A DNA stretch of 64,000 nucleotides. Source: Alphaproteobacteria bacterium (GTDB lineage: Bacteria > Planctomycetota > Phycisphaerae > UBA1845). Below, in pieces: positions 1 to 64,000 of the stretch. Numbering within the stretch: position 1 is the first letter of the stretch; every line of letters begins with the position of its first letter. Position numbers and translations under genes: made by a program. The stretch covers positions 62,001 to 126,000 of the forward strand of contig JANQQE010000032.1 of NCBI GenBank assembly GCA_028285105.1, read 5' to 3'. Below the pieces are notes generated by a model, which did not search any database, had not been told where the DNA came from, and saw only the letters and a list, made by a program, of their open reading frames with translations.

Positions 1-205
1 CGTCGCGTTCGCTCAGTAGCGCCGTCATCTTATTCTGCAATTCGTCGATGAGCGCGAGATAGGCAATCGTGTTCGCCGATGATTCGTTTGTGTGAAACGG
101 TGCAAGCGAAGGTTGTGGCGCCGGGCCGGCAATGCGTGCGGTATTTTGTCGCTCGAGCAGCGGAAGTGCCGTCATCGAAAAAGACTGTGTTTGCGACTTG
201 ACCAC
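1..205 (-). CDS. N-terminal fragment of an unrecognised protein (cut by window edge)
   Basis: The first 68 codons of a minus-strand gene are present; the rest lies outside the window. The GTG start at 203-205 is chosen because a GGAGG stands 11 nt upstream (217-221). An in-frame ATG 12 codons later has no better ribosome site. The visible peptide begins VVKSQTQSFSM and runs into a helical, charged stretch ending near DELQNKMTALLSERD, which could open a coiled coil. There is no signal peptide or membrane segment. It lies 150 bp downstream of the CHASE2 cyclase gene in the same direction, so co-transcription is possible. No function can be assigned. A longer minus frame at 30-389 crosses the gap in another phase and is not preferred. 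Confidence 0.55.
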   Translation of the reverse strand, partial: MVKSQTQSFSMTALPLLERQNTARIAGPAPQPSLAPFHTNESSANTIAYLALIDELQNKMTALLSERD

Positions 206-355
206 GGTGCTTCAATCCTCCGCCGAATGGGTTGCTTGTATGATTTATATTCGCAGAACCAAAACCAACTGTATGTCGGAGCATTGTCAATTGAACTTGA
301 ACAAAAGTGATGCATCGTGCGCAGGGTTGAACGAGTTGTAGAAAAGATCGCGCAG

Positions 356-3300
356 CTACTTGGTCGTCATGGTGATGGCCATGTTCCACGCATCGCCGTC
401 TGCCGGCGGGTTCAATTCCAGTTGCTCGATCTCGCTGTAGTAGAGTTCGATGGCTGGATCGTTCGGGCGAAGCTGTTGGCAGTGCTGAAAATGCCGTTTT
501 GACCCTGCCCAGTTTTGTCGTTGAAATGCGCTGACGGCTTCGTCGAATGCGTCGGCATATTCAAGCGCTTTGTCATCCACTGACCCTTTTCGCCCCAGCA
601 ACTCGTAAACTTGAACGGCTTGGGCTTTGCCTTTGACCTGAAGGGCTGCGAGGTGGCGGTAATGATAGCGATCGCCCGCGTGGTTTCGGCAGATGTCGGA
701 GATCATGATTTGCGTGCCGAAGGCTTTGTTGGCGCTTTCGAGTCGGGCTGCGAGGTTCACCGTGTCGCCGATGCAGGTGTAGTCGGTTTGGTTTTCGCTG
801 CCGAAGTAACCAACGTAGACAGGACCGGAATGCACGCCGACGCGCATCCAGAGGTCGCGGAATTCGTCGGCGTACTCTTCGTCGGCTGACTCTTTTAGCT
901 CGTTGAGTTTGTCAGCCGTCGCAAGTGCCGATTCGCATCCGACGAGGATGTGGTCTTCAACCGGCCAAAGTGGCGAATTGAAAAATGCGAAAATCCCGTC
1001 GCCCATGAATTTGTTAAACGCCCGGTTCTCGACGAGGACTTCGCCCATCGCTCCGAGGTAGTGGTTGAGGATGGTTTTGGTCTGGTTGGCGTCGAGACGT
1101 TCGCTAATCGATGTGAAACCCTGCAAATCGCTGAAGTAGCAGGTCACGTCTGCCGGCTTGGGCGAGAGGTCGAGCTTGTCCATGTGTCGGGTGATCGATG
1201 CCGCGATCGCCGGCGACGTGTTGCGGGCGAGTGCGCGAGAGAACGAACGGCGCTGTCGTTCTTCGGTGGACTGGCGATACAACGTGATCATCGCCCACGC
1301 CACGAACGTGGTCGCTGCCGGCACAATCGTCGCGACAAAGATTCCATGCTTCCACGTCAGATAACACGACAAAGCCAACATCGGTGCGATCAAAAGCAGC
1401 AATGACGCAAACGCAAGCCAAGGACCCTTGCTCGCTGTCAGGAACGTTATGATGGCACCGACAATGATAATTAGCAGTATGGGCATGTATGCCGGAGCGA
1501 CGGTTGGTATGCGATTTTGCAATAGCGTGTTGACGAGGTTGGCGTGGGCCATCACGCCCGGCATGTTTTCAAACACCGGGGCGTTCACCATGTCCGCTTG
1601 CGCCGATGCGGTGTGACCGACGAAGCAAAATTTACCGTCGAGTTTTTCACGAAGTTCATGTAGCAATTCGTCGGCGCGGGCTTGCAGGCGGGCGTTGTTT
1701 GCTTTGAGTTCTTTCGTAAACGGACCGACAACGAGTTGGGCGTTGAGGTTCTCGATACGCTCAAAAAGGATACGTTCTTCTTCGTCTTCTGGTTCCAGCC
1801 CGCCGATTTCCTGATGCATGCGTTCGATATTCGAGAGCGCAAGGTCTTCAGTTCGTTCGATTTTTTTGAGCAGTTCATCGCGCTGCACTTCGAGATTCGG
1901 TCGCGATTCGGCGTTGGCGAGTTCGATGCCAGATTCCAGCAGCGACAATTGTCGCACGCGGGCTTCATGGTCGAGCAGACCTGACGGTGCGCCTTCATAC
2001 ATCAATTCTACGGCTTGGAATCGTCGGGTGCGAAGTAGGGCATTATTGCTTCTGATGGTTCGGCGACACGTCGCGATCTCCATCGCCCGTGACACCGGGA
2101 TGTGCGTGAAGCTTTTCTCCCACGAGGGATGGCCGCGATCGATGTGCCAGTTGACCAGCATCTCGCCGTTTTTGTTGAGCGGTAAACGCCATTCGTGCGA
2201 CTTGGATTTGTCGGTAAGGACGAGTCGATTCTTGTTGTCGGCAGTAATCGAATCGAGGTCGATGTCGAGAATGTCTGCCGCCAGCGCAAAGGCGATCTGC
2301 CTTACGATACGCCCATCGACCTTCGCGAGGACTGGGACATGGCGAAGAATTCCATCGTCGTCCTTGTTGAAATTCACGAAACCGATTCGCTTCGCAGCGC
2401 CGGCAATCTCTGCAACCGGTACCGTCGGGTCGATACCGTTGGGCAAGAGATCGACATACGCAGGATCGGGTTCCAGGCAATGCCGGCGGATGAACCGACG
2501 GGACAACGCCCGGGTATACTCGCGAAAGACATCGTGGCGGTCGCGCGAAGCGATGTTGGGCGGGTGGTTCGGCAAGATCGCCGTGTAGACTTCTGCCAGG
2601 GTTGCGTCGGCATTCTTGTGGAAAAACTTCTCGACGAGAAACTCTGCCGCCAGCGGTTTCATGCGACTGAGGTGAATTTCGACGTCGCGTACCGGAATGT
2701 CCAGGCGCTCGGCGATTTCCGATTGATCCAGTGCGAAATCTTTGCGCAGCACATGGTCGATCCGAGCCTGGGTGAATCGCGATTTTGAGTCGATGCCTGC
2801 GGGGATATTCAATCGCGAGGCAAACGCATCGTGCGTGATATCAGGGTTCTTGTCGAGAATCTTACGGGCATCGTTGCGAAGTTGCTGCGGATCGAACGAC
2901 GGCGGCGACGATTCGAAGAACAATGCGACGTAAACGTTGCCGGCATTTCGGATCGCGGTTGCCAACTCCCGGTCATCGAAGATCGCGTTTTCGATTGAGG
3001 TTTCGCCCAGGACTTCGCCGCCGAGCGAATCGGCATCGTAGTCGGGCTCGAGTCGGGGGTCGGAGATGCGCCCGGGCGACGGTTCGGCATAGACGATATC
3101 AAGCAGGATGGATTCAGCGCCGCATTCCTCGAGGATGCCGACAAGGTCGGCTTGCATGCGGCGGGGCCACGGCCAACGGTGAATGCTGCGCAGGGCGTAG
3201 TCGTTGATGTCGATGAGGACGATGCGCGGGTCGGCATCGATCTGATTGAGGTGGCGAAAGCCTTCGTCGAGTTGAAATCGCGACAGCGGTACGAACATGC

Positions 3301-3391
3301 CAGCCAGGTACGCCAGCACCGCCAACGTCGTGACAAACGTACCGACCGTAAACGCCCAAAGACGTCGCTTGATCCATTCGCTCAGATTCAT
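356..3391 (-). CDS. CHASE2-domain adenylate cyclase (class III), membrane-bound
   Basis: Predicted to make cyclic AMP from ATP in response to an extracytoplasmic signal. An N-terminal membrane anchor (about residues 10-35) leads into a CHASE2 sensor (about 40-620), recognisable by RIVLIDINDYALRSI and the closing GKFCFVGHTA...NTLLQNRIP block. Three membrane helices follow (about 635-705), then the cyclase domain (about 745-930). Both metal-binding Asp are present (CYFSDLQGF and FMGDGIFAFF). The Lys of NKFMGD and the Asp of YTCIGDTVNLAAR fit adenine specificity, and the transition-state Asn and Arg of NLAAR are intact. The CHASE2 region is unusually long, with helical insertions near 170-310 and 465-600. 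I chose the ATG at 3391; a GTG at 3427 would add 12 residues, and neither start has a clear ribosome site. It follows trpD. Confidence 0.9.
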   Translation of the reverse strand: MNLSEWIKRRLWAFTVGTFVTTLAVLAYLAGMFVPLSRFQLDEGFRHLNQIDADPRIVLIDINDYALRSIHRWPWPRRMQADLVGILEECGAESILLDIVYAEPSPGRISDPRLEPDYDADSLGGEVLGETSIENAIFDDRELATAIRNAGNVYVALFFESSPPSFDPQQLRNDARKILDKNPDITHDAFASRLNIPAGIDSKSRFTQARIDHVLRKDFALDQSEIAERLDIPVRDVEIHLSRMKPLAAEFLVEKFFHKNADATLAEVYTAILPNHPPNIASRDRHDVFREYTRALSRRFIRRHCLEPDPAYVDLLPNGIDPTVPVAEIAGAAKRIGFVNFNKDDDGILRHVPVLAKVDGRIVRQIAFALAADILDIDLDSITADNKNRLVLTDKSKSHEWRLPLNKNGEMLVNWHIDRGHPSWEKSFTHIPVSRAMEIATCRRTIRSNNALLRTRRFQAVELMYEGAPSGLLDHEARVRQLSLLESGIELANAESRPNLEVQRDELLKKIERTEDLALSNIERMHQEIGGLEPEDEEERILFERIENLNAQLVVGPFTKELKANNARLQARADELLHELREKLDGKFCFVGHTASAQADMVNAPVFENMPGVMAHANLVNTLLQNRIPTVAPAYMPILLIIIVGAIITFLTASKGPWLAFASLLLLIAPMLALSCYLTWKHGIFVATIVPAATTFVAWAMITLYRQSTEERQRRSFSRALARNTSPAIAASITRHMDKLDLSPKPADVTCYFSDLQGFTSISERLDANQTKTILNHYLGAMGEVLVENRAFNKFMGDGIFAFFNSPLWPVEDHILVGCESALATADKLNELKESADEEYADEFRDLWMRVGVHSGPVYVGYFGSENQTDYTCIGDTVNLAARLESANKAFGTQIMISDICRNHAGDRYHYRHLAALQVKGKAQAVQVYELLGRKGSVDDKALEYADAFDEAVSAFQRQNWAGSKRHFQHCQQLRPNDPAIELYYSEIEQLELNPPADGDAWNMAITMTTK

Positions 3392-3463
3392 GCGGGCATC
3401 GTAAACGGACGGGCGAGGTACCGCCACGATTGTTCTGAAGCACGTGTTGGTTGGGGATGCACT

Positions 3464-4519
3464 CTACGCATTGCTTACCTTTGCGACTTGGAAGAGCTTT
3501 TCCTTTGCCGCTCCTGAATCGATCATCTCGATTGCACGTTCGACGCCTTCGCGTAGTGAATCGGTGACGCCGTACACCGTCATCGCTGCGGCTGCGTTTA
3601 GGACGGCGTGGTCGCGTTTCGGGCTTCGCTTTTTATTCAGGATTGTTCGGACGGCGGCTGCGCTTTCGGAAGGGGACTCGACGATCAATTCTGTAAGTGG
3701 CAAAGGCGATAAACCGACATCGTCTGGCTCGACCGTGTGCAATTTGATCGCACCGTCGCGCAGCTCGCAGATGTGCGTCTTGCCGGTAATCGTCAGGTCG
3801 CATAGCCCGTCGCTGCCATGTACAACCCAGACGCGTTTCGCACCGAGCTTGGCCAGGGCGTTGGCCATCAATTCGAGGTGCTCGTATCGACTGACACCGA
3901 GGATCTGATATTCCGCGCCGGCAGGGTTGGCCAGCGGCCCCAAAAGGTTGAACATCGTCCGCACACCGATCGCCTTGCGAACCGGGACGGCATGCACCAT
4001 CGCCGGGTGCAGATGCGGTGCGTGCATGAACGCCAGGTTGCACGTTTCGAGGCAGCGTTCCAGCACGGGCACGTCGGCTTCCAGGTTGATGCCGAGTTCC
4101 ATCAACACTTCGCTGCTGCCACTGACCCGCGTGTTCGTGCGATTGCCGTGCTTGGCCACCACCGCACCGCCAGCCGCGGCAATGATCGCTGCCGTCGTCG
4201 AAACATTGAATGTGCTGATTCCGTCGCCACCGGTTCCGCAGGTGTCGATGCAGGGGCGTTGGCTGTTGATGCGTTTCGCCGCCTGCCGCATTGCCTCTGC
4301 TGCTCCAACCAGTTCATCCACGTGTTCGCCTTTGGTTTTCAGCGCGCAGACGAGAGCGGCTGTCCAATGCGGTTCGAGCGCGCCAGCCATCATCGCCGTG
4401 AAGGTTTCGCGGGTTTCTTCGCGCGACAAGTGTTCGCCTTTTTGGGCGCGACGAATCTGATCGATGATGACCGAATGCATGTCAGCAAAATCCGGCAGGG
4501 TTGATGTCTCGTTGGTCAT
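3464..4519 (-). CDS. trpD: Anthranilate phosphoribosyltransferase
   Basis: Transfers phosphoribose from PRPP to anthranilate, the second step of tryptophan synthesis, in the cytoplasm. The 351-residue product has the family's usual length. The PRPP-binding motif appears as DTCGTGGDGISTFNVST near residue 93, followed by AAAGGAVVAKHGNR with the conserved KHGNR anthranilate/Mg contact, and RTMFNLLGPLANPA further on. The start ATG at 4517-4519 has no clear Shine-Dalgarno; a promoter close upstream would give a very short leader. No other trp genes are in the window, so the pathway is dispersed here. The cyclase gene follows on the same strand after 72 bp and may be co-transcribed. The family call is secure. 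Confidence 0.96.
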   Translation of the reverse strand: MTNETSTLPDFADMHSVIIDQIRRAQKGEHLSREETRETFTAMMAGALEPHWTAALVCALKTKGEHVDELVGAAEAMRQAAKRINSQRPCIDTCGTGGDGISTFNVSTTAAIIAAAGGAVVAKHGNRTNTRVSGSSEVLMELGINLEADVPVLERCLETCNLAFMHAPHLHPAMVHAVPVRKAIGVRTMFNLLGPLANPAGAEYQILGVSRYEHLELMANALAKLGAKRVWVVHGSDGLCDLTITGKTHICELRDGAIKLHTVEPDDVGLSPLPLTELIVESPSESAAAVRTILNKKRSPKRDHAVLNAAAAMTVYGVTDSLREGVERAIEMIDSGAAKEKLFQVAKVSNA

Positions 4520-4539
4520 TGTTGAACCGAGTCGGTACA

Positions 4540-4548
4540 GTGTAGCAG
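4540..4548 (-). promoter_or_regulatory. Possible extended -10 promoter element for trpD
   Basis: On the minus strand TGC-TACACT gives an extended -10 (TGn plus four of six -10 bases). A weak -35-like ATGAAC lies 16 nt upstream. Transcription would begin near 4533, only about 14 nt before the trpD ATG, which fits the absence of a Shine-Dalgarno there. This is inference from sequence matching. Confidence 0.3.
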
Positions 4549-4594
4549 AATTGCGGAATCGTTCATCGCTACTTGAATATCGGACGGACTATTC

Positions 4595-6016
4595 GTGGAT
4601 GGGGCTGCAACTTCTTACGCTGATGTGGACGACACAATCGTTGCGGTATGCACGGCAGCCGGTGTCGGTCCGCGCGGAATCGTGCGCCTTTCCGGACCCG
4701 ATGCATTCAAGATTGCCCAATGCGTTTTTGTGACTGGGTCGGACGACGCATTGTCGAAGCGACGCGGATTCCGATGCGTTGAAGGCCACGTGGAGTTCGA
4801 TGCATGCCATCGTGTTCCTGCTCAGGCGTATGTGTTTACAGAACCCCATAGCTATACGCGACAGGACTCGGTCGAACTGCACACGGTGGGGTCGGCACCG
4901 GTGTTGGATATGCTTGTCGAGCAGTGCATTCGAGCGGGGGCCAGATCGGCTCATCCCGGTGAGTTTACTGCGCGGGCGTATCTTTCGGGGGCATTGTCGC
5001 TTTCCGAAGCCGAGGCTGTGGCGACAACCATCCATGCCCGGACCGACGCACAGTTGCGATCGGCGCGACGAGTAATGCGGGGCGACCTTCGCGACACGAT
5101 CGTTGCGTGGCAGGATTCGCTCGCCGATTTGCTTTCGCTGGTGGTGGCTGACATCGACTTTGCGGAAGAACCGATCGATTTCATTTCGACGGAGCAACTT
5201 GCGTCGCAGGTGAAAGACTTGAATACGCGGTTGCATGCGTTGATCGAATCGGCAGAGTCGCAGTCGCGCTTCGATGTGGTTCCGCATGTGTTGCTGCTGG
5301 GCTTGTCCAATGCCGGCAAAAGTACGCTGCTCAATGCGCTGACCGGAATCGATCGGGCGATCGCGTCGGCAGTCTCGGGGACGACCCGCGATATTCTTGC
5401 TGCACCGGCAACACTCGACGGCATCGAAGCGATGCTGCTCGACTCTGCCGGTGTGGATGACAGTCCCGACCAGGTGTTGGTTCATGCCCGTCAGCGAGCG
5501 AAAGAGGAGGCTGGCAGAGTCGATCTGGTTTGTATCGTTGTTGATGTGTCCGAGTTGGTTGACAAGGCAGCGCTCGAAAAACTCCATCAACTCGCCGACG
5601 CACCGACCATGCTCATCGGAACTAAAATAGACTTGGTCGAATCCGATCGGGACGAAATTCTGCAATCGCTCTCGGAATCGGGTAACCGAGAGGCATGTCT
5701 GGTGAGCGCGGCGACGGGCGAACGCGTTCAAGACCTGCGTACGATGCTCGCACGGCAACTCGTCACGCGATCGGGCGATGCGGAACACAGCGCCATCACG
5801 TTGTCCACGAATCAACATGTCGCATTGACGACTGCTAACGAATCGTTGCTGCGATGCATCGAACTCACCACAACATCCGACAATTTGCTGGACATTGCAG
5901 AACTCGTCGCCCTTGAACTGCGAGAAGCGCTCGATTCGCTTGCGCTCACCACGGGCACGGTTTCGACGGACGATTTGCTGGGGCGGATATTCTCGTCGTT
6001 TTGCATCGGCAAATAA
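4595..6016 (+). CDS. mnmE: tRNA modification GTPase MnmE (TrmE)
   Basis: With MnmG, MnmE installs the 5-carboxymethylaminomethyl group on wobble uridine of certain tRNAs. The 473-residue protein has the N-terminal folate-binding part (DTIVAVCTAAGVGPRGIVRLSGPDA), a helical domain with an inserted Ras-like GTPase, and the diagnostic C-terminus FCIGK. GTPase motifs: G1 GLSNAGKST near residue 235 with the K+-binding Asn, G2 SGTTRD, G3 DSAG at 283-286, G4 GTKID. Switch II is divergent: the position matching the catalytic Glu282 of E. coli MnmE is Leu295, and the Arg275 position is Asp. The start is GTG at 4595; a GTG ten codons later is also possible. It is divergent from trpD. MnmG is not in the window. 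Confidence 0.93.
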   Translation: MDGAATSYADVDDTIVAVCTAAGVGPRGIVRLSGPDAFKIAQCVFVTGSDDALSKRRGFRCVEGHVEFDACHRVPAQAYVFTEPHSYTRQDSVELHTVGSAPVLDMLVEQCIRAGARSAHPGEFTARAYLSGALSLSEAEAVATTIHARTDAQLRSARRVMRGDLRDTIVAWQDSLADLLSLVVADIDFAEEPIDFISTEQLASQVKDLNTRLHALIESAESQSRFDVVPHVLLLGLSNAGKSTLLNALTGIDRAIASAVSGTTRDILAAPATLDGIEAMLLDSAGVDDSPDQVLVHARQRAKEEAGRVDLVCIVVDVSELVDKAALEKLHQLADAPTMLIGTKIDLVESDRDEILQSLSESGNREACLVSAATGERVQDLRTMLARQLVTRSGDAEHSAITLSTNQHVALTTANESLLRCIELTTTSDNLLDIAELVALELREALDSLALTTGTVSTDDLLGRIFSSFCIGK

Positions 6017-6095
6017 TGCCTTTGAAACCGGGGCGCCCCTCCTGCATAAAACGAAAAGAAGCCGCATCCTCTTATTGACATAACTTTGGTTTCAA

Positions 6096-6124
6096 TTGAC
6101 ACACATTTTTGCGCCAGTTACAAA
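6096..6124 (+). promoter_or_regulatory. Sigma-70-type promoter for the mla operon
   Basis: A perfect TTGACA (6096-6101) is followed after 17 nt by TACAAA (6119-6124). Transcription would start near 6131, about 67 nt before the mlaE ATG. A second TTGACA at 6075-6080 has no matching -10 at usual spacing. It stands in the 181-bp gap between mnmE and mlaE. Confidence 0.5.
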
Positions 6125-6197
6125 CTGATCGGCGTTTGCTCAGGCAAAGGCGCATCTCGCCAGGTGGGAGCGGTTCGGTGAAGGGCTGAGTTGGCCA

Positions 6198-7010
6198 ATG
6201 ATCATCACGACGATCGGCAGAAAAACGAGTAGGTCGCTCGAAGCGTTCGGTCGCTTCTGGATGTTTTGTCTGCTGACCACGCGCTGGATGGCCACCAGCA
6301 TCTTCCGACTTCGCAACTGGCGATTGGTCATGCCGCAGCTTTACGAAGTGGGCAACCGCTCGCTCCCGGTCATTGCGATCACGGGCACATTCGTCGGGAT
6401 GGTGCTGGCGATTCAGGCGTACGATCAGCTTCATGCAGCCGGTTTCGCGGAGCGGATGGGGGTGCTGCTCAACGTCACACTCGTCCAGGAGTTGGGGCCG
6501 GTGTTGGCAGCCGTCATGCTCGCGGGCAGGGTTGGCGGAGCATTGACGGCAGAACTGGGCACGATGAACGTGACGGAGCAGATCGACGCCTTGCGGGCGA
6601 TGGGTTCCGACCCGATTCGATATCTTGTCGTGCCGCGTTTTCTCGCGTGTCTGATCCTCTGCCCGATCCTGACGCTGTTTGCCGATATTTGCGGTTCGCT
6701 CGCCGGTTCATGGATCGCTGTCGGGTTGAAGGATATTCCCTACGAACCGTACAGCTACTACACGATGGATGCGATGACCAAATGGGACTTGGGCGTCGGG
6801 TTTGTGAAGAGCTTGATCTTCGGCTGGATCATCGGAATGGTCGCCTGTTACAAGGGTTTTCATTGTCGTGCGGGTGCAGAAGGCGTGGGACGGGCGTGCA
6901 CAGAGTCGTTCGTCGCGACGTTTATGGCGATCCTGATCGTGGACTTCTTCATCGCGACGTTCAGCACGGGGTTGTACAAGGTGCTGTACGGTTTTAAGTC
7001 ATTGGTATAA
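6198..7010 (+). CDS. mlaE: MlaE-family ABC transporter permease
   Basis: Inner-membrane permease of an MCE-type lipid ABC transporter that moves phospholipid between inner and outer membranes. The 270-residue sequence carries the family core: GTFVGMVLAIQAYDQL, then TLVQELGPVLAAVMLAGRVG and AELGTMNVTEQIDALRAMG with the ATPase-coupling EQIDAL helix, VVPRFLACLILCPILTLFAD, and a C-terminal GAEGVGRACTESFVATF. About five or six hydrophobic segments are visible. It is the first gene of mlaE-mlaF-mlaD: the next start is 16 bp on. The neighbours and family motifs make the function firm, although MlaA, MlaB and MlaC are absent, so the direction of transport and the outer partners are unknown. Confidence 0.94.
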   Translation: MIITTIGRKTSRSLEAFGRFWMFCLLTTRWMATSIFRLRNWRLVMPQLYEVGNRSLPVIAITGTFVGMVLAIQAYDQLHAAGFAERMGVLLNVTLVQELGPVLAAVMLAGRVGGALTAELGTMNVTEQIDALRAMGSDPIRYLVVPRFLACLILCPILTLFADICGSLAGSWIAVGLKDIPYEPYSYYTMDAMTKWDLGVGFVKSLIFGWIIGMVACYKGFHCRAGAEGVGRACTESFVATFMAILIVDFFIATFSTGLYKVLYGFKSLV

Positions 7011-7026
7011 TCATCGAGATGATTCG

Positions 7027-7848
7027 TTGAGTGGTGAACCTGCACAATTGGATACGACTGCTCAGGGAGACGGCGCGCCGATCGTAGAACTGCGCGACGT
7101 CAGCAAGCAGTTCGGTAAGCTTGTCGTGCTTCGCGATGTCAACATGAAGTTTCGAAAAGGTGAGACGACCGTCATCATCGGAGCGTCGGGGGCGGGCAAG
7201 AGTGTGATTCTCAAGCACATCGTCTCGCTGCTCAAACCGGATTCCGGCGAAGTCTATTGTGCGGGCGAACGCATCGACACCATGACCGATCGAGAACTGG
7301 TGCATCTGCGAAAGCGGTTCGGTTTTCTGTTTCAGATGGGGGCGCTCTTCGATTCGTTTACAGTTGCGGAGAATGTGGCGTTTCCAATAGTCGAACACAC
7401 CCGACGAAGCAAGTCCAACATCGCCAAGACCGTGGCTGAGAAGCTTGCCATGGTCGGGCTTGACGGGTTGCAGGAAAAGAAACCGGCACAACTGTCGGGC
7501 GGACAACGAAAGCGCGTGGGGTTGGCTCGAGCGATCGCGCTCGATCCTGAGATCATTCTCTACGACGAACCCACCACTGGGTTGGATCCGATTCGGTCGG
7601 ACGTCATCAATGAACTGATCATCAAGTTGCAGCGCGAACTCAACGTTACCAGCGTCGTCGTCACGCACGATATGGCCAGCGTCCGAAAGATCGGCGACCG
7701 GGTCGTCATGTTGCACGAAGGCGAGTTTATATTCGACGGAACGCCGAAGGACATGGAAACCAGCGACAACAAAACGGTCCGGCAATTCGTCGAGGGGCGG
7801 GCAGCGGATGAGCAGCTTGCGGGTATTCGGTTGAAAGGCAAACCATGA
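7027..7848 (+). CDS. mlaF: MlaF-family ABC transporter ATPase
   Basis: Cytoplasmic ATPase of the MCE lipid transporter, paired with MlaE. The 273-residue protein has all ABC motifs: Walker A GASGAGKS (about residue 52), Q-loop FQMGALFDSFTVAENV, signature LSGGQRKRVGLARA (about 156), Walker B IILYDEPTTGLDP (about 180) and switch His VTHD. The start is TTG at 7027, in frame with the first plausible MlaF residues; no ATG is available before the P-loop region. The final codons overlap the mlaD start by four bases (ATGA), which indicates translational coupling. The acidic-free N-terminal extension of about 15 residues is not conserved in the family as far as I can tell. Confidence 0.95.
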   Translation: MSGEPAQLDTTAQGDGAPIVELRDVSKQFGKLVVLRDVNMKFRKGETTVIIGASGAGKSVILKHIVSLLKPDSGEVYCAGERIDTMTDRELVHLRKRFGFLFQMGALFDSFTVAENVAFPIVEHTRRSKSNIAKTVAEKLAMVGLDGLQEKKPAQLSGGQRKRVGLARAIALDPEIILYDEPTTGLDPIRSDVINELIIKLQRELNVTSVVVTHDMASVRKIGDRVVMLHEGEFIFDGTPKDMETSDNKTVRQFVEGRAADEQLAGIRLKGKP

Positions 7849-8942
7849 ACGAAACAAAGAGGAATTTTGCAGTTGGGTTGTTCATGATTGGAGGTATCGC
7901 GGTTCTCGGATACTTGATGGTGCTTTTCGGTGAAGCTCCAGGATGGCTCGGCGGTGCGGAATACGAGTTGCGCATCGAAGTCAAAGAGATTTCCGGTATC
8001 GACGACGGTTCGCCGATTTACTTAAACGGTATCAAAGTGGGCAGGGTCACGACGCTCGATTTCATTGACATGGCCCGCCCGGAAATGGGCGTCGTACTCT
8101 TCGGAAAGATCAAGAAAGAGTTCAGCATTCCGTTGGGAGCGCGGGCTGAGTGCATCAGTCCTACGCTGGGCATTGGACGAGGTCGCGTCGATATCTTTGC
8201 GAGTGGGGGTACTGGGCACGTTGAGCCTGGCGGCGTGATTCCTGGCGTGATGATCAACTCGCTCGAACGGATTTTTCCACAGCAGATGGCCACCTCAATC
8301 GAAAGCACTGTTGTCGGGATCGGTGATTTCGCCGAAGCGTATGCGCCGGTTGCGCACGACATTCACGAACTGCTGAAGATTCGCACCATGCAGGAAGTCG
8401 ACACGGACCCGCAAAAGATCGCCGCAAACCTGTACACCGCCGTTCAGCGCCTGGATCACGTACTCAAAACGTTCGACGGCGTGATTGGCGACACAGAGAT
8501 GCGTGCCAAGTTGGATCAGGTGATGGACAACCTGCTCGCGATGACGAATGACGCAAAAAGCGCAATGTCCGATCTGCGGGAGACGACGGCGACGTTGAAA
8601 ACCGAGATGGCCAAGATCACGAATCGCGCAGAGCAGGCTCTAACCAGCGTCGATACCCGCGTCAACGAGTTGGCCGACGCAGCGCTGCCGACGCTCGATC
8701 ATGCGGCGAAGACGGCATCGAATTTGCATCGCGTGTCGCAGAAGATTGCCGAAGGCGATGGGACGCTTGGTCGGTTGCTTAACGACGAGCGGTTGTATGA
8801 AGCGACGCTGCTGGCGATTCAGCGCATTCAGGATATGGTCGATTCGTTTCGGCGGTTGGCTGACCGGTTCGAGCGGAGGGGCCGGATCGGGTTGGAGGTC
8901 GGTGGATTCCCAGTGGATCAGGACTTGTCGAAACCCAAGTAG
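7845..8942 (+). CDS. mlaD: MCE-domain protein (MlaD-like), membrane-anchored periplasmic
   Basis: Substrate-binding component of the MCE lipid transporter. The 365-residue protein begins NETKRNFAVGLFMIGGIAVLGYLMVLF, the usual single N-terminal membrane helix. The MCE domain follows at about residues 38-115 (ISGIDDGSPIYLNGIKVGRV is typical). The long C-terminal half is helical with repeated hydrophobic-polar spacing, as in MCE proteins that form a needle or tunnel across the periplasm. It overlaps mlaF by ATGA. Its last 25 bases overlap the 3' end of the convergent glycosyltransferase gene, so no room is left for a separate terminator between them. Confidence 0.92.
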   Translation: MNETKRNFAVGLFMIGGIAVLGYLMVLFGEAPGWLGGAEYELRIEVKEISGIDDGSPIYLNGIKVGRVTTLDFIDMARPEMGVVLFGKIKKEFSIPLGARAECISPTLGIGRGRVDIFASGGTGHVEPGGVIPGVMINSLERIFPQQMATSIESTVVGIGDFAEAYAPVAHDIHELLKIRTMQEVDTDPQKIAANLYTAVQRLDHVLKTFDGVIGDTEMRAKLDQVMDNLLAMTNDAKSAMSDLRETTATLKTEMAKITNRAEQALTSVDTRVNELADAALPTLDHAAKTASNLHRVSQKIAEGDGTLGRLLNDERLYEATLLAIQRIQDMVDSFRRLADRFERRGRIGLEVGGFPVDQDLSKPK

Positions 8943-10201
8943 CGTTCGACGATCCAGGCGAGGGCGAAGGGGCTGAACCACGCGGCGAACACCCAGGCTG
9001 GCATGACCCATTCGCCGGTTTGCGCGCGGTTTCCGTCGGCTTCGAAGTACACGACAGCCGCCCAACAAAGAACGATCCAAGCCCATCGAACGCGCGACCA
9101 CGCAAAGAACAGAAACCACGTCAGATACCATGCGTGAACCACCGGGAGGGCAAGCACGAGTGCGGCAAATATGCGCGTTGCGTATTTGGGGAGTTCAAGT
9201 CGCTTGATCGCAAGAACGATTGCGTATGTTGCGACAATGGTGGCAGCGATGATTCGTGCGGTTCGGTCGCCCACCCACGAATCAAGCAGCGTCACAATCG
9301 CTCCGAGGCTTGTGGTCGAGTCTCCGAATCGCAAAAGGCTATCGAAAACATGCCAGCCCGCATCTGCAAAGGGTAAGTAGCACGCAACAACAACTGCGAA
9401 GGTTACTGGTACGGCAAGGGGTTTGCGAAATGCAATCCACGGCATCAAAACGACAGCCACCGTCTTCGCAGAAATCGCCGCGCCCAAGAGAACTGCGCAG
9501 AACCAGAGACGATCGCGGCTAGACGCAAGGCCAGCAGCCGCCAACGCGCACAGCATCAACGTGTCCTGATGCCCTTCGATCGCAAACGACGTGATCGTCA
9601 GTGGGCAAAGAGCAAAGATGGAAGCCCAATGCGGTGCGCGCCCGATTCGTACAAGCAATTGCCCCAGAAGATGGATTGCCATCAATTCAAACAGAACGAT
9701 GAATGCCTTGACGACCAGGACCGAGTCGCTGATCGCACTCGTCAATCGAAACATGAGTTGCGATAGCGGCGGATAGATCGCCGGATAGTCGGGGTGGTTT
9801 ATTCGCGGCCAATTGGGATCTTCGCGAATGAGGATGGGGTCGTTGGTGTTGGCAGGAATCGTGACGTACGGGTTCAGGCCATGGCGTTGAATCTTGCCTT
9901 CCCAAACGTATCGATGCAGATCGTCGCTGGGCACGGTGTGCAGAAGCGCGACTCGAATCAGGACGATCCCCAAGAACCACATCGGCCACGATCCAAGTCG
10001 TGATGTTTCAATCTCATGCAGGGCATAGACAATGAGTCCGAACCCAACAAACCCGACCATCCACGCCAATTGAAAGATGCGAAGGTGATGACGGTAATCA
10101 ACAAGGTTCGCACAAACGCCAACGAATACAATCACGAGCAACCAGCCGACAACAATCGGCTTGGCCAGCCCGCGACCCTTTGATTCGATTGCTTCGCCCA
10201 T
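8918..10201 (-). CDS. Polytopic GT-C type (mannosyl)transferase, polyprenol-phosphate-sugar dependent (putative)
   Basis: Predicted multi-pass membrane glycosyltransferase of the GT-C fold, probably using a lipid-linked sugar donor to extend an envelope glycan. The 427-residue sequence has about ten hydrophobic helices. The first extracytoplasmic loop carries TVPSDDLHRYVWEGKIQRHG followed by LNPY, the acidic motif and NPY pattern of bacterial alpha-mannosyltransferase-like GT-C proteins. INHPDYPAIYPPLSQLMF follows, and a mid-protein EGHQD block resembles the second conserved region. The donor sugar cannot be deduced. It lies 30 bp downstream of the GT2 gene, same strand, which suggests one exopolysaccharide or glycolipid operon with it. 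No clear Shine-Dalgarno precedes the ATG at 10201. Confidence 0.7.
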   Translation of the reverse strand: MGEAIESKGRGLAKPIVVGWLLVIVFVGVCANLVDYRHHLRIFQLAWMVGFVGFGLIVYALHEIETSRLGSWPMWFLGIVLIRVALLHTVPSDDLHRYVWEGKIQRHGLNPYVTIPANTNDPILIREDPNWPRINHPDYPAIYPPLSQLMFRLTSAISDSVLVVKAFIVLFELMAIHLLGQLLVRIGRAPHWASIFALCPLTITSFAIEGHQDTLMLCALAAAGLASSRDRLWFCAVLLGAAISAKTVAVVLMPWIAFRKPLAVPVTFAVVVACYLPFADAGWHVFDSLLRFGDSTTSLGAIVTLLDSWVGDRTARIIAATIVATYAIVLAIKRLELPKYATRIFAALVLALPVVHAWYLTWFLFFAWSRVRWAWIVLCWAAVVYFEADGNRAQTGEWVMPAWVFAAWFSPFALAWIVERYLGFDKS

Positions 10202-10231
10202 GCGTTTGGAAAGGCGGTCCGAAAGCGCTTG

Positions 10232-11764
10232 TTAGTTGGATGTAGCCTGCATCGCTGGTGAAGCGTTGGGTTCGACCACTTCGTCCGAATTGCCTTTTTT
10301 GCGTCGCTCGGGCCGCGACAACACACCCATCCACAGAAAACCCAGACCGTAAAGCAGCAGGAACACACTGAAAAAATACCGGTGGCTGTCGAGGTATTGC
10401 TTGAACGTCCAAAGCGAATAGATACCCAGCAAGATTTCAACAAGCCAAAGCTGCTGCTGAGCGACCTGATAGTTGCTCGTCGCGCGGCGACCTTCGACGC
10501 TGCCCGATTTCGGCGTGCGCACGAACTCTCCACCTTTTAGATACAGTCCACGAATAACCGCGATCGTGTTGTTCACGCAAATGCCCATGCCCAAGAGCAA
10601 CATGCTGGGGATCACGCGGATTCCACCCCAGCCATCGCCAAGTGCAAACCGGGCATACGTATAAACTGCTGACGGAATGATCGCTGTCACGCAGACGATC
10701 GCCCAGACGCCATAGAACCAATCCTGAAAGTGCGCACCCTTGAGCCAGATTAACAGCATGGGTCGGGCAACCACCGCAAGGATGAGCATGAAAAACGCAA
10801 CGGTGTAGTGCGTCAGGTGCAACGATGCTTCGATTTTTTGTGCCATCGAAAGATGCGAACGCCAGATGCGCGGCAGCAATTTGCGGGCGACTTGAATCGA
10901 ACCGGTGGCCCAGCGGCGCTGTTGACTCTTGAATGCACTGGCGGTTCCGGGCAGTTCGGCAGGGCAGGAGACATCGACGCAGTATTCAATCTCCCAACCC
11001 GCCAGTTGGGCGCGGTACGAAAGGTCAAGGTCTTCGGTGAGTGTGTCGGCTGACCATCCGCCGACCTTTTCGTCGAGGATCGCCGCCTTCCGCCAGATGC
11101 CTGCCGTCCCGTTGAAGTTCATCAACAGGCCGTTCCATGCGCGGGCACCTTGTTCGATGGCAAAGTGTCCGTCGATGCCCAATGCCTGCGCGCGGGTCAG
11201 CCACGATTCGTCTCGGTTGAGATGCGCCCATCGTCCCTGCATGCATGCGGCTTTGGGATTGGCGTGCAGTAGCGCGATGCATTTCTTGAGGAACACAGGC
11301 GGCGGCGCAAAGTCGGCATCAAAGATCGCGAGGTACTCGCCTTTGGCTTGAGGCGTTGCGTGGGCGAGGGCGCCGGCTTTGTAACCGTGACGGTTCTCGC
11401 GACGGACGGCTTTGATGTCGTAGCCCTGATTGGCGTATTGGTGAACGATCTTGTCGATCAGGTTGCTGCATTCGTCGGTGCTGTCGTCGAGTACTTGAAT
11501 TTGGTGTTTGTCCTTTGGGTAGTCGAGGGCTACGACCGCATCGATCAAGCGGGTGACAACATCGGATTCGTTGTAGACGGGCAGTTGCGTGGTGACGATG
11601 GGCCAGGATGCGCGATCGTCGGCATCGACGAATCCATCGATTGTCGCTTTCTGTTCAGCGCGTTTGGCTTTTTGTTTGCGCGAGAACAACGCGAGCAGAA
11701 CGGCAAGGTGAAAGCCATACCCTGCGGCTGCCAAACTTGCGACGAAAAACAATACGAATGACAT
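10232..11764 (-). CDS. Processive family-2 glycosyltransferase, cellulose-synthase-like (CslA-type)
   Basis: Inner-membrane polymerising glycosyltransferase that probably makes a beta-linked polysaccharide. The catalytic signature D, DxD, TED, QxxRW is complete: VLDDSTDE, FDADFAPP, TLTEDLDLSYRA and SQQRRWATG. An N-terminal membrane helix (MSFVLFFVASLAAAGYGFHL) precedes the catalytic domain, and about four helices follow, as in bacterial glucomannan- or cellulose-synthase-like enzymes. The start is uncertain: I give the ATG at 11764. A TTG at 11785 has a GGAG 12 nt upstream, and the frame is open to a TTG at 11824. It lies between the DUF547 gene and the GT-C gene, same strand. The product sugar is unknown. 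Confidence 0.87.
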   Translation of the reverse strand: MSFVLFFVASLAAAGYGFHLAVLLALFSRKQKAKRAEQKATIDGFVDADDRASWPIVTTQLPVYNESDVVTRLIDAVVALDYPKDKHQIQVLDDSTDECSNLIDKIVHQYANQGYDIKAVRRENRHGYKAGALAHATPQAKGEYLAIFDADFAPPPVFLKKCIALLHANPKAACMQGRWAHLNRDESWLTRAQALGIDGHFAIEQGARAWNGLLMNFNGTAGIWRKAAILDEKVGGWSADTLTEDLDLSYRAQLAGWEIEYCVDVSCPAELPGTASAFKSQQRRWATGSIQVARKLLPRIWRSHLSMAQKIEASLHLTHYTVAFFMLILAVVARPMLLIWLKGAHFQDWFYGVWAIVCVTAIIPSAVYTYARFALGDGWGGIRVIPSMLLLGMGICVNNTIAVIRGLYLKGGEFVRTPKSGSVEGRRATSNYQVAQQQLWLVEILLGIYSLWTFKQYLDSHRYFFSVFLLLYGLGFLWMGVLSRPERRKKGNSDEVVEPNASPAMQATSN

Positions 11765-11857
11765 GTCAACGAGTATGGGTTGCAAACTATTATTAATCTC
11801 CAAGTCGTTTCGCTGAAACAGCAAGGTGGTATCAAGGTGAAATTCGGATCGATGTGC

Positions 11858-12790
11858 TTACTTGTGCCAAATGTTCAGTTTCCAGTCATACTTGGTGTAC
11901 GACATCTGCCACTGATCGGATCGCAGCGAATCGGCCAGCGAGTCATCACGTACATAGTTTGCTGCGAACTCAAAGACGCTGTTTTCGGATTTTGTATAAC
12001 GAGAGTCAACAAAATCGGACTCGTACCACTGCATCAGCTCGGAAACGTACCATGTATGATCGCGCAAATTGAATTTGCTTCGTGATGAACCGGTCAGGAA
12101 AGATTTAGTTGCGAATTCCAATTGAGCGTCGATGCGCTTCGCATCATAGGCCTCACGTTGAAGTCTTGGGCAGCCTCGTGCACAGCACACCAAAGCGAAG
12201 TGGATTCTTGGATCTGCGTCCTTGGGAGCGTCAAACAAATACACGCTGCTTTTCCTGGGATGAATGCCCTTCCATTGCCGAAGTAGAATTCTTTTCTCGA
12301 TTTCGTCCAAGCTATACCGCTGCCCTGCTACGGCAAATTCCAATCCTTCGAAGAACCCCTTATTCGGTGGAAGGCCGTCGATCGGCTGATCGATAACGGA
12401 AAATGTATCTTGCTTTGAACGGTCGTCAGGCAATTTCCAACACACAGCATAAATCGCAAGCGCGTTGTACGCATTGATCCAATAGGCTTTGGAAGCATTG
12501 GAGTCATTCATGCTCGTTGGGTCGGTCTGAGACAAGAGAGTGACAAATCCCAGAAGATTGGGGTCGTTCTTCGCGCCCGCATAGTTGACCAGTCCGTCTT
12601 CGTTGACATGCTCGGCCAAGAATGCCGTCCAAAGGGCGGTGTCGTATTGCGCAGATTGCCCGATGGAATTTGCAGAAGCGGCGGCTGGAACTGGCACATC
12701 CAAACCGAAAGCGTCCGAGCCAGACCCGCCAATCGCCATAAATGCGAGGATCGTCAAGGCTGATCTTAGGTTGTCGTGCGGATTTAGCAT
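11858..12790 (-). CDS. Exported DUF547-domain protein
   Basis: A 310-residue protein with an N-terminal export signal (hydrophobic ALTILAFMAIGGSGSDAFG, then a Pro/Ala-rich linker) and a DUF547 domain. The domain is recognised by SKAYWINAYNALAIYAV, the region IHFALVCCARGCPRL with its paired Cys, and DAQLEFATKSFL. The biochemical role of DUF547 is not established; in bacteria it is often found near envelope or redox genes. GAGGAATC stands just before the ATG at 12790, a close but usable ribosome site. It is the first gene of an apparent operon with the GT2 and GT-C glycosyltransferases, so a part in polysaccharide export or modification is possible but only inferred. Confidence 0.82.
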   Translation of the reverse strand: MLNPHDNLRSALTILAFMAIGGSGSDAFGLDVPVPAAASANSIGQSAQYDTALWTAFLAEHVNEDGLVNYAGAKNDPNLLGFVTLLSQTDPTSMNDSNASKAYWINAYNALAIYAVCWKLPDDRSKQDTFSVIDQPIDGLPPNKGFFEGLEFAVAGQRYSLDEIEKRILLRQWKGIHPRKSSVYLFDAPKDADPRIHFALVCCARGCPRLQREAYDAKRIDAQLEFATKSFLTGSSRSKFNLRDHTWYVSELMQWYESDFVDSRYTKSENSVFEFAANYVRDDSLADSLRSDQWQMSYTKYDWKLNIWHK

Positions 12791-13097
12791 GATTCCTCAT
12801 GGACGCGAAGTTTGACCGCTCGCTCACCATATCGCCATTCGCCGCTCCCTCGAATGCTGGATGAGTGTACTGGGGCTATTGATTGCATCGGTCAACCAAT
12901 CGCGCCCAGAAGCGCATCCTTTTAGTCGAATTACCCTTTTTGGTCCAGCCACGGGGGTTTTGTGGCGGTTGTTGCGGTGGTCGGACCATGCAGGCATTAC
13001 ATTGACACTTTCGGGGGCGATCGTTACGATCCGCCACTCGCCTGTCAGCCGACAAAATGTGTCTTATTTCACCGAAATTTTGCAAGGATTCGATGCG
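12791..13097. other. Intergenic region between DUF547 gene and icd
   Basis: A 307-bp divergent gap. A longer open frame runs through it in the icd phase from 12861, but the codon content there is unlike icd and it has no family similarity, so I treat it as leader DNA. It holds a strong promoter-like sequence for icd at 13002-13030. I saw no RNA gene or obvious terminator in it. Confidence 0.6.
13002..13030 (+). promoter_or_regulatory. Sigma-70-type promoter for icd
   Basis: A perfect -35 TTGACA (13002-13007) and a -10 TACGAT (13025-13030) are separated by exactly 17 nt. Transcription would start near 13037, giving a leader of about 60 nt before the icd ATG at 13098. This is the best housekeeping promoter match seen in the window. 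Confidence 0.6.
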
Positions 13098-14363
13098 ATG
13101 AATACCGCTTCAGCACAGCTTAAACCACCCACATCGGGCGCTACGATTTCTATGGGCAAGGACGGCTTGAATGTCCCCAGCAACCCAGTCATCCCATTCA
13201 TCGAAGGCGACGGTATCGGGCGCGACATCTGGCGGGCGGCAGTTCGCGTATTCGATGCAGCCGTCGAGAAGGCCTACGGTGGTGAGCGCAAGATCGAGTG
13301 GTACGAAGTGTTGGCTGGCGAGAAGGCGCACGACGCCACCGGTTCATGGCTGCCCGACGAAACGCTCAAGGCATTTGAAACGTATCTCGTCGGAATCAAG
13401 GGACCGCTGACAACGCCGGTCGGTGGCGGGATCCGTTCGCTCAACGTGGCCCTTCGCCAGCAGCTTGATCTCTATACGTGCCTGCGTCCGGTGCAATACT
13501 TTACGGGCGTGCCCTCACCGGTGAAGCACCCGGAAAAGACCGACATGGTCATCTTCCGCGAGAACTCCGAAGACATCTATGCCGGCATCGAATTTGAAAA
13601 CGGTTCTGAAGACAACAAGAAGTTCAAGAAATTGTTCCAAGCCGAATTCCCTGAGCTTTACAAAAAGATTCGCTTCCCCGATTCGGCGGGCATCGGTATC
13701 AAGCCGGTCAGTCAGGAAGGCACCGAGCGGATCGTCAAAGCCGCCATCAAATACGCGATCGACAACGACAAGCCTTCGGTCACCTTGATCCACAAAGGCA
13801 ACATCATGAAATTCACCGAAGGTGGGTTCCGCGATTGGGGCTACGAGATTTCGAAGAATATGTTCGGTGCGACCGAACTCGACGGTGGGCCTTGGACGCA
13901 CTTCAACAACCCGAAGACGGGCAAGCAGATCATCATCAAGGACGTCATCGCCGATGCGTTCCTCCAACAGTTGTTGCTTCGACCGGCAGAGTACAGCGTC
14001 ATCGCGACGATGAACCTCAACGGCGATTACATTTCCGATGCGTTGGCCGCCTGCGTCGGCGGGATCGGTATCGCACCGGGTGGTAACATCAACTACGACA
14101 CCGGAACCGCGATCTTTGAAGCGACGCATGGAACGGCTCCGAAGTACGCCGATCAGGACAAGGTGAACCCTGGCTCGGTGATTCTTTCGGGTGAGATGAT
14201 GTTCCGTTACCTCGGTTGGACCGAAGCCGCAGACGCGGTGCTGAAGGGTATCGACGGTGCGATTGGTGCGAAGACGGTGACGTACGATTTCCATCGTTTG
14301 ATGGAAGGCGCGACGCTGCTCAAGTGCAGCGAGTTCGGCGACGCCGTCATCAAGCACATGTAA
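13098..14363 (+). CDS. icd: Isocitrate dehydrogenase, NADP-dependent
   Basis: Converts isocitrate to 2-oxoglutarate and CO2 in the citric acid cycle, making NADPH. The 421-residue product matches the length of the E. coli-type enzyme. Substrate-site motif [13 protein letters not shown] (about residue 153) contains the Ser that is the phosphorylation site in E. coli. The active-site Lys and Asn lie in [13 protein letters not shown], the metal Asp in [11 protein letters not shown] and [31 protein letters not shown] has the Lys-Tyr and Val that select NADP. I chose the ATG at 13098, with AAGGA nine bases upstream; the longer open frame from 12861 is not supported by the family. An aldo/keto reductase gene follows 39 bp later. 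Confidence 0.96.
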
Positions 14364-14402
14364 CGAATATCTTTGGTCGTTCGTTGGCGAAGGGCGGGGG
14401 CG

Positions 14403-15389
14403 ATGCAGAAGCGGCGATTGGGTCATTGCGGCATCGAAGTGTCCGAGGTCAGTCTCGGTTGCTGGACGATGGGCGGTCCCAACTGGTCGCAGGGCAATCC
14501 GGTTGGCTGGGCCGATGTTGACGAAGGTGAATGCATCGAAGCCATTCACCACGCCCTCGATAGCGGTGTCAATCATTTCGACAATGCCGACGTGTATGGC
14601 AACGGTCGTGCCGAACGGATGCTGGCCGAGGCGTTGGGCGATCGGCGTAAAGATGTTATCGTCGCGACGAAGGTGGGGCACTTCAAAGGCACTGCCGTCC
14701 ACGCTTATGACCCGCTGCACATTCGCCACCAATGCGAGCAGTCGCTGCGCAATCTCAATTCCGACTACATCGACGTGTATTACTTCCATCATGGCGACTT
14801 CGGTGAATCCGACATGTTTGTCGATGGCGCGGTCGAGGTGGCGAACCGTTTGAAGGACGAGGGTAAGATTCGGGCGATTGGGCTGAGTGCCTACAACGAC
14901 GACGACTTCACGCGACTTGTCCCGAAGATTAAGCCGACGGTGCTGCAAAGCTGGGCCCATTGCATGGACGATGGATTCATTCGCAGCGGCGGGGCGGTGA
15001 ACCAATTGCTTGAAGCGCACGACATGGCATTCGTTGCGTTCAGTCCGCTTAACCAAGGGATTCTGCTCGGTAAGTACAGCAGCGAGAAAGCGCCGTCATT
15101 TCCGGAAGGCGACATCCGCAGCAACCGCGACAAGTTCAAAGCCGATGGTTTGCGAGCGGCGAACGTTTGCGTCGATCAAATCAAAGAAATGTTCGGTTCT
15201 TCGATAGATGAGATGGCCCGAGTTGCCCTGCAATACGTACTCGCCCATGATCGCGTCGCGTGCGTGATTCCCGGTTTTCGCAACAAACGCCAGGTCGAAT
15301 GCAACCTGTCAGCCGCCGGCAAACCGCTGAGCGACGCCGAGGTTCGCACCATCCGCGACATCTACGAGGCGTGTCCAGTCGGCCAATAA
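14403..15389 (+). CDS. Aldo/keto reductase
   Basis: NAD(P)H-dependent oxidoreductase of the aldo/keto reductase superfamily, substrate unknown. The 328-residue protein starts MQKRRLGHCGIEVSEVSLGCW, the usual first beta strands. The catalytic tetrad is visible: Asp and Tyr in FDNADVYGNGRAE, Lys in VATKVGHF, His in YYFHHGD. The C-terminal cofactor region ACVIPGFRNKRQVECNL is also recognisable. I chose the ATG at 14403; the frame opens at a GTG 30 bases earlier whose extra residues (VVRWRRAGA) do not fit the family. A G-rich stretch lies before the ATG. It may be co-transcribed with icd and converges on pgeF. Confidence 0.9.
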   Translation: MQKRRLGHCGIEVSEVSLGCWTMGGPNWSQGNPVGWADVDEGECIEAIHHALDSGVNHFDNADVYGNGRAERMLAEALGDRRKDVIVATKVGHFKGTAVHAYDPLHIRHQCEQSLRNLNSDYIDVYYFHHGDFGESDMFVDGAVEVANRLKDEGKIRAIGLSAYNDDDFTRLVPKIKPTVLQSWAHCMDDGFIRSGGAVNQLLEAHDMAFVAFSPLNQGILLGKYSSEKAPSFPEGDIRSNRDKFKADGLRAANVCVDQIKEMFGSSIDEMARVALQYVLAHDRVACVIPGFRNKRQVECNLSAAGKPLSDAEVRTIRDIYEACPVGQ

Positions 15390-15406
15390 GCCCGTCAGTC
15401 AACAAG

Positions 15407-16201
15407 TTAATTCGCGATTCGTGCCAACAGCGTCGCCTGCCCGGCATTGGGCCCTTGCCGGCGATAAGAAAAGAAACGTTCATCACAAATGGTGCATTGA
15501 GACGGCAGGGCGATTTGCTCTGGTGCGACGCCGCATTGTTCCAATTGCATGCCGATCATTGTGGGTAGGTTTAGGTACAACTTCGATTCGTCCGTTTCTT
15601 GTCGCAACACACTCGACGCGTCAACCGCGCTGGCTTCGACTTGCTCGGCGACGTCTTCTTTGATTTCGTAGCAGCAACCGCCAGCGCATGGTCCGATGGT
15701 CGCCCATGCTTCCGTCATGTTCGCGCCAAGCTTTTCGGTCATTGTTGCGATCAACGCTGCGACGACATTCAAGCACGAACCTTTCCATCCACTGTGTGCA
15801 AGGCCCAGCACTTTCTGCGCAGGATCGAATACCATCACTGTCGGGCAGTCGGCTGTGAATACCATTAGGGTGATGCCGGGATCGTTGGTTGCGAATCCAT
15901 CGACTCCGTCGAGGACGCGGCGCCCGTCTTTGGCACCGACGACAGCAATATTTTGATCGTGGGCTTGTTTCGCGCATACGAGGCATTCGATTGAGGAACC
16001 GATTGCTGCGCAAGCTTTGATCCGGCGCAGGATGGTGCGGTCGGTATCGCTACCGCTTGTCGTGGACATGTTGCATCCGAGCGGCGCAAAAGCGTGCCTG
16101 ACGCTGCCCATGTCGTTGATGAATGATGACCGCCAAAACACGTCATCGGGCACATGCGGCGGTGACCAGCCGGCATCGGCATATTGTGTTGGCGTATGCA
16201 T
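15407..16201 (-). CDS. pgeF: PgeF/YfiH-family (multicopper-polyphenol-oxidase-like) protein
   Basis: Member of the YfiH/PgeF (DUF152, laccase-domain) family. E. coli PgeF hydrolyses mis-incorporated Ser from the peptidoglycan precursor UDP-MurNAc-Ser; other members show purine nucleoside phosphorylase activity. The putative metal ligands are present: His in CAKQAHDQNI, Cys in FTADCPTVMVF, His in GLAHSGWKGS. The family end IGPCAGGCCYEI and the C-terminal FFSYRR are also visible. The start ATG at 16199-16201 overlaps the TGA of the upstream dehydrogenase (TGATG), and a GTG directly before it could serve too. Translational coupling with the dehydrogenase is likely. It converges on the aldo/keto reductase gene with a 17-bp gap. 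Confidence 0.88.
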   Translation of the reverse strand: MHTPTQYADAGWSPPHVPDDVFWRSSFINDMGSVRHAFAPLGCNMSTTSGSDTDRTILRRIKACAAIGSSIECLVCAKQAHDQNIAVVGAKDGRRVLDGVDGFATNDPGITLMVFTADCPTVMVFDPAQKVLGLAHSGWKGSCLNVVAALIATMTEKLGANMTEAWATIGPCAGGCCYEIKEDVAEQVEASAVDASSVLRQETDESKLYLNLPTMIGMQLEQCGVAPEQIALPSQCTICDERFFSYRRQGPNAGQATLLARIAN

Positions 16202-17157
16202 CACGGGTTGATTTTGAGCAGCACCTTGACGGAGTTGGGTTTGGCGTTGATCTCGAATGCTTCAAGTCCGCGTTCGATGCCGATAGTGCGGGTGATCATG
16301 GAGCGCACGTCGATCTGCCGACGGGCGAGCGAGGCGATGGCGTCGGCGAAGGGGCCACAACGACTGCCGACGATGTTGAATTCGTTGATCACCGTCGGGG
16401 CTAGGTCGATCTTGCCACCGTCAGCGTAGGTGCTTTTGAGGACGATCGTCCCGCGCGGGCGGACCATTTGCTGCGCGATCGCCAACCCTTCCGGCGACCC
16501 GGTGCATTCGATGACCACATCGCGATCGTTACGTGGTGCCAGTCGCTGCACATCGATCGATTGAATGTGTTTTTTTTCGGCTAACTCCAGCGTGTGCGGG
16601 TTGCGCCCGACCACGTCGAGGCGGCAGTCGAGCGTTGATATCACCTGCGCGATAAGCAGCCCGAGTTTACCGCTGCCGACCACGCTGACATGCATGCGGT
16701 CGTCGAGCGGAACCTGCTTGATGACCTGCCAGGCGGCTGCTAACGGTTCGACGAATACGGCTTCCTCGTCGGAGACATTGTCGGGAATCTCGTGCAAATT
16801 GCGAACCGGCATGGTGACAAAGTCCGCAAAGCACCCATCCTTGTTGAGAATGCCCAGCACGGTGCGATTCGGACAATGGTTGGATAGACCGGCTTGGCAT
16901 ATGGGGCAGGACTGACAGACGCAGTTAATCTCGCAGGCGACGCGCTTGGAGACCCACTCGTCGGGACCGGTCACGACTTCGCCGACCATTTCGTGACCCA
17001 GCACACCGCTAAAACCCATGTATCCTTGCATGAGCGCAACATCGGTGCTGCAAATACCCGCATAACGCACCTTCACGAGGCACTCCCTGTCGCCCGGCGT
17101 GGGGTTGGGGTAGTCGTCGCGAAAGGTCAGTTGTTTATCGAATACGAGGGCTCTCAA
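16201..17157 (-). CDS. Zinc-dependent medium-chain alcohol/polyol dehydrogenase
   Basis: NAD(P)-dependent medium-chain dehydrogenase/reductase, substrate unknown; by layout it resembles threonine or sorbitol dehydrogenase-like enzymes. The 318-residue protein shows the catalytic-zinc residues (AGICSTD Cys, GHEMVGEV His-Glu) and a structural-zinc lobe with four Cys (CVCQSCPICQAGLSNHC). The Rossmann nucleotide site is VVGSGKLGLL, followed by the KSTYADGGKIDL region. It is somewhat shorter than the usual 340-350 residues. The start is TTG at 17157, which gives the conventional MDR opening (M)RALVFD. It lies 18 bp after the HEAT lipoprotein gene and overlaps pgeF by one base. Confidence 0.9.
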   Translation of the reverse strand: MRALVFDKQLTFRDDYPNPTPGDRECLVKVRYAGICSTDVALMQGYMGFSGVLGHEMVGEVVTGPDEWVSKRVACEINCVCQSCPICQAGLSNHCPNRTVLGILNKDGCFADFVTMPVRNLHEIPDNVSDEEAVFVEPLAAAWQVIKQVPLDDRMHVSVVGSGKLGLLIAQVISTLDCRLDVVGRNPHTLELAEKKHIQSIDVQRLAPRNDRDVVIECTGSPEGLAIAQQMVRPRGTIVLKSTYADGGKIDLAPTVINEFNIVGSRCGPFADAIASLARRQIDVRSMITRTIGIERGLEAFEINAKPNSVKVLLKINP

Positions 17158-17175
17158 TGTCTGCTTTCTTAATCT

Positions 17176-17958
17176 TTAGGAATCCCACTTCCACCATGAA
17201 CGTTTCGTTTGCTCCTCTTGCGGAGAGCCGTTCGGTGCATTGGCGAAGGGGTTGGCTGACTTTGAAACGAAGTTGCGCCAATTTTCGGCATCGCAATCGT
17301 ACGATTCGCCGGTAAGTCGGTGTAGCGATTTTTCGGCTTCGTAGCAAATGCCAAAATCGCGTTGACTTAGCGCCGAGATCAGAACGTCGAGCGCCTCGCG
17401 TTTCGGAAAGCAACCGAGCAGGCGAACGGCTTCCAGGCGCACATGGCGTGAGCGATCTTTCGCAACCACATCGCCAGCCAGCGCAACCGATGGCGCAAGT
17501 TCTTCAACTGAGACGCGGTTTTCATCAACGCAATGTCGGATCGTATTCAGTGCCGTCGATCGAACGGAGGCATTGTCGGCAGGCAATTTCAATTGGGCAT
17601 CTTGGCGAAGGATAGCGATCGCCGCATTGCATGCCTCAGGCGACTGCGTCGTATCCAGCACCAGCATCGCCGAAGAACGAACCGGCTCGCTTTCGTCGTT
17701 GGTCGCCACTTCGATCAGTGTTTCGATCACCATCGGATCGCTGACTTGTTTGCTTTCGCCGAGTCGTTGAACGGCACCACGGCGCTCGTCGGCAAACGGG
17801 TCGTTCTTGGCCACCGCGATATAGTGACTGACATCGGAACCAGACAGCATCATTGCTGGTTTGGAATCGCGGAATTTATCAGCACAGCCCCCCGAGATCA
17901 CGGCCGCCGCGATCAGAATCACGAGCAAACTTGAGTGCCTGATTCCAGATCGTCTCAA
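17176..17958 (-). CDS. HEAT-repeat lipoprotein
   Basis: Predicted lipid-anchored periplasmic scaffold of HEAT-type helical repeats. The signal peptide (RRSGIRHSSLLVILIAAAV) ends in a lipobox ISGGC. The mature part has paired helices such as ADERRGAVQRLGESKQ, SEPVRSSAMLVLDTTQ and RSRHVRLEAVRLLGC, and a charged tail. The start is unsettled. A TTG at 17958 gives an ideal lipoprotein signal but has no ribosome site. An ATC at 17985 has GGAG seven bases upstream. The frame is open to a TTG at 18048. No enzyme motif is seen; the role is unknown. It heads a three-gene set with the zinc dehydrogenase and pgeF. Confidence 0.75.
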   Translation of the reverse strand: MRRSGIRHSSLLVILIAAAVISGGCADKFRDSKPAMMLSGSDVSHYIAVAKNDPFADERRGAVQRLGESKQVSDPMVIETLIEVATNDESEPVRSSAMLVLDTTQSPEACNAAIAILRQDAQLKLPADNASVRSTALNTIRHCVDENRVSVEELAPSVALAGDVVAKDRSRHVRLEAVRLLGCFPKREALDVLISALSQRDFGICYEAEKSLHRLTGESYDCDAENWRNFVSKSANPFANAPNGSPQEEQTKRSWWKWDS

Positions 17959-18286
17959 AGTGAGTTGTGGTGATAAGTGAAGGATGGGGCAACTCCAGTC
18001 TTGCGTTGGATTAACTTGTCTGTCACCGCAAATTACCACCTTTGTCAAACCCGCTCAATGGACATCGTCAACGTTCATAGCGGCTGGGTTGTGAAACGGT
18101 TCGCTAAAGGCGCACCCAGGCCATAGACGACGCCTCATTGCGCTCTTACAATGCCAACCGCACCGTCAAAACGCAACTTGTAACAGGGCATCGACGGGGC
18201 GACAGGCAAGTCTTGGCGACCCGCTAGGGTTCTCGACTCGGCACGATCCGTCGCTGCGTGCATTCAACGTAAAGGGAGTTCGCTCA
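17959..18286. other. Divergent intergenic region, HEAT lipoprotein / BamD-like gene
   Basis: About 240-330 bp, depending on the start taken for the HEAT lipoprotein. It contains AAAGGGAG (18271-18278), the ribosome site of the BamD-like gene, and on the minus strand a TTGACA near 18043-18048 without a convincing -10 at normal spacing. No RNA gene, repeat or terminator was seen. Confidence 0.45.
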
Positions 18287-19522
18287 TTGTTCCATCCTAG
18301 GTCGTTCCATCCAACACCCGATCGGCACGTCATGGGCCACCGCGCCGCTCGGTTGGGCATGATTCTGCTGTGTGGCGCGGTCTTGTTGTGGAGTGGTTCG
18401 GATGCGTTTGCCCAGGATGCAGTTACCCAGAATGCGATTTCCCAGGACGTCGATCCGCAGCGGGCTGAGACGATGGAGTTCGACCCTGCCACCGGTCAAT
18501 GGAAAGACGTGCTGCCCCCCGTTCCGGGAACACCCGAAGGTGACCTGCGTTTGGCGCGGGCTGACCATGCCCGGGGCGAACACAAAAAGACCGTCAAAGC
18601 CATCAAGCAGTGGTTCAAGGATTATGGCGACATGGACCCGTTGCGGCCCGACGCGGTGCTGCTGCGAAGTCACGCCCGGATCGCCCTGAAGGATTATTAC
18701 AAAACGTACAAAGAGTTGCAGGAATTCCTCAGCGAGTTTTCCGGAACGAACTACGAGGGCGAAGCGCTGAACATGCAGTTCGTCATCGCCGAAGTTTTTC
18801 TTTCGGGTACGAAACGCAAGTTTCTCGGCATGCGCATGCTGAAAGCCGACGACATTGCGCTGCGCATCCTGGATGATATTGTTACCAACGATCCCGATTC
18901 GCAGTTGGCGGAGCTGGCCACCGTGACCAAAGCCCGCTACTACTACGCCGAAGGCGATTACGCCTTTGCCGAGCAGGAGTATGGTTTCTTGATTCAGCAG
19001 TATCCGCGTAGTCGCTACGTGCGTCAGTCGCTCTTGCAAGGGGCGTATGCGGCGCAGGCGAGCTTCACCGGAATTGATTTTGACGATGCCCCGCTCATCG
19101 AAGCCGAAGAGCGTTTCCGAAGATATGTGTCGTTGTATCCGGGTTCGGCAGAGCAGGAAGGCATTGGGCTGCTGCTTGACGGAATTGGTGAAACGCGAGC
19201 GGAGAAAGAACTGAGTATCGGTAAGTATTATGAAAAAGTCGGGCGCATTCGTGCCGCAAGGTTTTACTATAGATCGACAATGACGAACTGGCCCGATACG
19301 GTCGCTGCGATCGGAGCCGCCGAGCGACTCGATGCGCTTCAAGGTATTGAATCTGAGGTGGACATTGAAACCGGTCCGTCGCCCGTTGACGATATCGCAC
19401 CGACCAACGACCCGGCATCCGATGAAACGAGTCGCGATGCCATCGAACAGCAACCCAGCGCCCGCCGATCCGAAGAATCGGATGAAGGTCGTGTGGCGAT
19501 GTTGCGAATGGCTGCACAGTGA
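18287..19522 (+). CDS. BamD-like outer-membrane assembly TPR protein
   Basis: An exported protein of 411 residues with a signal peptide (LGMILLCGAVLLWSGSDAFAQ) and tetratricopeptide-type helices resembling BamD/YfiO, which scaffolds the outer-membrane beta-barrel insertion machine. TPR-like features include DLRLARADHARGEHKKTVKA, YYYAEGDYAFAEQEYGFLIQ, YPRSRYVRQSLLQGAYAA and SIGKYYEKVGRIRAARFYY. There is no lipobox Cys after the signal, unlike E. coli BamD. The C-terminal 60 residues are acidic and disordered. The start is TTG at 18287, with GGGAG eight bases upstream; an ATG at 18332 is the alternative. Direct repeats of 16 bp cover the stop codon. lptE follows on the same strand, an envelope-biogenesis context. 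Confidence 0.75.
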   Translation: MFHPRSFHPTPDRHVMGHRAARLGMILLCGAVLLWSGSDAFAQDAVTQNAISQDVDPQRAETMEFDPATGQWKDVLPPVPGTPEGDLRLARADHARGEHKKTVKAIKQWFKDYGDMDPLRPDAVLLRSHARIALKDYYKTYKELQEFLSEFSGTNYEGEALNMQFVIAEVFLSGTKRKFLGMRMLKADDIALRILDDIVTNDPDSQLAELATVTKARYYYAEGDYAFAEQEYGFLIQQYPRSRYVRQSLLQGAYAAQASFTGIDFDDAPLIEAEERFRRYVSLYPGSAEQEGIGLLLDGIGETRAEKELSIGKYYEKVGRIRAARFYYRSTMTNWPDTVAAIGAAERLDALQGIESEVDIETGPSPVDDIAPTNDPASDETSRDAIEQQPSARRSEESDEGRVAMLRMAAQ

Positions 19523-19569
19523 TACTACTGCGCTGTGATACTACTCCTCTGTGATAATTCTCCTCTGTG
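19517..19569 (+). repeat. Tandem 16-bp direct repeat, three copies plus 5 bp
   Basis: Units are 19517-19532 (CAGTGATACTACTGCG), 19533-19548 (CTGTGATACTACTCCT) and 19549-19564 (CTGTGATAATTCTCCT), then CTGTG. The BamD-like stop codon TGA (19520-19522) lies in the first unit, so copy-number change would alter only the spacer to lptE and not the protein. Confidence 0.85.
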
Positions 19570-19638
19570 TTGGAGATTCCTTGAACCTTGTTTGGCTCGC
19601 AAAATAGTTGGAAGATCAATGCGAGAAATGGAGTCAGG

Positions 19639-20151
19639 ATGAACAAGGCCCGAAAATATCGAACCCTGTCACTTCTGATGTTGATGATGGGCGGATTGAC
19701 CACCGGATGTGGATATTCTGCGAAGCGGCCCTTTTCTGCCGATATCAATAGCGTATACGTCGAGATGATCCATTCTCGCGAGTTCCGCCGCGAGTTGGAG
19801 TTTCACCTGACCGAGGCACTCGTGAAGCGTATTGAGATGGATACGCCGTATCGAATCGCCGATCGTGAGTTAGCCGACACCGTTTTCAGCGGCGAAATTC
19901 TCGAAGTCCGTCAGAATGTCAGCGGCAACCTGTTCCAGACCGATGATCCGCGAGCGATTGGTACGTCGGTCGTGATGCGATTGCGGTGGCAGGACCAGCG
20001 GACGGGCGAAATGCTCGTGGAGCGACCTCAGTTCGTGCATATGGACAGCTATATCCCGGCGGTTGGGGAGTCGTTCACCACCGGGGTGGCCATCCGCTCG
20101 ATAGACCGTATGGCTGAACGCATCGTCGAAGCGATGGAAACGGATTGGTAA
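19639..20151 (+). CDS. lptE: LPS-assembly lipoprotein LptE-like
   Basis: Predicted outer-membrane lipoprotein that would plug and assist LptD in lipopolysaccharide insertion. The signal RKYRTLSLLMLMMGGL ends in the lipobox TTGC, then GYSAKRPFSADINSVYVEMI follows, the typical LptE opening. The domain has the LptE pattern: EFRRELEFHLTEALVKRIEM, a central VFSGEILEVRQNVSG strand pair and a C-terminal helix. The 170-residue length fits. I chose the ATG at 19639, with GGAG six bases before; the frame opens at 19588 with a non-conserved extension. It lies between a BamD-like gene and ftsH. Presence of LptE implies an outer membrane with LPS-type lipid or at least the Lpt machinery. Confidence 0.82.
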   Translation: MNKARKYRTLSLLMLMMGGLTTGCGYSAKRPFSADINSVYVEMIHSREFRRELEFHLTEALVKRIEMDTPYRIADRELADTVFSGEILEVRQNVSGNLFQTDDPRAIGTSVVMRLRWQDQRTGEMLVERPQFVHMDSYIPAVGESFTTGVAIRSIDRMAERIVEAMETDW

Positions 20152-20305
20152 CACCGCAAACAGGGGTGGCGGTTGAAATTGGAATACCAGCTGCCCGCTT
20201 CCTAGGATAGCAGTATCAGGATCGTATCGGCACGGTTTGATCTTATTGGATGAATTTGCCGGACGACCGAACGTTCAAAGTATTTCGCTGAGGAGAGACA
20301 TCGAC

Positions 20306-22360
20306 ATGCCGGAATCCAACGGCGATGGCAACGGAAGCGGTAAGGGGAAAGGCAACGATCCCAAGAAGCCGGATCCGAACAAAAAAACACCACCGCCCAA
20401 CATGAAGATGCCCTCGCGCGGGGTGGCGACGTGGATGGTCTTTCTGGCGCTCTCTCTGCTGCTCGTCGTCGTGTTCGCCAAAGGCTTCGACAGCCCCAAG
20501 CAGATCACCATCAACGAATTCGAAACGTACGTCGAAGACGGCGCGATCGAAAAGCTTGTTGTCAAACAGGATCATATCCTCGGTGTTCTCAAGCCGTCCG
20601 AACGCCATCCCATCACTGAACCGCGACGCTTTGAAGTCCTCTATATCAAACAGGCGATGGACCGCGAATGGCTTCAGAACATTCGTGCGAAACTGCCCGA
20701 TGCAGAAGTCAAGGTGGAAGCCCCCAGCTACTGGGTCGAGTTTCTCATCGCGATGCTACCGTGGCTGTTTATCTTTCTGTTCATCTATCTTTTCGTGTTC
20801 AGGCAGATTCGATCGGCTGGCGGTGGCGGCGGCATCCTCGGCAATTTCGGGCGTTCGCGCCATCGGGTGACGTCGAAAGAACATGTTAACGTTTCCTTCG
20901 CCGATGTGGCTGGCATTCAGGAAGCCAAGGAAGAAGTTCAGGAACTCATCGAGTTTCTGAAAAATCCAAAGCGTTTCCAGCGTTTGGGTGGACGCATTCC
21001 GCGCGGTGTGCTTCTCGTGGGCCCGCCAGGTTGCGGTAAGACGTTGATGGCCAAAGCCATCGCCGGTGAAGCCGACGTACCTTTCTTTTCGATCAGCGGT
21101 TCCGACTTCGTCGAGATGTTTGTCGGTGTCGGTGCGTCGCGCGTTCGTGACTTGTTCAAGCAGGCCAAAGATAATTCACCATGCATTATTTTTCTCGACG
21201 AAATCGATGCCGTCGGTCGCCGTCGCGGTGGAAACTTTGGCGGTGGCGGACATGATGAACGCGAGCAGACGCTCAACGCCATCCTCGTTGAGATGGATGG
21301 TTTCGATACTTCCGATCAGGTCATCGTCATCGCGGCGACCAACCGGGTCGATGTGCTGGACCCAGCCCTGATTCGCCCCGGTCGATTCGATCGTGAAGTC
21401 AGCGTCTCGCTGCCCGATGTGCAGGGTCGATACGAGATTCTAAAAGTTCATGCCCGTAAAGTGCGATTGGGACCGAATGTCGATATGCGTCGTCTCGCCC
21501 GAGCCACCCCGATGTTCAGCGGGGCGGAACTGGCTGCCATCATCAACGAATCGGCGATCATCGCGACAATGGGCAACAAAGATTACATCGAGATGGTCGA
21601 TCTCGAAGAAGCCCGCGACAAAGTGCGATGGGGTCGTGCGCATCGCAGCCGGCAGGTCGACGAACACGATAAAAAGGTCACCGCCTACCACGAAGCCGGT
21701 CACGCCATCGTGCAGGTCATGCTTAAAGATGCCGACCCGCTGCACAAGGTCAGCATCCTCTCCCGCGGTCCGTACGGTGGAGCGACGTTCTCATTGCCCG
21801 AACGCGATCGGATGGTCTATACGAAAGAATACCTTACTGCGATGATTCAAGTCGCGTTTGGTGGACGCATCGCAGAGGACATGTTCTTCGGTGAGATCAG
21901 CAGTGGTGCGGCGATGGATATCAAGCAGGTCACCGCGATCGCCCGCCAGATGGTCAAAGAGTACGGGATGAATGAATCATTGGGCTTCGTCTACTACGGT
22001 GACGAAGAAGGCGACATGGGCTTGGGTCGCCAAACCTATTCGAGTCAGACAGCCAACCAGATCGATCAGGAAATCAAGAAACTGATCGACAAACTATACG
22101 AGCAAACCGTCAAACTGATGGAAGATAACCGGAAGATTCTCGAAGCGATCGCCGAAGCGCTGCTGAAGTACGAGACGCTGACCGGTGACGATGTCCACGC
22201 ACTCGTCCGCGGCGAAACGCTCGAACGCCCGACGATCTCCGACATCCTCGATTCGGAACAGTCCAAGCCAGGTTCGGCCATCGGAAAGGCCAAGCCAGCC
22301 GACTCGGAATCCGATGCCGGATTGGACCTTGGTGGCGGAAGTCTTCCTGCACCGGGTTAA
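20306..22360 (+). CDS. ftsH: ATP-dependent zinc metalloprotease FtsH
   Basis: Membrane-anchored AAA+ protease that extracts and degrades membrane and short-lived cytoplasmic proteins. The 684-residue protein has a charged Gly/Lys/Pro-rich N-terminus, a first membrane helix ([19 protein letters not shown]), a small periplasmic domain, a second helix ([20 protein letters not shown]) and a Gly-rich hinge. The AAA domain has Walker A GPPGCGKT at 239-246 (Cys where most FtsH have Thr), Walker B IIFLDEID, and the second region of homology [20 protein letters not shown]. The zinc site HEAGH is at 462-466. I chose the ATG at 20306 with AGGAG ten bases upstream, not the longer open frame from 20237. 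It converges on nadB. Confidence 0.97.
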
Positions 22361-22378
22361 TCGAATCAGTGAAACCGC

Positions 22379-24037
22379 TCAGCACCAACCGGCGAAGTGC
22401 AGTGGTATCGTTTCGCTGTTGCATATCCCATCAATGAGTTGGTATGCAATGTGATTCGGTGTCGCGTCGTTCCCGTTCGACACGACATCGCTTCGAAAGT
22501 GAACGCCACAACATTCTTCGCGCATGTTGGCTGACGCTGCCACCATCCGCCCGAGTTGCAGCATGTTCTGCACTTCCCACCCTTCCGGCGAATCGAAGGT
22601 CTTATCCAGAATAAACTTGCTCCAGAAGTCGATGATCTCGACGGTTTCGCTGAGGCGGTCTCCGTTGCGGACGATGCCGGCATTGCGCCACATCAATGCC
22701 CGCAAACTTTGTTTGATGTCCGGCAGATCGAGCATCGTCTTGGATGATTTGGGCTTTGCGTTGCTGACGCGAATCGGACGAACGCCGTGGCCATTCTGCA
22801 AATCCTCCAGCGCGGAATCGCCGGCGATTTTTCCCATCACCAAACCTTCCAGCAGCGAGTTGCTGGCCAATCGGTTGGCACCGTGCAAGCCGCTGCACGA
22901 CGCCTCGCCGCACGCCAACAGTCCCGGCAGCGTCGTACGGGCATTCTTGTCGGCGACCACCCCACCAATCGAATAGTGGGCGGCGGGTCGAATCGGGATC
23001 AAGTCGCTGCTGACATCGATGCCGAATTCCTTGCACGTTTGGGTGATCGTCGGGAAACGTTTGGCGAAGGTTTTGCGTTCGATGTGCCGCACGTCGAGAA
23101 AGACATTGGTGCGACGCGTCTTGTGAAGCCGATCGACGATGGCGCGGCTGACGACATCGCGGGGGGCGAGTTCGGCGTCTTCATGGTATTCAGGCATGAA
23201 TCGATTGCCGTCGGATTCGACGATGTGTGCGCCTTCGCCGCGAACGGCTTCGGAAATCAACGCTCGGGTCGCACCGGCAACGTACAAAGTCGTCGGATGG
23301 AATTGAATGAATTCCATGTCAGCCACTTTCGCGCCCGCCCGCAGTGCTACGGCGATACCGTCTCCGGTGATCTCGGACGGGTTGGTCGTCTCGCGGTAGA
23401 TGCGGCCATACCCGCCGCTGGCGAGGATCGTTCTCGCAGCCCAGATCAGTTGATGCCCGTACTTCGGGTGGTAGGTGACAGCTCCGACGCATTCACCCTC
23501 GAACGTGATCAGGTCGATCAGAAAACAGTTTTCAAAAATGCGAATCGAACTCTTGTCGCGAGCCTCGTCGGTCAGATGTTCGCTGAGCGCTTTGCCCGTG
23601 GCGTCCCCGCCGGTGTGCAGGATACGCGGTGCGCGGTGGCCTGCCTCCAGCCCGAGCGCGATTTTTCCTGCCTTGCGGTCGAATGCCATCTGCTGTTCGA
23701 TCAACTCGGCGACGCGGCTTACCCCTTCACGGCAGACGAGTTCGACGATGTCGCGATGGTTCATGCCTCCGCCGACGGTCAGCGTGTCCTGGATGTGTTG
23801 TTCGATGGAGTCCGTCGGATCGAGAACGGCTGCGATTCCGCCTTGGGCCCAGTAGGTCGCCGAATCGGGCATGCTGCCTTTGGTCAAAAGCAATACGTTC
23901 GCACCGTCGCTGGCTGCGAGTGCTGCCGACAAGCCAGCCACCCCCCCGCCCACGACCAGCACATCGGTCAAAACGTGTCCGATGCGCGTCGAGTCGAAGT
24001 TCGTCAAATACCGCGAGATTGAAAATGAATCGGTCAT
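22379..24037 (-). CDS. nadB: L-aspartate oxidase
   Basis: FAD enzyme that oxidises L-aspartate to iminoaspartate, the first step of de novo NAD synthesis, used with NadA. The FAD-binding site DVLVVGGGVAGLSAALAAS is near the N-terminus, followed by SATYWAQGGIAAVL. Substrate-site residues are visible in EFIQFHPTTLY (His), ISEAVRGEGAHI, RDVVSRAI (Arg) and AAHYSIGGV (His); LACGEASCSGLHGANRLASNS closes the FAD domain, with a helical C-terminal domain after it. The 552-residue length suits NadB rather than succinate dehydrogenase. The start is taken at the ATG 24037; an ATG nine bases upstream is equally possible. nadA and nadC are not in the window. It converges on ftsH with an 18-bp gap. Confidence 0.94.
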   Translation of the reverse strand: MTDSFSISRYLTNFDSTRIGHVLTDVLVVGGGVAGLSAALAASDGANVLLLTKGSMPDSATYWAQGGIAAVLDPTDSIEQHIQDTLTVGGGMNHRDIVELVCREGVSRVAELIEQQMAFDRKAGKIALGLEAGHRAPRILHTGGDATGKALSEHLTDEARDKSSIRIFENCFLIDLITFEGECVGAVTYHPKYGHQLIWAARTILASGGYGRIYRETTNPSEITGDGIAVALRAGAKVADMEFIQFHPTTLYVAGATRALISEAVRGEGAHIVESDGNRFMPEYHEDAELAPRDVVSRAIVDRLHKTRRTNVFLDVRHIERKTFAKRFPTITQTCKEFGIDVSSDLIPIRPAAHYSIGGVVADKNARTTLPGLLACGEASCSGLHGANRLASNSLLEGLVMGKIAGDSALEDLQNGHGVRPIRVSNAKPKSSKTMLDLPDIKQSLRALMWRNAGIVRNGDRLSETVEIIDFWSKFILDKTFDSPEGWEVQNMLQLGRMVAASANMREECCGVHFRSDVVSNGNDATPNHIAYQLIDGICNSETIPLHFAGWC

Positions 24038-24121
24038 GCTCGCCATCGTAGGAATACTTGCGACAGACGGCAACGCTCGAAACATCACCGGTTTGACGGG
24101 TGGCCTGTACGCTTGGGGCGC

Positions 24122-24130
24122 TGCTATAAT
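24122..24130 (+). promoter_or_regulatory. Extended -10 promoter for the FG-GAP lipoprotein gene
   Basis: TGCTATAAT gives a perfect -10 hexamer (24125-24130) with an upstream TG. No good -35 stands at the normal distance, as is common with extended -10 promoters. Transcription would start near 24137, giving a leader of about 46 nt before the ATG at 24183. Confidence 0.5.
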
Positions 24131-24182
24131 CCCGTCGAAATCAAATTTGGTTCACCGACGTTTCAACGAAAGCAATCCATTG

Positions 24183-25946
24183 ATGACTTTGCGAATCACG
24201 ATCCTGTTGGCGATGGCGCTTGGAGTTGGCTGTGTGCCAGAAGTTGTCGTACCAGAACCGGACGACGATCCCACTCCGCCTGTCGGCATCTTGAAGATGG
24301 ACCTCCGAACCACCGAGACCGACAACGGCGTGCTGACGCGCGTGTTCGGTTCGTCGGGCGACGGGCGACGAGGGCTGCCGGTGGCTGGCGGGTTTGACTG
24401 CGATGGCGATGGGTTTCCGGATACTGCGTACGCATCGATCCAAGCCAGTCCGCTCGGTCGGCAAGGCGCGGGCGAAGTCTTGCTGATATTTGGCGACGGT
24501 TCCATCGGAGGATCGCTCGATACCACCGGGTTCAGCGATCGAATCCTCAAGATCGCGGGGGCTGACGTACGCGAAGTGACGGGTTGCGAAGTGTGGATGG
24601 ACGACGTCAACAACGATGGTGTCGGTGACCTGCTGATTTGCCGGCAGAATTTTTCGCCGACTGAGGATCGACGCGGGGCTGGTGCGCTGACGATTGTCTT
24701 CGGATCGGCGGCGCTTCGTGAACACGCCGAAATGCAGACGTATCTTGATCTCGCCGATCCACCAGCCAACATTCAAATGCTGACGCTCGTTGGAGTGGCT
24801 GCTTTTGATCGTTTTGGCATCTGGACGCGAACCGGCGATGTGACAGGTGATGGCATCGTGGACATCGTCGTCGGTGCAGACGAAGCCAACCGGGGCGAAG
24901 AAGCCAATTCAGGCGAAGCTTATTTGATTCGCGGCGGCGAACATCTCAACGACATGTCGCTCATCGACCTTGCCGACTTCGGCGCGACGGCGCTGGCAGG
25001 GCATATCGTTAAATTTCTCCCGCCGCCCGATGCTCGCAGTTTTCATCTCGGTGCAACATGCGCGATTGCCGACCTCGACGGAAACGGTCGCGGTGAAGTG
25101 TTGTTAGCCGCCGCATTGACCCGCGCGGGTGCGGGCATTCGACTGCTTGATGCAGCTCCGGGAACGGGGGCTGCCATCGGTGGCGCTCCTGACGGGCGCA
25201 TGTACATTGTTTGGGACGACAACATTGCAGATGGCGATTGGGCACCAGGCGAAACGATTCAAATCGCAGAAGGCGGCGAGGTATTTACGACCATCCGCGG
25301 TGCAGAAGAAAACGGTGCGTTCGGTGAAGAGATCGTCGGTGGACTGGATTACAACGGAGACGATTTCGCCGATCTTTTTCTGGGCGATCTGGTGGCTGAC
25401 GGCATCAATGGAAACAGCAGCGGTCGTGGCTACATCGTCGATCGCGCAGAATCCTTGCGTGGAAAGGATTTTGTCATCGACTCGCCGCCCGAAGGAGTCA
25501 AAGTCAGCGTGATCGAGGGCCCGTCGCGCGACGCACTCGGTGGCGACACGATGGCCCACGGCGATTTCAACAAGGATGGTATTACCGACCTCGCGGTGGG
25601 CAGCCCGCACGACAGTCCCCGGGGGCGATTGTCTGCCGGTGCCATTCATATTCTGTACGGACAAACAAGAGGTTGGCCCGACGTTATCGACCTCGCTCAG
25701 ATTGAATCGGAGGATTCAGGAATCGATGGGGTGTCCATCGTCGAAGGAGCGTTCGGGTCGGCAACCAGCGATGCGGGCGACACGCTTTGCTACAGTGCAG
25801 CCGCTGCCGACCTTGATGGCGACGGTTTCACCGATTTGATCGTCAACGAGATGGCCGGCAACGGCATTGCAGAAGACACGGTGGATGTCGGTAACATGCT
25901 GCTGATCAGCGGAGCGATACTATCGGACTTTCCAACCGTAGAGTGA
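24183..25946 (+). CDS. FG-GAP (integrin-alpha-like) repeat lipoprotein
   Basis: A 587-residue exported lipoprotein: the signal MTLRITILLAMALGVGC supplies the lipobox, followed by an acidic Pro-rich linker. The mature chain is a run of FG-GAP/EF-hand-like blades with calcium-type loops, for example DCDGDGFPD, DVNNDGVGD, DVTGDGIVD, DLDGNGRGE, DYNGDDFAD, DFNKDGITD and DLDGDGFTD. Seven such loops suggest a seven-bladed beta-propeller. Such proteins bind calcium and act in surface adhesion or extracellular binding; no enzymatic motif is present. I chose the ATG at 24183, which places the signal peptide correctly and lies behind an extended -10 promoter; the frame is open from 23871 but that part overlaps nadB. 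The ligand is unknown. Confidence 0.85.
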   Translation: MTLRITILLAMALGVGCVPEVVVPEPDDDPTPPVGILKMDLRTTETDNGVLTRVFGSSGDGRRGLPVAGGFDCDGDGFPDTAYASIQASPLGRQGAGEVLLIFGDGSIGGSLDTTGFSDRILKIAGADVREVTGCEVWMDDVNNDGVGDLLICRQNFSPTEDRRGAGALTIVFGSAALREHAEMQTYLDLADPPANIQMLTLVGVAAFDRFGIWTRTGDVTGDGIVDIVVGADEANRGEEANSGEAYLIRGGEHLNDMSLIDLADFGATALAGHIVKFLPPPDARSFHLGATCAIADLDGNGRGEVLLAAALTRAGAGIRLLDAAPGTGAAIGGAPDGRMYIVWDDNIADGDWAPGETIQIAEGGEVFTTIRGAEENGAFGEEIVGGLDYNGDDFADLFLGDLVADGINGNSSGRGYIVDRAESLRGKDFVIDSPPEGVKVSVIEGPSRDALGGDTMAHGDFNKDGITDLAVGSPHDSPRGRLSAGAIHILYGQTRGWPDVIDLAQIESEDSGIDGVSIVEGAFGSATSDAGDTLCYSAAAADLDGDGFTDLIVNEMAGNGIAEDTVDVGNMLLISGAILSDFPTVE

Positions 25947-26036
25947 TGTATCTTTACCGGTGGGTAATGTGACATTCCGCATTCCGATAACCACCTTGAA
26001 CATCAACGATGATGCTCTCAATGCCGATAGATTGGG

Positions 26037-28754
26037 ATGAAACGGCAGGCATCCAAACGTTGTCGTAGCAGCATCGGTTTGCGCGCGATTTTATTTGCGT
26101 GCGTTTGCGCTTGTCTTGCGCATACCAACACCGCCTTTGGTGACGATCGCGATTCTGCGAAAGGCGACGGCGTAATCACCAGTCGCATCATCCACACCTT
26201 CGATTTCAACGAACCGAATAACTTCGACACCGTTCCGCGCTATTGGGTTCGGTTCCCCGATGCATCGATGGGCGATCCGAGTTTTCCGCGTTACACCGAA
26301 GGCGGCTTCGACAAGGAAGTCGGGCATCTCGACAGTCCCTCATTCTATTTGGAATCAAAAGGGCAAAGCGTTGGGTATCGATACATCGGTCCGGAGACGC
26401 GCATCCGTCCCGGGACGTTTCGCGTGCGCGGATGGATCAAGACCGATCGGTTGCGATACGGCAAAGCCGCGATCAGTGCGTATTTTATCGATTGGAACGG
26501 TCGCTACATCGGCGATTCCCAACAGTATAGCCGGCTCGTTGGCGGACCTTCTGACGCAGGCGATTGGCAAAAGGTGGAAATTGAACTGAACGATGTACCG
26601 GTCGGGGCGCAATTCATCGGTGTGACATGCTGGCTTGTGCAGCAAGACGTTTGGCGAGACGGCGAAGAACCGCATCGCCACATCGATCACATGGACATTT
26701 TTGGCGGGGCATGGTTCGACGACATCGAGATCATCGAAGAACCCTTCGCCGAATTGCGATTGAGTCATTCGGGAAACGTTGTCCCTGCGGCTGAGTTGGT
26801 CGAAGTGTTTGCCACCGTCGCCGACGATGTTGTCGATGGGCTTAGCGCCAACCTGTTGGTCACCGACGATTCCGGAAACGTGTACGCCGAGCAATCGATT
26901 CCGGTGCGCGGTTTCGAAGAGCGGCAGGCGACGACGGTGAAGCTTCCCGATCTGCACCCGGGTATTTACCACGCGAAACTCAGCGTGCAAAGTGGCGCTG
27001 AATACGTACTCGAACGGTCACTCCGTTTCGCACAACTCGGAAAACCCCATCATCCACCTAGACAGGTCGCGCGTCGCATGGGCATTACCATGACGAGCCT
27101 GCCAACCAACAATGTCGAAGATGCATTTGCGTTGTTTGATGCGCTCGACGTAGGCATCGTCAAGATTCCATTGTGGGGTGGCAATGATGCTGCGGCGGCT
27201 GACGAATCCAACTTGGATGCATTGCCGCAAGCGATGAGTTTGCTGTTCCGATTGCAGGTTGAAGTTGTAGGGTTGTTTGGAGGGCTTCCGGGCGAACTCG
27301 CGCAATCGCGTTTTGAACACAACCTGACGCTGCTCGATGTTTTGTCTGACGATCCACGCGGGTGGCGAAAGTACTTGGATGACATCGTTGCCCCCCATGC
27401 CAATGTGTTTCGCTCGTGGCAGTTGGGAATGGATGGCGATCTTTCGATGGTGGATGATCCCCGCTACGGAACTGCAATCAGTGCGTTACGGGACGGTATC
27501 AGCCAAATGATTACCGCACCGGACTTGACGGCAGTTCAGTCGGCATCGGTGCTGCCTGGTGAAACACAACTCGATGCTGAAAACGTTTCTGTTTATTTAC
27601 CGTCAGACGTTGCGCCCGAACACGTTGTCGAACATCTTCGCGCTCATATCGACATGGGCAGGCCGACAAACAATTACGACCTCGTCTGGGCATCGGTTGA
27701 TTCGGGAGCACATCTTCGCGAAGAAGCGGTCGGTATGTGGGCACTCCGCATTTTGGAGGCGCGGTGGGCTGGCGTCGATGCCGTATTCGCAGATCAGCCG
27801 TGGACGACACGTCTCACCCCCAATGGCATCGTCTCCGAACCGACCCTGGCGTACCTGGCATTTCGAACGATTGCGGATGTCGTAGGCGATAAAATTCCGT
27901 CGAAGCGATTGGCGCTGGATTTTTCTGCAAAGGCACTGACGTTCGTTCGCGGCGGCGAGAGTGTGTGGGTGATTTGGGATCCAAAGGCGCCATCGGAAGG
28001 ACGGCGTTTAACAATCCAGTTGGGTTCCGCGACCGAAATCGTTGACCTGCTCGGGCGTCAGATTCCGTTGCAGATTGGCAAGGACGGACGCCACGAATTG
28101 GTGGTGACCAAGTCGCCAATCTTCGTGGTTGGTTCGCATCGATGGCTACCGGCATTTTGGGCCGGCGTGAAATTATCGCCGTCGCAAGCCGATTTCGCGC
28201 TCGATGCCCGCGAGCACACACTGACGATTCGCAATCCGCACAACGTCGCGATGTCAGGCAACGTGGAACTGAAAGTGCCGACAGGTTGGACCATCTCTCC
28301 GTCGCGATTTTCGTTTACGGCTTATCCGAACGAGCAGAAGGACTTTCTCGTTTCGATCAGACACCCAAGCAACGAGCCCTCCGGTATCAAGCAATTGTTC
28401 GCCGAGATTTCGATGGGGTCGCCGCAGCAATACTTCTTGAAGATTCCGTTGGCGATCGATTTGGATCTCCACGATGTTGACGTCTGGGGTTACGCCGTCA
28501 TCGATGGCGATCGGCTTGTGGTTCGACATGGCATGACCAGCCGGGCGAGCGAAACGCTCAGCTTCAGATCGTTTGCGACATACCCCGGTCGAAGTCGTCA
28601 GTATCGCGTGATCTACGAGTTGCTACCCGGTCAATCGCTTGCCACGGAATACACCTTCAGCGACATCGAGCGCTTTGCTGGCAAGTCTATTCGACTCGGT
28701 CTTCGCGAAGTCAACGGGCCACGCATCCACAACCTGGAAATTGTCGCTCCTTAG
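26037..28754 (+). CDS. Large exported protein: CBM-like N-terminus, barrel-like middle, NEW3-like C-terminus; function unknown
   Basis: A 905-residue exported protein with a signal peptide (IGLRAILFACVCACLAHTNTAFG). Residues about 50-240 look like a carbohydrate-binding jelly roll (FDFNEPNNFDTVPRYW, TFRVRGWIKTD, AWFDDIEIIEEP). Residues about 340-660 resemble a glycoside-hydrolase-like TIM barrel (RRMGITMTS, DALDVGIVKIPLWGG, YDLVWASVDSG), but I cannot point to a catalytic acid pair. Residues about 730-810 resemble a NEW3-type beta domain (LTIRNPHNVAMSGNVELKV). It may bind or process an extracellular polysaccharide; this is inference. It stands alone after the FG-GAP gene, with 90 bp between them, and before the TPR lipoprotein, both on the plus strand. 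Confidence 0.7.
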   Translation: MKRQASKRCRSSIGLRAILFACVCACLAHTNTAFGDDRDSAKGDGVITSRIIHTFDFNEPNNFDTVPRYWVRFPDASMGDPSFPRYTEGGFDKEVGHLDSPSFYLESKGQSVGYRYIGPETRIRPGTFRVRGWIKTDRLRYGKAAISAYFIDWNGRYIGDSQQYSRLVGGPSDAGDWQKVEIELNDVPVGAQFIGVTCWLVQQDVWRDGEEPHRHIDHMDIFGGAWFDDIEIIEEPFAELRLSHSGNVVPAAELVEVFATVADDVVDGLSANLLVTDDSGNVYAEQSIPVRGFEERQATTVKLPDLHPGIYHAKLSVQSGAEYVLERSLRFAQLGKPHHPPRQVARRMGITMTSLPTNNVEDAFALFDALDVGIVKIPLWGGNDAAAADESNLDALPQAMSLLFRLQVEVVGLFGGLPGELAQSRFEHNLTLLDVLSDDPRGWRKYLDDIVAPHANVFRSWQLGMDGDLSMVDDPRYGTAISALRDGISQMITAPDLTAVQSASVLPGETQLDAENVSVYLPSDVAPEHVVEHLRAHIDMGRPTNNYDLVWASVDSGAHLREEAVGMWALRILEARWAGVDAVFADQPWTTRLTPNGIVSEPTLAYLAFRTIADVVGDKIPSKRLALDFSAKALTFVRGGESVWVIWDPKAPSEGRRLTIQLGSATEIVDLLGRQIPLQIGKDGRHELVVTKSPIFVVGSHRWLPAFWAGVKLSPSQADFALDAREHTLTIRNPHNVAMSGNVELKVPTGWTISPSRFSFTAYPNEQKDFLVSIRHPSNEPSGIKQLFAEISMGSPQQYFLKIPLAIDLDLHDVDVWGYAVIDGDRLVVRHGMTSRASETLSFRSFATYPGRSRQYRVIYELLPGQSLATEYTFSDIERFAGKSIRLGLREVNGPRIHNLEIVAP

Positions 28755-28899
28755 GCCAGACAGCGAACAAATGACGCTCCCCTTCGTAGACTAGACTGTG
28801 TATGAGGCGTTGGTTATGCTCTCATCGAGCGGTTCGATTAAGTGGCAATCGCCGCGGAATAACCGCGTCTGCGTTCTCGAAATCAAAGGATACGTCGTT

Positions 28900-31410
28900 A
28901 TGAAAATCGTTGCTTCAAACGGAATCGCAAAGGTTTTCCATCGGTTGAAATTCGAGGCGAAAGAGCGGGCGGCCATGCTTCGCGGCGGTTTCATTGTATT
29001 GATGCTCGCCATTGGCCTACTTTGCAACGTGGGTTGTAAACAATCCGACGCGGAATCGACTGAATCAGGCAAATCATCGCCCCAAACACGTCATATCGAT
29101 TCGCCAGAGGTGAGCAGTACGCCTTCCCCGCTTTCATCCGATTCAAAAGATGGAAAATCGAACACGGCGATTCGCTCAAAATCCAAGACATCAGATTCCA
29201 AGACATCAGATTCCGAGGCATCAGCTTCCAAAAAGTCAGGTCTCCAAGAAAAGGAAGGTGTCGCACGTTCCGAAACACCGTCGAGCGAAGAAACTGCCAA
29301 TACCGCAATGACGTCAACAAAGAAATCATCCTTGGTGCGCAAGCCGTTTGAATATGATCGCGAATCGTTGGCCAAGAAATGCAGAGATGCCGGGCTCCCT
29401 GTCCCTCCCGATTTGACGACGTTAACGCCCGATCTGGCGAAACTGCTACACGATCAAGCGTTGAGAGCGTGTCAGTCGAACGGCGCAGAAGACGTTGGAA
29501 AACTCGGCTCGCTCTACTTGGCTATCGCCCGAGACAGAAACGAGACGAACCGCGCTTTGGAGTGTTACACCAAAGCCAAGGAACTCGCTCCGAATAACCA
29601 CAAATGGTCTTACTTTCTTGGTCGCCTTTTTCTCGATCGTGAATCAGCAGTGCGGGCCCGGATAGAACTTGAACGATCGATCGAACTCGAGCCTAATTAT
29701 TCCATGGCTTATGGTCTGCTTGCCAACCTTTGTCTGAAGCAGGAAAACAGTAAGGAAGCTGCGGCATTTTTCCAAAAATACATCGATAACGAGCCCGACG
29801 ATGCATTCGGTTATTGCGGCTTGGCCGCCGCCCAGTTGAATTTGGGCGAAACGGATGCGGCCAAAACGAACCTCGACAAGGCGATTAAACTTGATCCCGA
29901 AATGGGATGGGCGCATGCCTTAAGTGCTCGCTATCACGAGGTGAAGGGCGATGCTGCCATGGCAAGTTCGGCCAAACGCAAAGCGTCGTTTTTGCCCATG
30001 CGTCCGGGAATGCTGGATCGGGATCCTCTGCTGGTCGAGCGTTGGAAGGCATTGGGCGCAACCGAGGCTGCGCAGCGCGAGATGGTGCGCATCGCCCAAA
30101 TGGGAGACGTCGCCAGCGCCGATAAACTCAGCGAAATTTTAATGGCGGCGCATTCCAGCGATCCGACCATCGCCGTCGGGCTCGCACGATATCAATTGTT
30201 TCGGGGCCGACTGGAAGAAGCGACGAGACTAGCCCAAGATGCCAGCAAAATCGCTCCTGATTCGGTTGACGTTCACCAGACGCTAGCTCGCTGTCATTTG
30301 GCCAAAGGCTATTTGGATTCGGCTTTGGCTTCTGCAGAACGGGCCGTGGCGGTCAATGAGTTTGTCGATTCTTCGCATCGCATAAAGGGCGAGACATTGC
30401 TGGCGTTGAATCGCCTGGAAGATGCGAAAGCGAGTTTCATGCGCGCGCGAGAAATCAATCCCGAACGTCCTGAGACCGCTCAAGCGATTGCCAATATCTG
30501 GTTTCGTCTGGAAGAATATGACAAAGCGCGGGAGTATTACGAGAAGGCCATTCTCGCCGCGAGAGTCGGCAACTATTCGACGAAGATGCTTGGGCCATTG
30601 TTCGCAGGATTGGGTGAAGTCGATGTGCGAGAAGACAAGATTGAAGATGCCGTCGGTCACTTCGCGCAAGCGGTTTCCGCCAACCCGGATTACACCGAAT
30701 CATTCATGTCGCTCGCAACCATGTTTATTCAAAAAGGTCGCGGTAACGATGCCCTGAGGTTTTGCGACAGCATTATCAGGGAACATCCTGAGTTGACCAT
30801 ATATCGATTGATGCGCGTTGAAATCCTTGAGCGCATGGGAATGGCGGATCGGGCGATCGAAGAAGCAAAGAAACTCATCGGTTGGTTTCCAGAATGGGCA
30901 GAGGCGCATCTGGTCGCAGGCCGCGTCTACAACGGACAACAAAAGCGCCAAGAGGCATTGGCCAGTTTCAGGAAAGCTGCCGCACTGGACCCGCGATCGG
31001 AAAAACCGGTGGTGGCGATCGTCGAGGTGTTCTTAAGCCAGGACGATCAGGCGGCGGCACTGGAAGCAGCGGAGAACGGGCTTCAGGATTTTTCAGAATC
31101 TGTCCGGTTGGCTAACACAGCATCTTGGTTGCGAGCGACATCAGGCGATGCCGCACTTCGCAATCCGCAGCTTGCCATTAAATGGGGTGAGTTTGCGTGT
31201 AAAGCGACCGACCGAAAGTTGGCGAGTTGTCTTGATACACTGGCTTGTGCCTATGCTTCGGCTGGTCGATTCGAGGACGCGATCAAAGCTGCGAACGAAG
31301 CCATCGCGATTGCCAATTCTGATCCACGACTTAGTGAGGAAGTCGTTTCATATGAATCGAGGTTGGCGTTGTTCGAAGCTGGCACGCCGTACATCGACTC
31401 ACCCGAATAA
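28900..31410 (+). CDS. Large tetratricopeptide-repeat lipoprotein
   Basis: An 836-residue lipid-anchored protein. The signal GGFIVLMLAIGLLCNVGC carries the lipobox; a Ser/Lys/Asp-rich disordered linker (about residues 50-150) follows, and then at least a dozen TPR motifs, such as ALECYTKAKELAPNNHKWSY, AAAFFQKYIDNEPDDAFGYC, AKTNLDKAIKLDPEMGWAHA and AREYYEKAILAAR. TPR arrays are protein-docking surfaces, so an assembly or scaffolding role in the periplasm is likely; the partner is unknown. I chose the ATG at 28900, with AAAGGA nine bases upstream; the frame is open from 28798. A 15-bp DNA repeat encodes part of the linker. The dGTPase gene converges on it. Confidence 0.82.
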   Translation: MKIVASNGIAKVFHRLKFEAKERAAMLRGGFIVLMLAIGLLCNVGCKQSDAESTESGKSSPQTRHIDSPEVSSTPSPLSSDSKDGKSNTAIRSKSKTSDSKTSDSEASASKKSGLQEKEGVARSETPSSEETANTAMTSTKKSSLVRKPFEYDRESLAKKCRDAGLPVPPDLTTLTPDLAKLLHDQALRACQSNGAEDVGKLGSLYLAIARDRNETNRALECYTKAKELAPNNHKWSYFLGRLFLDRESAVRARIELERSIELEPNYSMAYGLLANLCLKQENSKEAAAFFQKYIDNEPDDAFGYCGLAAAQLNLGETDAAKTNLDKAIKLDPEMGWAHALSARYHEVKGDAAMASSAKRKASFLPMRPGMLDRDPLLVERWKALGATEAAQREMVRIAQMGDVASADKLSEILMAAHSSDPTIAVGLARYQLFRGRLEEATRLAQDASKIAPDSVDVHQTLARCHLAKGYLDSALASAERAVAVNEFVDSSHRIKGETLLALNRLEDAKASFMRAREINPERPETAQAIANIWFRLEEYDKAREYYEKAILAARVGNYSTKMLGPLFAGLGEVDVREDKIEDAVGHFAQAVSANPDYTESFMSLATMFIQKGRGNDALRFCDSIIREHPELTIYRLMRVEILERMGMADRAIEEAKKLIGWFPEWAEAHLVAGRVYNGQQKRQEALASFRKAAALDPRSEKPVVAIVEVFLSQDDQAAALEAAENGLQDFSESVRLANTASWLRATSGDAALRNPQLAIKWGEFACKATDRKLASCLDTLACAYASAGRFEDAIKAANEAIAIANSDPRLSEEVVSYESRLALFEAGTPYIDSPE
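29182..29241 (+). repeat. 15-bp coding repeat in the TPR-lipoprotein linker
   Basis: Two identical units TCCAAGACATCAGAT (29182-29196, 29197-29211) are followed by two diverged units (29212-29226, 29227-29241). They encode a Ser-Lys-Thr-Ser-Asp pentad in frame, so unit loss or gain would change linker length without a frameshift. Confidence 0.85.
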
Positions 31411-31496
31411 CTTCAACGGCCCGGTAGCTTCAACGATTTCGTCGCGTGCAATCTCAAATGGGATACGCGATGTGTGTTCATCCGATGTGTGCATAT

Positions 31497-32651
31497 TCAA
31501 ACGCGTTCGAACGGTTCAAACATCCGCAGGTAGTCATCCTGGCAGAAGCGATCGGTCATGCCCGCAATGTAATCGCACACCACTCGGTGGACGCCTTGTT
31601 CGTCGATGCGATTGGTAAATCTTGGCGGTAGCATTGCCGGATTTTCTACATATGCGTGAAACAATCGTTCAATGAAGCGCCGTGCTTTCGCGTCCATTCG
31701 GACCAGGCGATGGTGGTGATAGACGCGTTCGGCAAGAAACGATTCCAATTCATTAAGCTGCTTGTTGCGTACCGCTGAGAGTGCGACAACGCCTTCATTC
31801 AACAACCGCACGTCATCGACAAGTTTGGGCGCGTGCGTCTCGATGCGCCGTCCCGTTTCTTCAACCACATCCGCGACGAGCAGTGTTTGCAATCGATCCA
31901 ATACGGGCCGGCGAATCGCGGCAAGGACCGGGTCAGGGAATTCTTTGCGCACCGGTTCCATTGCCTCAGACCATATTGAAATCTCCGCCAATGCATCCTC
32001 ATCGATCAGATTGGCGGCGATGGCGTCCTCCAGATCGTGGCCGTCATAGGCCAGACGGTCGGCGACGCAGGCAATCTGGCCTTCCACCGACGGAAGATTT
32101 CCCCCTTCAAACAAGTCCCAAAGACTCGGATCGTTGCTGGCTCCTTCGGGTCGATCGTACTTGGTGCTGTGTTTGATAAGCCCTTCGCGGGTTTCAAACG
32201 TGAGATTCAGACCGCGATACTGGGGATAAGGATGCTCGAGATAATCCACGACGCGCAGAGCGTGGGTGTTGTGTTCGAATCCGCCGTTCTCAGACATCAA
32301 TTCGCGAAGGGCTACCTCGCCCGCATGACCAAATGGCGGGTGCCCCAAGTCGTGTGCAAGTGAGATCGTCTCAGCCAGGGTTTCGTTAACACCCAGCGCT
32401 TTCGCCAAAACCCGGGCGATACCGGCGACTTCCAACGTGTGCGTTAACCGTGTGCGAAAATGGTCATCCTCCAATGTAACGAATGCCTGTGTCTTGTACT
32501 CCAATCGTCGAAAAGCAGCACAGCCAGCCACGCGACGACGATCAAGTTCAAAAGCATCGCTGAAAGAATCGGGTGATTCGTCGAACTGGCGGCCGATACT
32601 TTGGTTGGCGTGGCAGGCGTATGATTTCATATGGCTTTGAGACACGTTCAC
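31497..32651 (-). CDS. dgt: dGTP triphosphohydrolase-like HD-domain protein
   Basis: Predicted to hydrolyse dGTP (or other dNTPs) to the deoxynucleoside and tripolyphosphate, adjusting the nucleotide pool. The 384-residue protein has the family's metal-binding HD set: His71 in RTRLTHTLEVAGIAR, His100-Asp101 in LAHDLGHPPFGHAGE, and a later Asp in VADRLAYDGHDLEDA. The N-terminal AFRRLEYKTQAF is also typical. Length fits the short type-2 dGTPase-like group rather than the 500-residue E. coli enzyme. The start is a GTG; 32651 and 32645 are both possible, the second having AAAGG five bases upstream. It follows the HIT gene by 38 bp, same strand, which suggests a small nucleotide-sanitation operon. 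Confidence 0.9.
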   Translation of the reverse strand: MNVSQSHMKSYACHANQSIGRQFDESPDSFSDAFELDRRRVAGCAAFRRLEYKTQAFVTLEDDHFRTRLTHTLEVAGIARVLAKALGVNETLAETISLAHDLGHPPFGHAGEVALRELMSENGGFEHNTHALRVVDYLEHPYPQYRGLNLTFETREGLIKHSTKYDRPEGASNDPSLWDLFEGGNLPSVEGQIACVADRLAYDGHDLEDAIAANLIDEDALAEISIWSEAMEPVRKEFPDPVLAAIRRPVLDRLQTLLVADVVEETGRRIETHAPKLVDDVRLLNEGVVALSAVRNKQLNELESFLAERVYHHHRLVRMDAKARRFIERLFHAYVENPAMLPPRFTNRIDEQGVHRVVCDYIAGMTDRFCQDDYLRMFEPFERV

Positions 32652-32689
32652 CTTTCAAAGTCAGTGTCGCGATCAGCAATTTCTGATTG

Positions 32690-33214
32690 CTACCGCACAA
32701 ACCCGAGTCTGGTTGCCACGTCCAAGAGTCGCTCGTATGCCGCGTCGAGTCCGTCGGGAATGACACGGGTCGTTCCGAGGACGGCCATGAAATTGGTGTC
32801 TCCGTTCCAACGCGGGACGATATGGTAATGCAGGTGATCGGGCACCCCCGCACCTGCGCATCGTCCGAGATTGCAACCGATATTAAAGCCGTCGGCATTG
32901 AAGGCCGTTCGCACGACCTTGGCTGCGTCGTAGGTCAGCTTGGTGATCTCGTGGTGTTCTTCAGATTCGAAATCAGCCGGATCGCCACTGTGCCGCTTCG
33001 GAGCGATGAGTAGGTGTCCGTTGGTATACGGGAATCGATTGAGCATAACGAACGCACTCTCGGTTCGCCACAAGACATGATGATCGCGATCCTTGGCTGG
33101 ATCTTGAAAGTATGCGCAAAAAAAACATCCTGACGTCTGGCTGATCTCGTCATCCAGCGAGCGAATGTATTCCAAACGCCAGGGGGCCCAGATGTTCTCA
33201 TTGAATTCGGCCAT
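32690..33214 (-). CDS. HIT-family nucleotide hydrolase/transferase
   Basis: Histidine-triad protein of 174 residues. The triad HLHYHIVPRW (about residues 126-135) supplies the nucleophilic His. The N-terminal part has ENIWAPWRLEYI and a CFFC pair as in the Ap4A phosphorylase-like HIT branch, and NRFPYTNGHLLIAPKRH is the conserved phosphate-side motif. Likely substrates are diadenosine polyphosphates or nucleoside phosphoramidates; the exact one cannot be read from sequence. The ATG at 33212-33214 has GGGAG four bases upstream. It is the first gene before the dGTPase and is divergent from the small lipoprotein gene at 33392. Confidence 0.92.
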   Translation of the reverse strand: MAEFNENIWAPWRLEYIRSLDDEISQTSGCFFCAYFQDPAKDRDHHVLWRTESAFVMLNRFPYTNGHLLIAPKRHSGDPADFESEEHHEITKLTYDAAKVVRTAFNADGFNIGCNLGRCAGAGVPDHLHYHIVPRWNGDTNFMAVLGTTRVIPDGLDAAYERLLDVATRLGFVR

Positions 33215-33391
33215 CTTACTCCCAGTCGTACTTGGTTAGAGTGTATCTGGATCGGACATACGCGACAACGCGATTCGCATATCCGGGAAATGGCGTAATT
33301 CGCAGGCTGCAGTATCAATCTGGCGTTGCCGCAGCAACACCCATCGTTGCAATCGCGACCGTTGCGGATACACTTCATTTTCACTTACGAG

Positions 33392-34081
33392 ATGAATTTA
33401 ATGAGAACAACTCCATTCGAATATTTTGTCGTCGCGGTCGCGCTCGTGGCCATTATGGCGACAGCCAGCGGTTGCAAAGAGAACGCTCGGTTGGCCGACC
33501 ATGAGGTTCGCGCCCGTGAGGTGCAGACGATCACCGCGTTCGGTCACGAACTCGACCAGGCCGCCAGTCCCAGCGACGTCGTTTATGTCTTTCTAAAAGC
33601 AGTCCTCGACGATTACGATGCAGGCGACGATCAAGCCAAGCGCGAAGAATCCTTTGACATCCAACTTGGAACCCTTGCCACCGAGAAAATCAAAGAAGAA
33701 GTTTCTCGCAGCAATCAAAACGAGCAGCAAATCCTCGACAGCTTTTTCATGGCCGTCCGTCGTTTTGCGCCGGTCCTCGGTCACTATCGCGAAACCTTTC
33801 GTGAGGACTACGAAACGCTGACGTCCCGCATGCTGGCCACCGGTTCAGGCACACACGACGGGGCGACTGCTGTTGTGCTTATGAATCTGGATCATCCCGA
33901 CCCCAAAGAGCGACCCCAGGGAAACGTTGTTGCCCAATTTGATCTCGTACGGGAGAGCGGCTACTGGCGCATCTGGTGGGTGAGTTACAACGCCAAGTCG
34001 CGCGATTGGAAGCAAGTCAAACTCAACGGGCGATCGCTGTCAGATATCTCCAGGCAAAAGTCCAGCGAAACCAAACCATAA
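33392..34081 (+). CDS. Small lipoprotein of unknown function
   Basis: A 229-residue lipoprotein. The signal FEYFVVAVALVAIMATASGC ends in a lipobox; the mature part begins KENARLADHEVRAREVQT and is a mixed helical domain with SPSDVVYVFLKAVLDDYDAGD, then a beta-rich end (VVAQFDLVRESGYWRIWWVSY) that resembles the closing strand pair of NTF2-like or lumazine-binding-type folds; this resemblance is weak. The ATG at 33392 is used; an ATG three codons later (33401) is equally likely. uvrA starts 22 bp after its stop, so the two may be co-transcribed. I do not recognise the family. Confidence 0.65.
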   Translation: MNLMRTTPFEYFVVAVALVAIMATASGCKENARLADHEVRAREVQTITAFGHELDQAASPSDVVYVFLKAVLDDYDAGDDQAKREESFDIQLGTLATEKIKEEVSRSNQNEQQILDSFFMAVRRFAPVLGHYRETFREDYETLTSRMLATGSGTHDGATAVVLMNLDHPDPKERPQGNVVAQFDLVRESGYWRIWWVSYNAKSRDWKQVKLNGRSLSDISRQKSSETKP

Positions 34082-34103
34082 GACCCGTCGCTGCGGTCAT
34101 ACC

Positions 34104-36026
34104 ATGCATGAGAAAACCATCACGGTCAAAGGTGCCCGGGAGCATAACCTTCGTGGCGTTTCGCTAACGTTACCGCAGAATAAATTGATCTGCTTTACCG
34201 GTGTTTCTGGCAGCGGCAAGAGCAGTCTGGCATTCGATACGCTGTTCGCAGAAGGGCAGCGTCGCTACATCGAATCGCTTAGCGCGTACGCCCGGCAGTT
34301 TCTCGGGCAACTTCCCAAACCCGACGTCGACCTCATCAGCGGACTAAGTCCCACGATTTCGATTCAGCAGCAAACCAGCGGCTGGAATCCGCGAAGTACG
34401 GTGGGAACCGTGACACAGATTCACGATTTTCTCCGCGTGCTGTTTGCACGACTCGGAAAGCAGCATTGCCCGACTTGCGGAAAAGCGATCACCGCTCAGA
34501 CTCGCGAGCAGATTGTTGCCCGCATTCAAAGTCTGGGAAACGGTCAGAGCACTACCATTCTCGCGCCGGTAGTACGCGGACAAAAGGGCGAGTTTCGCGA
34601 CCTGTTCTCCGACATGCTCAAACGCGGATACGCCCGAGCGCGGGTGGACGGTAAGATCGTACGCCTTGCCGACGACCCATCGCTGAATCGCAACATTCGC
34701 CATCACATCGAAATCGTCATCGATCGGTTGACGTTGTCAGCATCGAGTCGAACGCGCTTGCACGAAGCTGTCGAGCAGGGATTAGTACTTGGCGAAGGGG
34801 CAATTTTGGTTCAAACTGCCGAAAAGAACGGCGAGCAAGCGGACGATTTGAACCTTTCTTCCAAGTATGCCTGCACCAAATGCGATCGCAGCTTTGAACC
34901 GCCCACCCCGCAGATGTTCAGCTTCAATTCGCCGGCAGGCATGTGTCAGGCGTGCGATGGCTTGGGAGAGCGCTTCGACTTCGATCCGGAACTGCTGGTA
35001 CCGAATCCGAAGAAGTCATTTCTGAAACTGGCTGTCGAGCCCATGCGAACGCGCATCGGGCGCTGGCGGAGGCACATCTATCGCGGCGTGGCTGAGACGG
35101 TGGGTTTTGATTTGAACACGCCGTGGAAGGATTTGCCAAAGAAAGCGCGCGATGCACTTTTGTTTGGGACGGGCGACCTCCACGTCACCTACACGTGGCG
35201 CACGCGTGGTGGCGTTTGGAAACATGGCGGTGAATTTGAAGGCGTGATTGCCGACCTCCGCAGCAAATACCGAAAAGCCAAGTCGTCGATGGTGCGGGCA
35301 TACTACGAAAAATACATGCGCCGCAAACCGTGCGATCGATGCAATGGAGCCCGGCTGAATCGACAAGCGCAGTCGGTGTTCATTGGTAAGAAGACTTTGC
35401 CTGAAGTATCTGGCATGACCATCGGAGAGGCAGCCGACTTTTTCGCCCAGCTCAAACTCAGCGAGTTGGAGCAGTTCATCGCCGAGGACGTGCTTAAGGA
35501 GATCAACCATCGCCTCGGTTTTCTTGTCGATGTCGGTTTGCATTACCTGACGCTCGAACGGACAGCCCCCACCCTCTCGGGCGGCGAGTCGCAGCGCATT
35601 CGGTTGGCGTCACAAATTGGTGCAGGGTTGGTTGGCGTGCTCTATATTCTCGATGAGCCGAGTATTGGACTGCATGCGAAGGATAACACGCGCTTGTTGA
35701 AATCGTTGGAACGACTCCGCGATGCGGGCAATACGGTGATCGTCGTTGAGCATGACGAGGAGACCATGCGTGCTGCAGATGTTCTCGTCGATTTTGGTCC
35801 GGGCCCAGGCGTACGCGGCGGCGAAGTGGTGGCCAGCGGTTCGGTCAGCGACGTGATCAAGAACAAGAAATCCGTCACCGGGCAATTCCTGAGTGGTCAG
35901 GAAGAAATCGCCGTGCCGAAGAGCCGCCGTCCGGTCGGGAGTGAACCCAAGGTCGCTGCACCGAAGAAACGAGCCAAGACGGCGACGGCCACGAAGCGCC
36001 GTAAGAAAGTCGCTCGCCGCGGTTAG
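34104..36026 (+). CDS. uvrA: UvrA N-terminal half (first ABC module only) with a basic C-terminal tail
   Basis: UvrA recognises bulky DNA lesions and loads UvrB in nucleotide excision repair. Normal UvrA is about 940 residues with two ABC modules; this gene encodes 640 and has only the first. Seen: Walker A GVSGSGKSS (33-41), the UvrB-binding and insertion region, zinc Cys pairs CTKC and CQAC around FSFNSPAG, signature LSGGESQRIRLASQ (491 on), Walker B LYILDEPSIGLH (about 513) and switch VVEHDEETM. After GQFLSG (about 598) family similarity stops and a Lys/Arg/Ala tail (PKKRAKTATATKRRKKVARRG) ends the chain. The second Walker A, second zinc module and second signature are missing. The opposite-strand gene begins at the stop, so this is not a local frameshift. 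Confidence 0.92.
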   Translation: MHEKTITVKGAREHNLRGVSLTLPQNKLICFTGVSGSGKSSLAFDTLFAEGQRRYIESLSAYARQFLGQLPKPDVDLISGLSPTISIQQQTSGWNPRSTVGTVTQIHDFLRVLFARLGKQHCPTCGKAITAQTREQIVARIQSLGNGQSTTILAPVVRGQKGEFRDLFSDMLKRGYARARVDGKIVRLADDPSLNRNIRHHIEIVIDRLTLSASSRTRLHEAVEQGLVLGEGAILVQTAEKNGEQADDLNLSSKYACTKCDRSFEPPTPQMFSFNSPAGMCQACDGLGERFDFDPELLVPNPKKSFLKLAVEPMRTRIGRWRRHIYRGVAETVGFDLNTPWKDLPKKARDALLFGTGDLHVTYTWRTRGGVWKHGGEFEGVIADLRSKYRKAKSSMVRAYYEKYMRRKPCDRCNGARLNRQAQSVFIGKKTLPEVSGMTIGEAADFFAQLKLSELEQFIAEDVLKEINHRLGFLVDVGLHYLTLERTAPTLSGGESQRIRLASQIGAGLVGVLYILDEPSIGLHAKDNTRLLKSLERLRDAGNTVIVVEHDEETMRAADVLVDFGPGPGVRGGEVVASGSVSDVIKNKKSVTGQFLSGQEEIAVPKSRRPVGSEPKVAAPKKRAKTATATKRRKKVARRG

Positions 36027-38206
36027 TCTGCCGCAATGATGGCATGTGCCGGCGGGATATCGATCTTACTGCCGGTCGACTCTGGCAAGGCGAGATCGAC
36101 CTGCGGTTCGTTGATCCTGCGCATGATGGCACGGTCGCGAAGATGCCCGAGCGGTGTCGGCCAATCGAAGGGCATCGGCGTCGAATCGCGATTAACGACG
36201 AGCATCCCCATCATCAAACCGAATACCTGTTCCATCAGAAGCGCCGACCAATCGGTCTTCCAAATCGAATCGCCGAGCGGCGCCGAGTGGCTCGCCGGAA
36301 TCTCGATTCGAATCAATGCAGCATCTGCGGCAGCAGCCGACCGGTGAATGGGATCGTCGAAATCTGTATCGGCTGTCGCAACGCACGTTTTCAAGGAGTC
36401 CAATCGCCATCCGATGTTTTCGATACGACTTCGATCGGCACCTTCCTGAGGCGATTGGTAAAAGTGTCGATTGCCGATCAGTTGATCCATCAGTTCGGGC
36501 AGCGGAGCCAGGCGCTTGGCCACTTCTTCGCTGTTGTGAATCGTGACCTTAACTTCGTGGACGGGTGAAGTGGTCACATCGATCCATGCCGCCAATGTGC
36601 CTTGTTCAAATTCGGCGTCGATGTCATGACGTTCTGCGTCATCATTTACATCCCATCCACCCCAACGCCCGACATGCGCTCCATGTGGCAACCACGCGAT
36701 GCGGAAATTTCGATTGAGCGTGTGGGCATAGGGCGATACAAAGGGCGCGGGTCGAAGCATTGACTTGACCCATAACATCATACCGTACGCCGCATCAAGG
36801 TCGCCGCCATTCAAGACGGACCGAACGATGATCGCGGGACGCTCGACGATGGGCAGACCCACGGTTTCGCGATCACGACCGACGGTGATGATCGCCGGTT
36901 GTTCGTGATCTGCCGGTCGGCGTTCTTCGGGCCAAGCCAATGCCGGGAAACGATCGACCATGTCGCAAAGGTGGCTGTGATACTCTTCCTGCGAGCGACT
37001 CACCGCAACGAACTGCCCGAGCGTCTGCTGCGAAACACCCAGCGCCGACAGGATCAAATTCATCACGGGCACCGATTCATGCAGCGAACTTTCAACGACT
37101 TCTACCGGGTCAATGTCCATCACCACGATCGCGCCGCCGTCCGTCCGCTTGTACAACGCGATCGGTTTTTCAGAACTGGTTTCCGAATCGGTCACCGAAT
37201 CGAGCAAAACCTCAAAATCATGTTTCTTGCAGAAGTCCTTGAAGACTTTGTTTTGGCGAAACTGTCTTTGATACATTTGCGACGAATGATCGCTGCGACC
37301 GGCAAAGGGCAGTTGATCGTATAGTGCAAACCCCGCCGTGACGTAGTTCGAATGAAGAACGCGGGCATGGAACGGATCGTCAATCTGCTTGACGAGTTTG
37401 GTCAGAATATGTCCGTTGGATATCTTCTCGAAGCACTGCGTCGACATGATGACGATGCGGTCTTTCGCGAGGGCATCCAGCATCTTGACGCTGGTGACAG
37501 CCGGTGGCAAATTCGCGTCAAGGATCAAAACCGCGTCGGCTTGCAGTGCCTTGGTTGGCAGACCCTTTGGAGCATGTGTTGCAATGTGTGTCTCGCCAAA
37601 ATGCTTGGCAAGCAGTTCAACGATCGGGCGATTCGAGTTGTCCGTAATAATGCTGATGGACTGAGCGCGACTCGGCGGATTGTGGGCATAGGGCGGCGGG
37701 GGGATGGCAGCCGGGTGCGAACGACATTCCGGTTCGATGATCGGAATCACCCGCACGTCGTGGATGCGGGCCATCCCTTCGGCGTTTCGCAAACCGATTT
37801 GCATTTCAACCGAAGCGATGCCTTCTTCTGCTTTAAAGTAACCGCGCAACGTGTACTCATGGGCTTGCTGAAGCGGTTCAAACGCGAAAGGTTTCAGCGG
37901 ATTTTTCTCGCGATCAAATGGAAGCAACTGCACGACGAGCCCGCCATCGTCGCCTTTGCATTCGCACGACACCACAACTTCAACGCGGTAATACTGATCC
38001 TTCTTGCAGCGAAACTTCTGCGACCAGAATCCGCCCGAGCGCGCGTCGGTGCATTCCACTTCCATCCCGCTGAGGTGGCCATTGGTCGACTTGGGCATGG
38101 AGCGCCAATCGACGTTTTCGTCGGCGGCTGTCCACTTCCAACTTCGCGGTTTGCGCTGACCTTCGGAAAAGTCGGCATTTTTGATTCGGTTGAGTTCTGC
38201 AAGCAT
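36023..38206 (-). CDS. Uncharacterised 727-residue protein, CBM-like N-terminus and Rossmann-like middle
   Basis: I do not recognise the full-length family. There is no signal peptide or membrane helix, so it is probably cytoplasmic. The N-terminal 150 residues look like a CBM4/9-type jelly roll (NRIKNADFSEGQRKPRSWKW, YYRVEVVVSCECKGDDGGLV, RIHDVRVIPIIEPE). A Rossmann-like or glutaminase-like block follows at about 185-300 (ISIITDNSNRPIVELLAKHF, DAVLILDANLPP, RIVIMSTQ). A mixed domain rich in Trp and His (AWLPHGAHVGRWGGWDVN) comes later. No catalytic motif is secure. The stop codon TAA (36023-36025) interlocks with the uvrA stop TAG. It lies 149 bp after the protease gene, same strand, and may be read from the long upstream operon. 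Confidence 0.72.
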   Translation of the reverse strand: MLAELNRIKNADFSEGQRKPRSWKWTAADENVDWRSMPKSTNGHLSGMEVECTDARSGGFWSQKFRCKKDQYYRVEVVVSCECKGDDGGLVVQLLPFDREKNPLKPFAFEPLQQAHEYTLRGYFKAEEGIASVEMQIGLRNAEGMARIHDVRVIPIIEPECRSHPAAIPPPPYAHNPPSRAQSISIITDNSNRPIVELLAKHFGETHIATHAPKGLPTKALQADAVLILDANLPPAVTSVKMLDALAKDRIVIMSTQCFEKISNGHILTKLVKQIDDPFHARVLHSNYVTAGFALYDQLPFAGRSDHSSQMYQRQFRQNKVFKDFCKKHDFEVLLDSVTDSETSSEKPIALYKRTDGGAIVVMDIDPVEVVESSLHESVPVMNLILSALGVSQQTLGQFVAVSRSQEEYHSHLCDMVDRFPALAWPEERRPADHEQPAIITVGRDRETVGLPIVERPAIIVRSVLNGGDLDAAYGMMLWVKSMLRPAPFVSPYAHTLNRNFRIAWLPHGAHVGRWGGWDVNDDAERHDIDAEFEQGTLAAWIDVTTSPVHEVKVTIHNSEEVAKRLAPLPELMDQLIGNRHFYQSPQEGADRSRIENIGWRLDSLKTCVATADTDFDDPIHRSAAAADAALIRIEIPASHSAPLGDSIWKTDWSALLMEQVFGLMMGMLVVNRDSTPMPFDWPTPLGHLRDRAIMRRINEPQVDLALPESTGSKIDIPPAHAIIAAD

Positions 38207-38355
38207 ATGGGTTCGCTTTCAAAATCGGTTTCGGCATGTATAGCCGCCAACCGCGACGCTTGCAAATGACGTGGCCTTGAACTTTGCGCAGTTGTACCCC
38301 ATCCGACTGGTTGCGGATGTGAAATGTTCGAGGCGATGGGTTTGAGTAAGCGGTG

Positions 38356-39510
38356 CTAGTCTTCCGGTGTCTCGGATTTTTCTTCGGTAACCGGTTTGGA
38401 TGGATCGAACGGCTCTTCTTCTTTTGGCAATGGGCCGAGTTCTTCGCTTCGTGCCAGGGTCAACTCGACGTCGATGTGCTCAGCCCCGCGAAGCAATCGC
38501 ACGCTGACCCGCTCGCCGGCGGGCACCATGTAGAGGGCTTTGACCAACTGCCCGAAGTGCTTGATCGGCTGCTCGTTGATCCGGACAATCCAGTCGCCTG
38601 GTTGCGCGCCAGCCTCCCGAATCGGCGACGGGTCGGCGGACGACAGAATTGCAACGCCTTTTTCAACTTTTGGATCAACCGTCATTCCCAACCAGCCGCG
38701 ATGAAATGTTTTGCCTTGCTTGAGATCTTCAGCAATCTCGCTCACACGCTCGCCCGGGACCGCGAAACCAACGCCAGCATCGTAGAATTCTATCCCTGCA
38801 AGTTCGCCCGGACGCTGGGCCATCGGTACGCAAATGCCAAGGACGTACCCGGATGAATCCAATAGGGGACCGCCATAGTTGGCAGGCGAAAGTTTCGCGT
38901 CGGTTTGAATGGCATTGCCCATCATTCGGTTGACCGCACTGACGATGCCAACGCTGGTCATCGGTCTGGACCCGCCGAATCCCATGCCCATCGCGATTGC
39001 GGTCTGACCCGGTCGAATTTGTTCATCAGGAACCCAGTTGGGCGTGGGCAGGTCGGTTGCGTCAATCTTCAAAAGCGTGAGCTTACGGACGCGATCGCGT
39101 GCGACGATGTCAGCCGTCATCTGCCTGCCGTCGGCGAGTGCGACCGTCACAATCGAAGGGTCGCGCACAAAGTTGAAGCTGCTGGTCAAAACAAGTCCGT
39201 CGGACGAATAGACGATGCCCGTCGTCGGACCGTCAGCCACCATGAACGTCGAACCGGGGTTGTCGCGAAATTGGTTCGGGTTTTCGTCGTCTTCGGAGGC
39301 GAGCAACTGGTCGAGCGGTTGAACGCCGCCGACGGTTTCGACGCGCACGACGAATGGCGTGGCTTTTTCGATTGCTCGCTTGACCAACTCGGTTGCACCG
39401 TCTGTCGCCTTCACGGTTGGTTCTGATGCGAGCAGCGTTGAAGGCGCGAAAACCACGATCAAGGCAAACAAATATTGGCATTGAAATTGCACTAACAAGA
39501 ATCTCTTCAT
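38356..39510 (-). CDS. Trypsin/PDZ protein with lost catalytic triad (pseudo-DegP)
   Basis: A 384-residue exported protein (signal LFALIVVFAPSTLLAS) with a DegP-like chymotrypsin fold followed by one PDZ domain (about 275-360: RGWLGMTVDP, GDWIVRINEQPIKHFGQLV). The protease fold is clear (GLVLTSS, ADGRQMTADIVARD, QTDAKLSPANYGGPLLD, GVGFAVPGERV). All three catalytic positions are changed when aligned to DegP: His to Phe (TSSFNF), Asp to Lys (RDRVRKLTLL) and Ser to Tyr (NYGG). It should therefore bind peptides but not cut. The ATG has a strong GGAGGAG five bases upstream and overlaps the previous gene by ATGA. The acidic, Pro/Glu-rich tail is disordered. It is the last gene of the long operon. 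Confidence 0.88.
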   Translation of the reverse strand: MKRFLLVQFQCQYLFALIVVFAPSTLLASEPTVKATDGATELVKRAIEKATPFVVRVETVGGVQPLDQLLASEDDENPNQFRDNPGSTFMVADGPTTGIVYSSDGLVLTSSFNFVRDPSIVTVALADGRQMTADIVARDRVRKLTLLKIDATDLPTPNWVPDEQIRPGQTAIAMGMGFGGSRPMTSVGIVSAVNRMMGNAIQTDAKLSPANYGGPLLDSSGYVLGICVPMAQRPGELAGIEFYDAGVGFAVPGERVSEIAEDLKQGKTFHRGWLGMTVDPKVEKGVAILSSADPSPIREAGAQPGDWIVRINEQPIKHFGQLVKALYMVPAGERVSVRLLRGAEHIDVELTLARSEELGPLPKEEEPFDPSKPVTEEKSETPED

Positions 39511-42170
39511 TTGGGCTCCTCCAATTCAATGCGGATTTTCTTGACTTTTTCGCCGCGCAAGACCGTCAGTTCGAGCGTGTCGCCCGGTTCGCAGGCGTCG
39601 ATGATGCGTTCGAGCGCTTTAAGCTTAGCGATGGGCCGGCCATTGGCGCCGATGATCAGGTCGTCTTTGCGTATGCCCGCTTTCGCAGCTGGCGAACGAC
39701 GCCGAACACGCTCGACGAACACCGGATTCGATCGGTAGCCAAGCTCAAAGAATCGAATGCCGTGGTAAACGTCACGATTCACCGCGGGCGTCTCGTTGTC
39801 TGTCCCGCTTGCGTTTGAAAGAAACTCAACGAGAACCCGATTCGGAATCGCATAGTTCAACTGCGTATGTGTGAAGCGCGATTCCACACCACGACCCACG
39901 AGTCCGACGAGGTTGCCCGCACTTTCCACCACTGCCCCACCAGCAAATCCCGGTGCACTTGTGATCGCATCGATGACCAGTACATCGCCACGATATGGAA
40001 AGTCCTGCGTGCCTCTCGTGGCATCCAGTTTCGTCGTGCCGCAATAAACCCCGCTCGAAAGCGAAATATGTTCACCTTTGTCAGCCACTTTGAACGGATT
40101 CCCACCTGCAAAAACGGATTGTCCGATCGAAAGCTCGGGAGTCGCATTCAGATCGAAACAATCATAAGCAGCCTCGTCAATCGTGCTGTCATCATTTAAG
40201 TTCGTCGGAGTCAGTTGTACGAGGGCCAATTGCAAGTCGCGATCGGCATGAACGATTTCAACGTGGCGGGCAGTTCCGTCGTAGAGATACGCACGAACAT
40301 TCGGCGAATTCAACAGTCCCGAATCGACCGTAAGCACCAAGCCGTTCGTCGAAATCAGCACACCGCAACCGTATCCTTCACTTCGCCCCACACGGGCGCC
40401 GATCAGTTTGACGACGCGGCGGGCGACATGGTCAAAGACGTGAGTGGCCAACGTCGTCGGAATATTCTTCACGCACTTGTTGGGTTGCGCGGGTGATTCG
40501 TGTGAAGCGTTATTCTTCTGACCATCGATGACGATCGATTGTTTTCCAAGTTCAGACTCAACGGACAAGCCAAGCGGCCAACCTATTTTGTCGGCAAGGG
40601 TCAAACTGACGAACTCTCGCGTGGGTGTGTCGGTGGCAACGATGCGTCGCAGCGCCCCACTCTTTGCGTCAAAACCCAGTTTGATCGTGGCGTGTTCGTC
40701 AAGCGATGCGGTGATGCATTCCAATAGTGTCGATTGCGAAATCCCGTTCGAGTCGATGTCGAGCAGGGCGTCGGCACCGCAGTGTTCAAACACGCCAGCC
40801 ACTCTGTTGGGATTCGACACAATCAGTCGATCCTGCAAGAAGGCCCGCGCCCGAAACGCGAGGTCCATTGTAGTTGGCAACGGCACGCCGTCGGAATCCG
40901 CAGACAGTATGCCATCGATTTGCTGCACCTTGATGGTTCCGGATTTGTTCTCGATTGGCGTCCAGGTCATTCTGGCATCGCTTGATGCAGCCACTTCGTA
41001 CTTGACGATTTCGTCGCCTTCTGTGACATGACTCTCGGGCCACGACATCGATTCCGGCGAGTCGAGCGTATCGCCAGCCGACTTTCGGAATCGTTCGATC
41101 ACGCGTTCAACCGCGCGCCCGACGACACCGAGATCGGGTTCAAATGGTTTCTTGGTCTTGATTTGGACGCCTTCGGTGCGGGTCATGCGATGATGGATTT
41201 CACCGTTGGCATCGCGAAAACTCAGTGCAACCGGCCAATCTCCAGGCAAGGTTCCCAGTACACTTGCAAAATGGTTTGCTGACTCGATCGGTTGGTTGGC
41301 GAAACGCAGCAGTTCATCGCCCGGACGCACACCGACGTTCCATGCAGGACCGTCCTCGTAGAGTTCGATGAAGATCACCCCGGCATCGCGATCGCGCACG
41401 GTGGCTTGGATGGTGCCATGTTCGACGAGCAAGCCCGCTCGCATGCCGGGAATGAACGGTTTGATCTGGTTGGCGGTGATGGCGTAACCGAGACCGACGT
41501 TGACCCGGCCTCTCATCGACACGGAGATTCGCCCGTTGATGCCGATGACGTCGCCCGCCAGGTTGAACAGCGGTCCACCCGAATTGCCGGGATTGATGGC
41601 GGTATCAACCTGAATGCAATCGGAATAAAGCAATACATCGCCCGAACCGTATTGGTAGCGGTGAATTCCGCTGACGATGCCCGATGTCACTGTCGGGGCG
41701 TAATCATCAGACAGTAGAAACGGATTTCCCATCGCGATCGCGGTGTCGCCCACGCGCACATTGTCGGAATCGCCGAGCTTTGAATAAGGGAACGCCTCAC
41801 GCCCGGAGAGTTTGAACATCGCAACATCACCGCCCGGATCGATTCCCAACACTTGAAGCGGGTAAAGCTCGCCATCCGACAATCCACCGAAACCCGATCG
41901 CGATTCGATCATCGCCTCAACGACGTGGAAATTCGTCAGGCCATATCCTTCGGGGCTGATGATGACACCGCTGCCGCCACCGCGTTCGTCCTCGTCGAAG
42001 ATGCAGACGACCGACGGTGCGACTTTCTCGACGACTGCAATGCGGGCATACTCGGCGCGCTCTGCCAGTTCGATCGGCGTGGGTTGCGATGCCTTGACAT
42101 CGGGCGCCGATGCGAACTGAAACGTGGCGAAAACGATGGAAAGTGCAGCTATTCGGTAGGCGTTTGCGAT
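39507..42170 (-). CDS. Tandem trypsin-PDZ serine protease (DegP/HtrA-like), one active and one degenerate protease domain; proposed ATC start
   Basis: An 887-residue exported protein made of protease 1, PDZ 1, a linker domain, protease 2 and PDZ 2. Protease 1 has a full triad: His in GLTNFHVVEAM, Asp in DPGGDVAMFKL, Ser in NPGNSGGPLF. Protease 2 is degenerate: aligned to DegP its His, Asp and Ser positions are Ser (LTVDSGLL), Gln (DLQLALVQL) and Ala (PGFAGGAV). The first ATG, at 41912, would lose the signal peptide and the active His. The open frame extends to a stop at 42198 with no ATG, GTG or TTG before the signal peptide. An ATC at 42168-42170, with AGGAG seven bases upstream, gives (M)ANAYRIAALSIVFATFQFASA. 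It ends ATGA into the next gene. Confidence 0.85.
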   Translation of the reverse strand: MANAYRIAALSIVFATFQFASAPDVKASQPTPIELAERAEYARIAVVEKVAPSVVCIFDEDERGGGSGVIISPEGYGLTNFHVVEAMIESRSGFGGLSDGELYPLQVLGIDPGGDVAMFKLSGREAFPYSKLGDSDNVRVGDTAIAMGNPFLLSDDYAPTVTSGIVSGIHRYQYGSGDVLLYSDCIQVDTAINPGNSGGPLFNLAGDVIGINGRISVSMRGRVNVGLGYAITANQIKPFIPGMRAGLLVEHGTIQATVRDRDAGVIFIELYEDGPAWNVGVRPGDELLRFANQPIESANHFASVLGTLPGDWPVALSFRDANGEIHHRMTRTEGVQIKTKKPFEPDLGVVGRAVERVIERFRKSAGDTLDSPESMSWPESHVTEGDEIVKYEVAASSDARMTWTPIENKSGTIKVQQIDGILSADSDGVPLPTTMDLAFRARAFLQDRLIVSNPNRVAGVFEHCGADALLDIDSNGISQSTLLECITASLDEHATIKLGFDAKSGALRRIVATDTPTREFVSLTLADKIGWPLGLSVESELGKQSIVIDGQKNNASHESPAQPNKCVKNIPTTLATHVFDHVARRVVKLIGARVGRSEGYGCGVLISTNGLVLTVDSGLLNSPNVRAYLYDGTARHVEIVHADRDLQLALVQLTPTNLNDDSTIDEAAYDCFDLNATPELSIGQSVFAGGNPFKVADKGEHISLSSGVYCGTTKLDATRGTQDFPYRGDVLVIDAITSAPGFAGGAVVESAGNLVGLVGRGVESRFTHTQLNYAIPNRVLVEFLSNASGTDNETPAVNRDVYHGIRFFELGYRSNPVFVERVRRRSPAAKAGIRKDDLIIGANGRPIAKLKALERIIDACEPGDTLELTVLRGEKVKKIRIELEEPK

Positions 42171-42204
42171 TGCAAATCTCCTGCGTGGTGCGATTTCTTA
42201 GGTG

Positions 42205-43446
42205 TCAGCTTTGCGACTTGGGTTTGATTAGGCGGGCAGCAGCCCAGTTCGCCCAGTCGCCGATGTCGGCGTGGTCTGCCGTCTCGACGATCAACGTCAT
42301 CCATTCCGCGCCGGATACCGGCACGCTGATGGGCGTCGCCCGGTCCGCGCCGGTCATCGGTTCGCCATCGTACGCGACGCTTCCGTCGACGATCACCTTG
42401 AATCGCACGTGCCCGCCCGGCCGGACCCCATCGTCAATGCCGATGGTCGCGGCGAACGTTTCATACCTGCCCCCAAGCCGAAATTGAATCTCGCTGTGGG
42501 CGTGTACGCCGATGCCATGTTCGTATTCGACGGCATCCATCCGCATCGGTTGGTTGAAGACGTTCCGATTTTTGCGAAACATCCAACCGTTTTGAACCAT
42601 ACCCGATGACGTGTGACTGTGCGGTTCGAGCGAATCAAGATACACGATGCGGTCGCTGTTGAGAGTCAGCGATTCCACTTCGTCGAGCGAGCAACTGATG
42701 ACTTCGTCGAAATGGGTAGCAAACGAGATTAGGTCATCTTCGATCGATGAGAGCGAACCGGTGAAGACCTCGCCAGATGAGAGTTCCATCGATGCCGAAC
42801 TGCCAGGCGGTTCTTCGAGCGATGCGGCGAATACCAGGGCGAAGATTTTCTCTAGGCGAACGCGACGCGATCGATCATTGAATCGAAACTCACCGCTGGT
42901 TGGCCCCAATTCGAGGAGTATGCCGGGTATCTCGCGAACGCCGTCAGCCGCTTTCTCGCTGCGGGCGAGAAGAAGGTCTTCGCCAGGTCGAGCGCCGGTG
43001 AGTGCGCTTTCATATCGGGCAAGCACCTCGGGCGGCCAGCCTTCTTTTTCAAACGTAATCGCCCGCAAACTTGCGAACGGGAGTTTCAAGCGCTTTGCGA
43101 ATCGGGTCCGCATGATGAAACCATCGGGCATCGTTTCCAGAATGGCTCCGGAAACCCTGCCGCCACTTTTGGGAAACGCCAGGCAAGGGTCGGGGACGCG
43201 CGACGTGTCGAGACGGCGATGAAATCTGATTCTCGCTAGGTCCGCAAGCGAAGTGGTTCGTTCATCTCCGTCGGCTTTCCAGATGATCTCGCCAGGCGAA
43301 AGCGCTACAAACTCGCCAACCAACGAAGTGCCATCAACATCGGTTAATGTGACCTGTGCAGCAATGATGGTCAACGGAGCAAGGCCAACCATAGCGCACA
43401 AGACAACAGTTCGTTGCATTGATTGATGCATGTTCAAGCTTCTCAC
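42205..43446 (-). CDS. Exported NPCBM-domain protein
   Basis: A 413-residue exported protein (signal RTVVLCAMVGLAPLTIIAAQ). The N-terminal 230 residues are two or three small beta-rich repeats with a recurring pattern (TDVDGTSLVGEFVALSPGEI, PKSGGRVSGAILETMPDGFI, LSSGEVFTGSLSSIEDDLIS), which look like SH3-like or LSm-type sheets. The C-terminal 150 residues match the NPCBM/NEW2 carbohydrate-binding domain: GIGVHAHSEIQFRLGGRYETF, FKVIVDGSVAYDGEPM and a WANWAAARLIKP end. Binding to a cell-envelope glycan is likely. The GTG start (43444-43446) overlaps the TGA of the upstream gene (GTGA); an ATG at 43431 is an alternative. It is part of the long operon, 34 bp before the protease. Confidence 0.8.
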   Translation of the reverse strand: MRSLNMHQSMQRTVVLCAMVGLAPLTIIAAQVTLTDVDGTSLVGEFVALSPGEIIWKADGDERTTSLADLARIRFHRRLDTSRVPDPCLAFPKSGGRVSGAILETMPDGFIMRTRFAKRLKLPFASLRAITFEKEGWPPEVLARYESALTGARPGEDLLLARSEKAADGVREIPGILLELGPTSGEFRFNDRSRRVRLEKIFALVFAASLEEPPGSSASMELSSGEVFTGSLSSIEDDLISFATHFDEVISCSLDEVESLTLNSDRIVYLDSLEPHSHTSSGMVQNGWMFRKNRNVFNQPMRMDAVEYEHGIGVHAHSEIQFRLGGRYETFAATIGIDDGVRPGGHVRFKVIVDGSVAYDGEPMTGADRATPISVPVSGAEWMTLIVETADHADIGDWANWAAARLIKPKSQS

Positions 43447-44531
43447 GGTTGCTGCGCCAAAGATTCGTAGTATTGTTCAACCAACGCACGATATCGACCT
43501 GGAAACCGATCTCGCAGCACTTGCAGGACCTTGTCGCGATCGGCTTGCGGCATCGATCCCCAGGCGTCTCCGGGAGTGACTCGCCGGCCTGCTTTCTTGT
43601 TGGTCAATTGCGATCCCCCTTTGGGAGCCTGCGAATCCTCAGGTGGCGTTTCGGACGGATTCTGTTGCTGGGGATTGTTTTGCGGGTCCGATTGTTGTGA
43701 ACTCGAACTCGATTGCTGCTGTTCCTGTTTTTCGGTTTCTTCGATCAGTGTCTCGAGCAGTTCAATCACCCGGTTTTGTGCGTTCCGCGTCTGTTCGCCA
43801 GTGTCAGCCGCCGCCAGTCGCTTGTGGGAAAACGACATCAGGTCGGCGACTTCGCCGATGCTCTCGGGAACGCGGCGGGCGAGTTCGGCAAGCATCTGCT
43901 TTGCGGTCACGACGAATCGCGGCGATGCATCGGGAAACCGAACTAGAAAATCTTCAAGCGTTCGCTTGGCGTCATCGTGGTTGAGATTGTGCAGTTGGCA
44001 GTACCCGAGCATGTAGTACAGGTCAGGCTCGCCGAATGCGTGGGCGTTGTACGAATCGATATCCTTGACGACTTCGACGATGCGATCTTCGGCCTCGATC
44101 AGTTGTTCAGACTCCACCAGTTGACGGATGAGAAATAGTTCTGCGTTAAGGCGAATGTACGGGTCCTTGGATGATGTCAGCTTCTTCATTGACGCGATGT
44201 TCTCATCGGTTGCGCCGTCTTCGTCATATGCGTCGAGGGCGTCGCGAAATTCTGGCGATGCGAGAACGAGCACTGCGATCAGAAGCGATTCTGGGTCGGC
44301 TGCGTCAGCTTCGGGGTCTTGAGATTCTTCGCGATACTCCGCCACGGCATCTGAGATGATGGCCCGTGCCTTTTCGTCAACCGATTCAATCGACTCCGTA
44401 TGGGTCACGAGTCGATCGAAGAAGTCGTTCGCACCGTCATTGCTAGATTCGTTTTCGACGGCGAATGCAACCCCAACCGGCCAGCACATGGCAAGCAGCA
44501 GAGCGGCGGTGCGCGTTTGTTTGGAATGCAT
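43443..44531 (-). CDS. Exported helical protein with Gln/Ser-rich linker
   Basis: A 362-residue exported protein (signal TAALLLAMCWPVGVAFA). Residues about 30-255 are helical, TPR-like (YIRLNAELFLIRQLVESEQL, PDLYYMLGYCQLHNLNHDDA, KRTLEDFLVRFPDASPRF). A Gln/Ser/Asn/Pro-rich low-complexity linker covers about 265-320. The C-terminal 45 residues are WGSMPQADRDKVLQVLRDRF followed by PGRYRALVEQYYESLA, an amphipathic helix pair that I associate with proteins encoded beside planctomycete MoxR/VWA clusters. No enzyme motif is seen. It lies 5 bp after the coiled-coil gene and overlaps the NPCBM gene by GTGA. The role is unknown; a scaffold or regulator of the cluster is likely. Confidence 0.75.
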   Translation of the reverse strand: MHSKQTRTAALLLAMCWPVGVAFAVENESSNDGANDFFDRLVTHTESIESVDEKARAIISDAVAEYREESQDPEADAADPESLLIAVLVLASPEFRDALDAYDEDGATDENIASMKKLTSSKDPYIRLNAELFLIRQLVESEQLIEAEDRIVEVVKDIDSYNAHAFGEPDLYYMLGYCQLHNLNHDDAKRTLEDFLVRFPDASPRFVVTAKQMLAELARRVPESIGEVADLMSFSHKRLAAADTGEQTRNAQNRVIELLETLIEETEKQEQQQSSSSSQQSDPQNNPQQQNPSETPPEDSQAPKGGSQLTNKKAGRRVTPGDAWGSMPQADRDKVLQVLRDRFPGRYRALVEQYYESLAQQP

Positions 44532-44536
44532 CGTTG

Positions 44537-46567
44537 TTACCGTCCTTTCTCTGCCCGCGTTTGAATCTTTCGCGACATTTCTTCAAGCTTGGCCTGACGG
44601 TCAGCCGCCGTATTCAAAAGCCCCAGGATATCTTCCTTCGACTCCGAACGATCCTTGCGGGCTTCATCGGCAGTGGTGGTCTGGCGATTGATGCGCAGCT
44701 GCGAACTCTTGAGCATCTTCAACTCTGCCGACGTTGGGACCAGGGGGGCTGCTCCCGGCGCTCCACCACCCCCCCCGCCACCTTGCTTGTCCTTTTTCTT
44801 CTGCTCTTCGATCAGTTTCTTGAGCGATTCGAGCAGTTGGCTTAACTCGCGCTCGATGTCGGATTGCGTACCGGTGGTGATTGGTCCCAACTCATTGTTG
44901 GCAAGTCGATCAGCCACCATGTGCATGTCGGCTGTCAACTGCTCCATGATTTGGGGAAAAACGACGGTCGTACCATCTTCTTCCAGGAGGCGCACGCATG
45001 TTTGCGCCGACTTGGCCAGCTCGCTTTGACGCTTGGCCAGTTCATCGCACTTGAGGGTTTCCGCCCGCCGGAACAATTCCTTATCCATTTCGGAAAGCTT
45101 GAGCGTTTCGCTGTTGATTCCCTTTTGAATCTCCAGCATTTCCGAGAGGCGGGCTTGCAGCCCGCGGAGGATATCTTCCTTTTCTTCCTGGCGAAGTTGT
45201 TTTAGGGCTTCCTCAAGTTCACGCTGAGCCCGTTCCAATTCATCGAGGGCTTTGTCTTCTTCGAGGACGGCTTGCTCGACATCTTCCTCATCGAGTTCCT
45301 TGCCCGCATCCTCCATATGCTTGCCAGCCCGCTCGACGTTTTCATCGCCCGGGAGCGGTTTGTCTTCGGGCGATTGTTTCGATTCATTCTCGCCTTGTTG
45401 CTGCTTACCCTGATCTTGTTCCTGTCCCCGCTGTTGCTTACCGTCTTGTTGCTTGCCCTTGTTATCCTTGGGTTTGCCCTTACCGCCTTGCTTCGATTGC
45501 ATTTTTTGGGCGAGTTTCTTGGTGCGGTCAGAGAGATTCCGTTGCGCATCGCCTGACTTGCTGGCGTCGCGTTTTTCTTCGAGTTCCTTCTTGGCTTCTT
45601 CGAGGCGGTGGAGAGCGCGCTTCAACTCTTCCTTTGCTTCGTCCTGAGTTTTCTTCGCATCGCTCTTTTCGTTAGGCTCTGACTCATCCGACTCTTCGCC
45701 GCTCGGACTGTCGCCTGGTTTGTTGTCTGATTTTTTGCCATCGGAGGGCTTCATTTTCTCCGAAGCTTCCTTCAAATCCTTCGACGCTTCGTCGAGTTGG
45801 TCGGCGGCTTCTTTGTTGTCGGAATCCTTGTCGCTCTCATCGGAATTGGGTGTCAGCGATTTGCTGATATCTTCAACTTCCTTGCTGAGTTTTTCGGTCT
45901 GATCGCTCAGTTCTGATTGCGACTTGGCGTTCTTTTTATTCTGCGCCTGATCGGAGGAATCTGATTTTTCCATTTGCTTCTGCAAATCCTGCTGCTTGTC
46001 GAGAAGCTGCCTGGCTTTCTTGATCGCCGCATCGACCTGTTTCGCCGCCCGGGCGGCGCGGAGTGCGTCGGTGGCTTTTTGCCGCTGCTCCTTCTGTTCT
46101 TCGATGAGCGTTTTCAATTCGCGCTTGGCCTCGCGCAATCGCTCCATCCGCTCCTTGCGTTCCAAGTCGTTGGGGTCCTGATCGAGCAGCACCATCAGGA
46201 TTCTCTCGAAATCCTTTACCAATAGATCCTGATCGTCTGCCGCCCGGTTGAGTTCCTTCGACGCCTCAAGCGCCGAAACCAACCGCTCCACTCGATCCTT
46301 AACTTCCAACTCGCCCGTACGCGAAAGCGCTTCGCCAAGCTTAGCCGCGTTCTCGGGTTCGACCTCTGCAAGCTTCTCGCGCAGGCGGAACATGTGTTCT
46401 TCCAGCCGCGACAAACGATCGAGAATCATCTGCTGCTTCGTTGCAAGCGCATTGACCGGCTTATCGCCACCCGCCTGCTGCCCAAAAACATCGCCAGCCA
46501 GCGACATCAGGATCAGCGTCACAATCACGCAACCGATGCAACTAATCTTTGTTTTGTTTGAAAGCAT
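44537..46567 (-). CDS. Exported, highly charged coiled-coil protein
   Basis: A 676-residue protein with a signal or anchor helix (ISCIGCVIVTLILMSLAGDVFG) followed by almost continuous coiled coil. Heptad stretches run at about 25-170 (MILDRLSRLEEHMFRLREKL, ERMERLREAKRELKTLIEEQ) and again at about 280-560. The middle is extremely Lys/Glu/Gln/Asp-rich (for example GKQQDGKQQRGQEQDQGKQQ). A Gly-rich GGGGGGGAPGAAP segment comes near the C-terminus. It resembles the C-terminal disordered region of DUF4175-type proteins, and the upstream gene is DUF4175-like. I chose the ATG at 46567, nine bases after GGGAAAG; an ATG at 46576 and a TTG at 46627 overlapping the previous stop are alternatives. No enzymatic motif is seen. 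Confidence 0.78.
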   Translation of the reverse strand: MLSNKTKISCIGCVIVTLILMSLAGDVFGQQAGGDKPVNALATKQQMILDRLSRLEEHMFRLREKLAEVEPENAAKLGEALSRTGELEVKDRVERLVSALEASKELNRAADDQDLLVKDFERILMVLLDQDPNDLERKERMERLREAKRELKTLIEEQKEQRQKATDALRAARAAKQVDAAIKKARQLLDKQQDLQKQMEKSDSSDQAQNKKNAKSQSELSDQTEKLSKEVEDISKSLTPNSDESDKDSDNKEAADQLDEASKDLKEASEKMKPSDGKKSDNKPGDSPSGEESDESEPNEKSDAKKTQDEAKEELKRALHRLEEAKKELEEKRDASKSGDAQRNLSDRTKKLAQKMQSKQGGKGKPKDNKGKQQDGKQQRGQEQDQGKQQQGENESKQSPEDKPLPGDENVERAGKHMEDAGKELDEEDVEQAVLEEDKALDELERAQRELEEALKQLRQEEKEDILRGLQARLSEMLEIQKGINSETLKLSEMDKELFRRAETLKCDELAKRQSELAKSAQTCVRLLEEDGTTVVFPQIMEQLTADMHMVADRLANNELGPITTGTQSDIERELSQLLESLKKLIEEQKKKDKQGGGGGGGAPGAAPLVPTSAELKMLKSSQLRINRQTTTADEARKDRSESKEDILGLLNTAADRQAKLEEMSRKIQTRAEKGR

Positions 46568-46623
46568 GACGTTCATCTTTCCCAACGCTTGAATTCTAGA
46601 CCGCATGTGTGCGATTAACGAAT

Positions 46624-48732
46624 TCAATCATCGAATACGTCGTCGGTACCGGCTTCGATCTCCGCCCGTGTCTCGACGTTCAACTCTTCCTGCAACAGCA
46701 TGATTTCGCGCAGCAGCGACACCGTCTGCTGAAAGCCCTCCCACTTGAGCATATGATCCAAAATATCCTGCATCTCGTAGAGGATGCGTTCCTGCTGCGG
46801 ATCAACCTGTTTGGCGAGTTCCATTGACGGTTCCCGACCAAGTTGTCGCATCAGGTCTGCCGCCTGGCTCAGCTCTCTTGCTCCAAGATTCGTCAGCGGA
46901 GTAACAATGCCATCCTGCAACCGTTCGCGAACTTCGGGGTCGGCAAGCTGATTGATTTCCAACTCGCTAAGCACCTGGGCAAACTGTTGACGGATCACAT
47001 TCACCTGGGCCAGTATCTGTCTTTGACGTCGCTCCAGCGGTGCAAGTTGCAGTTCGAGTTCTTCGTTCTGTTTCGGATCGTTCATGTTCGACAACACCGT
47101 CAACATGCGTCGTCGCAACCGCTCCTGATTATCGACAGCCCGCTCAAACTGGCGGCGGAATTCCTGCTCGCGTCGGTTTAACTCCGCGATCAACTCTTCT
47201 GCCGTCACGATTCGAAACGTGATCGTTGTCGATTCGCCAACGCCCGGACCCGACACGGTGTTAAGATCCTGCGCTTTGGCAAATACCGCGACTTGCTCGC
47301 CGACGGCTGCGTCCGTTGATTCGACCAGCCAATCGAATTGTGTTGCATACTGCTGGGTCTGCGGGTTGAAATCATCAAGCGCCACAGAATGCTGCGAAGC
47401 ATCCGGATTGTCGATTCGGTAGAGCATGTTCGCCGACGCAATACCGAGATCGTCGCTCATTTCGATCTCAACCGGAATCTTCGCAGCCAGCGTCACCATG
47501 TTGCCAACCTGCGCGAATGAAAGCTTCACCTGGGGCGGGTTGTCTTTGAGCATGCGAATCGAAAAACGCACGGGTCTGACGTTGGCGAGTCCGTCAAGAT
47601 CGGTCATTTCAAAGTGAAGCGTCTGCGATTCGTTCGGCGACACCGACGCCGTCACCGTCATGTTCTCGGGCACGAGTTCGTTCAGCACTTTGGTCCCGTT
47701 CATCAATCGCGCGCTGGCGAGCGGCTTTGACGACAATGCCCGAATCGAGACGACGCTACCCGGATAGATTTCGCAAGCCCGCTGACCCGATGGCAGCGTA
47801 TACATGGCGATTCCCGTGTACGGCGGCGGTTCGATGCTAAGCGTTGCCTCTTCGATCGTCGGTCGTTCAGTCAGCCGCGTTTCAAACCAATCGGTCGTGT
47901 CGTCGCCACCGGTCAGATAGAAACGGACTTCCTCCTTGGCACGAGAAAACGTGTACCGAAATTCGCGCTGGCCCACACCGGTCATGTTCTCGCGGCCACT
48001 CTTGCCGGAGTTGGTCTCGAAGACAATCTCAACATTGCGCGGAACAACCGAGCCAGCCGGGATCGACGCCCGAATTTCCAGATCGTCGCCAATCGCACCG
48101 GTGATGATTCGATCGTCCGGTGCATCGACTACGATGGTGGTGCGTTTCGGCCAATGGACGTCGCGAAGCAGAATGTTGCGGTCCAGCCAGATGCCCATCT
48201 CTTGCGGCGATATGGCAAATGACGCCACCATCACCGACGCCACCGCGAACACCGCGAACGTCCCGCGACGGGCAGGTCTGGGCTGAATGATTTCATCGAA
48301 AGATAAGTCACGCGTGGCTTCAACGGCTTGGGCGACGACGGATTCCGCAAGTTGCGGCGAGTTCGAAGCAGCCGGCCCAACATTGCCACTTTCGAAATCG
48401 ACGGCTGAGATCAACAGCGAATCGAGTTGCGGAAATCGCCCTTCGATCACCCGAGCCACATCGCGCTCGTCGAATTGAAGTCGCTGCGGCTGGATCAGCT
48501 TTCGCCAGACAATCCAGCCAACCACAACCACCACAACACCCAATAAAGCGCAGCGCATATCCAACTGAAGGCGGAACGTGTAATCAATGAAAAACTGAAT
48601 CGACAAAATCGCCAGCAAGGCGCCGGCAACCACACCCGCACCGACCATCGCCCGGTTCATGCGCAAGCGCTTGACCACGTGCGTGAGGCGCCGAAACACC
48701 TGCTGTCGAAATGTCGATTGGTTCGTCGTCAT
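46624..48732 (-). CDS. DUF4175-like membrane protein
   Basis: A 702-residue inner-membrane protein. Two helices open it (about residues 29-50, MVGAGVVAGALLAILSIQFF, and 60-80, ALLGVVVVVVGWIVW), a third lies near 160-180 (GTFAVFAVASVMVASFAIS), and a long periplasmic part follows. That part has beta-rich, Ig-like blocks (TIEEATLSIEPPPYTGIAMY is the characteristic PPPYTG motif of this family; RPVRFSIRMLKDNPPQVKLS) and a C-terminal coiled coil (RREQEFRRQFERAVDNQERL). The family is uncharacterised, often adjacent to MoxR/VWA genes in Planctomycetota. I chose the ATG at 48732, preceded by a TTG at 48735. It follows the VWA gene by 21 bp. Confidence 0.82.
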   Translation of the reverse strand: MTTNQSTFRQQVFRRLTHVVKRLRMNRAMVGAGVVAGALLAILSIQFFIDYTFRLQLDMRCALLGVVVVVVGWIVWRKLIQPQRLQFDERDVARVIEGRFPQLDSLLISAVDFESGNVGPAASNSPQLAESVVAQAVEATRDLSFDEIIQPRPARRGTFAVFAVASVMVASFAISPQEMGIWLDRNILLRDVHWPKRTTIVVDAPDDRIITGAIGDDLEIRASIPAGSVVPRNVEIVFETNSGKSGRENMTGVGQREFRYTFSRAKEEVRFYLTGGDDTTDWFETRLTERPTIEEATLSIEPPPYTGIAMYTLPSGQRACEIYPGSVVSIRALSSKPLASARLMNGTKVLNELVPENMTVTASVSPNESQTLHFEMTDLDGLANVRPVRFSIRMLKDNPPQVKLSFAQVGNMVTLAAKIPVEIEMSDDLGIASANMLYRIDNPDASQHSVALDDFNPQTQQYATQFDWLVESTDAAVGEQVAVFAKAQDLNTVSGPGVGESTTITFRIVTAEELIAELNRREQEFRRQFERAVDNQERLRRRMLTVLSNMNDPKQNEELELQLAPLERRQRQILAQVNVIRQQFAQVLSELEINQLADPEVRERLQDGIVTPLTNLGARELSQAADLMRQLGREPSMELAKQVDPQQERILYEMQDILDHMLKWEGFQQTVSLLREIMLLQEELNVETRAEIEAGTDDVFDD

Positions 48733-48753
48733 CAAATTCGATTCAAATTATGC

Positions 48754-51258
48754 CTACAACAACCTGAAAATCTTTCGCATCGCCCACTCGGTACTCAATA
48801 ACCCCACCAGCAACAACAGCACCCACTTGTCATCCCACAAAGGCGTCGGGCGCGAGCGAATCGTCGTCGATTCGTGGCGATCCGGAATCTGATCGGGAAG
48901 GGCGGCTGCATCCTTCACATCATAATATCGCCCGCCTGATGTCAGTTCAGCCAGCGCCACCAATTGATCGCGGGCTAGCTGCGGTTGGAGGATTTCAAGA
49001 TTCGGTCGCGTCACCTGCACTTCGCGGCGAACAATGTCGTCGGTCAGGTCGCCATCCGGAATCGCCAGCGTCAGTTCGCAGCTGCCCGTGGTCGGCGGAA
49101 CGAAACGGGCTTCGTACCATCCGGGTCGATCGCTGATGCGAACCAGAGTGATCTTGCCGCGCTCGTCGCCAATGTGGTACTCAGCTTCGACGCTGGGGAT
49201 TTGCAAGGGCTGATACGCCCGGTCGAACAGGCGGGCTGACACGTTGATGACGTCTCCGAGTTGATAGGAATCGCGCTCCGTCAATATCGAACCGCGCTGA
49301 TTGCCGCCAACGAGTTTGCCCTCGACGACGTAGCGCACCAATTGCACCCAGAACTTGTTGAACACGCTGTCGCCATACGCTCGCCAGCGCCACGTGCTGT
49401 CGATCCCGAGATATGCCGACCGTCCCGAACCGGCGTACTGTGTCGCGAGTAGGATGTGGGCACCGAATCGATTCTCCATCCGTGGATCGCCATGACGCAT
49501 CAACACCGTCGCGACCGGTTTCTCTCGCAGCACCGGGAAGTGCCAATACACCGAACCTACGTTCGCCCAACTCAACTCTGCCGACGTGTCGCCCGGCAAC
49601 TTCAACACCGGGTGCCCTTGCGAAGATGACGGAACGATCAACGGATGGGAGACTTTTTGATAGTGACCGATCTGATTCAAGACCAAATCAGCATCGGGAT
49701 CGAATGTGACCGGCAGAATGCGCAGCAATTCCTTGGTCGCTTCGTCGCGGGCAAAGGCGGGTGCGTGCAATCGTGATGCCGCATAAACCAAACCGCCGCC
49801 GTGTCGCGTGACCAAACGATCCGCAAGTTCGACCCACTCTGACGTAAACTCCATCGGATCCGGGTCGAGCAAGATCATCGCGTCATATTCAAAAAGTTCC
49901 TCAGCCGTCGCCGGCAAGTGATCGATGATGACGTTGCCATCCCGCGCTGCATCGTCGTCAGCCGACTGAAGCCAGCAACTCACTTCAAACGTATCGTCGC
50001 GCTCCAGCAGCCGCGACACATAGCGGTATTCCCAACTCGGTGCCCCTGAAATCAGCAACACGCGAATCTTGTTGTCCACCACATTGACCGTGATCCTACG
50101 CTGGTTGTCGTCGCTGACGGATTCGTATTCGCTCACCGGAACTTGCACTTGATAAACGAATCGTCCGACCGATTGCTGGCGATGTTTGAATGTCAGCGGT
50201 TCGGCGGTGTTGTTTTCTGCCAGGGTGATTTCCTGCGAGGCGACGACGGTTCCGCTGTCGTTGACACCGTCTTGCTTTTCGACAAGTTCGACGGTGACGC
50301 GCTGACCGACCATGCCCTGGGCGCTGATCTGTGTAACGATTGCGAACGGGTCCTGCGTGAAGACATTGTCGGGTGCAATGACCTCAGCCACCCGAACGTT
50401 TTGCGGGGGGGCTGCATTGCCTACGCCGACGATGTGCAGCGGTACGTCGCGATCCTGAGCGAAACGGGCGATGTCTTCATATGAATCGCCGCGATTGATA
50501 CCCCCATCGGTCAAGAGAACAACACCAGCGATGGGCGAGCGATCCACCTTCTCGATGGCCTGTCGAACCGCTCTGCCGATGTTCGTCGTTGCACCGGTCG
50601 CGTGGAATTTCGTAGTCAGCCCCTCATCGCCAGCCGCATCGACAACGGGCGATTTCTTACCGGGTGAAGTTTCGTCGCTGGTTGCTGTTGCGTCGTTTTT
50701 TTCTGCCGATTCGCGCGCGGCGCGGATGGTGTATCGCGTCTCGACGTTTTCGGCGAACGTATGCACCTTGACGCGATTGTTCTTGGCCAGGTTCCGCAGG
50801 AATCGATGGTCGTCGCGCTGCAAGACTTCGTTGATGACTTCGCTGCGGCGCACCGGTTTTTCCGATGCGCCGGTTACCACTTCGGCGATTCGATCGAGGT
50901 CTTCGGTGCGTCGATAGCGGTCCTGCAAATCCATGCTTGCCGATGAATCAACCAATACAAGCGTGTACGAACTGACCCAACGGTGCAGGTAGGTCGCGAG
51001 GATCGGTTCAAATAGAATCGTCAAGAGGCAGAGCATGACGCAGATGCGCAGGGTGGCCATCACCATTCGCACGCGCATGCTCGCACCGATCCGGCCTTCC
51101 TTGCGATAGAACCAGACGATGGCGTAGACGAGCAGTGCGGCAACGATCATCGTCACCACCGTCCACCATCCGCTGGGCAGCGCCGCAAATTCAAGGCGAC
51201 GTTCGACCTGAATGTGATCGACCTGACCGACTAGATTGTTAATCAAACTCTTACTCAT
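48754..51258 (-). CDS. Membrane-anchored von Willebrand factor A protein with GATase-like domain
   Basis: An 834-residue inner-membrane protein. Two helices at about 33-51 and 70-90 (WWTVVTMIVAALLVYAIVWF, LRICVMLCLLTILFEPIL) frame a cytoplasmic loop. A VWA domain follows with the MIDAS motif DSSASMD (Asp104), a variable insertion, and the later VVLLTDGGINRGD Asp. After two Ig-like blocks comes a class-I-glutaminase-like fold (IRVLLISGAPSWEYRYVSRL, DAMILLDPDPMEF), with no catalytic Cys seen. A beta-rich part follows and a C-terminal membrane helix (WVLLLLVGLLSTEWAM) ends the chain. The likely partner is the MoxR ATPase of the same operon, which acts with VWA proteins in known systems. It sits 15 bp after the BatA-like gene. 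Confidence 0.88.
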   Translation of the reverse strand: MSKSLINNLVGQVDHIQVERRLEFAALPSGWWTVVTMIVAALLVYAIVWFYRKEGRIGASMRVRMVMATLRICVMLCLLTILFEPILATYLHRWVSSYTLVLVDSSASMDLQDRYRRTEDLDRIAEVVTGASEKPVRRSEVINEVLQRDDHRFLRNLAKNNRVKVHTFAENVETRYTIRAARESAEKNDATATSDETSPGKKSPVVDAAGDEGLTTKFHATGATTNIGRAVRQAIEKVDRSPIAGVVLLTDGGINRGDSYEDIARFAQDRDVPLHIVGVGNAAPPQNVRVAEVIAPDNVFTQDPFAIVTQISAQGMVGQRVTVELVEKQDGVNDSGTVVASQEITLAENNTAEPLTFKHRQQSVGRFVYQVQVPVSEYESVSDDNQRRITVNVVDNKIRVLLISGAPSWEYRYVSRLLERDDTFEVSCWLQSADDDAARDGNVIIDHLPATAEELFEYDAMILLDPDPMEFTSEWVELADRLVTRHGGGLVYAASRLHAPAFARDEATKELLRILPVTFDPDADLVLNQIGHYQKVSHPLIVPSSSQGHPVLKLPGDTSAELSWANVGSVYWHFPVLREKPVATVLMRHGDPRMENRFGAHILLATQYAGSGRSAYLGIDSTWRWRAYGDSVFNKFWVQLVRYVVEGKLVGGNQRGSILTERDSYQLGDVINVSARLFDRAYQPLQIPSVEAEYHIGDERGKITLVRISDRPGWYEARFVPPTTGSCELTLAIPDGDLTDDIVRREVQVTRPNLEILQPQLARDQLVALAELTSGGRYYDVKDAAALPDQIPDRHESTTIRSRPTPLWDDKWVLLLLVGLLSTEWAMRKIFRLL

Positions 51259-51273
51259 GCGTATTTCAAAGAG

Positions 51274-53550
51274 CTAGCCGCGCCCAAAGCGCCATGCCAA
51301 CATTTGCTCAACCATCAAAAGACCCATCGCCGCTACGAGCAGCATGGGCCAGAGTTCCTTCCGACCGCTGTCGGTTTCATCCGATGCCATCGCCACGCCG
51401 TCGATGTATTCGACCTGCAATCCATCGAGCGACTGTCGTAGGTCCTGTTCGGTGGCTGGCGTGAGGTCGCTCTCGCGGGCATCGACGTTGACCGCGAACC
51501 GACGGATCACGCTGCGTCCGTCGCGGCGATTCAACTGAAAACTGTAAATGCCGGATTGGTCGGTGTGTGGCCAATTGATCGCCATGCCGCTTCTGCCATC
51601 GGTCGAAGCGACGACTTCTTCATCTTCCTGCTGCGGATAACCGGGCAGGCGAAGGGTCGCGTGCGGTTCGTAGTCGGATGGATTCAATGCAAACGTCAGC
51701 GGTTTACCGACGGTGGTCGAGCGGTTGGCATCGCCCGCCCGTGCCAGGTGCTGCGTGACTTCGAGCATGCCGATGACGTAGCTGGCATCCCGCGCCCAAT
51801 CGTTCCACTCCAGATCGCACGACGACGTGAAGAGCAGCACCCGCCCGCGGCCGAACGTACGCTCCATGATCGCCGGTGTCGCTTCGTCATCGTCGTAGCG
51901 GGCGATGATCGTTGTCGATGCGCGGGCATCCGCCTCGTCATTTTCTTCATCGGGATCGAAGACAGCCGGTTCGGTCGAATAGTACTGTTGGAATTTCACG
52001 CGATCGAGGAACGGATTGACCTGTCCCGAAAACACGCGAACGACCGGATGCATAAAGTCGCTCTGAGCCAAATGCACGCCCGACTCCTTTGCCCGAACGA
52101 TCGACTGCAGCGATGCCGGCAGAAGCCCCTTGCCGTCGCGATACAGACTCGCGTTGTAAGCCAGCGGGTCGGATACTTGATCTCCGAGGAAAATCGCAAG
52201 TCCACCGCCTGCGAAAACAAAACGATGTAGATCGTCGGCGAACGGTTCACTAACGCGGTAAAGGTTGCAAAGGATCACGAGGTGATAGTCGTCGAGCGAT
52301 GCGCTATCGAGCGCCGATTCGTCGATCACATCAATCTGATTGCCACTGAACACGTCGCCTTCCGGACGAAGAGCCGTCGTCAGCAAATGCACTTCGTCAA
52401 GGTACGAATCGGTGGACGGTTCGCCGTTGACCACCAGCACGCGAACGCCGTCGGTGGCTTCGAGGGCGAGATACCGCGCGTCGTCGATCGGTAATCGGTC
52501 CGGGTCAGCCGACACCGTAATCGATGCATCGCCCGCCCGTTGAATCACCGTCGAAATCGGAGCGGCAACTTTCCCGCCGGCAGCAATCGAATCGGTCGGA
52601 ACCGAATTCGCACCCGATGTATCGCTCGCGATTTGCAGTTCAAGCGCATCCGCATCAAGCGTGCCAAAGTTGCGCACCGTCGCTTCAAGGTCTGCCGCCA
52701 CGCCGGTCACGACCTGCCGCTGCATGGATTGCAACTCGGTGATCGCCACGTTCTGAGGCGATTCGTCGCCCACATCGACCAGCACCACCCGCACATCGCG
52801 ATCATCGTTGGCCCAGTCGGTCAATTCGCCAGCCAGCGATGCCGACGCATTCGATCCTTCGCTGGCTGGTCCGTGGGCTGTTAACCAGTCCACTTCCTGA
52901 AAATCGCTGATGACATACAGCACGCAGCTGAGGATGCCATCGTCACCATCGAGCAACTTGCGCACGCTCGACATGCAGCGCTCCACCGAATGCGACCGCT
53001 GCGTGGGTTGCAACGCTTCGATGCGCGCGAGCAATAGCTCATATTGCCGATCGTCGAGGATCGCGCCGGCGACGATCGGTTTATCGGGTTCAGTGGTGTG
53101 AATGAGGGCTACCGTATCGTGCGGCGCATGATCGCGCAATCGCTGCAACAGATTGCGGATGCTCGTTTTCATGTCGTCGAACAGCGTCCGGTCGTTCGCT
53201 TGGTAACCCATGCTGAACGAATCGTCGAGCAGGAAAATGCGCTCGGTTCGCTGTGATCCCCCAAGCAGGGCTGCAACCCCCGAAGGTTGAAAGAAAGGCC
53301 GCGAAATCATAAGACCAATCAAGAAGATCGCGAGGCACCGTAGGGCTAGCAGAATGAGTTCTTCCATCCGCACCCGCTTGCGATTCTGTTTGTCGGCATC
53401 CATCAAGAACTGCATCGCCGCCCAACGAATGCGCTGAAACCGCCGGCGGGCAAGCAGGTGAATAATGATTGGCGCACCCATCGCTGCCGCCCCGCCCCAA
53501 AAGAGAGCGGGATTGACCAGGGCGGCTAACATGTGCGACGATATATTCAT
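51274..53550 (-). CDS. BatA/aerotolerance-type membrane protein with VWA domain
   Basis: A 758-residue inner-membrane protein. The N-terminal 80 residues match the BatA (aerotolerance) region: NPALFWGGAAAMGAPIIIHL, then LARRRFQRIRWAAMQFL and a second helix (LILLALRCLAIFLIGLMISR). A VWA domain follows with MIDAS DDSFSM. The long remainder has a GATase-like Rossmann block (VRVLVVNGEPSTDSY, GGGLAIFLGDQVS), Ig-like strands and a C-terminal helix (LWPMLLVAAMGLLMVEQML). The layout parallels the downstream VWA protein, so the two are probable ancient paralogues. I chose the ATG at 53550 behind TTTTGGA; a TTG at 53577 would overlap the DUF58 stop. It is in the MoxR operon. Confidence 0.87.
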   Translation of the reverse strand: MNISSHMLAALVNPALFWGGAAAMGAPIIIHLLARRRFQRIRWAAMQFLMDADKQNRKRVRMEELILLALRCLAIFLIGLMISRPFFQPSGVAALLGGSQRTERIFLLDDSFSMGYQANDRTLFDDMKTSIRNLLQRLRDHAPHDTVALIHTTEPDKPIVAGAILDDRQYELLLARIEALQPTQRSHSVERCMSSVRKLLDGDDGILSCVLYVISDFQEVDWLTAHGPASEGSNASASLAGELTDWANDDRDVRVVLVDVGDESPQNVAITELQSMQRQVVTGVAADLEATVRNFGTLDADALELQIASDTSGANSVPTDSIAAGGKVAAPISTVIQRAGDASITVSADPDRLPIDDARYLALEATDGVRVLVVNGEPSTDSYLDEVHLLTTALRPEGDVFSGNQIDVIDESALDSASLDDYHLVILCNLYRVSEPFADDLHRFVFAGGGLAIFLGDQVSDPLAYNASLYRDGKGLLPASLQSIVRAKESGVHLAQSDFMHPVVRVFSGQVNPFLDRVKFQQYYSTEPAVFDPDEENDEADARASTTIIARYDDDEATPAIMERTFGRGRVLLFTSSCDLEWNDWARDASYVIGMLEVTQHLARAGDANRSTTVGKPLTFALNPSDYEPHATLRLPGYPQQEDEEVVASTDGRSGMAINWPHTDQSGIYSFQLNRRDGRSVIRRFAVNVDARESDLTPATEQDLRQSLDGLQVEYIDGVAMASDETDSGRKELWPMLLVAAMGLLMVEQMLAWRFGRG

Positions 53551-53569
53551 AAGCGCTTCGTCCAAAAGG

Positions 53570-54487
53570 TTACGCAAGCGATCGCGTCTGGTGCATTCGA
53601 TTCGAAAGAAACCGCGTTAACGCCACATCGAGCGGGTCAGCCGTACTGATCTGGCAGTAGTCGATGCGGCTATTCAGGCAGATGCTCTGCACGTCGTGAA
53701 TAAATGCCCGCACCCGCTCCAGATACGCCGAACGCAGCGACTGCGGATCGGTCAGAATTTCGTCGGTCGTATGTTCGAGTCCTTCAAAAAGCGTTCGATC
53801 GCTGAACGGAAACTCGAGTTCGTCCTTGTCGAGTACGTGGAATACCATCACGTCGTGATGCCCGAATCGAAAGCGCTCCAACCCGTCCTTGAGTTCGTCG
53901 ATGTCGGTGAGCAGATCGGAAATCAACACAACCATGCTGCGTTTCGGGAGTTGGTCAGCCAGGTATCGAAAGAGTACCTTGGTTTGCGTTTCTTCGGTCG
54001 GTGCAGTTTGTTCGATCATCTCGACCATGTTGCGAAGTTGTGCCAGATTCGTGCTGACGGGCAGGTTGTTGCGGATCTCGTGGTCGAATAGCACAAGTCC
54101 GGCACCGTCCTGCTGCTTGACGATCAGGTACGCAAGACTGGCAGCGATGGTCGAGGCGTACTGCCATTTGTTCATGCGGTCTTCGACGTGATGTACCGGA
54201 TACTGCATTGACCCGCTCGCATCGAGCAGCAGGTATGCCCGCAAATTCGTTTCGACTTCGTACTGCTTGATGTAGAAACGGTCGGCTTTTGCGTAGACCC
54301 GCCAGTCGAGATGGCGCAGATCGTCTCCGGGCACGTACTCGCGATGGTCTGCGAATTCGATGGAAAACCCGCGGTAGGGGCTGCGATGCAAACCGCTTAG
54401 AAAACCTTCGACGACATGTCTCGCCCGAAGTTCCAACCGCGTAATCTTGTTGAGCGTCTCAGGTTGAAAGTAGTTTGTTGTAACCAT
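53570..54487 (-). CDS. DUF58-domain protein (VWA-like, MoxR-associated)
   Basis: A 305-residue cytoplasmic protein of the DUF58 family, the standard partner encoded beside moxR. The diagnostic motif lies in HREYVPGDDLRHLDWRVYAK followed by DRFYIKQYEVE. A VWA-like fold then carries LLLDASGSM with the MIDAS residues, and MVVLISDLLTDIDELKDGL later. DUF58 proteins are thought to be client-binding adaptors for MoxR ATPases; this is family knowledge, not proven here. The ATG at 54485-54487 has AAGGG five bases upstream and lies inside the moxR 3' end, a 29-base overlap that implies coupled translation. The BatA-like gene follows 19 bp after its stop. Confidence 0.93.
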   Translation of the reverse strand: MVTTNYFQPETLNKITRLELRARHVVEGFLSGLHRSPYRGFSIEFADHREYVPGDDLRHLDWRVYAKADRFYIKQYEVETNLRAYLLLDASGSMQYPVHHVEDRMNKWQYASTIAASLAYLIVKQQDGAGLVLFDHEIRNNLPVSTNLAQLRNMVEMIEQTAPTEETQTKVLFRYLADQLPKRSMVVLISDLLTDIDELKDGLERFRFGHHDVMVFHVLDKDELEFPFSDRTLFEGLEHTTDEILTDPQSLRSAYLERVRAFIHDVQSICLNSRIDYCQISTADPLDVALTRFLSNRMHQTRSLA

Positions 54488-55526
54488 CTTCGCCCTTCAA
54501 TACGGTTTCATTGGGATCGAGCATGTTCAGCAGATCTTCGATGACGCGGTCGGTTGAGTATCCGTCGGCGCTGGCAGAGAAGCTGGTAATGATGCGGTGT
54601 CGCAGCACCGGAAGCGCGCAGCGACGGATGTCTTCAAATGAAACGTGATGGCGACCGTGAAGCGCCGCGCGGGCTTTTCCGCCAAGCACCATCGCCTGCA
54701 CCGCACGCGGGCCGGCGCCCCAGGTCAGCATTTTGCGGACGACTTCGGGCGCGTCGGGTTCGTTGGGCCGGGTCATGCGGGCGAGGTCGAGTGCGTGTCG
54801 CATCACTTCCGGCGCGATGGGGATGCGTCGCACCGCATGCTGGAAGCGGATGATCTGCTCGCCGGTAAAGACCTGCTCGACGTTGATCTCGTTGTCGATG
54901 GTTGTCGTTTCGGCGATGCGCAATTCTTCTTCGTAGGTCGGGTACTTGACGAACACCTTGAACATGAAGCGGTCCTGCTGTGCTTCGGGAAGCGGATACG
55001 TTCCTTCCTGTTCGATGGGGTTCTGCGTTGCGAGAACGAAGAAGGGCGACGGGAGCGGATGCACGTTCGATCCGACGGTGACCTGCCGTTCCTGCATCGC
55101 TTCAAGCAGTGCAGCTTGTGTTTTGGGCGGCGTTCGGTTGATCTCGTCGGCAAGGATCACGTTTGCAAACACCGGACCGGGCAGGAATCGAAACGCACGT
55201 TCTCCGGTACTCTTGTCTTCCTGCATCACTTCGGTGCCGGTGATGTCCGAAGGCATCAGGTCAGGAGTGAACTGCACGCGATGAAACGAAAGCGCCAGAC
55301 ACCGCGCCAACGTCGAAATCATTAGCGTCTTCGCCAGACCCGGCACACCTTCGAGAATCACGTGCCCATTGGCGAACATCGCGACCATGAGCTGATCGAC
55401 GACGGCATCCTGCCCAACGATGATCTTGCCCAACTCGGAACGGATGCGATTGTATCCATCGGTCAATTCGCGGATCAGTTCGGCATCACCGGGCTGCGCG
55501 GGTACATTTTGCGGCGCTTCACTCAT
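54459..55526 (-). CDS. moxR: MoxR-family AAA+ ATPase
   Basis: Cytoplasmic AAA+ ATPase of the MoxR (AAA_3) family, a chaperone-like machine that matures partner proteins or their metal sites. The 355-residue protein has Walker A GVPGLAKT (60-67), DLMPSDITGTEV, Walker B VILADEINR, the family ERQVTVGSNVHPLPSPFFVL loop, sensor 1 ATQNPIEQEGTYPLPEAQQD and a C-terminal lid with GAGPRAVQAMV. AAGGA stands seven bases before the ATG. The 58-bp gap upstream is the largest break near the operon's centre and holds a 9-bp inverted repeat. Downstream, DUF58 overlaps by 29 bases, then the BatA-like and VWA proteins follow, which is the classical MoxR cluster order. Confidence 0.96.
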   Translation of the reverse strand: MSEAPQNVPAQPGDAELIRELTDGYNRIRSELGKIIVGQDAVVDQLMVAMFANGHVILEGVPGLAKTLMISTLARCLALSFHRVQFTPDLMPSDITGTEVMQEDKSTGERAFRFLPGPVFANVILADEINRTPPKTQAALLEAMQERQVTVGSNVHPLPSPFFVLATQNPIEQEGTYPLPEAQQDRFMFKVFVKYPTYEEELRIAETTTIDNEINVEQVFTGEQIIRFQHAVRRIPIAPEVMRHALDLARMTRPNEPDAPEVVRKMLTWGAGPRAVQAMVLGGKARAALHGRHHVSFEDIRRCALPVLRHRIITSFSASADGYSTDRVIEDLLNMLDPNETVLKGEDGYNKLLST

Positions 55527-55544
55527 CGTAATTCCTTTTTAACG

Positions 55545-55583
55545 TGTTGCCTTCCATTTCAGCGTACAGCATGTAAGGCAACA
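55545..55583 (-). promoter_or_regulatory. Perfect 9-bp inverted repeat in the toroid-moxR gap
   Basis: TGTTGCCTT (55545-55553) and AAGGCAACA (55575-55583) are perfect inverted arms separated by 21 nt. In the transcript they could form a stem-loop just after the toroid stop and before the moxR ribosome site AAGGA. It is not followed by a U-run, so it is not a typical terminator. It could be an operator, a processing or stability hairpin, or an attenuating structure. Confidence 0.45.
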
Positions 55584-55584
55584 A

Positions 55585-56649
55585 CTAACGTTGCATGATC
55601 GGTATTCGGTTGTACGGCAGTTGCAAAATGATGAGCGCCAGCGCCGTGCCGTACGGCTTACCCACGCCGTCGCCCATCCACGATCCATCTTCGTTCTGCT
55701 TGCTCAGTAACTTTTCGCGAATCTTTGGAAAGTATTCGTCCCACGCCTTCGCATCGCCCGCGAGATACAATGCCTGGGCGTAATACAGGTGCGCGTAGAA
55801 ATAATGACCGATGCTTTTTTCGCCCGGACCGATCGTGCTTCGACAGTACCGCAGCGCCTTTTTCGCCATCGGGTTGTCGTAGTCGCCCGCGTTAAACCAG
55901 CAGCATATGGCAGCCGCTGTGATGGGCGGACGCGACGGTCCCGGGTTGCGGGCGCGGTAGGCGATCCCGCCGTCGGAGCGGAATGAAATCTTCAAGTAGT
56001 CCAATGCCTGATCGATCACGGTCTTGGGAACGCTGATCCCACCGTTTCGACAGGCTCGCAATCCTTGCAATTGCGTGATCGTGACCGAACCTTCATCGGT
56101 CCCGCCGTCGGGTTGGTAAATCCAACCGCCCAGATTGCTCTGTGCTTGTGCGGTCAAATCGACGGCGCGCTTCAATATATTGTGCAATCTTTGTTGTCGA
56201 TCGACGTCCTCGGTCATGCCATACACTTCACCGAGAAATAACATGCTGAAACCGTGACCGTACATGGGCCGGCTTCCATCTTCGGCCCGAAGAGCGATCA
56301 ATCCGGTATTGGTCGCGCACGACATGATGAAGTCCGTGACGCGATCAACGTTGGTGGCGTAACGTCCTTGAGTCGGCGTGCTGCCATTCATCAAAAGCGC
56401 CAACCCGCAAAGCGCCGACATGGCAACCGGATAGGTGCCATACCCCGTGCGATTACGCCACGCCCCTTCGCGTCCCTGCGTTTTGACGAGGTATTCCAGA
56501 CCGCGTTCGATCGCCGCTTCCGTCTCAGCCGTAATGTGTTTCGGGCGCGGAGCGGCTGGCGGTGTCGCAGGTTCGCCAGGGTCAGCCCCCAGACCAACGG
56601 GCCAAACGACGAGCAGCGCAACCATGATTCGAGTCGTTCGATCCATCAT
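55585..56649 (-). CDS. Exported alpha/alpha-toroid (prenyltransferase/squalene-cyclase-like repeat) protein
   Basis: A 354-residue exported protein (signal RIMVALLVVWPVGLGADP) made of alpha/alpha-barrel repeats like those of terpene cyclases and protein prenyltransferases. Repeats include AIERGLEYLVKTQGREGAWR, GGWIYQPDGGTDEGSVTITQ, ALDYLKISFRSDGGIAYRAR and KLLSKQNEDGSWMGD, with the Gly-Trp/Ser-Trp QW-like signature. The Asp-rich catalytic motif of squalene cyclase (DXDD) is not seen, so a binding or structural role is more likely. Such toroid proteins are common next to planctomycete MoxR clusters. The start ATG at 56647-56649 overlaps the TGA of the upstream beta-propeller gene (ATGA). Another ATG follows at once, and a GTG lies two codons before. 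Confidence 0.8.
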   Translation of the reverse strand: MMDRTTRIMVALLVVWPVGLGADPGEPATPPAAPRPKHITAETEAAIERGLEYLVKTQGREGAWRNRTGYGTYPVAMSALCGLALLMNGSTPTQGRYATNVDRVTDFIMSCATNTGLIALRAEDGSRPMYGHGFSMLFLGEVYGMTEDVDRQQRLHNILKRAVDLTAQAQSNLGGWIYQPDGGTDEGSVTITQLQGLRACRNGGISVPKTVIDQALDYLKISFRSDGGIAYRARNPGPSRPPITAAAICCWFNAGDYDNPMAKKALRYCRSTIGPGEKSIGHYFYAHLYYAQALYLAGDAKAWDEYFPKIREKLLSKQNEDGSWMGDGVGKPYGTALALIILQLPYNRIPIMQR

Positions 56650-59600
56650 GGCCACACCTCAGTTTCGTTGGTCGAACCCACTTCATCCGTCAGCGGAATG
56701 CTTAGCAGGCCGTGGTTCGCGCCAAGGATAAATTGCCCCGGCCAGAGTCCGAACTCGCCAGTCAATTCATTGCGCTTGGTCAATGGCATACGTGCTCGTA
56801 TCATTTCGCCAATTGTTTCACCGCTGCGTTTGTCGATCAATTCGATCGCCAACTCGCCGCGTTCCTGCAAGAACCTGTTTTCGGTATCGACTTCAACGCG
56901 CTGCAAGACAGGCATCACGTTTCTGGCAAGCGTCAGTTGTTGCCACAATGCGTGGCGGTTCAATCCGATCGCTCCCAGGTCTTCGCGTTTCCAAATCACT
57001 TGCCCCGATTCGGCATCGATGCCATACAGGTGAGATGCATCGCCTTTCGACTGCTCCGTGATTGCCATGAGAACCAACCGGTCGTCAGCCAGCACGCCTT
57101 CGGCATATCCCTTTGTATCTTTCGGAATTTCCATGTCGGTCCGGACATCCGCCGACAAGGCATCGATCAGAATGACACGGCTTCCAAAGCAGCTGATGCC
57201 AATATAACCATCGCCAGGCTTGAAGAGCCATCGAACCTCTTCCGGTGTTTCGTACCGCCAGTTCAATTCGCCCGATCGAGCGCTGTAGCAGGCGACGGTT
57301 TTGGCACCTTCTGCTCCGATCAGATGACCGTTTTCGTAGATGACCGGGATAAACGACTTTTCGTTTTCAGACTTGCGAAACTCGACAGAACTGAGCAATC
57401 GGCCTGTCTTTAAGTTGTAGGTTGTCACGTTTCGACGCTTGTTGTCGAGCGTCATGCACAATCCGTCTCGCACAAAGACACTGTCGATCTTCGCCCGGTT
57501 GAGTACGCGCTCCCATCGAATGTCGTCAATATCCATCAGCGAGGAACAGGTCAATGCACCACGCCGTCGTGCGGTCACCAGCATTCCGTCGGCGACATCG
57601 ACCAGGCGGTCGCGGATGGCGAGCCCCTGCGTCCGACCGCTGTCTTCATAGGCGATGCCCCAGAGACGCCGACCCGTGCGGATTCCGATTCCGAAAAGAC
57701 CCTCCTCCCCGTTGATCACCGCAATTTGTTTCTGGCAGGCAAGTCGCGGATGACTCGGTTCGGTGTCGTTCGTTTCTTCATCTGTTCGCACCGACCCGGG
57801 AAGGCGTAACTCGCAGCGCCAATCCAATTGACCATCGTCGCGATTGATGGCGTCAAGCCAACGTCCATTGTTTAGAAACAATAGATGGTCGACAAAAGAA
57901 GCGGACGCATCGGTTGAGTAGCTGAACATCCCGTGGCCAAGCCGGCCCTGGTTGACGCTAACCAGAGGTGTTTTCCAGCGGAATGATTCGGCATTGCTGA
58001 CGAACGCGCCATCAGTCACCAATGCTTTGTCAATCGCACCCTTCAGTCGCATCGCCTCTTCGGACACCGACACGGTTGAACCATCCGTACCAGGAATCGT
58101 GTGGCGGATGAATTCCGATTCCAAGCGAGAAACCAGTTGCAATGCGTCAAAGTGCAGTTGTTGATCGGGCTGCAGATACTGTTCCGCCAAATCCCGAATG
58201 GCGACGGCGGTCTGATGGGCCACCCGATCGACTTTGATTGCACGAAGCGCGAATTGCTCAGCGAACTCAAGCTTACCGCGCTCGCGTTCGAATCTGGCCA
58301 ATGCAACGAGGGCGGATTGCCCTGCGCCACCCACGTCGTTCATCTGAGCCAATTGTTCCAAATTCATTCGAGCCGCCGCTCGCGTCGCCGGAATTTCTAG
58401 CTCTGCGATTGATGCCTGAGCGTGTTGCTGGGTGAATTCTGCGATGTTGCGAAGTTGATTGGTGGAAAGGTCACGTTCGAAGCGCGAGAGAATATCGCCG
58501 ATGATCAGACGGACTTTGTTTCGCAGCCTGGGTTCGATCGTGACGTAACCGTCGCCCGAAGGCGTCAAGCCCAATCGCCACAGCGAGAGATACGCTTCAT
58601 CAGTATGACCAGCATCTCGCAGTCGAAAGGCAAGTGCGATCGTCGCACGCAGACTGGCTTGTCCACCTTCTGCTAGCCCGACCGCTTCCCGCAGCTTTTC
58701 AATGGCATCTTCAGTGTCCGTCTCCGGTAAAGTTGCAATGGCCAGAAGCGCTTCAAATCGGAGGTTAGTCACGTCGCTGACACGATTGGATCGCCCGCGC
58801 GATGGCGGTTTGACCTTTTCCAGGACGTTGTATGCTTTCCTGGGGAAACCGCGACGCAGTTCCATCCATGCCAGCCGGATCGCCGCATGTCGATCGGTTG
58901 GGTCTTGCTCATAAAACGCCAGCGCGCTTGGGTACGAAAGCGTCAGATCCGGGAACTTGCGCACTTCGTTTGGGTCGAAGCTGATGGTCGAATTGGCGAT
59001 ACACAGAATATTGCCCAGCGGCGGTTGATCGCCGAACGGTAGTGTCTCAAGTTTTTTTCCGGATTGTGCGGCGAATTGCGCAAGCCCGTCGACCGTTGGA
59101 ATAAAGACGCGGTCACCGCTTAGAACGCCCCGGCCTGTATAACGAAAATTCGAAGCATCCGATTCCCATTCGACCAATCCGTCCTGAAGATTGACACAAT
59201 ACAACTGCTCACCGCCCAACCACATCCGTTTTCCATCGACGCCCAGGATGTACTTTGCGGATTCGGGTTGGCCAAGTGTCCATTCGAGTTTGCCCGTGGC
59301 GCGATCCAGCGCCATCAGCATCTCCGAGTCCGGTGGGGCAACCAACAGGAGACCACCAATCAGCACCGGCGGCTCGCACTGCCAGTGTCCACCATTTCGC
59401 GGGACGTCAAAGGCAGAGTCTTGTTGGTACTGAGCCGCCCATCGCAGTGCCAGAGGTTCGATGCCGACAGAGATGACGATGCCGAAACCGGTGGCGACAA
59501 AAACATTGGAACCGTCCGACGTTGGATAGATCGCCATGTGTTGGCGTTTTTGAAGCTGCGCAGGGTCAACCGTACACAGCAGCAGGTTTTGCAACAGCTT

Positions 59601-61196
59601 CCCGGTGTCGGGCGACAGTATGCCGAGGTACAGATCAGTACGCTTGGCGTAAATTACCCATAGCGCATCGCGAATGGTGATGGGCGCTGAGAGGAATTGA
59701 ACATCGCCAAGCGGATCGTCAGGATCGTTGCTTCGTCCCCGTTGCCATACGATTTCGCCATGCTCGACGTCGTAAGCGATCAGGCGGGTACCGCGATATA
59801 CTGGAAAAGAAGTGAACGAAAACATCTTTTGCTTGAGCGGTCTATTCGGTGATTCACCGACACCGTCGCGCTCGATGGCGTATACCTTGTTAAACGATGT
59901 AGACAACAGACCGTTGACATGATCCCGCAGGATTTGTTCTTCCAACGGGTAACTCGAATCGACCAACTCCAATCGGTTGGACCAGCGCTGTCGTCGAAAT
60001 TGGGTCTTGCGACGTTGCTCGCCATCGATTGTGATCGGTCGATCGCTCACCCAGAGCGGATCGAGACTCTCGAGGTCGAGTGCAACGACCTGTTGAAGGT
60101 TTTTGACGAAGAGGCGACCGTCACTCACCGCGTACCCACCAACCGGAATCGCACTTTGAAGCGTTTCGCTGCTCTCCCAGAAGGCTTCCCACCAAGATGG
60201 ATGCTCGTGGTCGGCGGGCATTACGAATCGCCATGGTAAGTTCCCTTCCAGTTCCGGTGTGACTGCCGGCATTTCAAAACGGCGGGCAAGGTCGCCTCCG
60301 TGCATGGTCCAGGATTCGTGGCCAGCCGACGCTGAAGTGGCTGAATATTGCGGCCAAGGTGATTGCACAAAGGCTTCAAGGGCCTCTTGGTCGAAACTGT
60401 CGCCGTTGTCGTCCGATTCTTCGGCGACGGCAAGCGCTTCGGATGCGCGTTGCTCGTCATGCAACATCGTCCAGGCGACGGCATGTTTGACCGCGAGTTG
60501 CGCGGGTGGCACGTCTGTGGCAACGGTCAACTGGTCGATGCGGTCGAGTAATTCAAGAGCCTCAGCCGCTCGATTTCGATCGAGCAGCCATCCTGCGACG
60601 ACGTTTGCTGCATCGTCACCATAACTGCTGACCATGTACCGCGCCAGGATTGTGCGTAGCGCTGTTTCGTTGCAGTCCTTAACGCCACGTTCATAGAGCG
60701 CTTTCGCCCGGCCGTCGTAAAGCAAACGATATGCGTCGATTCCTTTGGGCGGCATCGACGCGAGCAGGGAAGTCGCTCGATCCTGCGCGGATTCAAAAAG
60801 GGTCAAACCGATATCAAGATCGCTCGCGTTTTCGTCGGTGCTGAGAAGGGCCCCGCCCGAATCGTCCAAGATGCGCTGGAGGGAGTCGATCGCCAGCTTC
60901 CAGTCTTCGCGTTCGATCGCCCCCGACGCCTTTCGCAGAAGGCTTTCGATCGGAGCATTGCGTTCGAGGATTGCTGGGCGCGGTACAATATTACCACGCA
61001 GATTCCTTCGGTTTGCGCGCTGCCCGAATGTGACTGCCGGAATGAGAATCAGCATGATCGCGCACAAAGTCGCGAAACGGCTCGAAGTCGCGAATCGGCA
61101 CAGCATTTGGGATTTCAGCACGAGATAGCGCATGCAACAGAGATTGTTGTTGATGCTCGAAATATCAGGCGTCGATGGGTTAGCGGTTGAATTCAT
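56646..61196 (-). CDS. Giant exported PQQ-like beta-propeller protein with helical repeat middle
   Basis: A 1516-residue exported protein. The signal RFATLCAIMLILIPAVTFGQ is followed by a helical TPR-like region (about 40-220). A first PQQ-type eight-bladed propeller occupies about 275-750; blade signatures include SDGRLFVKNLQQVVALDLES, IAYDVEHGEIVWQRG, ALDRATGKLEWTLG and CVNLQDGLVEWES. A TPR-like helical section (about 760-1060) and a second propeller (about 1100-1510, with INRDDGQLDWRCEL, GIRTGRRLWGIAYE, YSARSGELNWRYE, IDAESGQVIWKRED) complete it. It probably binds partner proteins or ligands. The start is taken as the ATG at 61196; the frame is open to 61340. It is the first gene of the long minus-strand operon, overlapping the toroid gene by ATGA. 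Confidence 0.83.
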   Translation of the reverse strand: MNSTANPSTPDISSINNNLCCMRYLVLKSQMLCRFATSSRFATLCAIMLILIPAVTFGQRANRRNLRGNIVPRPAILERNAPIESLLRKASGAIEREDWKLAIDSLQRILDDSGGALLSTDENASDLDIGLTLFESAQDRATSLLASMPPKGIDAYRLLYDGRAKALYERGVKDCNETALRTILARYMVSSYGDDAANVVAGWLLDRNRAAEALELLDRIDQLTVATDVPPAQLAVKHAVAWTMLHDEQRASEALAVAEESDDNGDSFDQEALEAFVQSPWPQYSATSASAGHESWTMHGGDLARRFEMPAVTPELEGNLPWRFVMPADHEHPSWWEAFWESSETLQSAIPVGGYAVSDGRLFVKNLQQVVALDLESLDPLWVSDRPITIDGEQRRKTQFRRQRWSNRLELVDSSYPLEEQILRDHVNGLLSTSFNKVYAIERDGVGESPNRPLKQKMFSFTSFPVYRGTRLIAYDVEHGEIVWQRGRSNDPDDPLGDVQFLSAPITIRDALWVIYAKRTDLYLGILSPDTGKLLQNLLLCTVDPAQLQKRQHMAIYPTSDGSNVFVATGFGIVISVGIEPLALRWAAQYQQDSAFDVPRNGGHWQCEPPVLIGGLLLVAPPDSEMLMALDRATGKLEWTLGQPESAKYILGVDGKRMWLGGEQLYCVNLQDGLVEWESDASNFRYTGRGVLSGDRVFIPTVDGLAQFAAQSGKKLETLPFGDQPPLGNILCIANSTISFDPNEVRKFPDLTLSYPSALAFYEQDPTDRHAAIRLAWMELRRGFPRKAYNVLEKVKPPSRGRSNRVSDVTNLRFEALLAIATLPETDTEDAIEKLREAVGLAEGGQASLRATIALAFRLRDAGHTDEAYLSLWRLGLTPSGDGYVTIEPRLRNKVRLIIGDILSRFERDLSTNQLRNIAEFTQQHAQASIAELEIPATRAAARMNLEQLAQMNDVGGAGQSALVALARFERERGKLEFAEQFALRAIKVDRVAHQTAVAIRDLAEQYLQPDQQLHFDALQLVSRLESEFIRHTIPGTDGSTVSVSEEAMRLKGAIDKALVTDGAFVSNAESFRWKTPLVSVNQGRLGHGMFSYSTDASASFVDHLLFLNNGRWLDAINRDDGQLDWRCELRLPGSVRTDEETNDTEPSHPRLACQKQIAVINGEEGLFGIGIRTGRRLWGIAYEDSGRTQGLAIRDRLVDVADGMLVTARRRGALTCSSLMDIDDIRWERVLNRAKIDSVFVRDGLCMTLDNKRRNVTTYNLKTGRLLSSVEFRKSENEKSFIPVIYENGHLIGAEGAKTVACYSARSGELNWRYETPEEVRWLFKPGDGYIGISCFGSRVILIDALSADVRTDMEIPKDTKGYAEGVLADDRLVLMAITEQSKGDASHLYGIDAESGQVIWKREDLGAIGLNRHALWQQLTLARNVMPVLQRVEVDTENRFLQERGELAIELIDKRSGETIGEMIRARMPLTKRNELTGEFGLWPGQFILGANHGLLSIPLTDEVGSTNETEVWP

Positions 61197-61605
61197 CCTG
61201 ACGCCCTGAGGTTCATTTTCCACTGGCCACCAAGGGGGTTCATTCCTCGTGCGGCCTACCCGAAGTATTGGTCGCACAGCGCCGTCCGTGGTTTCCGGGA
61301 ATACAGTCAAGACGGGTATTCTGCGAAAACCCACAGCCAACGGGCAATCCCCATCGCTCCGAGCGCGTCACCGTGCCTCTTTTATACGGACTGAATCGCT
61401 TGCTCGCCGCTCGGAAACGCCTTAGTGACAAGATTATACACTGGTAGAATCGGCTAACTGCGGCAGTTGGTGCCACCTTGCGAAGCCGTTACATTGGGAA
61501 ATCGCGACAGGATGATCCAGGCACGCATCCATTCCGGCTGGTCAATCAACCGTTTCTAGTTTCTAAGGCATTGTAAATAAACAGTTTAGGGTTTCTTCGG
61601 CGGGG
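61197..61605. other. Intergenic region between apt and the beta-propeller gene
   Basis: A 409-bp stretch that may hold the promoter of the long operon. On the minus strand a TATAAT stands at 61433-61438. Short frames such as a possible MNLRASG leader peptide, whose TGA overlaps the propeller ATG, are seen. There is no RNA gene or clear terminator for apt. Confidence 0.45.
61433..61438 (-). promoter_or_regulatory. -10-like TATAAT upstream of the long operon
   Basis: A perfect -10 hexamer on the minus strand, with only a poor -35 match at 16-18 nt spacing. Transcription would begin near 61426, giving a leader of about 230 nt before the beta-propeller ATG. This is a possible start point for the twelve-gene transcript. 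Confidence 0.35.
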
Positions 61606-62151
61606 TCAGTCGTCGTAGCTGAGGAGTGAGTGTACCGAATACTGCTTGATTTTATCGCGGCCTTTGAGGAATCCCAACTCGATCACGAACGTCACGCCAG
61701 CGATTTCACCGCCCAGTGCTTCAACCAGTCGACAGCAAGCCGAGATCGTCCCGCCCGTGGCTAGCAGGTCATCGACCATCAGCACCTTTTCACCCGGGTT
61801 GATCGCGTTCTTGTGGATGTGAAGCGAATCCACGCCGTATTCCAACTCGTAGTCTTCCGAAATCGTCTCACATGGGAGTTTGCCGGGCTTGCGGATTGGG
61901 ACGAATCCAATCGAAAGTGACTGCGCCAGTGCTGTTCCGAATATGAAGCCGCGCGACTCGGCACCGACGACCTTGTCGATCCGGACCTTGCGAAACGGCT
62001 GGGCGAGGTACTCGACTGCCAGAGACAGACCAGCCGGGTCGGCAAGCAAAGGCGTGATGTCCTTGAATACGATTCCTTCCTTGGGGAAATCGGGCACATC
62101 TCTGATGAGGCAGCGAAGATCGGCAATTCGGGATGTCATGGTCTGAGTCAT
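61606..62151 (-). CDS. apt: Adenine phosphoribosyltransferase
   Basis: Purine salvage enzyme making AMP from adenine and PRPP in the cytoplasm. The 181-residue product has the usual length. The family opening LRCLIRDVPDFPKEGIVFKD is followed by the adenine-pocket region VVGAESRGFIFGTALA, the flexible loop RKPGKLPCET, and the PRPP-binding motif VLMVDDLLATGGT. I chose the ATG at 62151, about 11 bases after AGGAAA; the frame is open to 62181, and an ATG at 62139 is also possible. It is divergent from hppA. The pairing is logical, since many anabolic reactions, including the Apt reaction, release pyrophosphate that HppA would use, but no direct link is shown. Confidence 0.95.
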   Translation of the reverse strand: MTQTMTSRIADLRCLIRDVPDFPKEGIVFKDITPLLADPAGLSLAVEYLAQPFRKVRIDKVVGAESRGFIFGTALAQSLSIGFVPIRKPGKLPCETISEDYELEYGVDSLHIHKNAINPGEKVLMVDDLLATGGTISACCRLVEALGGEIAGVTFVIELGFLKGRDKIKQYSVHSLLSYDD

Positions 62152-62527
62152 CGCAGATATTTTCCTGTTTTGGAGTCCCAACCGGATAAGTGAATGGACC
62201 TTCGCGATCTACCTCAGGCCGCAAGCGCCGCGACAGTAGCGGGCCATCCAAGAGACCGCAAGCGAAACCTGATATGGGCATTCAAGTTGCACGCTCAATT
62301 GCGACGTACCCAATCCCCAAAAACGCATCAATTCCTCACGTTTTCAACGCAAGAGGTGGCTGGACTTCAATCTCAGATTCGCTATAGTCCGCAGTCCGCT
62401 GAGGGTGTGTAAACGCGGATCATCCCGGCGTAACTCATTTACCTTTCTAAGCTTAAGCACATGCAAGGTCACCGTTCGCAGGGCGCGGATAACGGTTGAC
62501 CAGAACATGAACAAGAGGAGACCAGAC
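62152..62527. other. Divergent intergenic region, apt / hppA
   Basis: A 376-bp gap. A promoter-like pair for hppA is at 62361-62388, and the hppA ribosome site AGGAG is at 62516-62520. I saw no clear promoter for apt, no tRNA and no repeat. Confidence 0.5.
62361..62388 (+). promoter_or_regulatory. Possible sigma-70 promoter for hppA
   Basis: TGGACT (62361-62366, four of six -35 bases) and TATAGT (62383-62388, five of six -10 bases) are 16 nt apart. Transcription would begin near 62395, leaving a leader of about 130 nt before the hppA start. Confidence 0.35.
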
Positions 62528-64000
62528 TTGATCGTGTCTAAGGTTTTGAAATCGACTGTTTGGGTGATGCTGATTGCATTCGTCGCATGTTGCGCTACGT
62601 CGGCGATTGCCCAGGATAATACTGGCGGTGCTGCAACTGTTGCGTCAGATGCAGCTGCTCGCTCGCCGATTCCCGGCATTTGGTATTGCGCTCCGGCATT
62701 TGCGATCGTGGCACTTCTGTTTGCCCGCAAGTTCTATTCGGAGGTGATGGCCTCTGACGAGGGCGACGAGAGCATGATCAAAATCGCTTCGTATGTGCGC
62801 GAGGGTGCGATGGCCTACCTCAACCGCCAGTACAAGGTGGTGTTTTGGGTGTTCGTCGTGCTGGCAGCCATTCTTGCATTCATGGCCTACGGGTTGCACG
62901 TCCAGCATAAGATCGTCTGGTTCGCATTCCTGACCGGTGGATTCTTCAGCGGTTTGTGCGGTTACCTCGGTATGCGTACCGCAACGATCGCAGCCCACCG
63001 TACGACGGCCGGCGCTCGCGCCAGTTTGAATCGCGGGTTGGTTGTCGCGTTTCGAGCCGGTGCGGTCATGGGTCTGGTCGTGGTTGGTTTCGCTCTGATC
63101 GACATCACTGCTTGGTTCTACATTCTCAATAACTATGTCCCAAGCATGACGCTCAACGAAATCACAGTGGTCATGCTGACCTTCGGTATGGGGGCAAGTA
63201 CGCAGGCACTCTTCGCTCGCGTGGGTGGTGGTATTTATACGAAAGCGGCTGACGTCGGTGCTGACCTCGTCGGTAAAGTCGAAGCCGGTATCCCCGAAGA
63301 CGATCCCCGTAACCCAGCCGCCATCGCCGACAACGTGGGCGACAACGTCGGTGACGTCGCAGGTATGGGTGCTGACCTTTACGAATCATACGCCGGTTCG
63401 ATCCTCGCGACGGCTGCCCTTGGTGTGGCGGCTGCCTCTGCTCTGGCACCGACCGATGTCGAAGTTGCAACGAAGAACGCCATGATGCTGCTGTCGGTTC
63501 CGATGGTGCTGGCTGGCATCGGTATCGTGCTGTCGATTCTCGGTATCTACATGGTGCGTACGCAGGAAGGCGCATCGATGGGGCAATTGATGTCGGCACT
63601 CGGTAAGGGCGTTAACGGCAGTAGTGTGATGATCGCAGTTGCGGCATATGGCATCTGTTACGTTCTCTTGAAAGACATTCAAGATGTGACGTGGTACGGA
63701 GTGGCGTCGAGTGTGGTCGTCGGCCTGTTCGCCGGAATCATCATCGGTAAAGCCACCGAGTACTACACCAGTTACGAATACAAACCAACGCAGGAAATCG
63801 CTGGCCAAGCCGAAACCGGTTCAGCCACCGTCATCATCGCCGGTGTCGCCGAAGGCATGAAAAGTACCTGGGCATCGTTGGCAACGATCGTTGTCGCGAT
63901 CATGCTCGCGTTCGTTTGTGCGGGCGGTGGACGCGAATTCATGCTCGGTCTTTATGGTGTGGGTATCGCAGCCGTCGGTATGTTGGCCACACTGGGAATC
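62528..64000 (+). CDS. hppA: Membrane-bound ion-translocating pyrophosphatase (partial, runs off window)
   Basis: Couples hydrolysis of pyrophosphate to export of H+ (or Na+) across the membrane. The first 491 codons are present. The substrate-binding block DVGADLVGKVEAGIPEDDPR, then NPAAIADNVGDNVGDVAGMG and ADLYESY, is complete at about residues 242-290; about ten hydrophobic segments are visible. The position that separates K+-dependent from K+-independent types lies past the end. An unusual N-terminal signal-like segment (KVLKSTVWVMLIAFVACCATSAIAQ) and a 20-residue Ala/Ser linker precede the first core helix. The start is TTG at 62528, with AGGAG seven bases upstream; an in-frame ATG at 62507 is the alternative. 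It is divergent from apt. Confidence 0.94.
   Translation, partial: MIVSKVLKSTVWVMLIAFVACCATSAIAQDNTGGAATVASDAAARSPIPGIWYCAPAFAIVALLFARKFYSEVMASDEGDESMIKIASYVREGAMAYLNRQYKVVFWVFVVLAAILAFMAYGLHVQHKIVWFAFLTGGFFSGLCGYLGMRTATIAAHRTTAGARASLNRGLVVAFRAGAVMGLVVVGFALIDITAWFYILNNYVPSMTLNEITVVMLTFGMGASTQALFARVGGGIYTKAADVGADLVGKVEAGIPEDDPRNPAAIADNVGDNVGDVAGMGADLYESYAGSILATAALGVAAASALAPTDVEVATKNAMMLLSVPMVLAGIGIVLSILGIYMVRTQEGASMGQLMSALGKGVNGSSVMIAVAAYGICYVLLKDIQDVTWYGVASSVVVGLFAGIIIGKATEYYTSYEYKPTQEIAGQAETGSATVIIAGVAEGMKSTWASLATIVVAIMLAFVCAGGGREFMLGLYGVGIAAVGMLATLGI

Follow-up and report, generated by a model that had tools for sequence, protein, structure and literature searches.

The gene for an HtrA-like, putatively periplasmic protease on the minus strand at 39507 to 42170 of the window (the whole stretch of DNA analyzed, 64,000 nucleotides) very likely initiates at AUC. 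The explanation that fits best, and in which confidence is high, is that translation starts at AUC 42170-42168 by means of the Shine-Dalgarno sequence AGGAGA; initiation there would be weak, and initiation factor 3 (IF3) would be expected to destabilize it. If the start throttles synthesis in this way, the weak AUC could let the cell restrain the protease through IF3. The features considered are as follows.

39507 to 42170, minus strand: complete protease gene (887 codons and a stop codon), based on the open frame and on Pfam matches
41538 to 41975, minus strand: first trypsin-like domain (Trypsin_2, Pfam PF13365, residues 75 to 220 of P0001)
41925 to 41927, minus strand: codon of the catalytic His of the first domain (GLTNFHVV), upstream of the ATG at 41912
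42090 to 42170, minus strand: signal-peptide-like N-terminus, MANAYRIAALSIVFATFQFASAPDVKA with ATC read as Met; the 3' limit is approximate
42168 to 42170, minus strand: ATC (AUC), very likely the start codon, invariant in four species
42177 to 42182, minus strand: Shine-Dalgarno sequence AGGAGA, 6 nt ahead of the ATC, with the same spacing in the four species
42205 to 43446, minus strand: upstream gene with an NPCBM domain (Pfam PF08305), its stop 34 nt before the ATC
38356 to 39510, minus strand: downstream gene for a trypsin-like plus PDZ protein, its start overlapping the stop of the protease gene by 4 nt

The protease and its open frame

A single open frame of 896 codons extends over 39507-42197 on the minus strand. 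By Pfam matches, the encoded protein consists of an active trypsin-like domain, a linker, a degenerate trypsin-like domain and, C-terminal to the latter, a PDZ domain (PF13180, residues 824-892). The first domain is of the HtrA type with His, Asp and Ser, and matches DegP of Escherichia coli (E=1.2e-41). Orthologs in three other species are 75-77% identical in amino-acid sequence across almost all of their length, and the motifs LTNFHVV, DPGGDVAM and NPGNSGGPL are present in all four species, namely that of the window (genome G000), G001, G002 and G004. In the second trypsin-like domain (39507-40400), LTVDSGLL and GFAGGA take the place of the motifs with the catalytic His and Ser, respectively, in each of the four, and the only active-looking domain is therefore the first one.

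The frame opens after an in-frame TAA at 42198-42200, and its first ATG is codon 96, at 41910-41912. The codons after the stop are GAA ATC GCA CCA CGC AGG AGA TTT GCA ATC GCA AAC GCC TAC CGA. The preliminary description had placed the ATG, the stop, the ATC at 42168-42170 and an AGGAG at these positions, and had located a signal peptide and the catalytic His upstream of the ATG at 41912. All of this was confirmed on the sequence, as was its claim that no ATG, GTG or TTG lies between the stop and the signal peptide; in fact, no such codon occurs in frame from the stop at 42198-42200 to the ATG at 41912. The AGGAG is at 42178-42182, seven bases upstream of the ATC, which is the same arrangement as AGGAGA followed by 6 nt.

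The stretch upstream of the ATG at 41912 is clearly coding, judging from the four-way alignment, because 46 of the 56 residues directly before this ATG are identical in the four species. In the signal peptide, 3 of 29 residues are invariant, and a hydrophobic N-terminal core is seen in all four. This N-terminus resembles a Sec-type signal peptide and would be hydrophobic only with translation from or near the ATC. A start at the ATG at 41912 would cost the protease its His and its signal peptide. Gene finders generally accept only ATG, GTG and TTG. Callers limited to these codons would be expected to truncate the gene, because no such codon precedes 41912, and the signal peptide and, in this species, the active-site His would be lost.

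Conservation of the start site

The comparison covered the five species of the genus. The window lies on contig C25 of G000, a 4.8-Mb genome in 36 contigs; the relatives from the same genus are MAGs of Phycisphaerae (Planctomycetota), and at least three of the four genomes with the ATC start are MAGs. The preliminary description raised the case that relatives might start elsewhere and not conserve the ATC; when this was checked, the ATC was found in four of the five species. In these four, the hexamer and the codon of AGGAGA-N6-ATC are invariant. Most of the spacer (TTTGCA, CTCGCC, GTCACC and ATCGCA), the flanking bases and most of the signal peptide vary. Identity at 4-fold sites between pairs of species is 39-55%, i.e., divergence is near saturation, and the codon is the same in all four species for just 39 of the 231 invariant 4-fold residues. 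The species comparison thus gives good support to the ATC start.

The third base of the ATC is weak evidence when taken alone, since 12 of the 32 other invariant Ile residues of the protease are likewise ATC in all four species. The case therefore rests on the position of the codon, the Shine-Dalgarno sequence and the lack of alternatives. In none of the four species does a canonical codon occur after the stop and ahead of the hydrophobic core. In G002, a GTG/TTG pair occupies the first two residues of the core, and it is conceivable as an alternative start, without a Shine-Dalgarno sequence. The claim that the AGGAG is among the best in the window was upheld in part: the match is good but not exceptional, as, of the 141 open reading frame (ORF) pairs (G000 versus G002) in which an aligned canonical start has a Shine-Dalgarno match, 66 show one of at least 5 nt in G000.

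The canonical starts of these pairs are identical between G000 and G002 in 131 of 141 cases. Start codons are thus generally conserved, and the persistence of the ATC is as expected of a real start. The fifth species, G003 (68% identity), has ATG and GTG options and a longer intergenic stretch, which indicates that the ATC start probably arose within the genus. A canonical start could plausibly be placed in nearly all of the 66 other orthologs examined, made up of G003 and 65 further ones; two (L028 and L237) were not placed either way.

In the species of the window, a small hairpin, UUUGC-AAUC-GCAAA (42158-42177), is predicted with the ATC in its loop. The other three species have different bases at the paired positions, and the RNA around the start folded no better than shuffled sequences (z = 0.42 and -0.15), so that a special structure is not indicated.

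Comparison of G000 and G002 reading frames, and infC

When 1.36 Mb of G000 was set against 1.09 Mb of G002, 384 non-overlapping matched ORF pairs were obtained, a mechanical set that may include spurious ORFs and would miss noncanonical starts with a canonical codon nearby. No other pair in this set had a homologous extension before the first canonical codon as long as that of the protease. Alignments of 100 residues or more were available for 326 pairs, and among these the protease alone had a conserved Shine-Dalgarno sequence with an ATC, ATT, ATA or CTG that was not explained by a canonical start.

Where homology began ahead of the first canonical codon in other ORF pairs, most cases came down to overlap with the upstream gene or to a conserved leader followed by ATG, GTG or TTG. 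The remaining Shine-Dalgarno matches with ATC, ATT or CTG either adjoin an ATG (ATCGACATG, ATCATG and CTGATG) or lie deep in an ORF with other starts. An HNH-like ORF (C35:212196-212979) seemed to lack a start near its conserved core; its N-termini diverge, with no common near-start codon behind a Shine-Dalgarno sequence.

As a positive control, the same procedure was applied to the infC region and recovered infC. This gene starts at ATC behind an AAGGA-type Shine-Dalgarno sequence in all five species (G000:C32 at about 139740-139970, i.e., L053, and L051, L052, L054 and L055). An ATC is also present at the corresponding place in infC of G023, from another genus. In the literature library searched, no paper on planctomycete ATC starts was found.

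Proposed initiation mechanism and possible role of IF3

The AGGAGA 6 nt upstream would position the ribosome on AUC 42170-42168, and initiation would probably be assisted by ribosomes that terminate on the NPCBM gene, 34 nt ahead of the AUC. The ordinary initiator tRNA, with its CAU anticodon, would mispair with AUC at the third position, so that a protein beginning with formyl-Met and weak initiation would be expected. IF3 would then destabilize initiation complexes on the AUC, as it does on infC, while the weak start would be offset in part by the AGGAGA and by the closeness of the NPCBM gene's end. The predicted outcome is a protease that is scarce relative to its neighbors, at a level tied to IF3 activity.

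The textbook example of an IF3-repressed gene is infC. The suggestion of the preliminary description that the start codon limits synthesis, with IF3 as the agent, is plausible by analogy, because infC in these genomes shares the ATC start and IF3 repression of such starts has been published. Toxicity of the protease, also suggested there, is conjectural. In Streptomyces coelicolor, SigR translated from a GTC start decreased with extra IF3 and increased in fidelity mutants (PMC5472188). The infC gene of Streptomyces starts at ATC (PMC5472188). In Staphylococcus aureus, AUU and AUA starts gave about a tenth of the output of AUG in poor medium (PMC13009471).

The main rival to regulation is a merely inherited weak start. 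The AUC would be real but not regulatory, having arisen once in an ancestor and been tolerated and passed on, with the Shine-Dalgarno sequence and coupling to the NPCBM gene supplying enough protein. This is a serious possibility, not far short of even. The ATC is limited to one clade within the genus, the operon layout fits translational coupling, and canonical starts change slowly too, as the 131 of 141 identical starts indicate, so that persistence alone is no proof of selected weakness. However, the single-base change from ATC to ATG is absent in four lineages at near-saturated synonymous divergence, and infC retains its ATC for a known regulatory reason. That the AUC start of the protease is a selected device, which arose in one genus of uncultured Phycisphaerae and brings an envelope protease, along with infC, under the control of IF3, is put forward tentatively, as somewhat doubtful. 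If so, envelope proteolysis would follow initiation fidelity and the state of the ribosome.

Other explanations for the missing canonical start

Translation might begin at another noncanonical codon further upstream. The ATC would then encode an internal Ile, the AGG AGA an Arg pair, and the protein would begin with ...RRxxI. In favor of this, the open frame reaches a few codons further upstream than the AGGAGA, which is itself in frame as AGG AGA. However, the stop and the AGGAGA are only five codons apart in G000 and seven apart in G004, with no near-start codon in common, and with one codon kept at so few of the 4-fold residues (39/231) the invariant AGG AGA fits a Shine-Dalgarno sequence better. 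This explanation is considered very unlikely.

Production of the protease solely as a fusion to the NPCBM protein, via frameshifting or stop readthrough, is more improbable still. The two genes are close neighbors, and in G004 they share one frame, interrupted by a single TGA. In G000, however, the NPCBM stop (42205-42207) precedes the opening of the protease frame (42197), which leaves no frameshift that could join them; the layout of G001 and G002 is different again, and in a fusion the signal peptide would end up buried. An equally slight chance is given to a sequencing or assembly error, or to a decayed gene with a product made from the internal ATG at 41912. The 36 contigs of G000 and the three related MAGs are material in which single-base errors occur, but four separate assemblies agree. 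Moreover, the catalytic His and its flanks upstream of 41912 are almost invariant, the full-length frames are without stops, and a start at 41912 would strip the His and the signal peptide from an otherwise intact protease.

A special initiator tRNA with a GAU anticodon, for which nothing speaks but the ATC starts of two genes, merits practically no weight, as ARAGORN at the tRNA-search sites found one initiator-type CAU tRNA (with a 1-72 mispair and an anticodon stem containing three G-C pairs) and a single, elongator-like tRNA-Ile(GAT) in a list that is possibly incomplete.

Gene neighborhood and origin of the tandem form

The region 38356-55526 is a run of minus-strand genes, several of which overlap at their ends. 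It encodes a MoxR-type AAA ATPase and DUF58, BatA/VWA, VWA, TPR, NPCBM and trypsin-like proteins, and it resembles Bat/MoxR clusters. Two large genes, 44537-46627 and 46624-48735, had no Pfam family match. The NPCBM neighbor of the protease gene, which ends in QS-stop, ends likewise in other species. The downstream gene at 38356-39510 looks degenerate, with SPANYGGPLL for GNSGGPL and LTSSFNFV for LTNxHVV. These motifs suggest that a single active protease is accompanied by two pseudoproteases as partners.

The two halves of the protease, N-terminal and C-terminal, correspond to separate adjacent frames in most other genera; the orthologs listed for this comparison are G024:C30:19263-21892 and G007:C43:61846-64451. 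The tandem form is thus apparently a gene fusion in this genus.

Implications

To our knowledge, few noncanonical starts have been established experimentally in bacterial chromosomes. Here, comparison across species is enough to reveal a start whose omission from annotation would deprive the protease of the signal peptide and the catalytic His. The same comparison, combining a conserved Shine-Dalgarno sequence and near-start codon, the lack of a canonical start and infC as a check, could map IF3-discriminated genes clade by clade.

Comparison with known systems

With the HtrA/Deg proteases DegP and DegQ, the protein shares a first domain with His, Asp and Ser and a PDZ domain in the same chain. 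It is unlike them in having a second trypsin-like domain that lacks the catalytic His and Ser, a divergent linker, a PDZ domain placed after this second domain, and an AUC start.

Genes with noncanonical starts are already known (infC, pcnB, sigR, ccpN and cvfC1), and the Phycisphaerae protease adds a further case. The genes ccpN (AUA) and cvfC1 (AUU) of S. aureus are, like the protease gene, single chromosomal genes with a conserved ATN start and a good Shine-Dalgarno sequence, although their Shine-Dalgarno sequences are longer (PMC13009471). A conserved ATN-type start with a good Shine-Dalgarno sequence is also found in pcnB (AUU) of E. coli, as cited in PMC13009471. These three genes differ in having other functions and in being confirmed by ribosome profiling and/or reporters (PMC13009471).

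The sigR gene of Streptomyces shares with the protease gene a conserved noncanonical start and a strong Shine-Dalgarno sequence within an operon; it is a regulatory target gene whose operon partner must be in excess (PMC5472188). It differs in that the start is GTC and not ATC, the product is a sigma factor and not a protease, and IF3 control is experimental for sigR, whereas for the protease we infer it. Finally, infC, known for its ATT, ATC or ATA start and for autorepression by IF3, has, like the protease gene, an ATN-type near-start codon behind a clear Shine-Dalgarno sequence. In contrast to the protease gene, infC encodes IF3 itself and is under direct feedback; the protease could be a target only.
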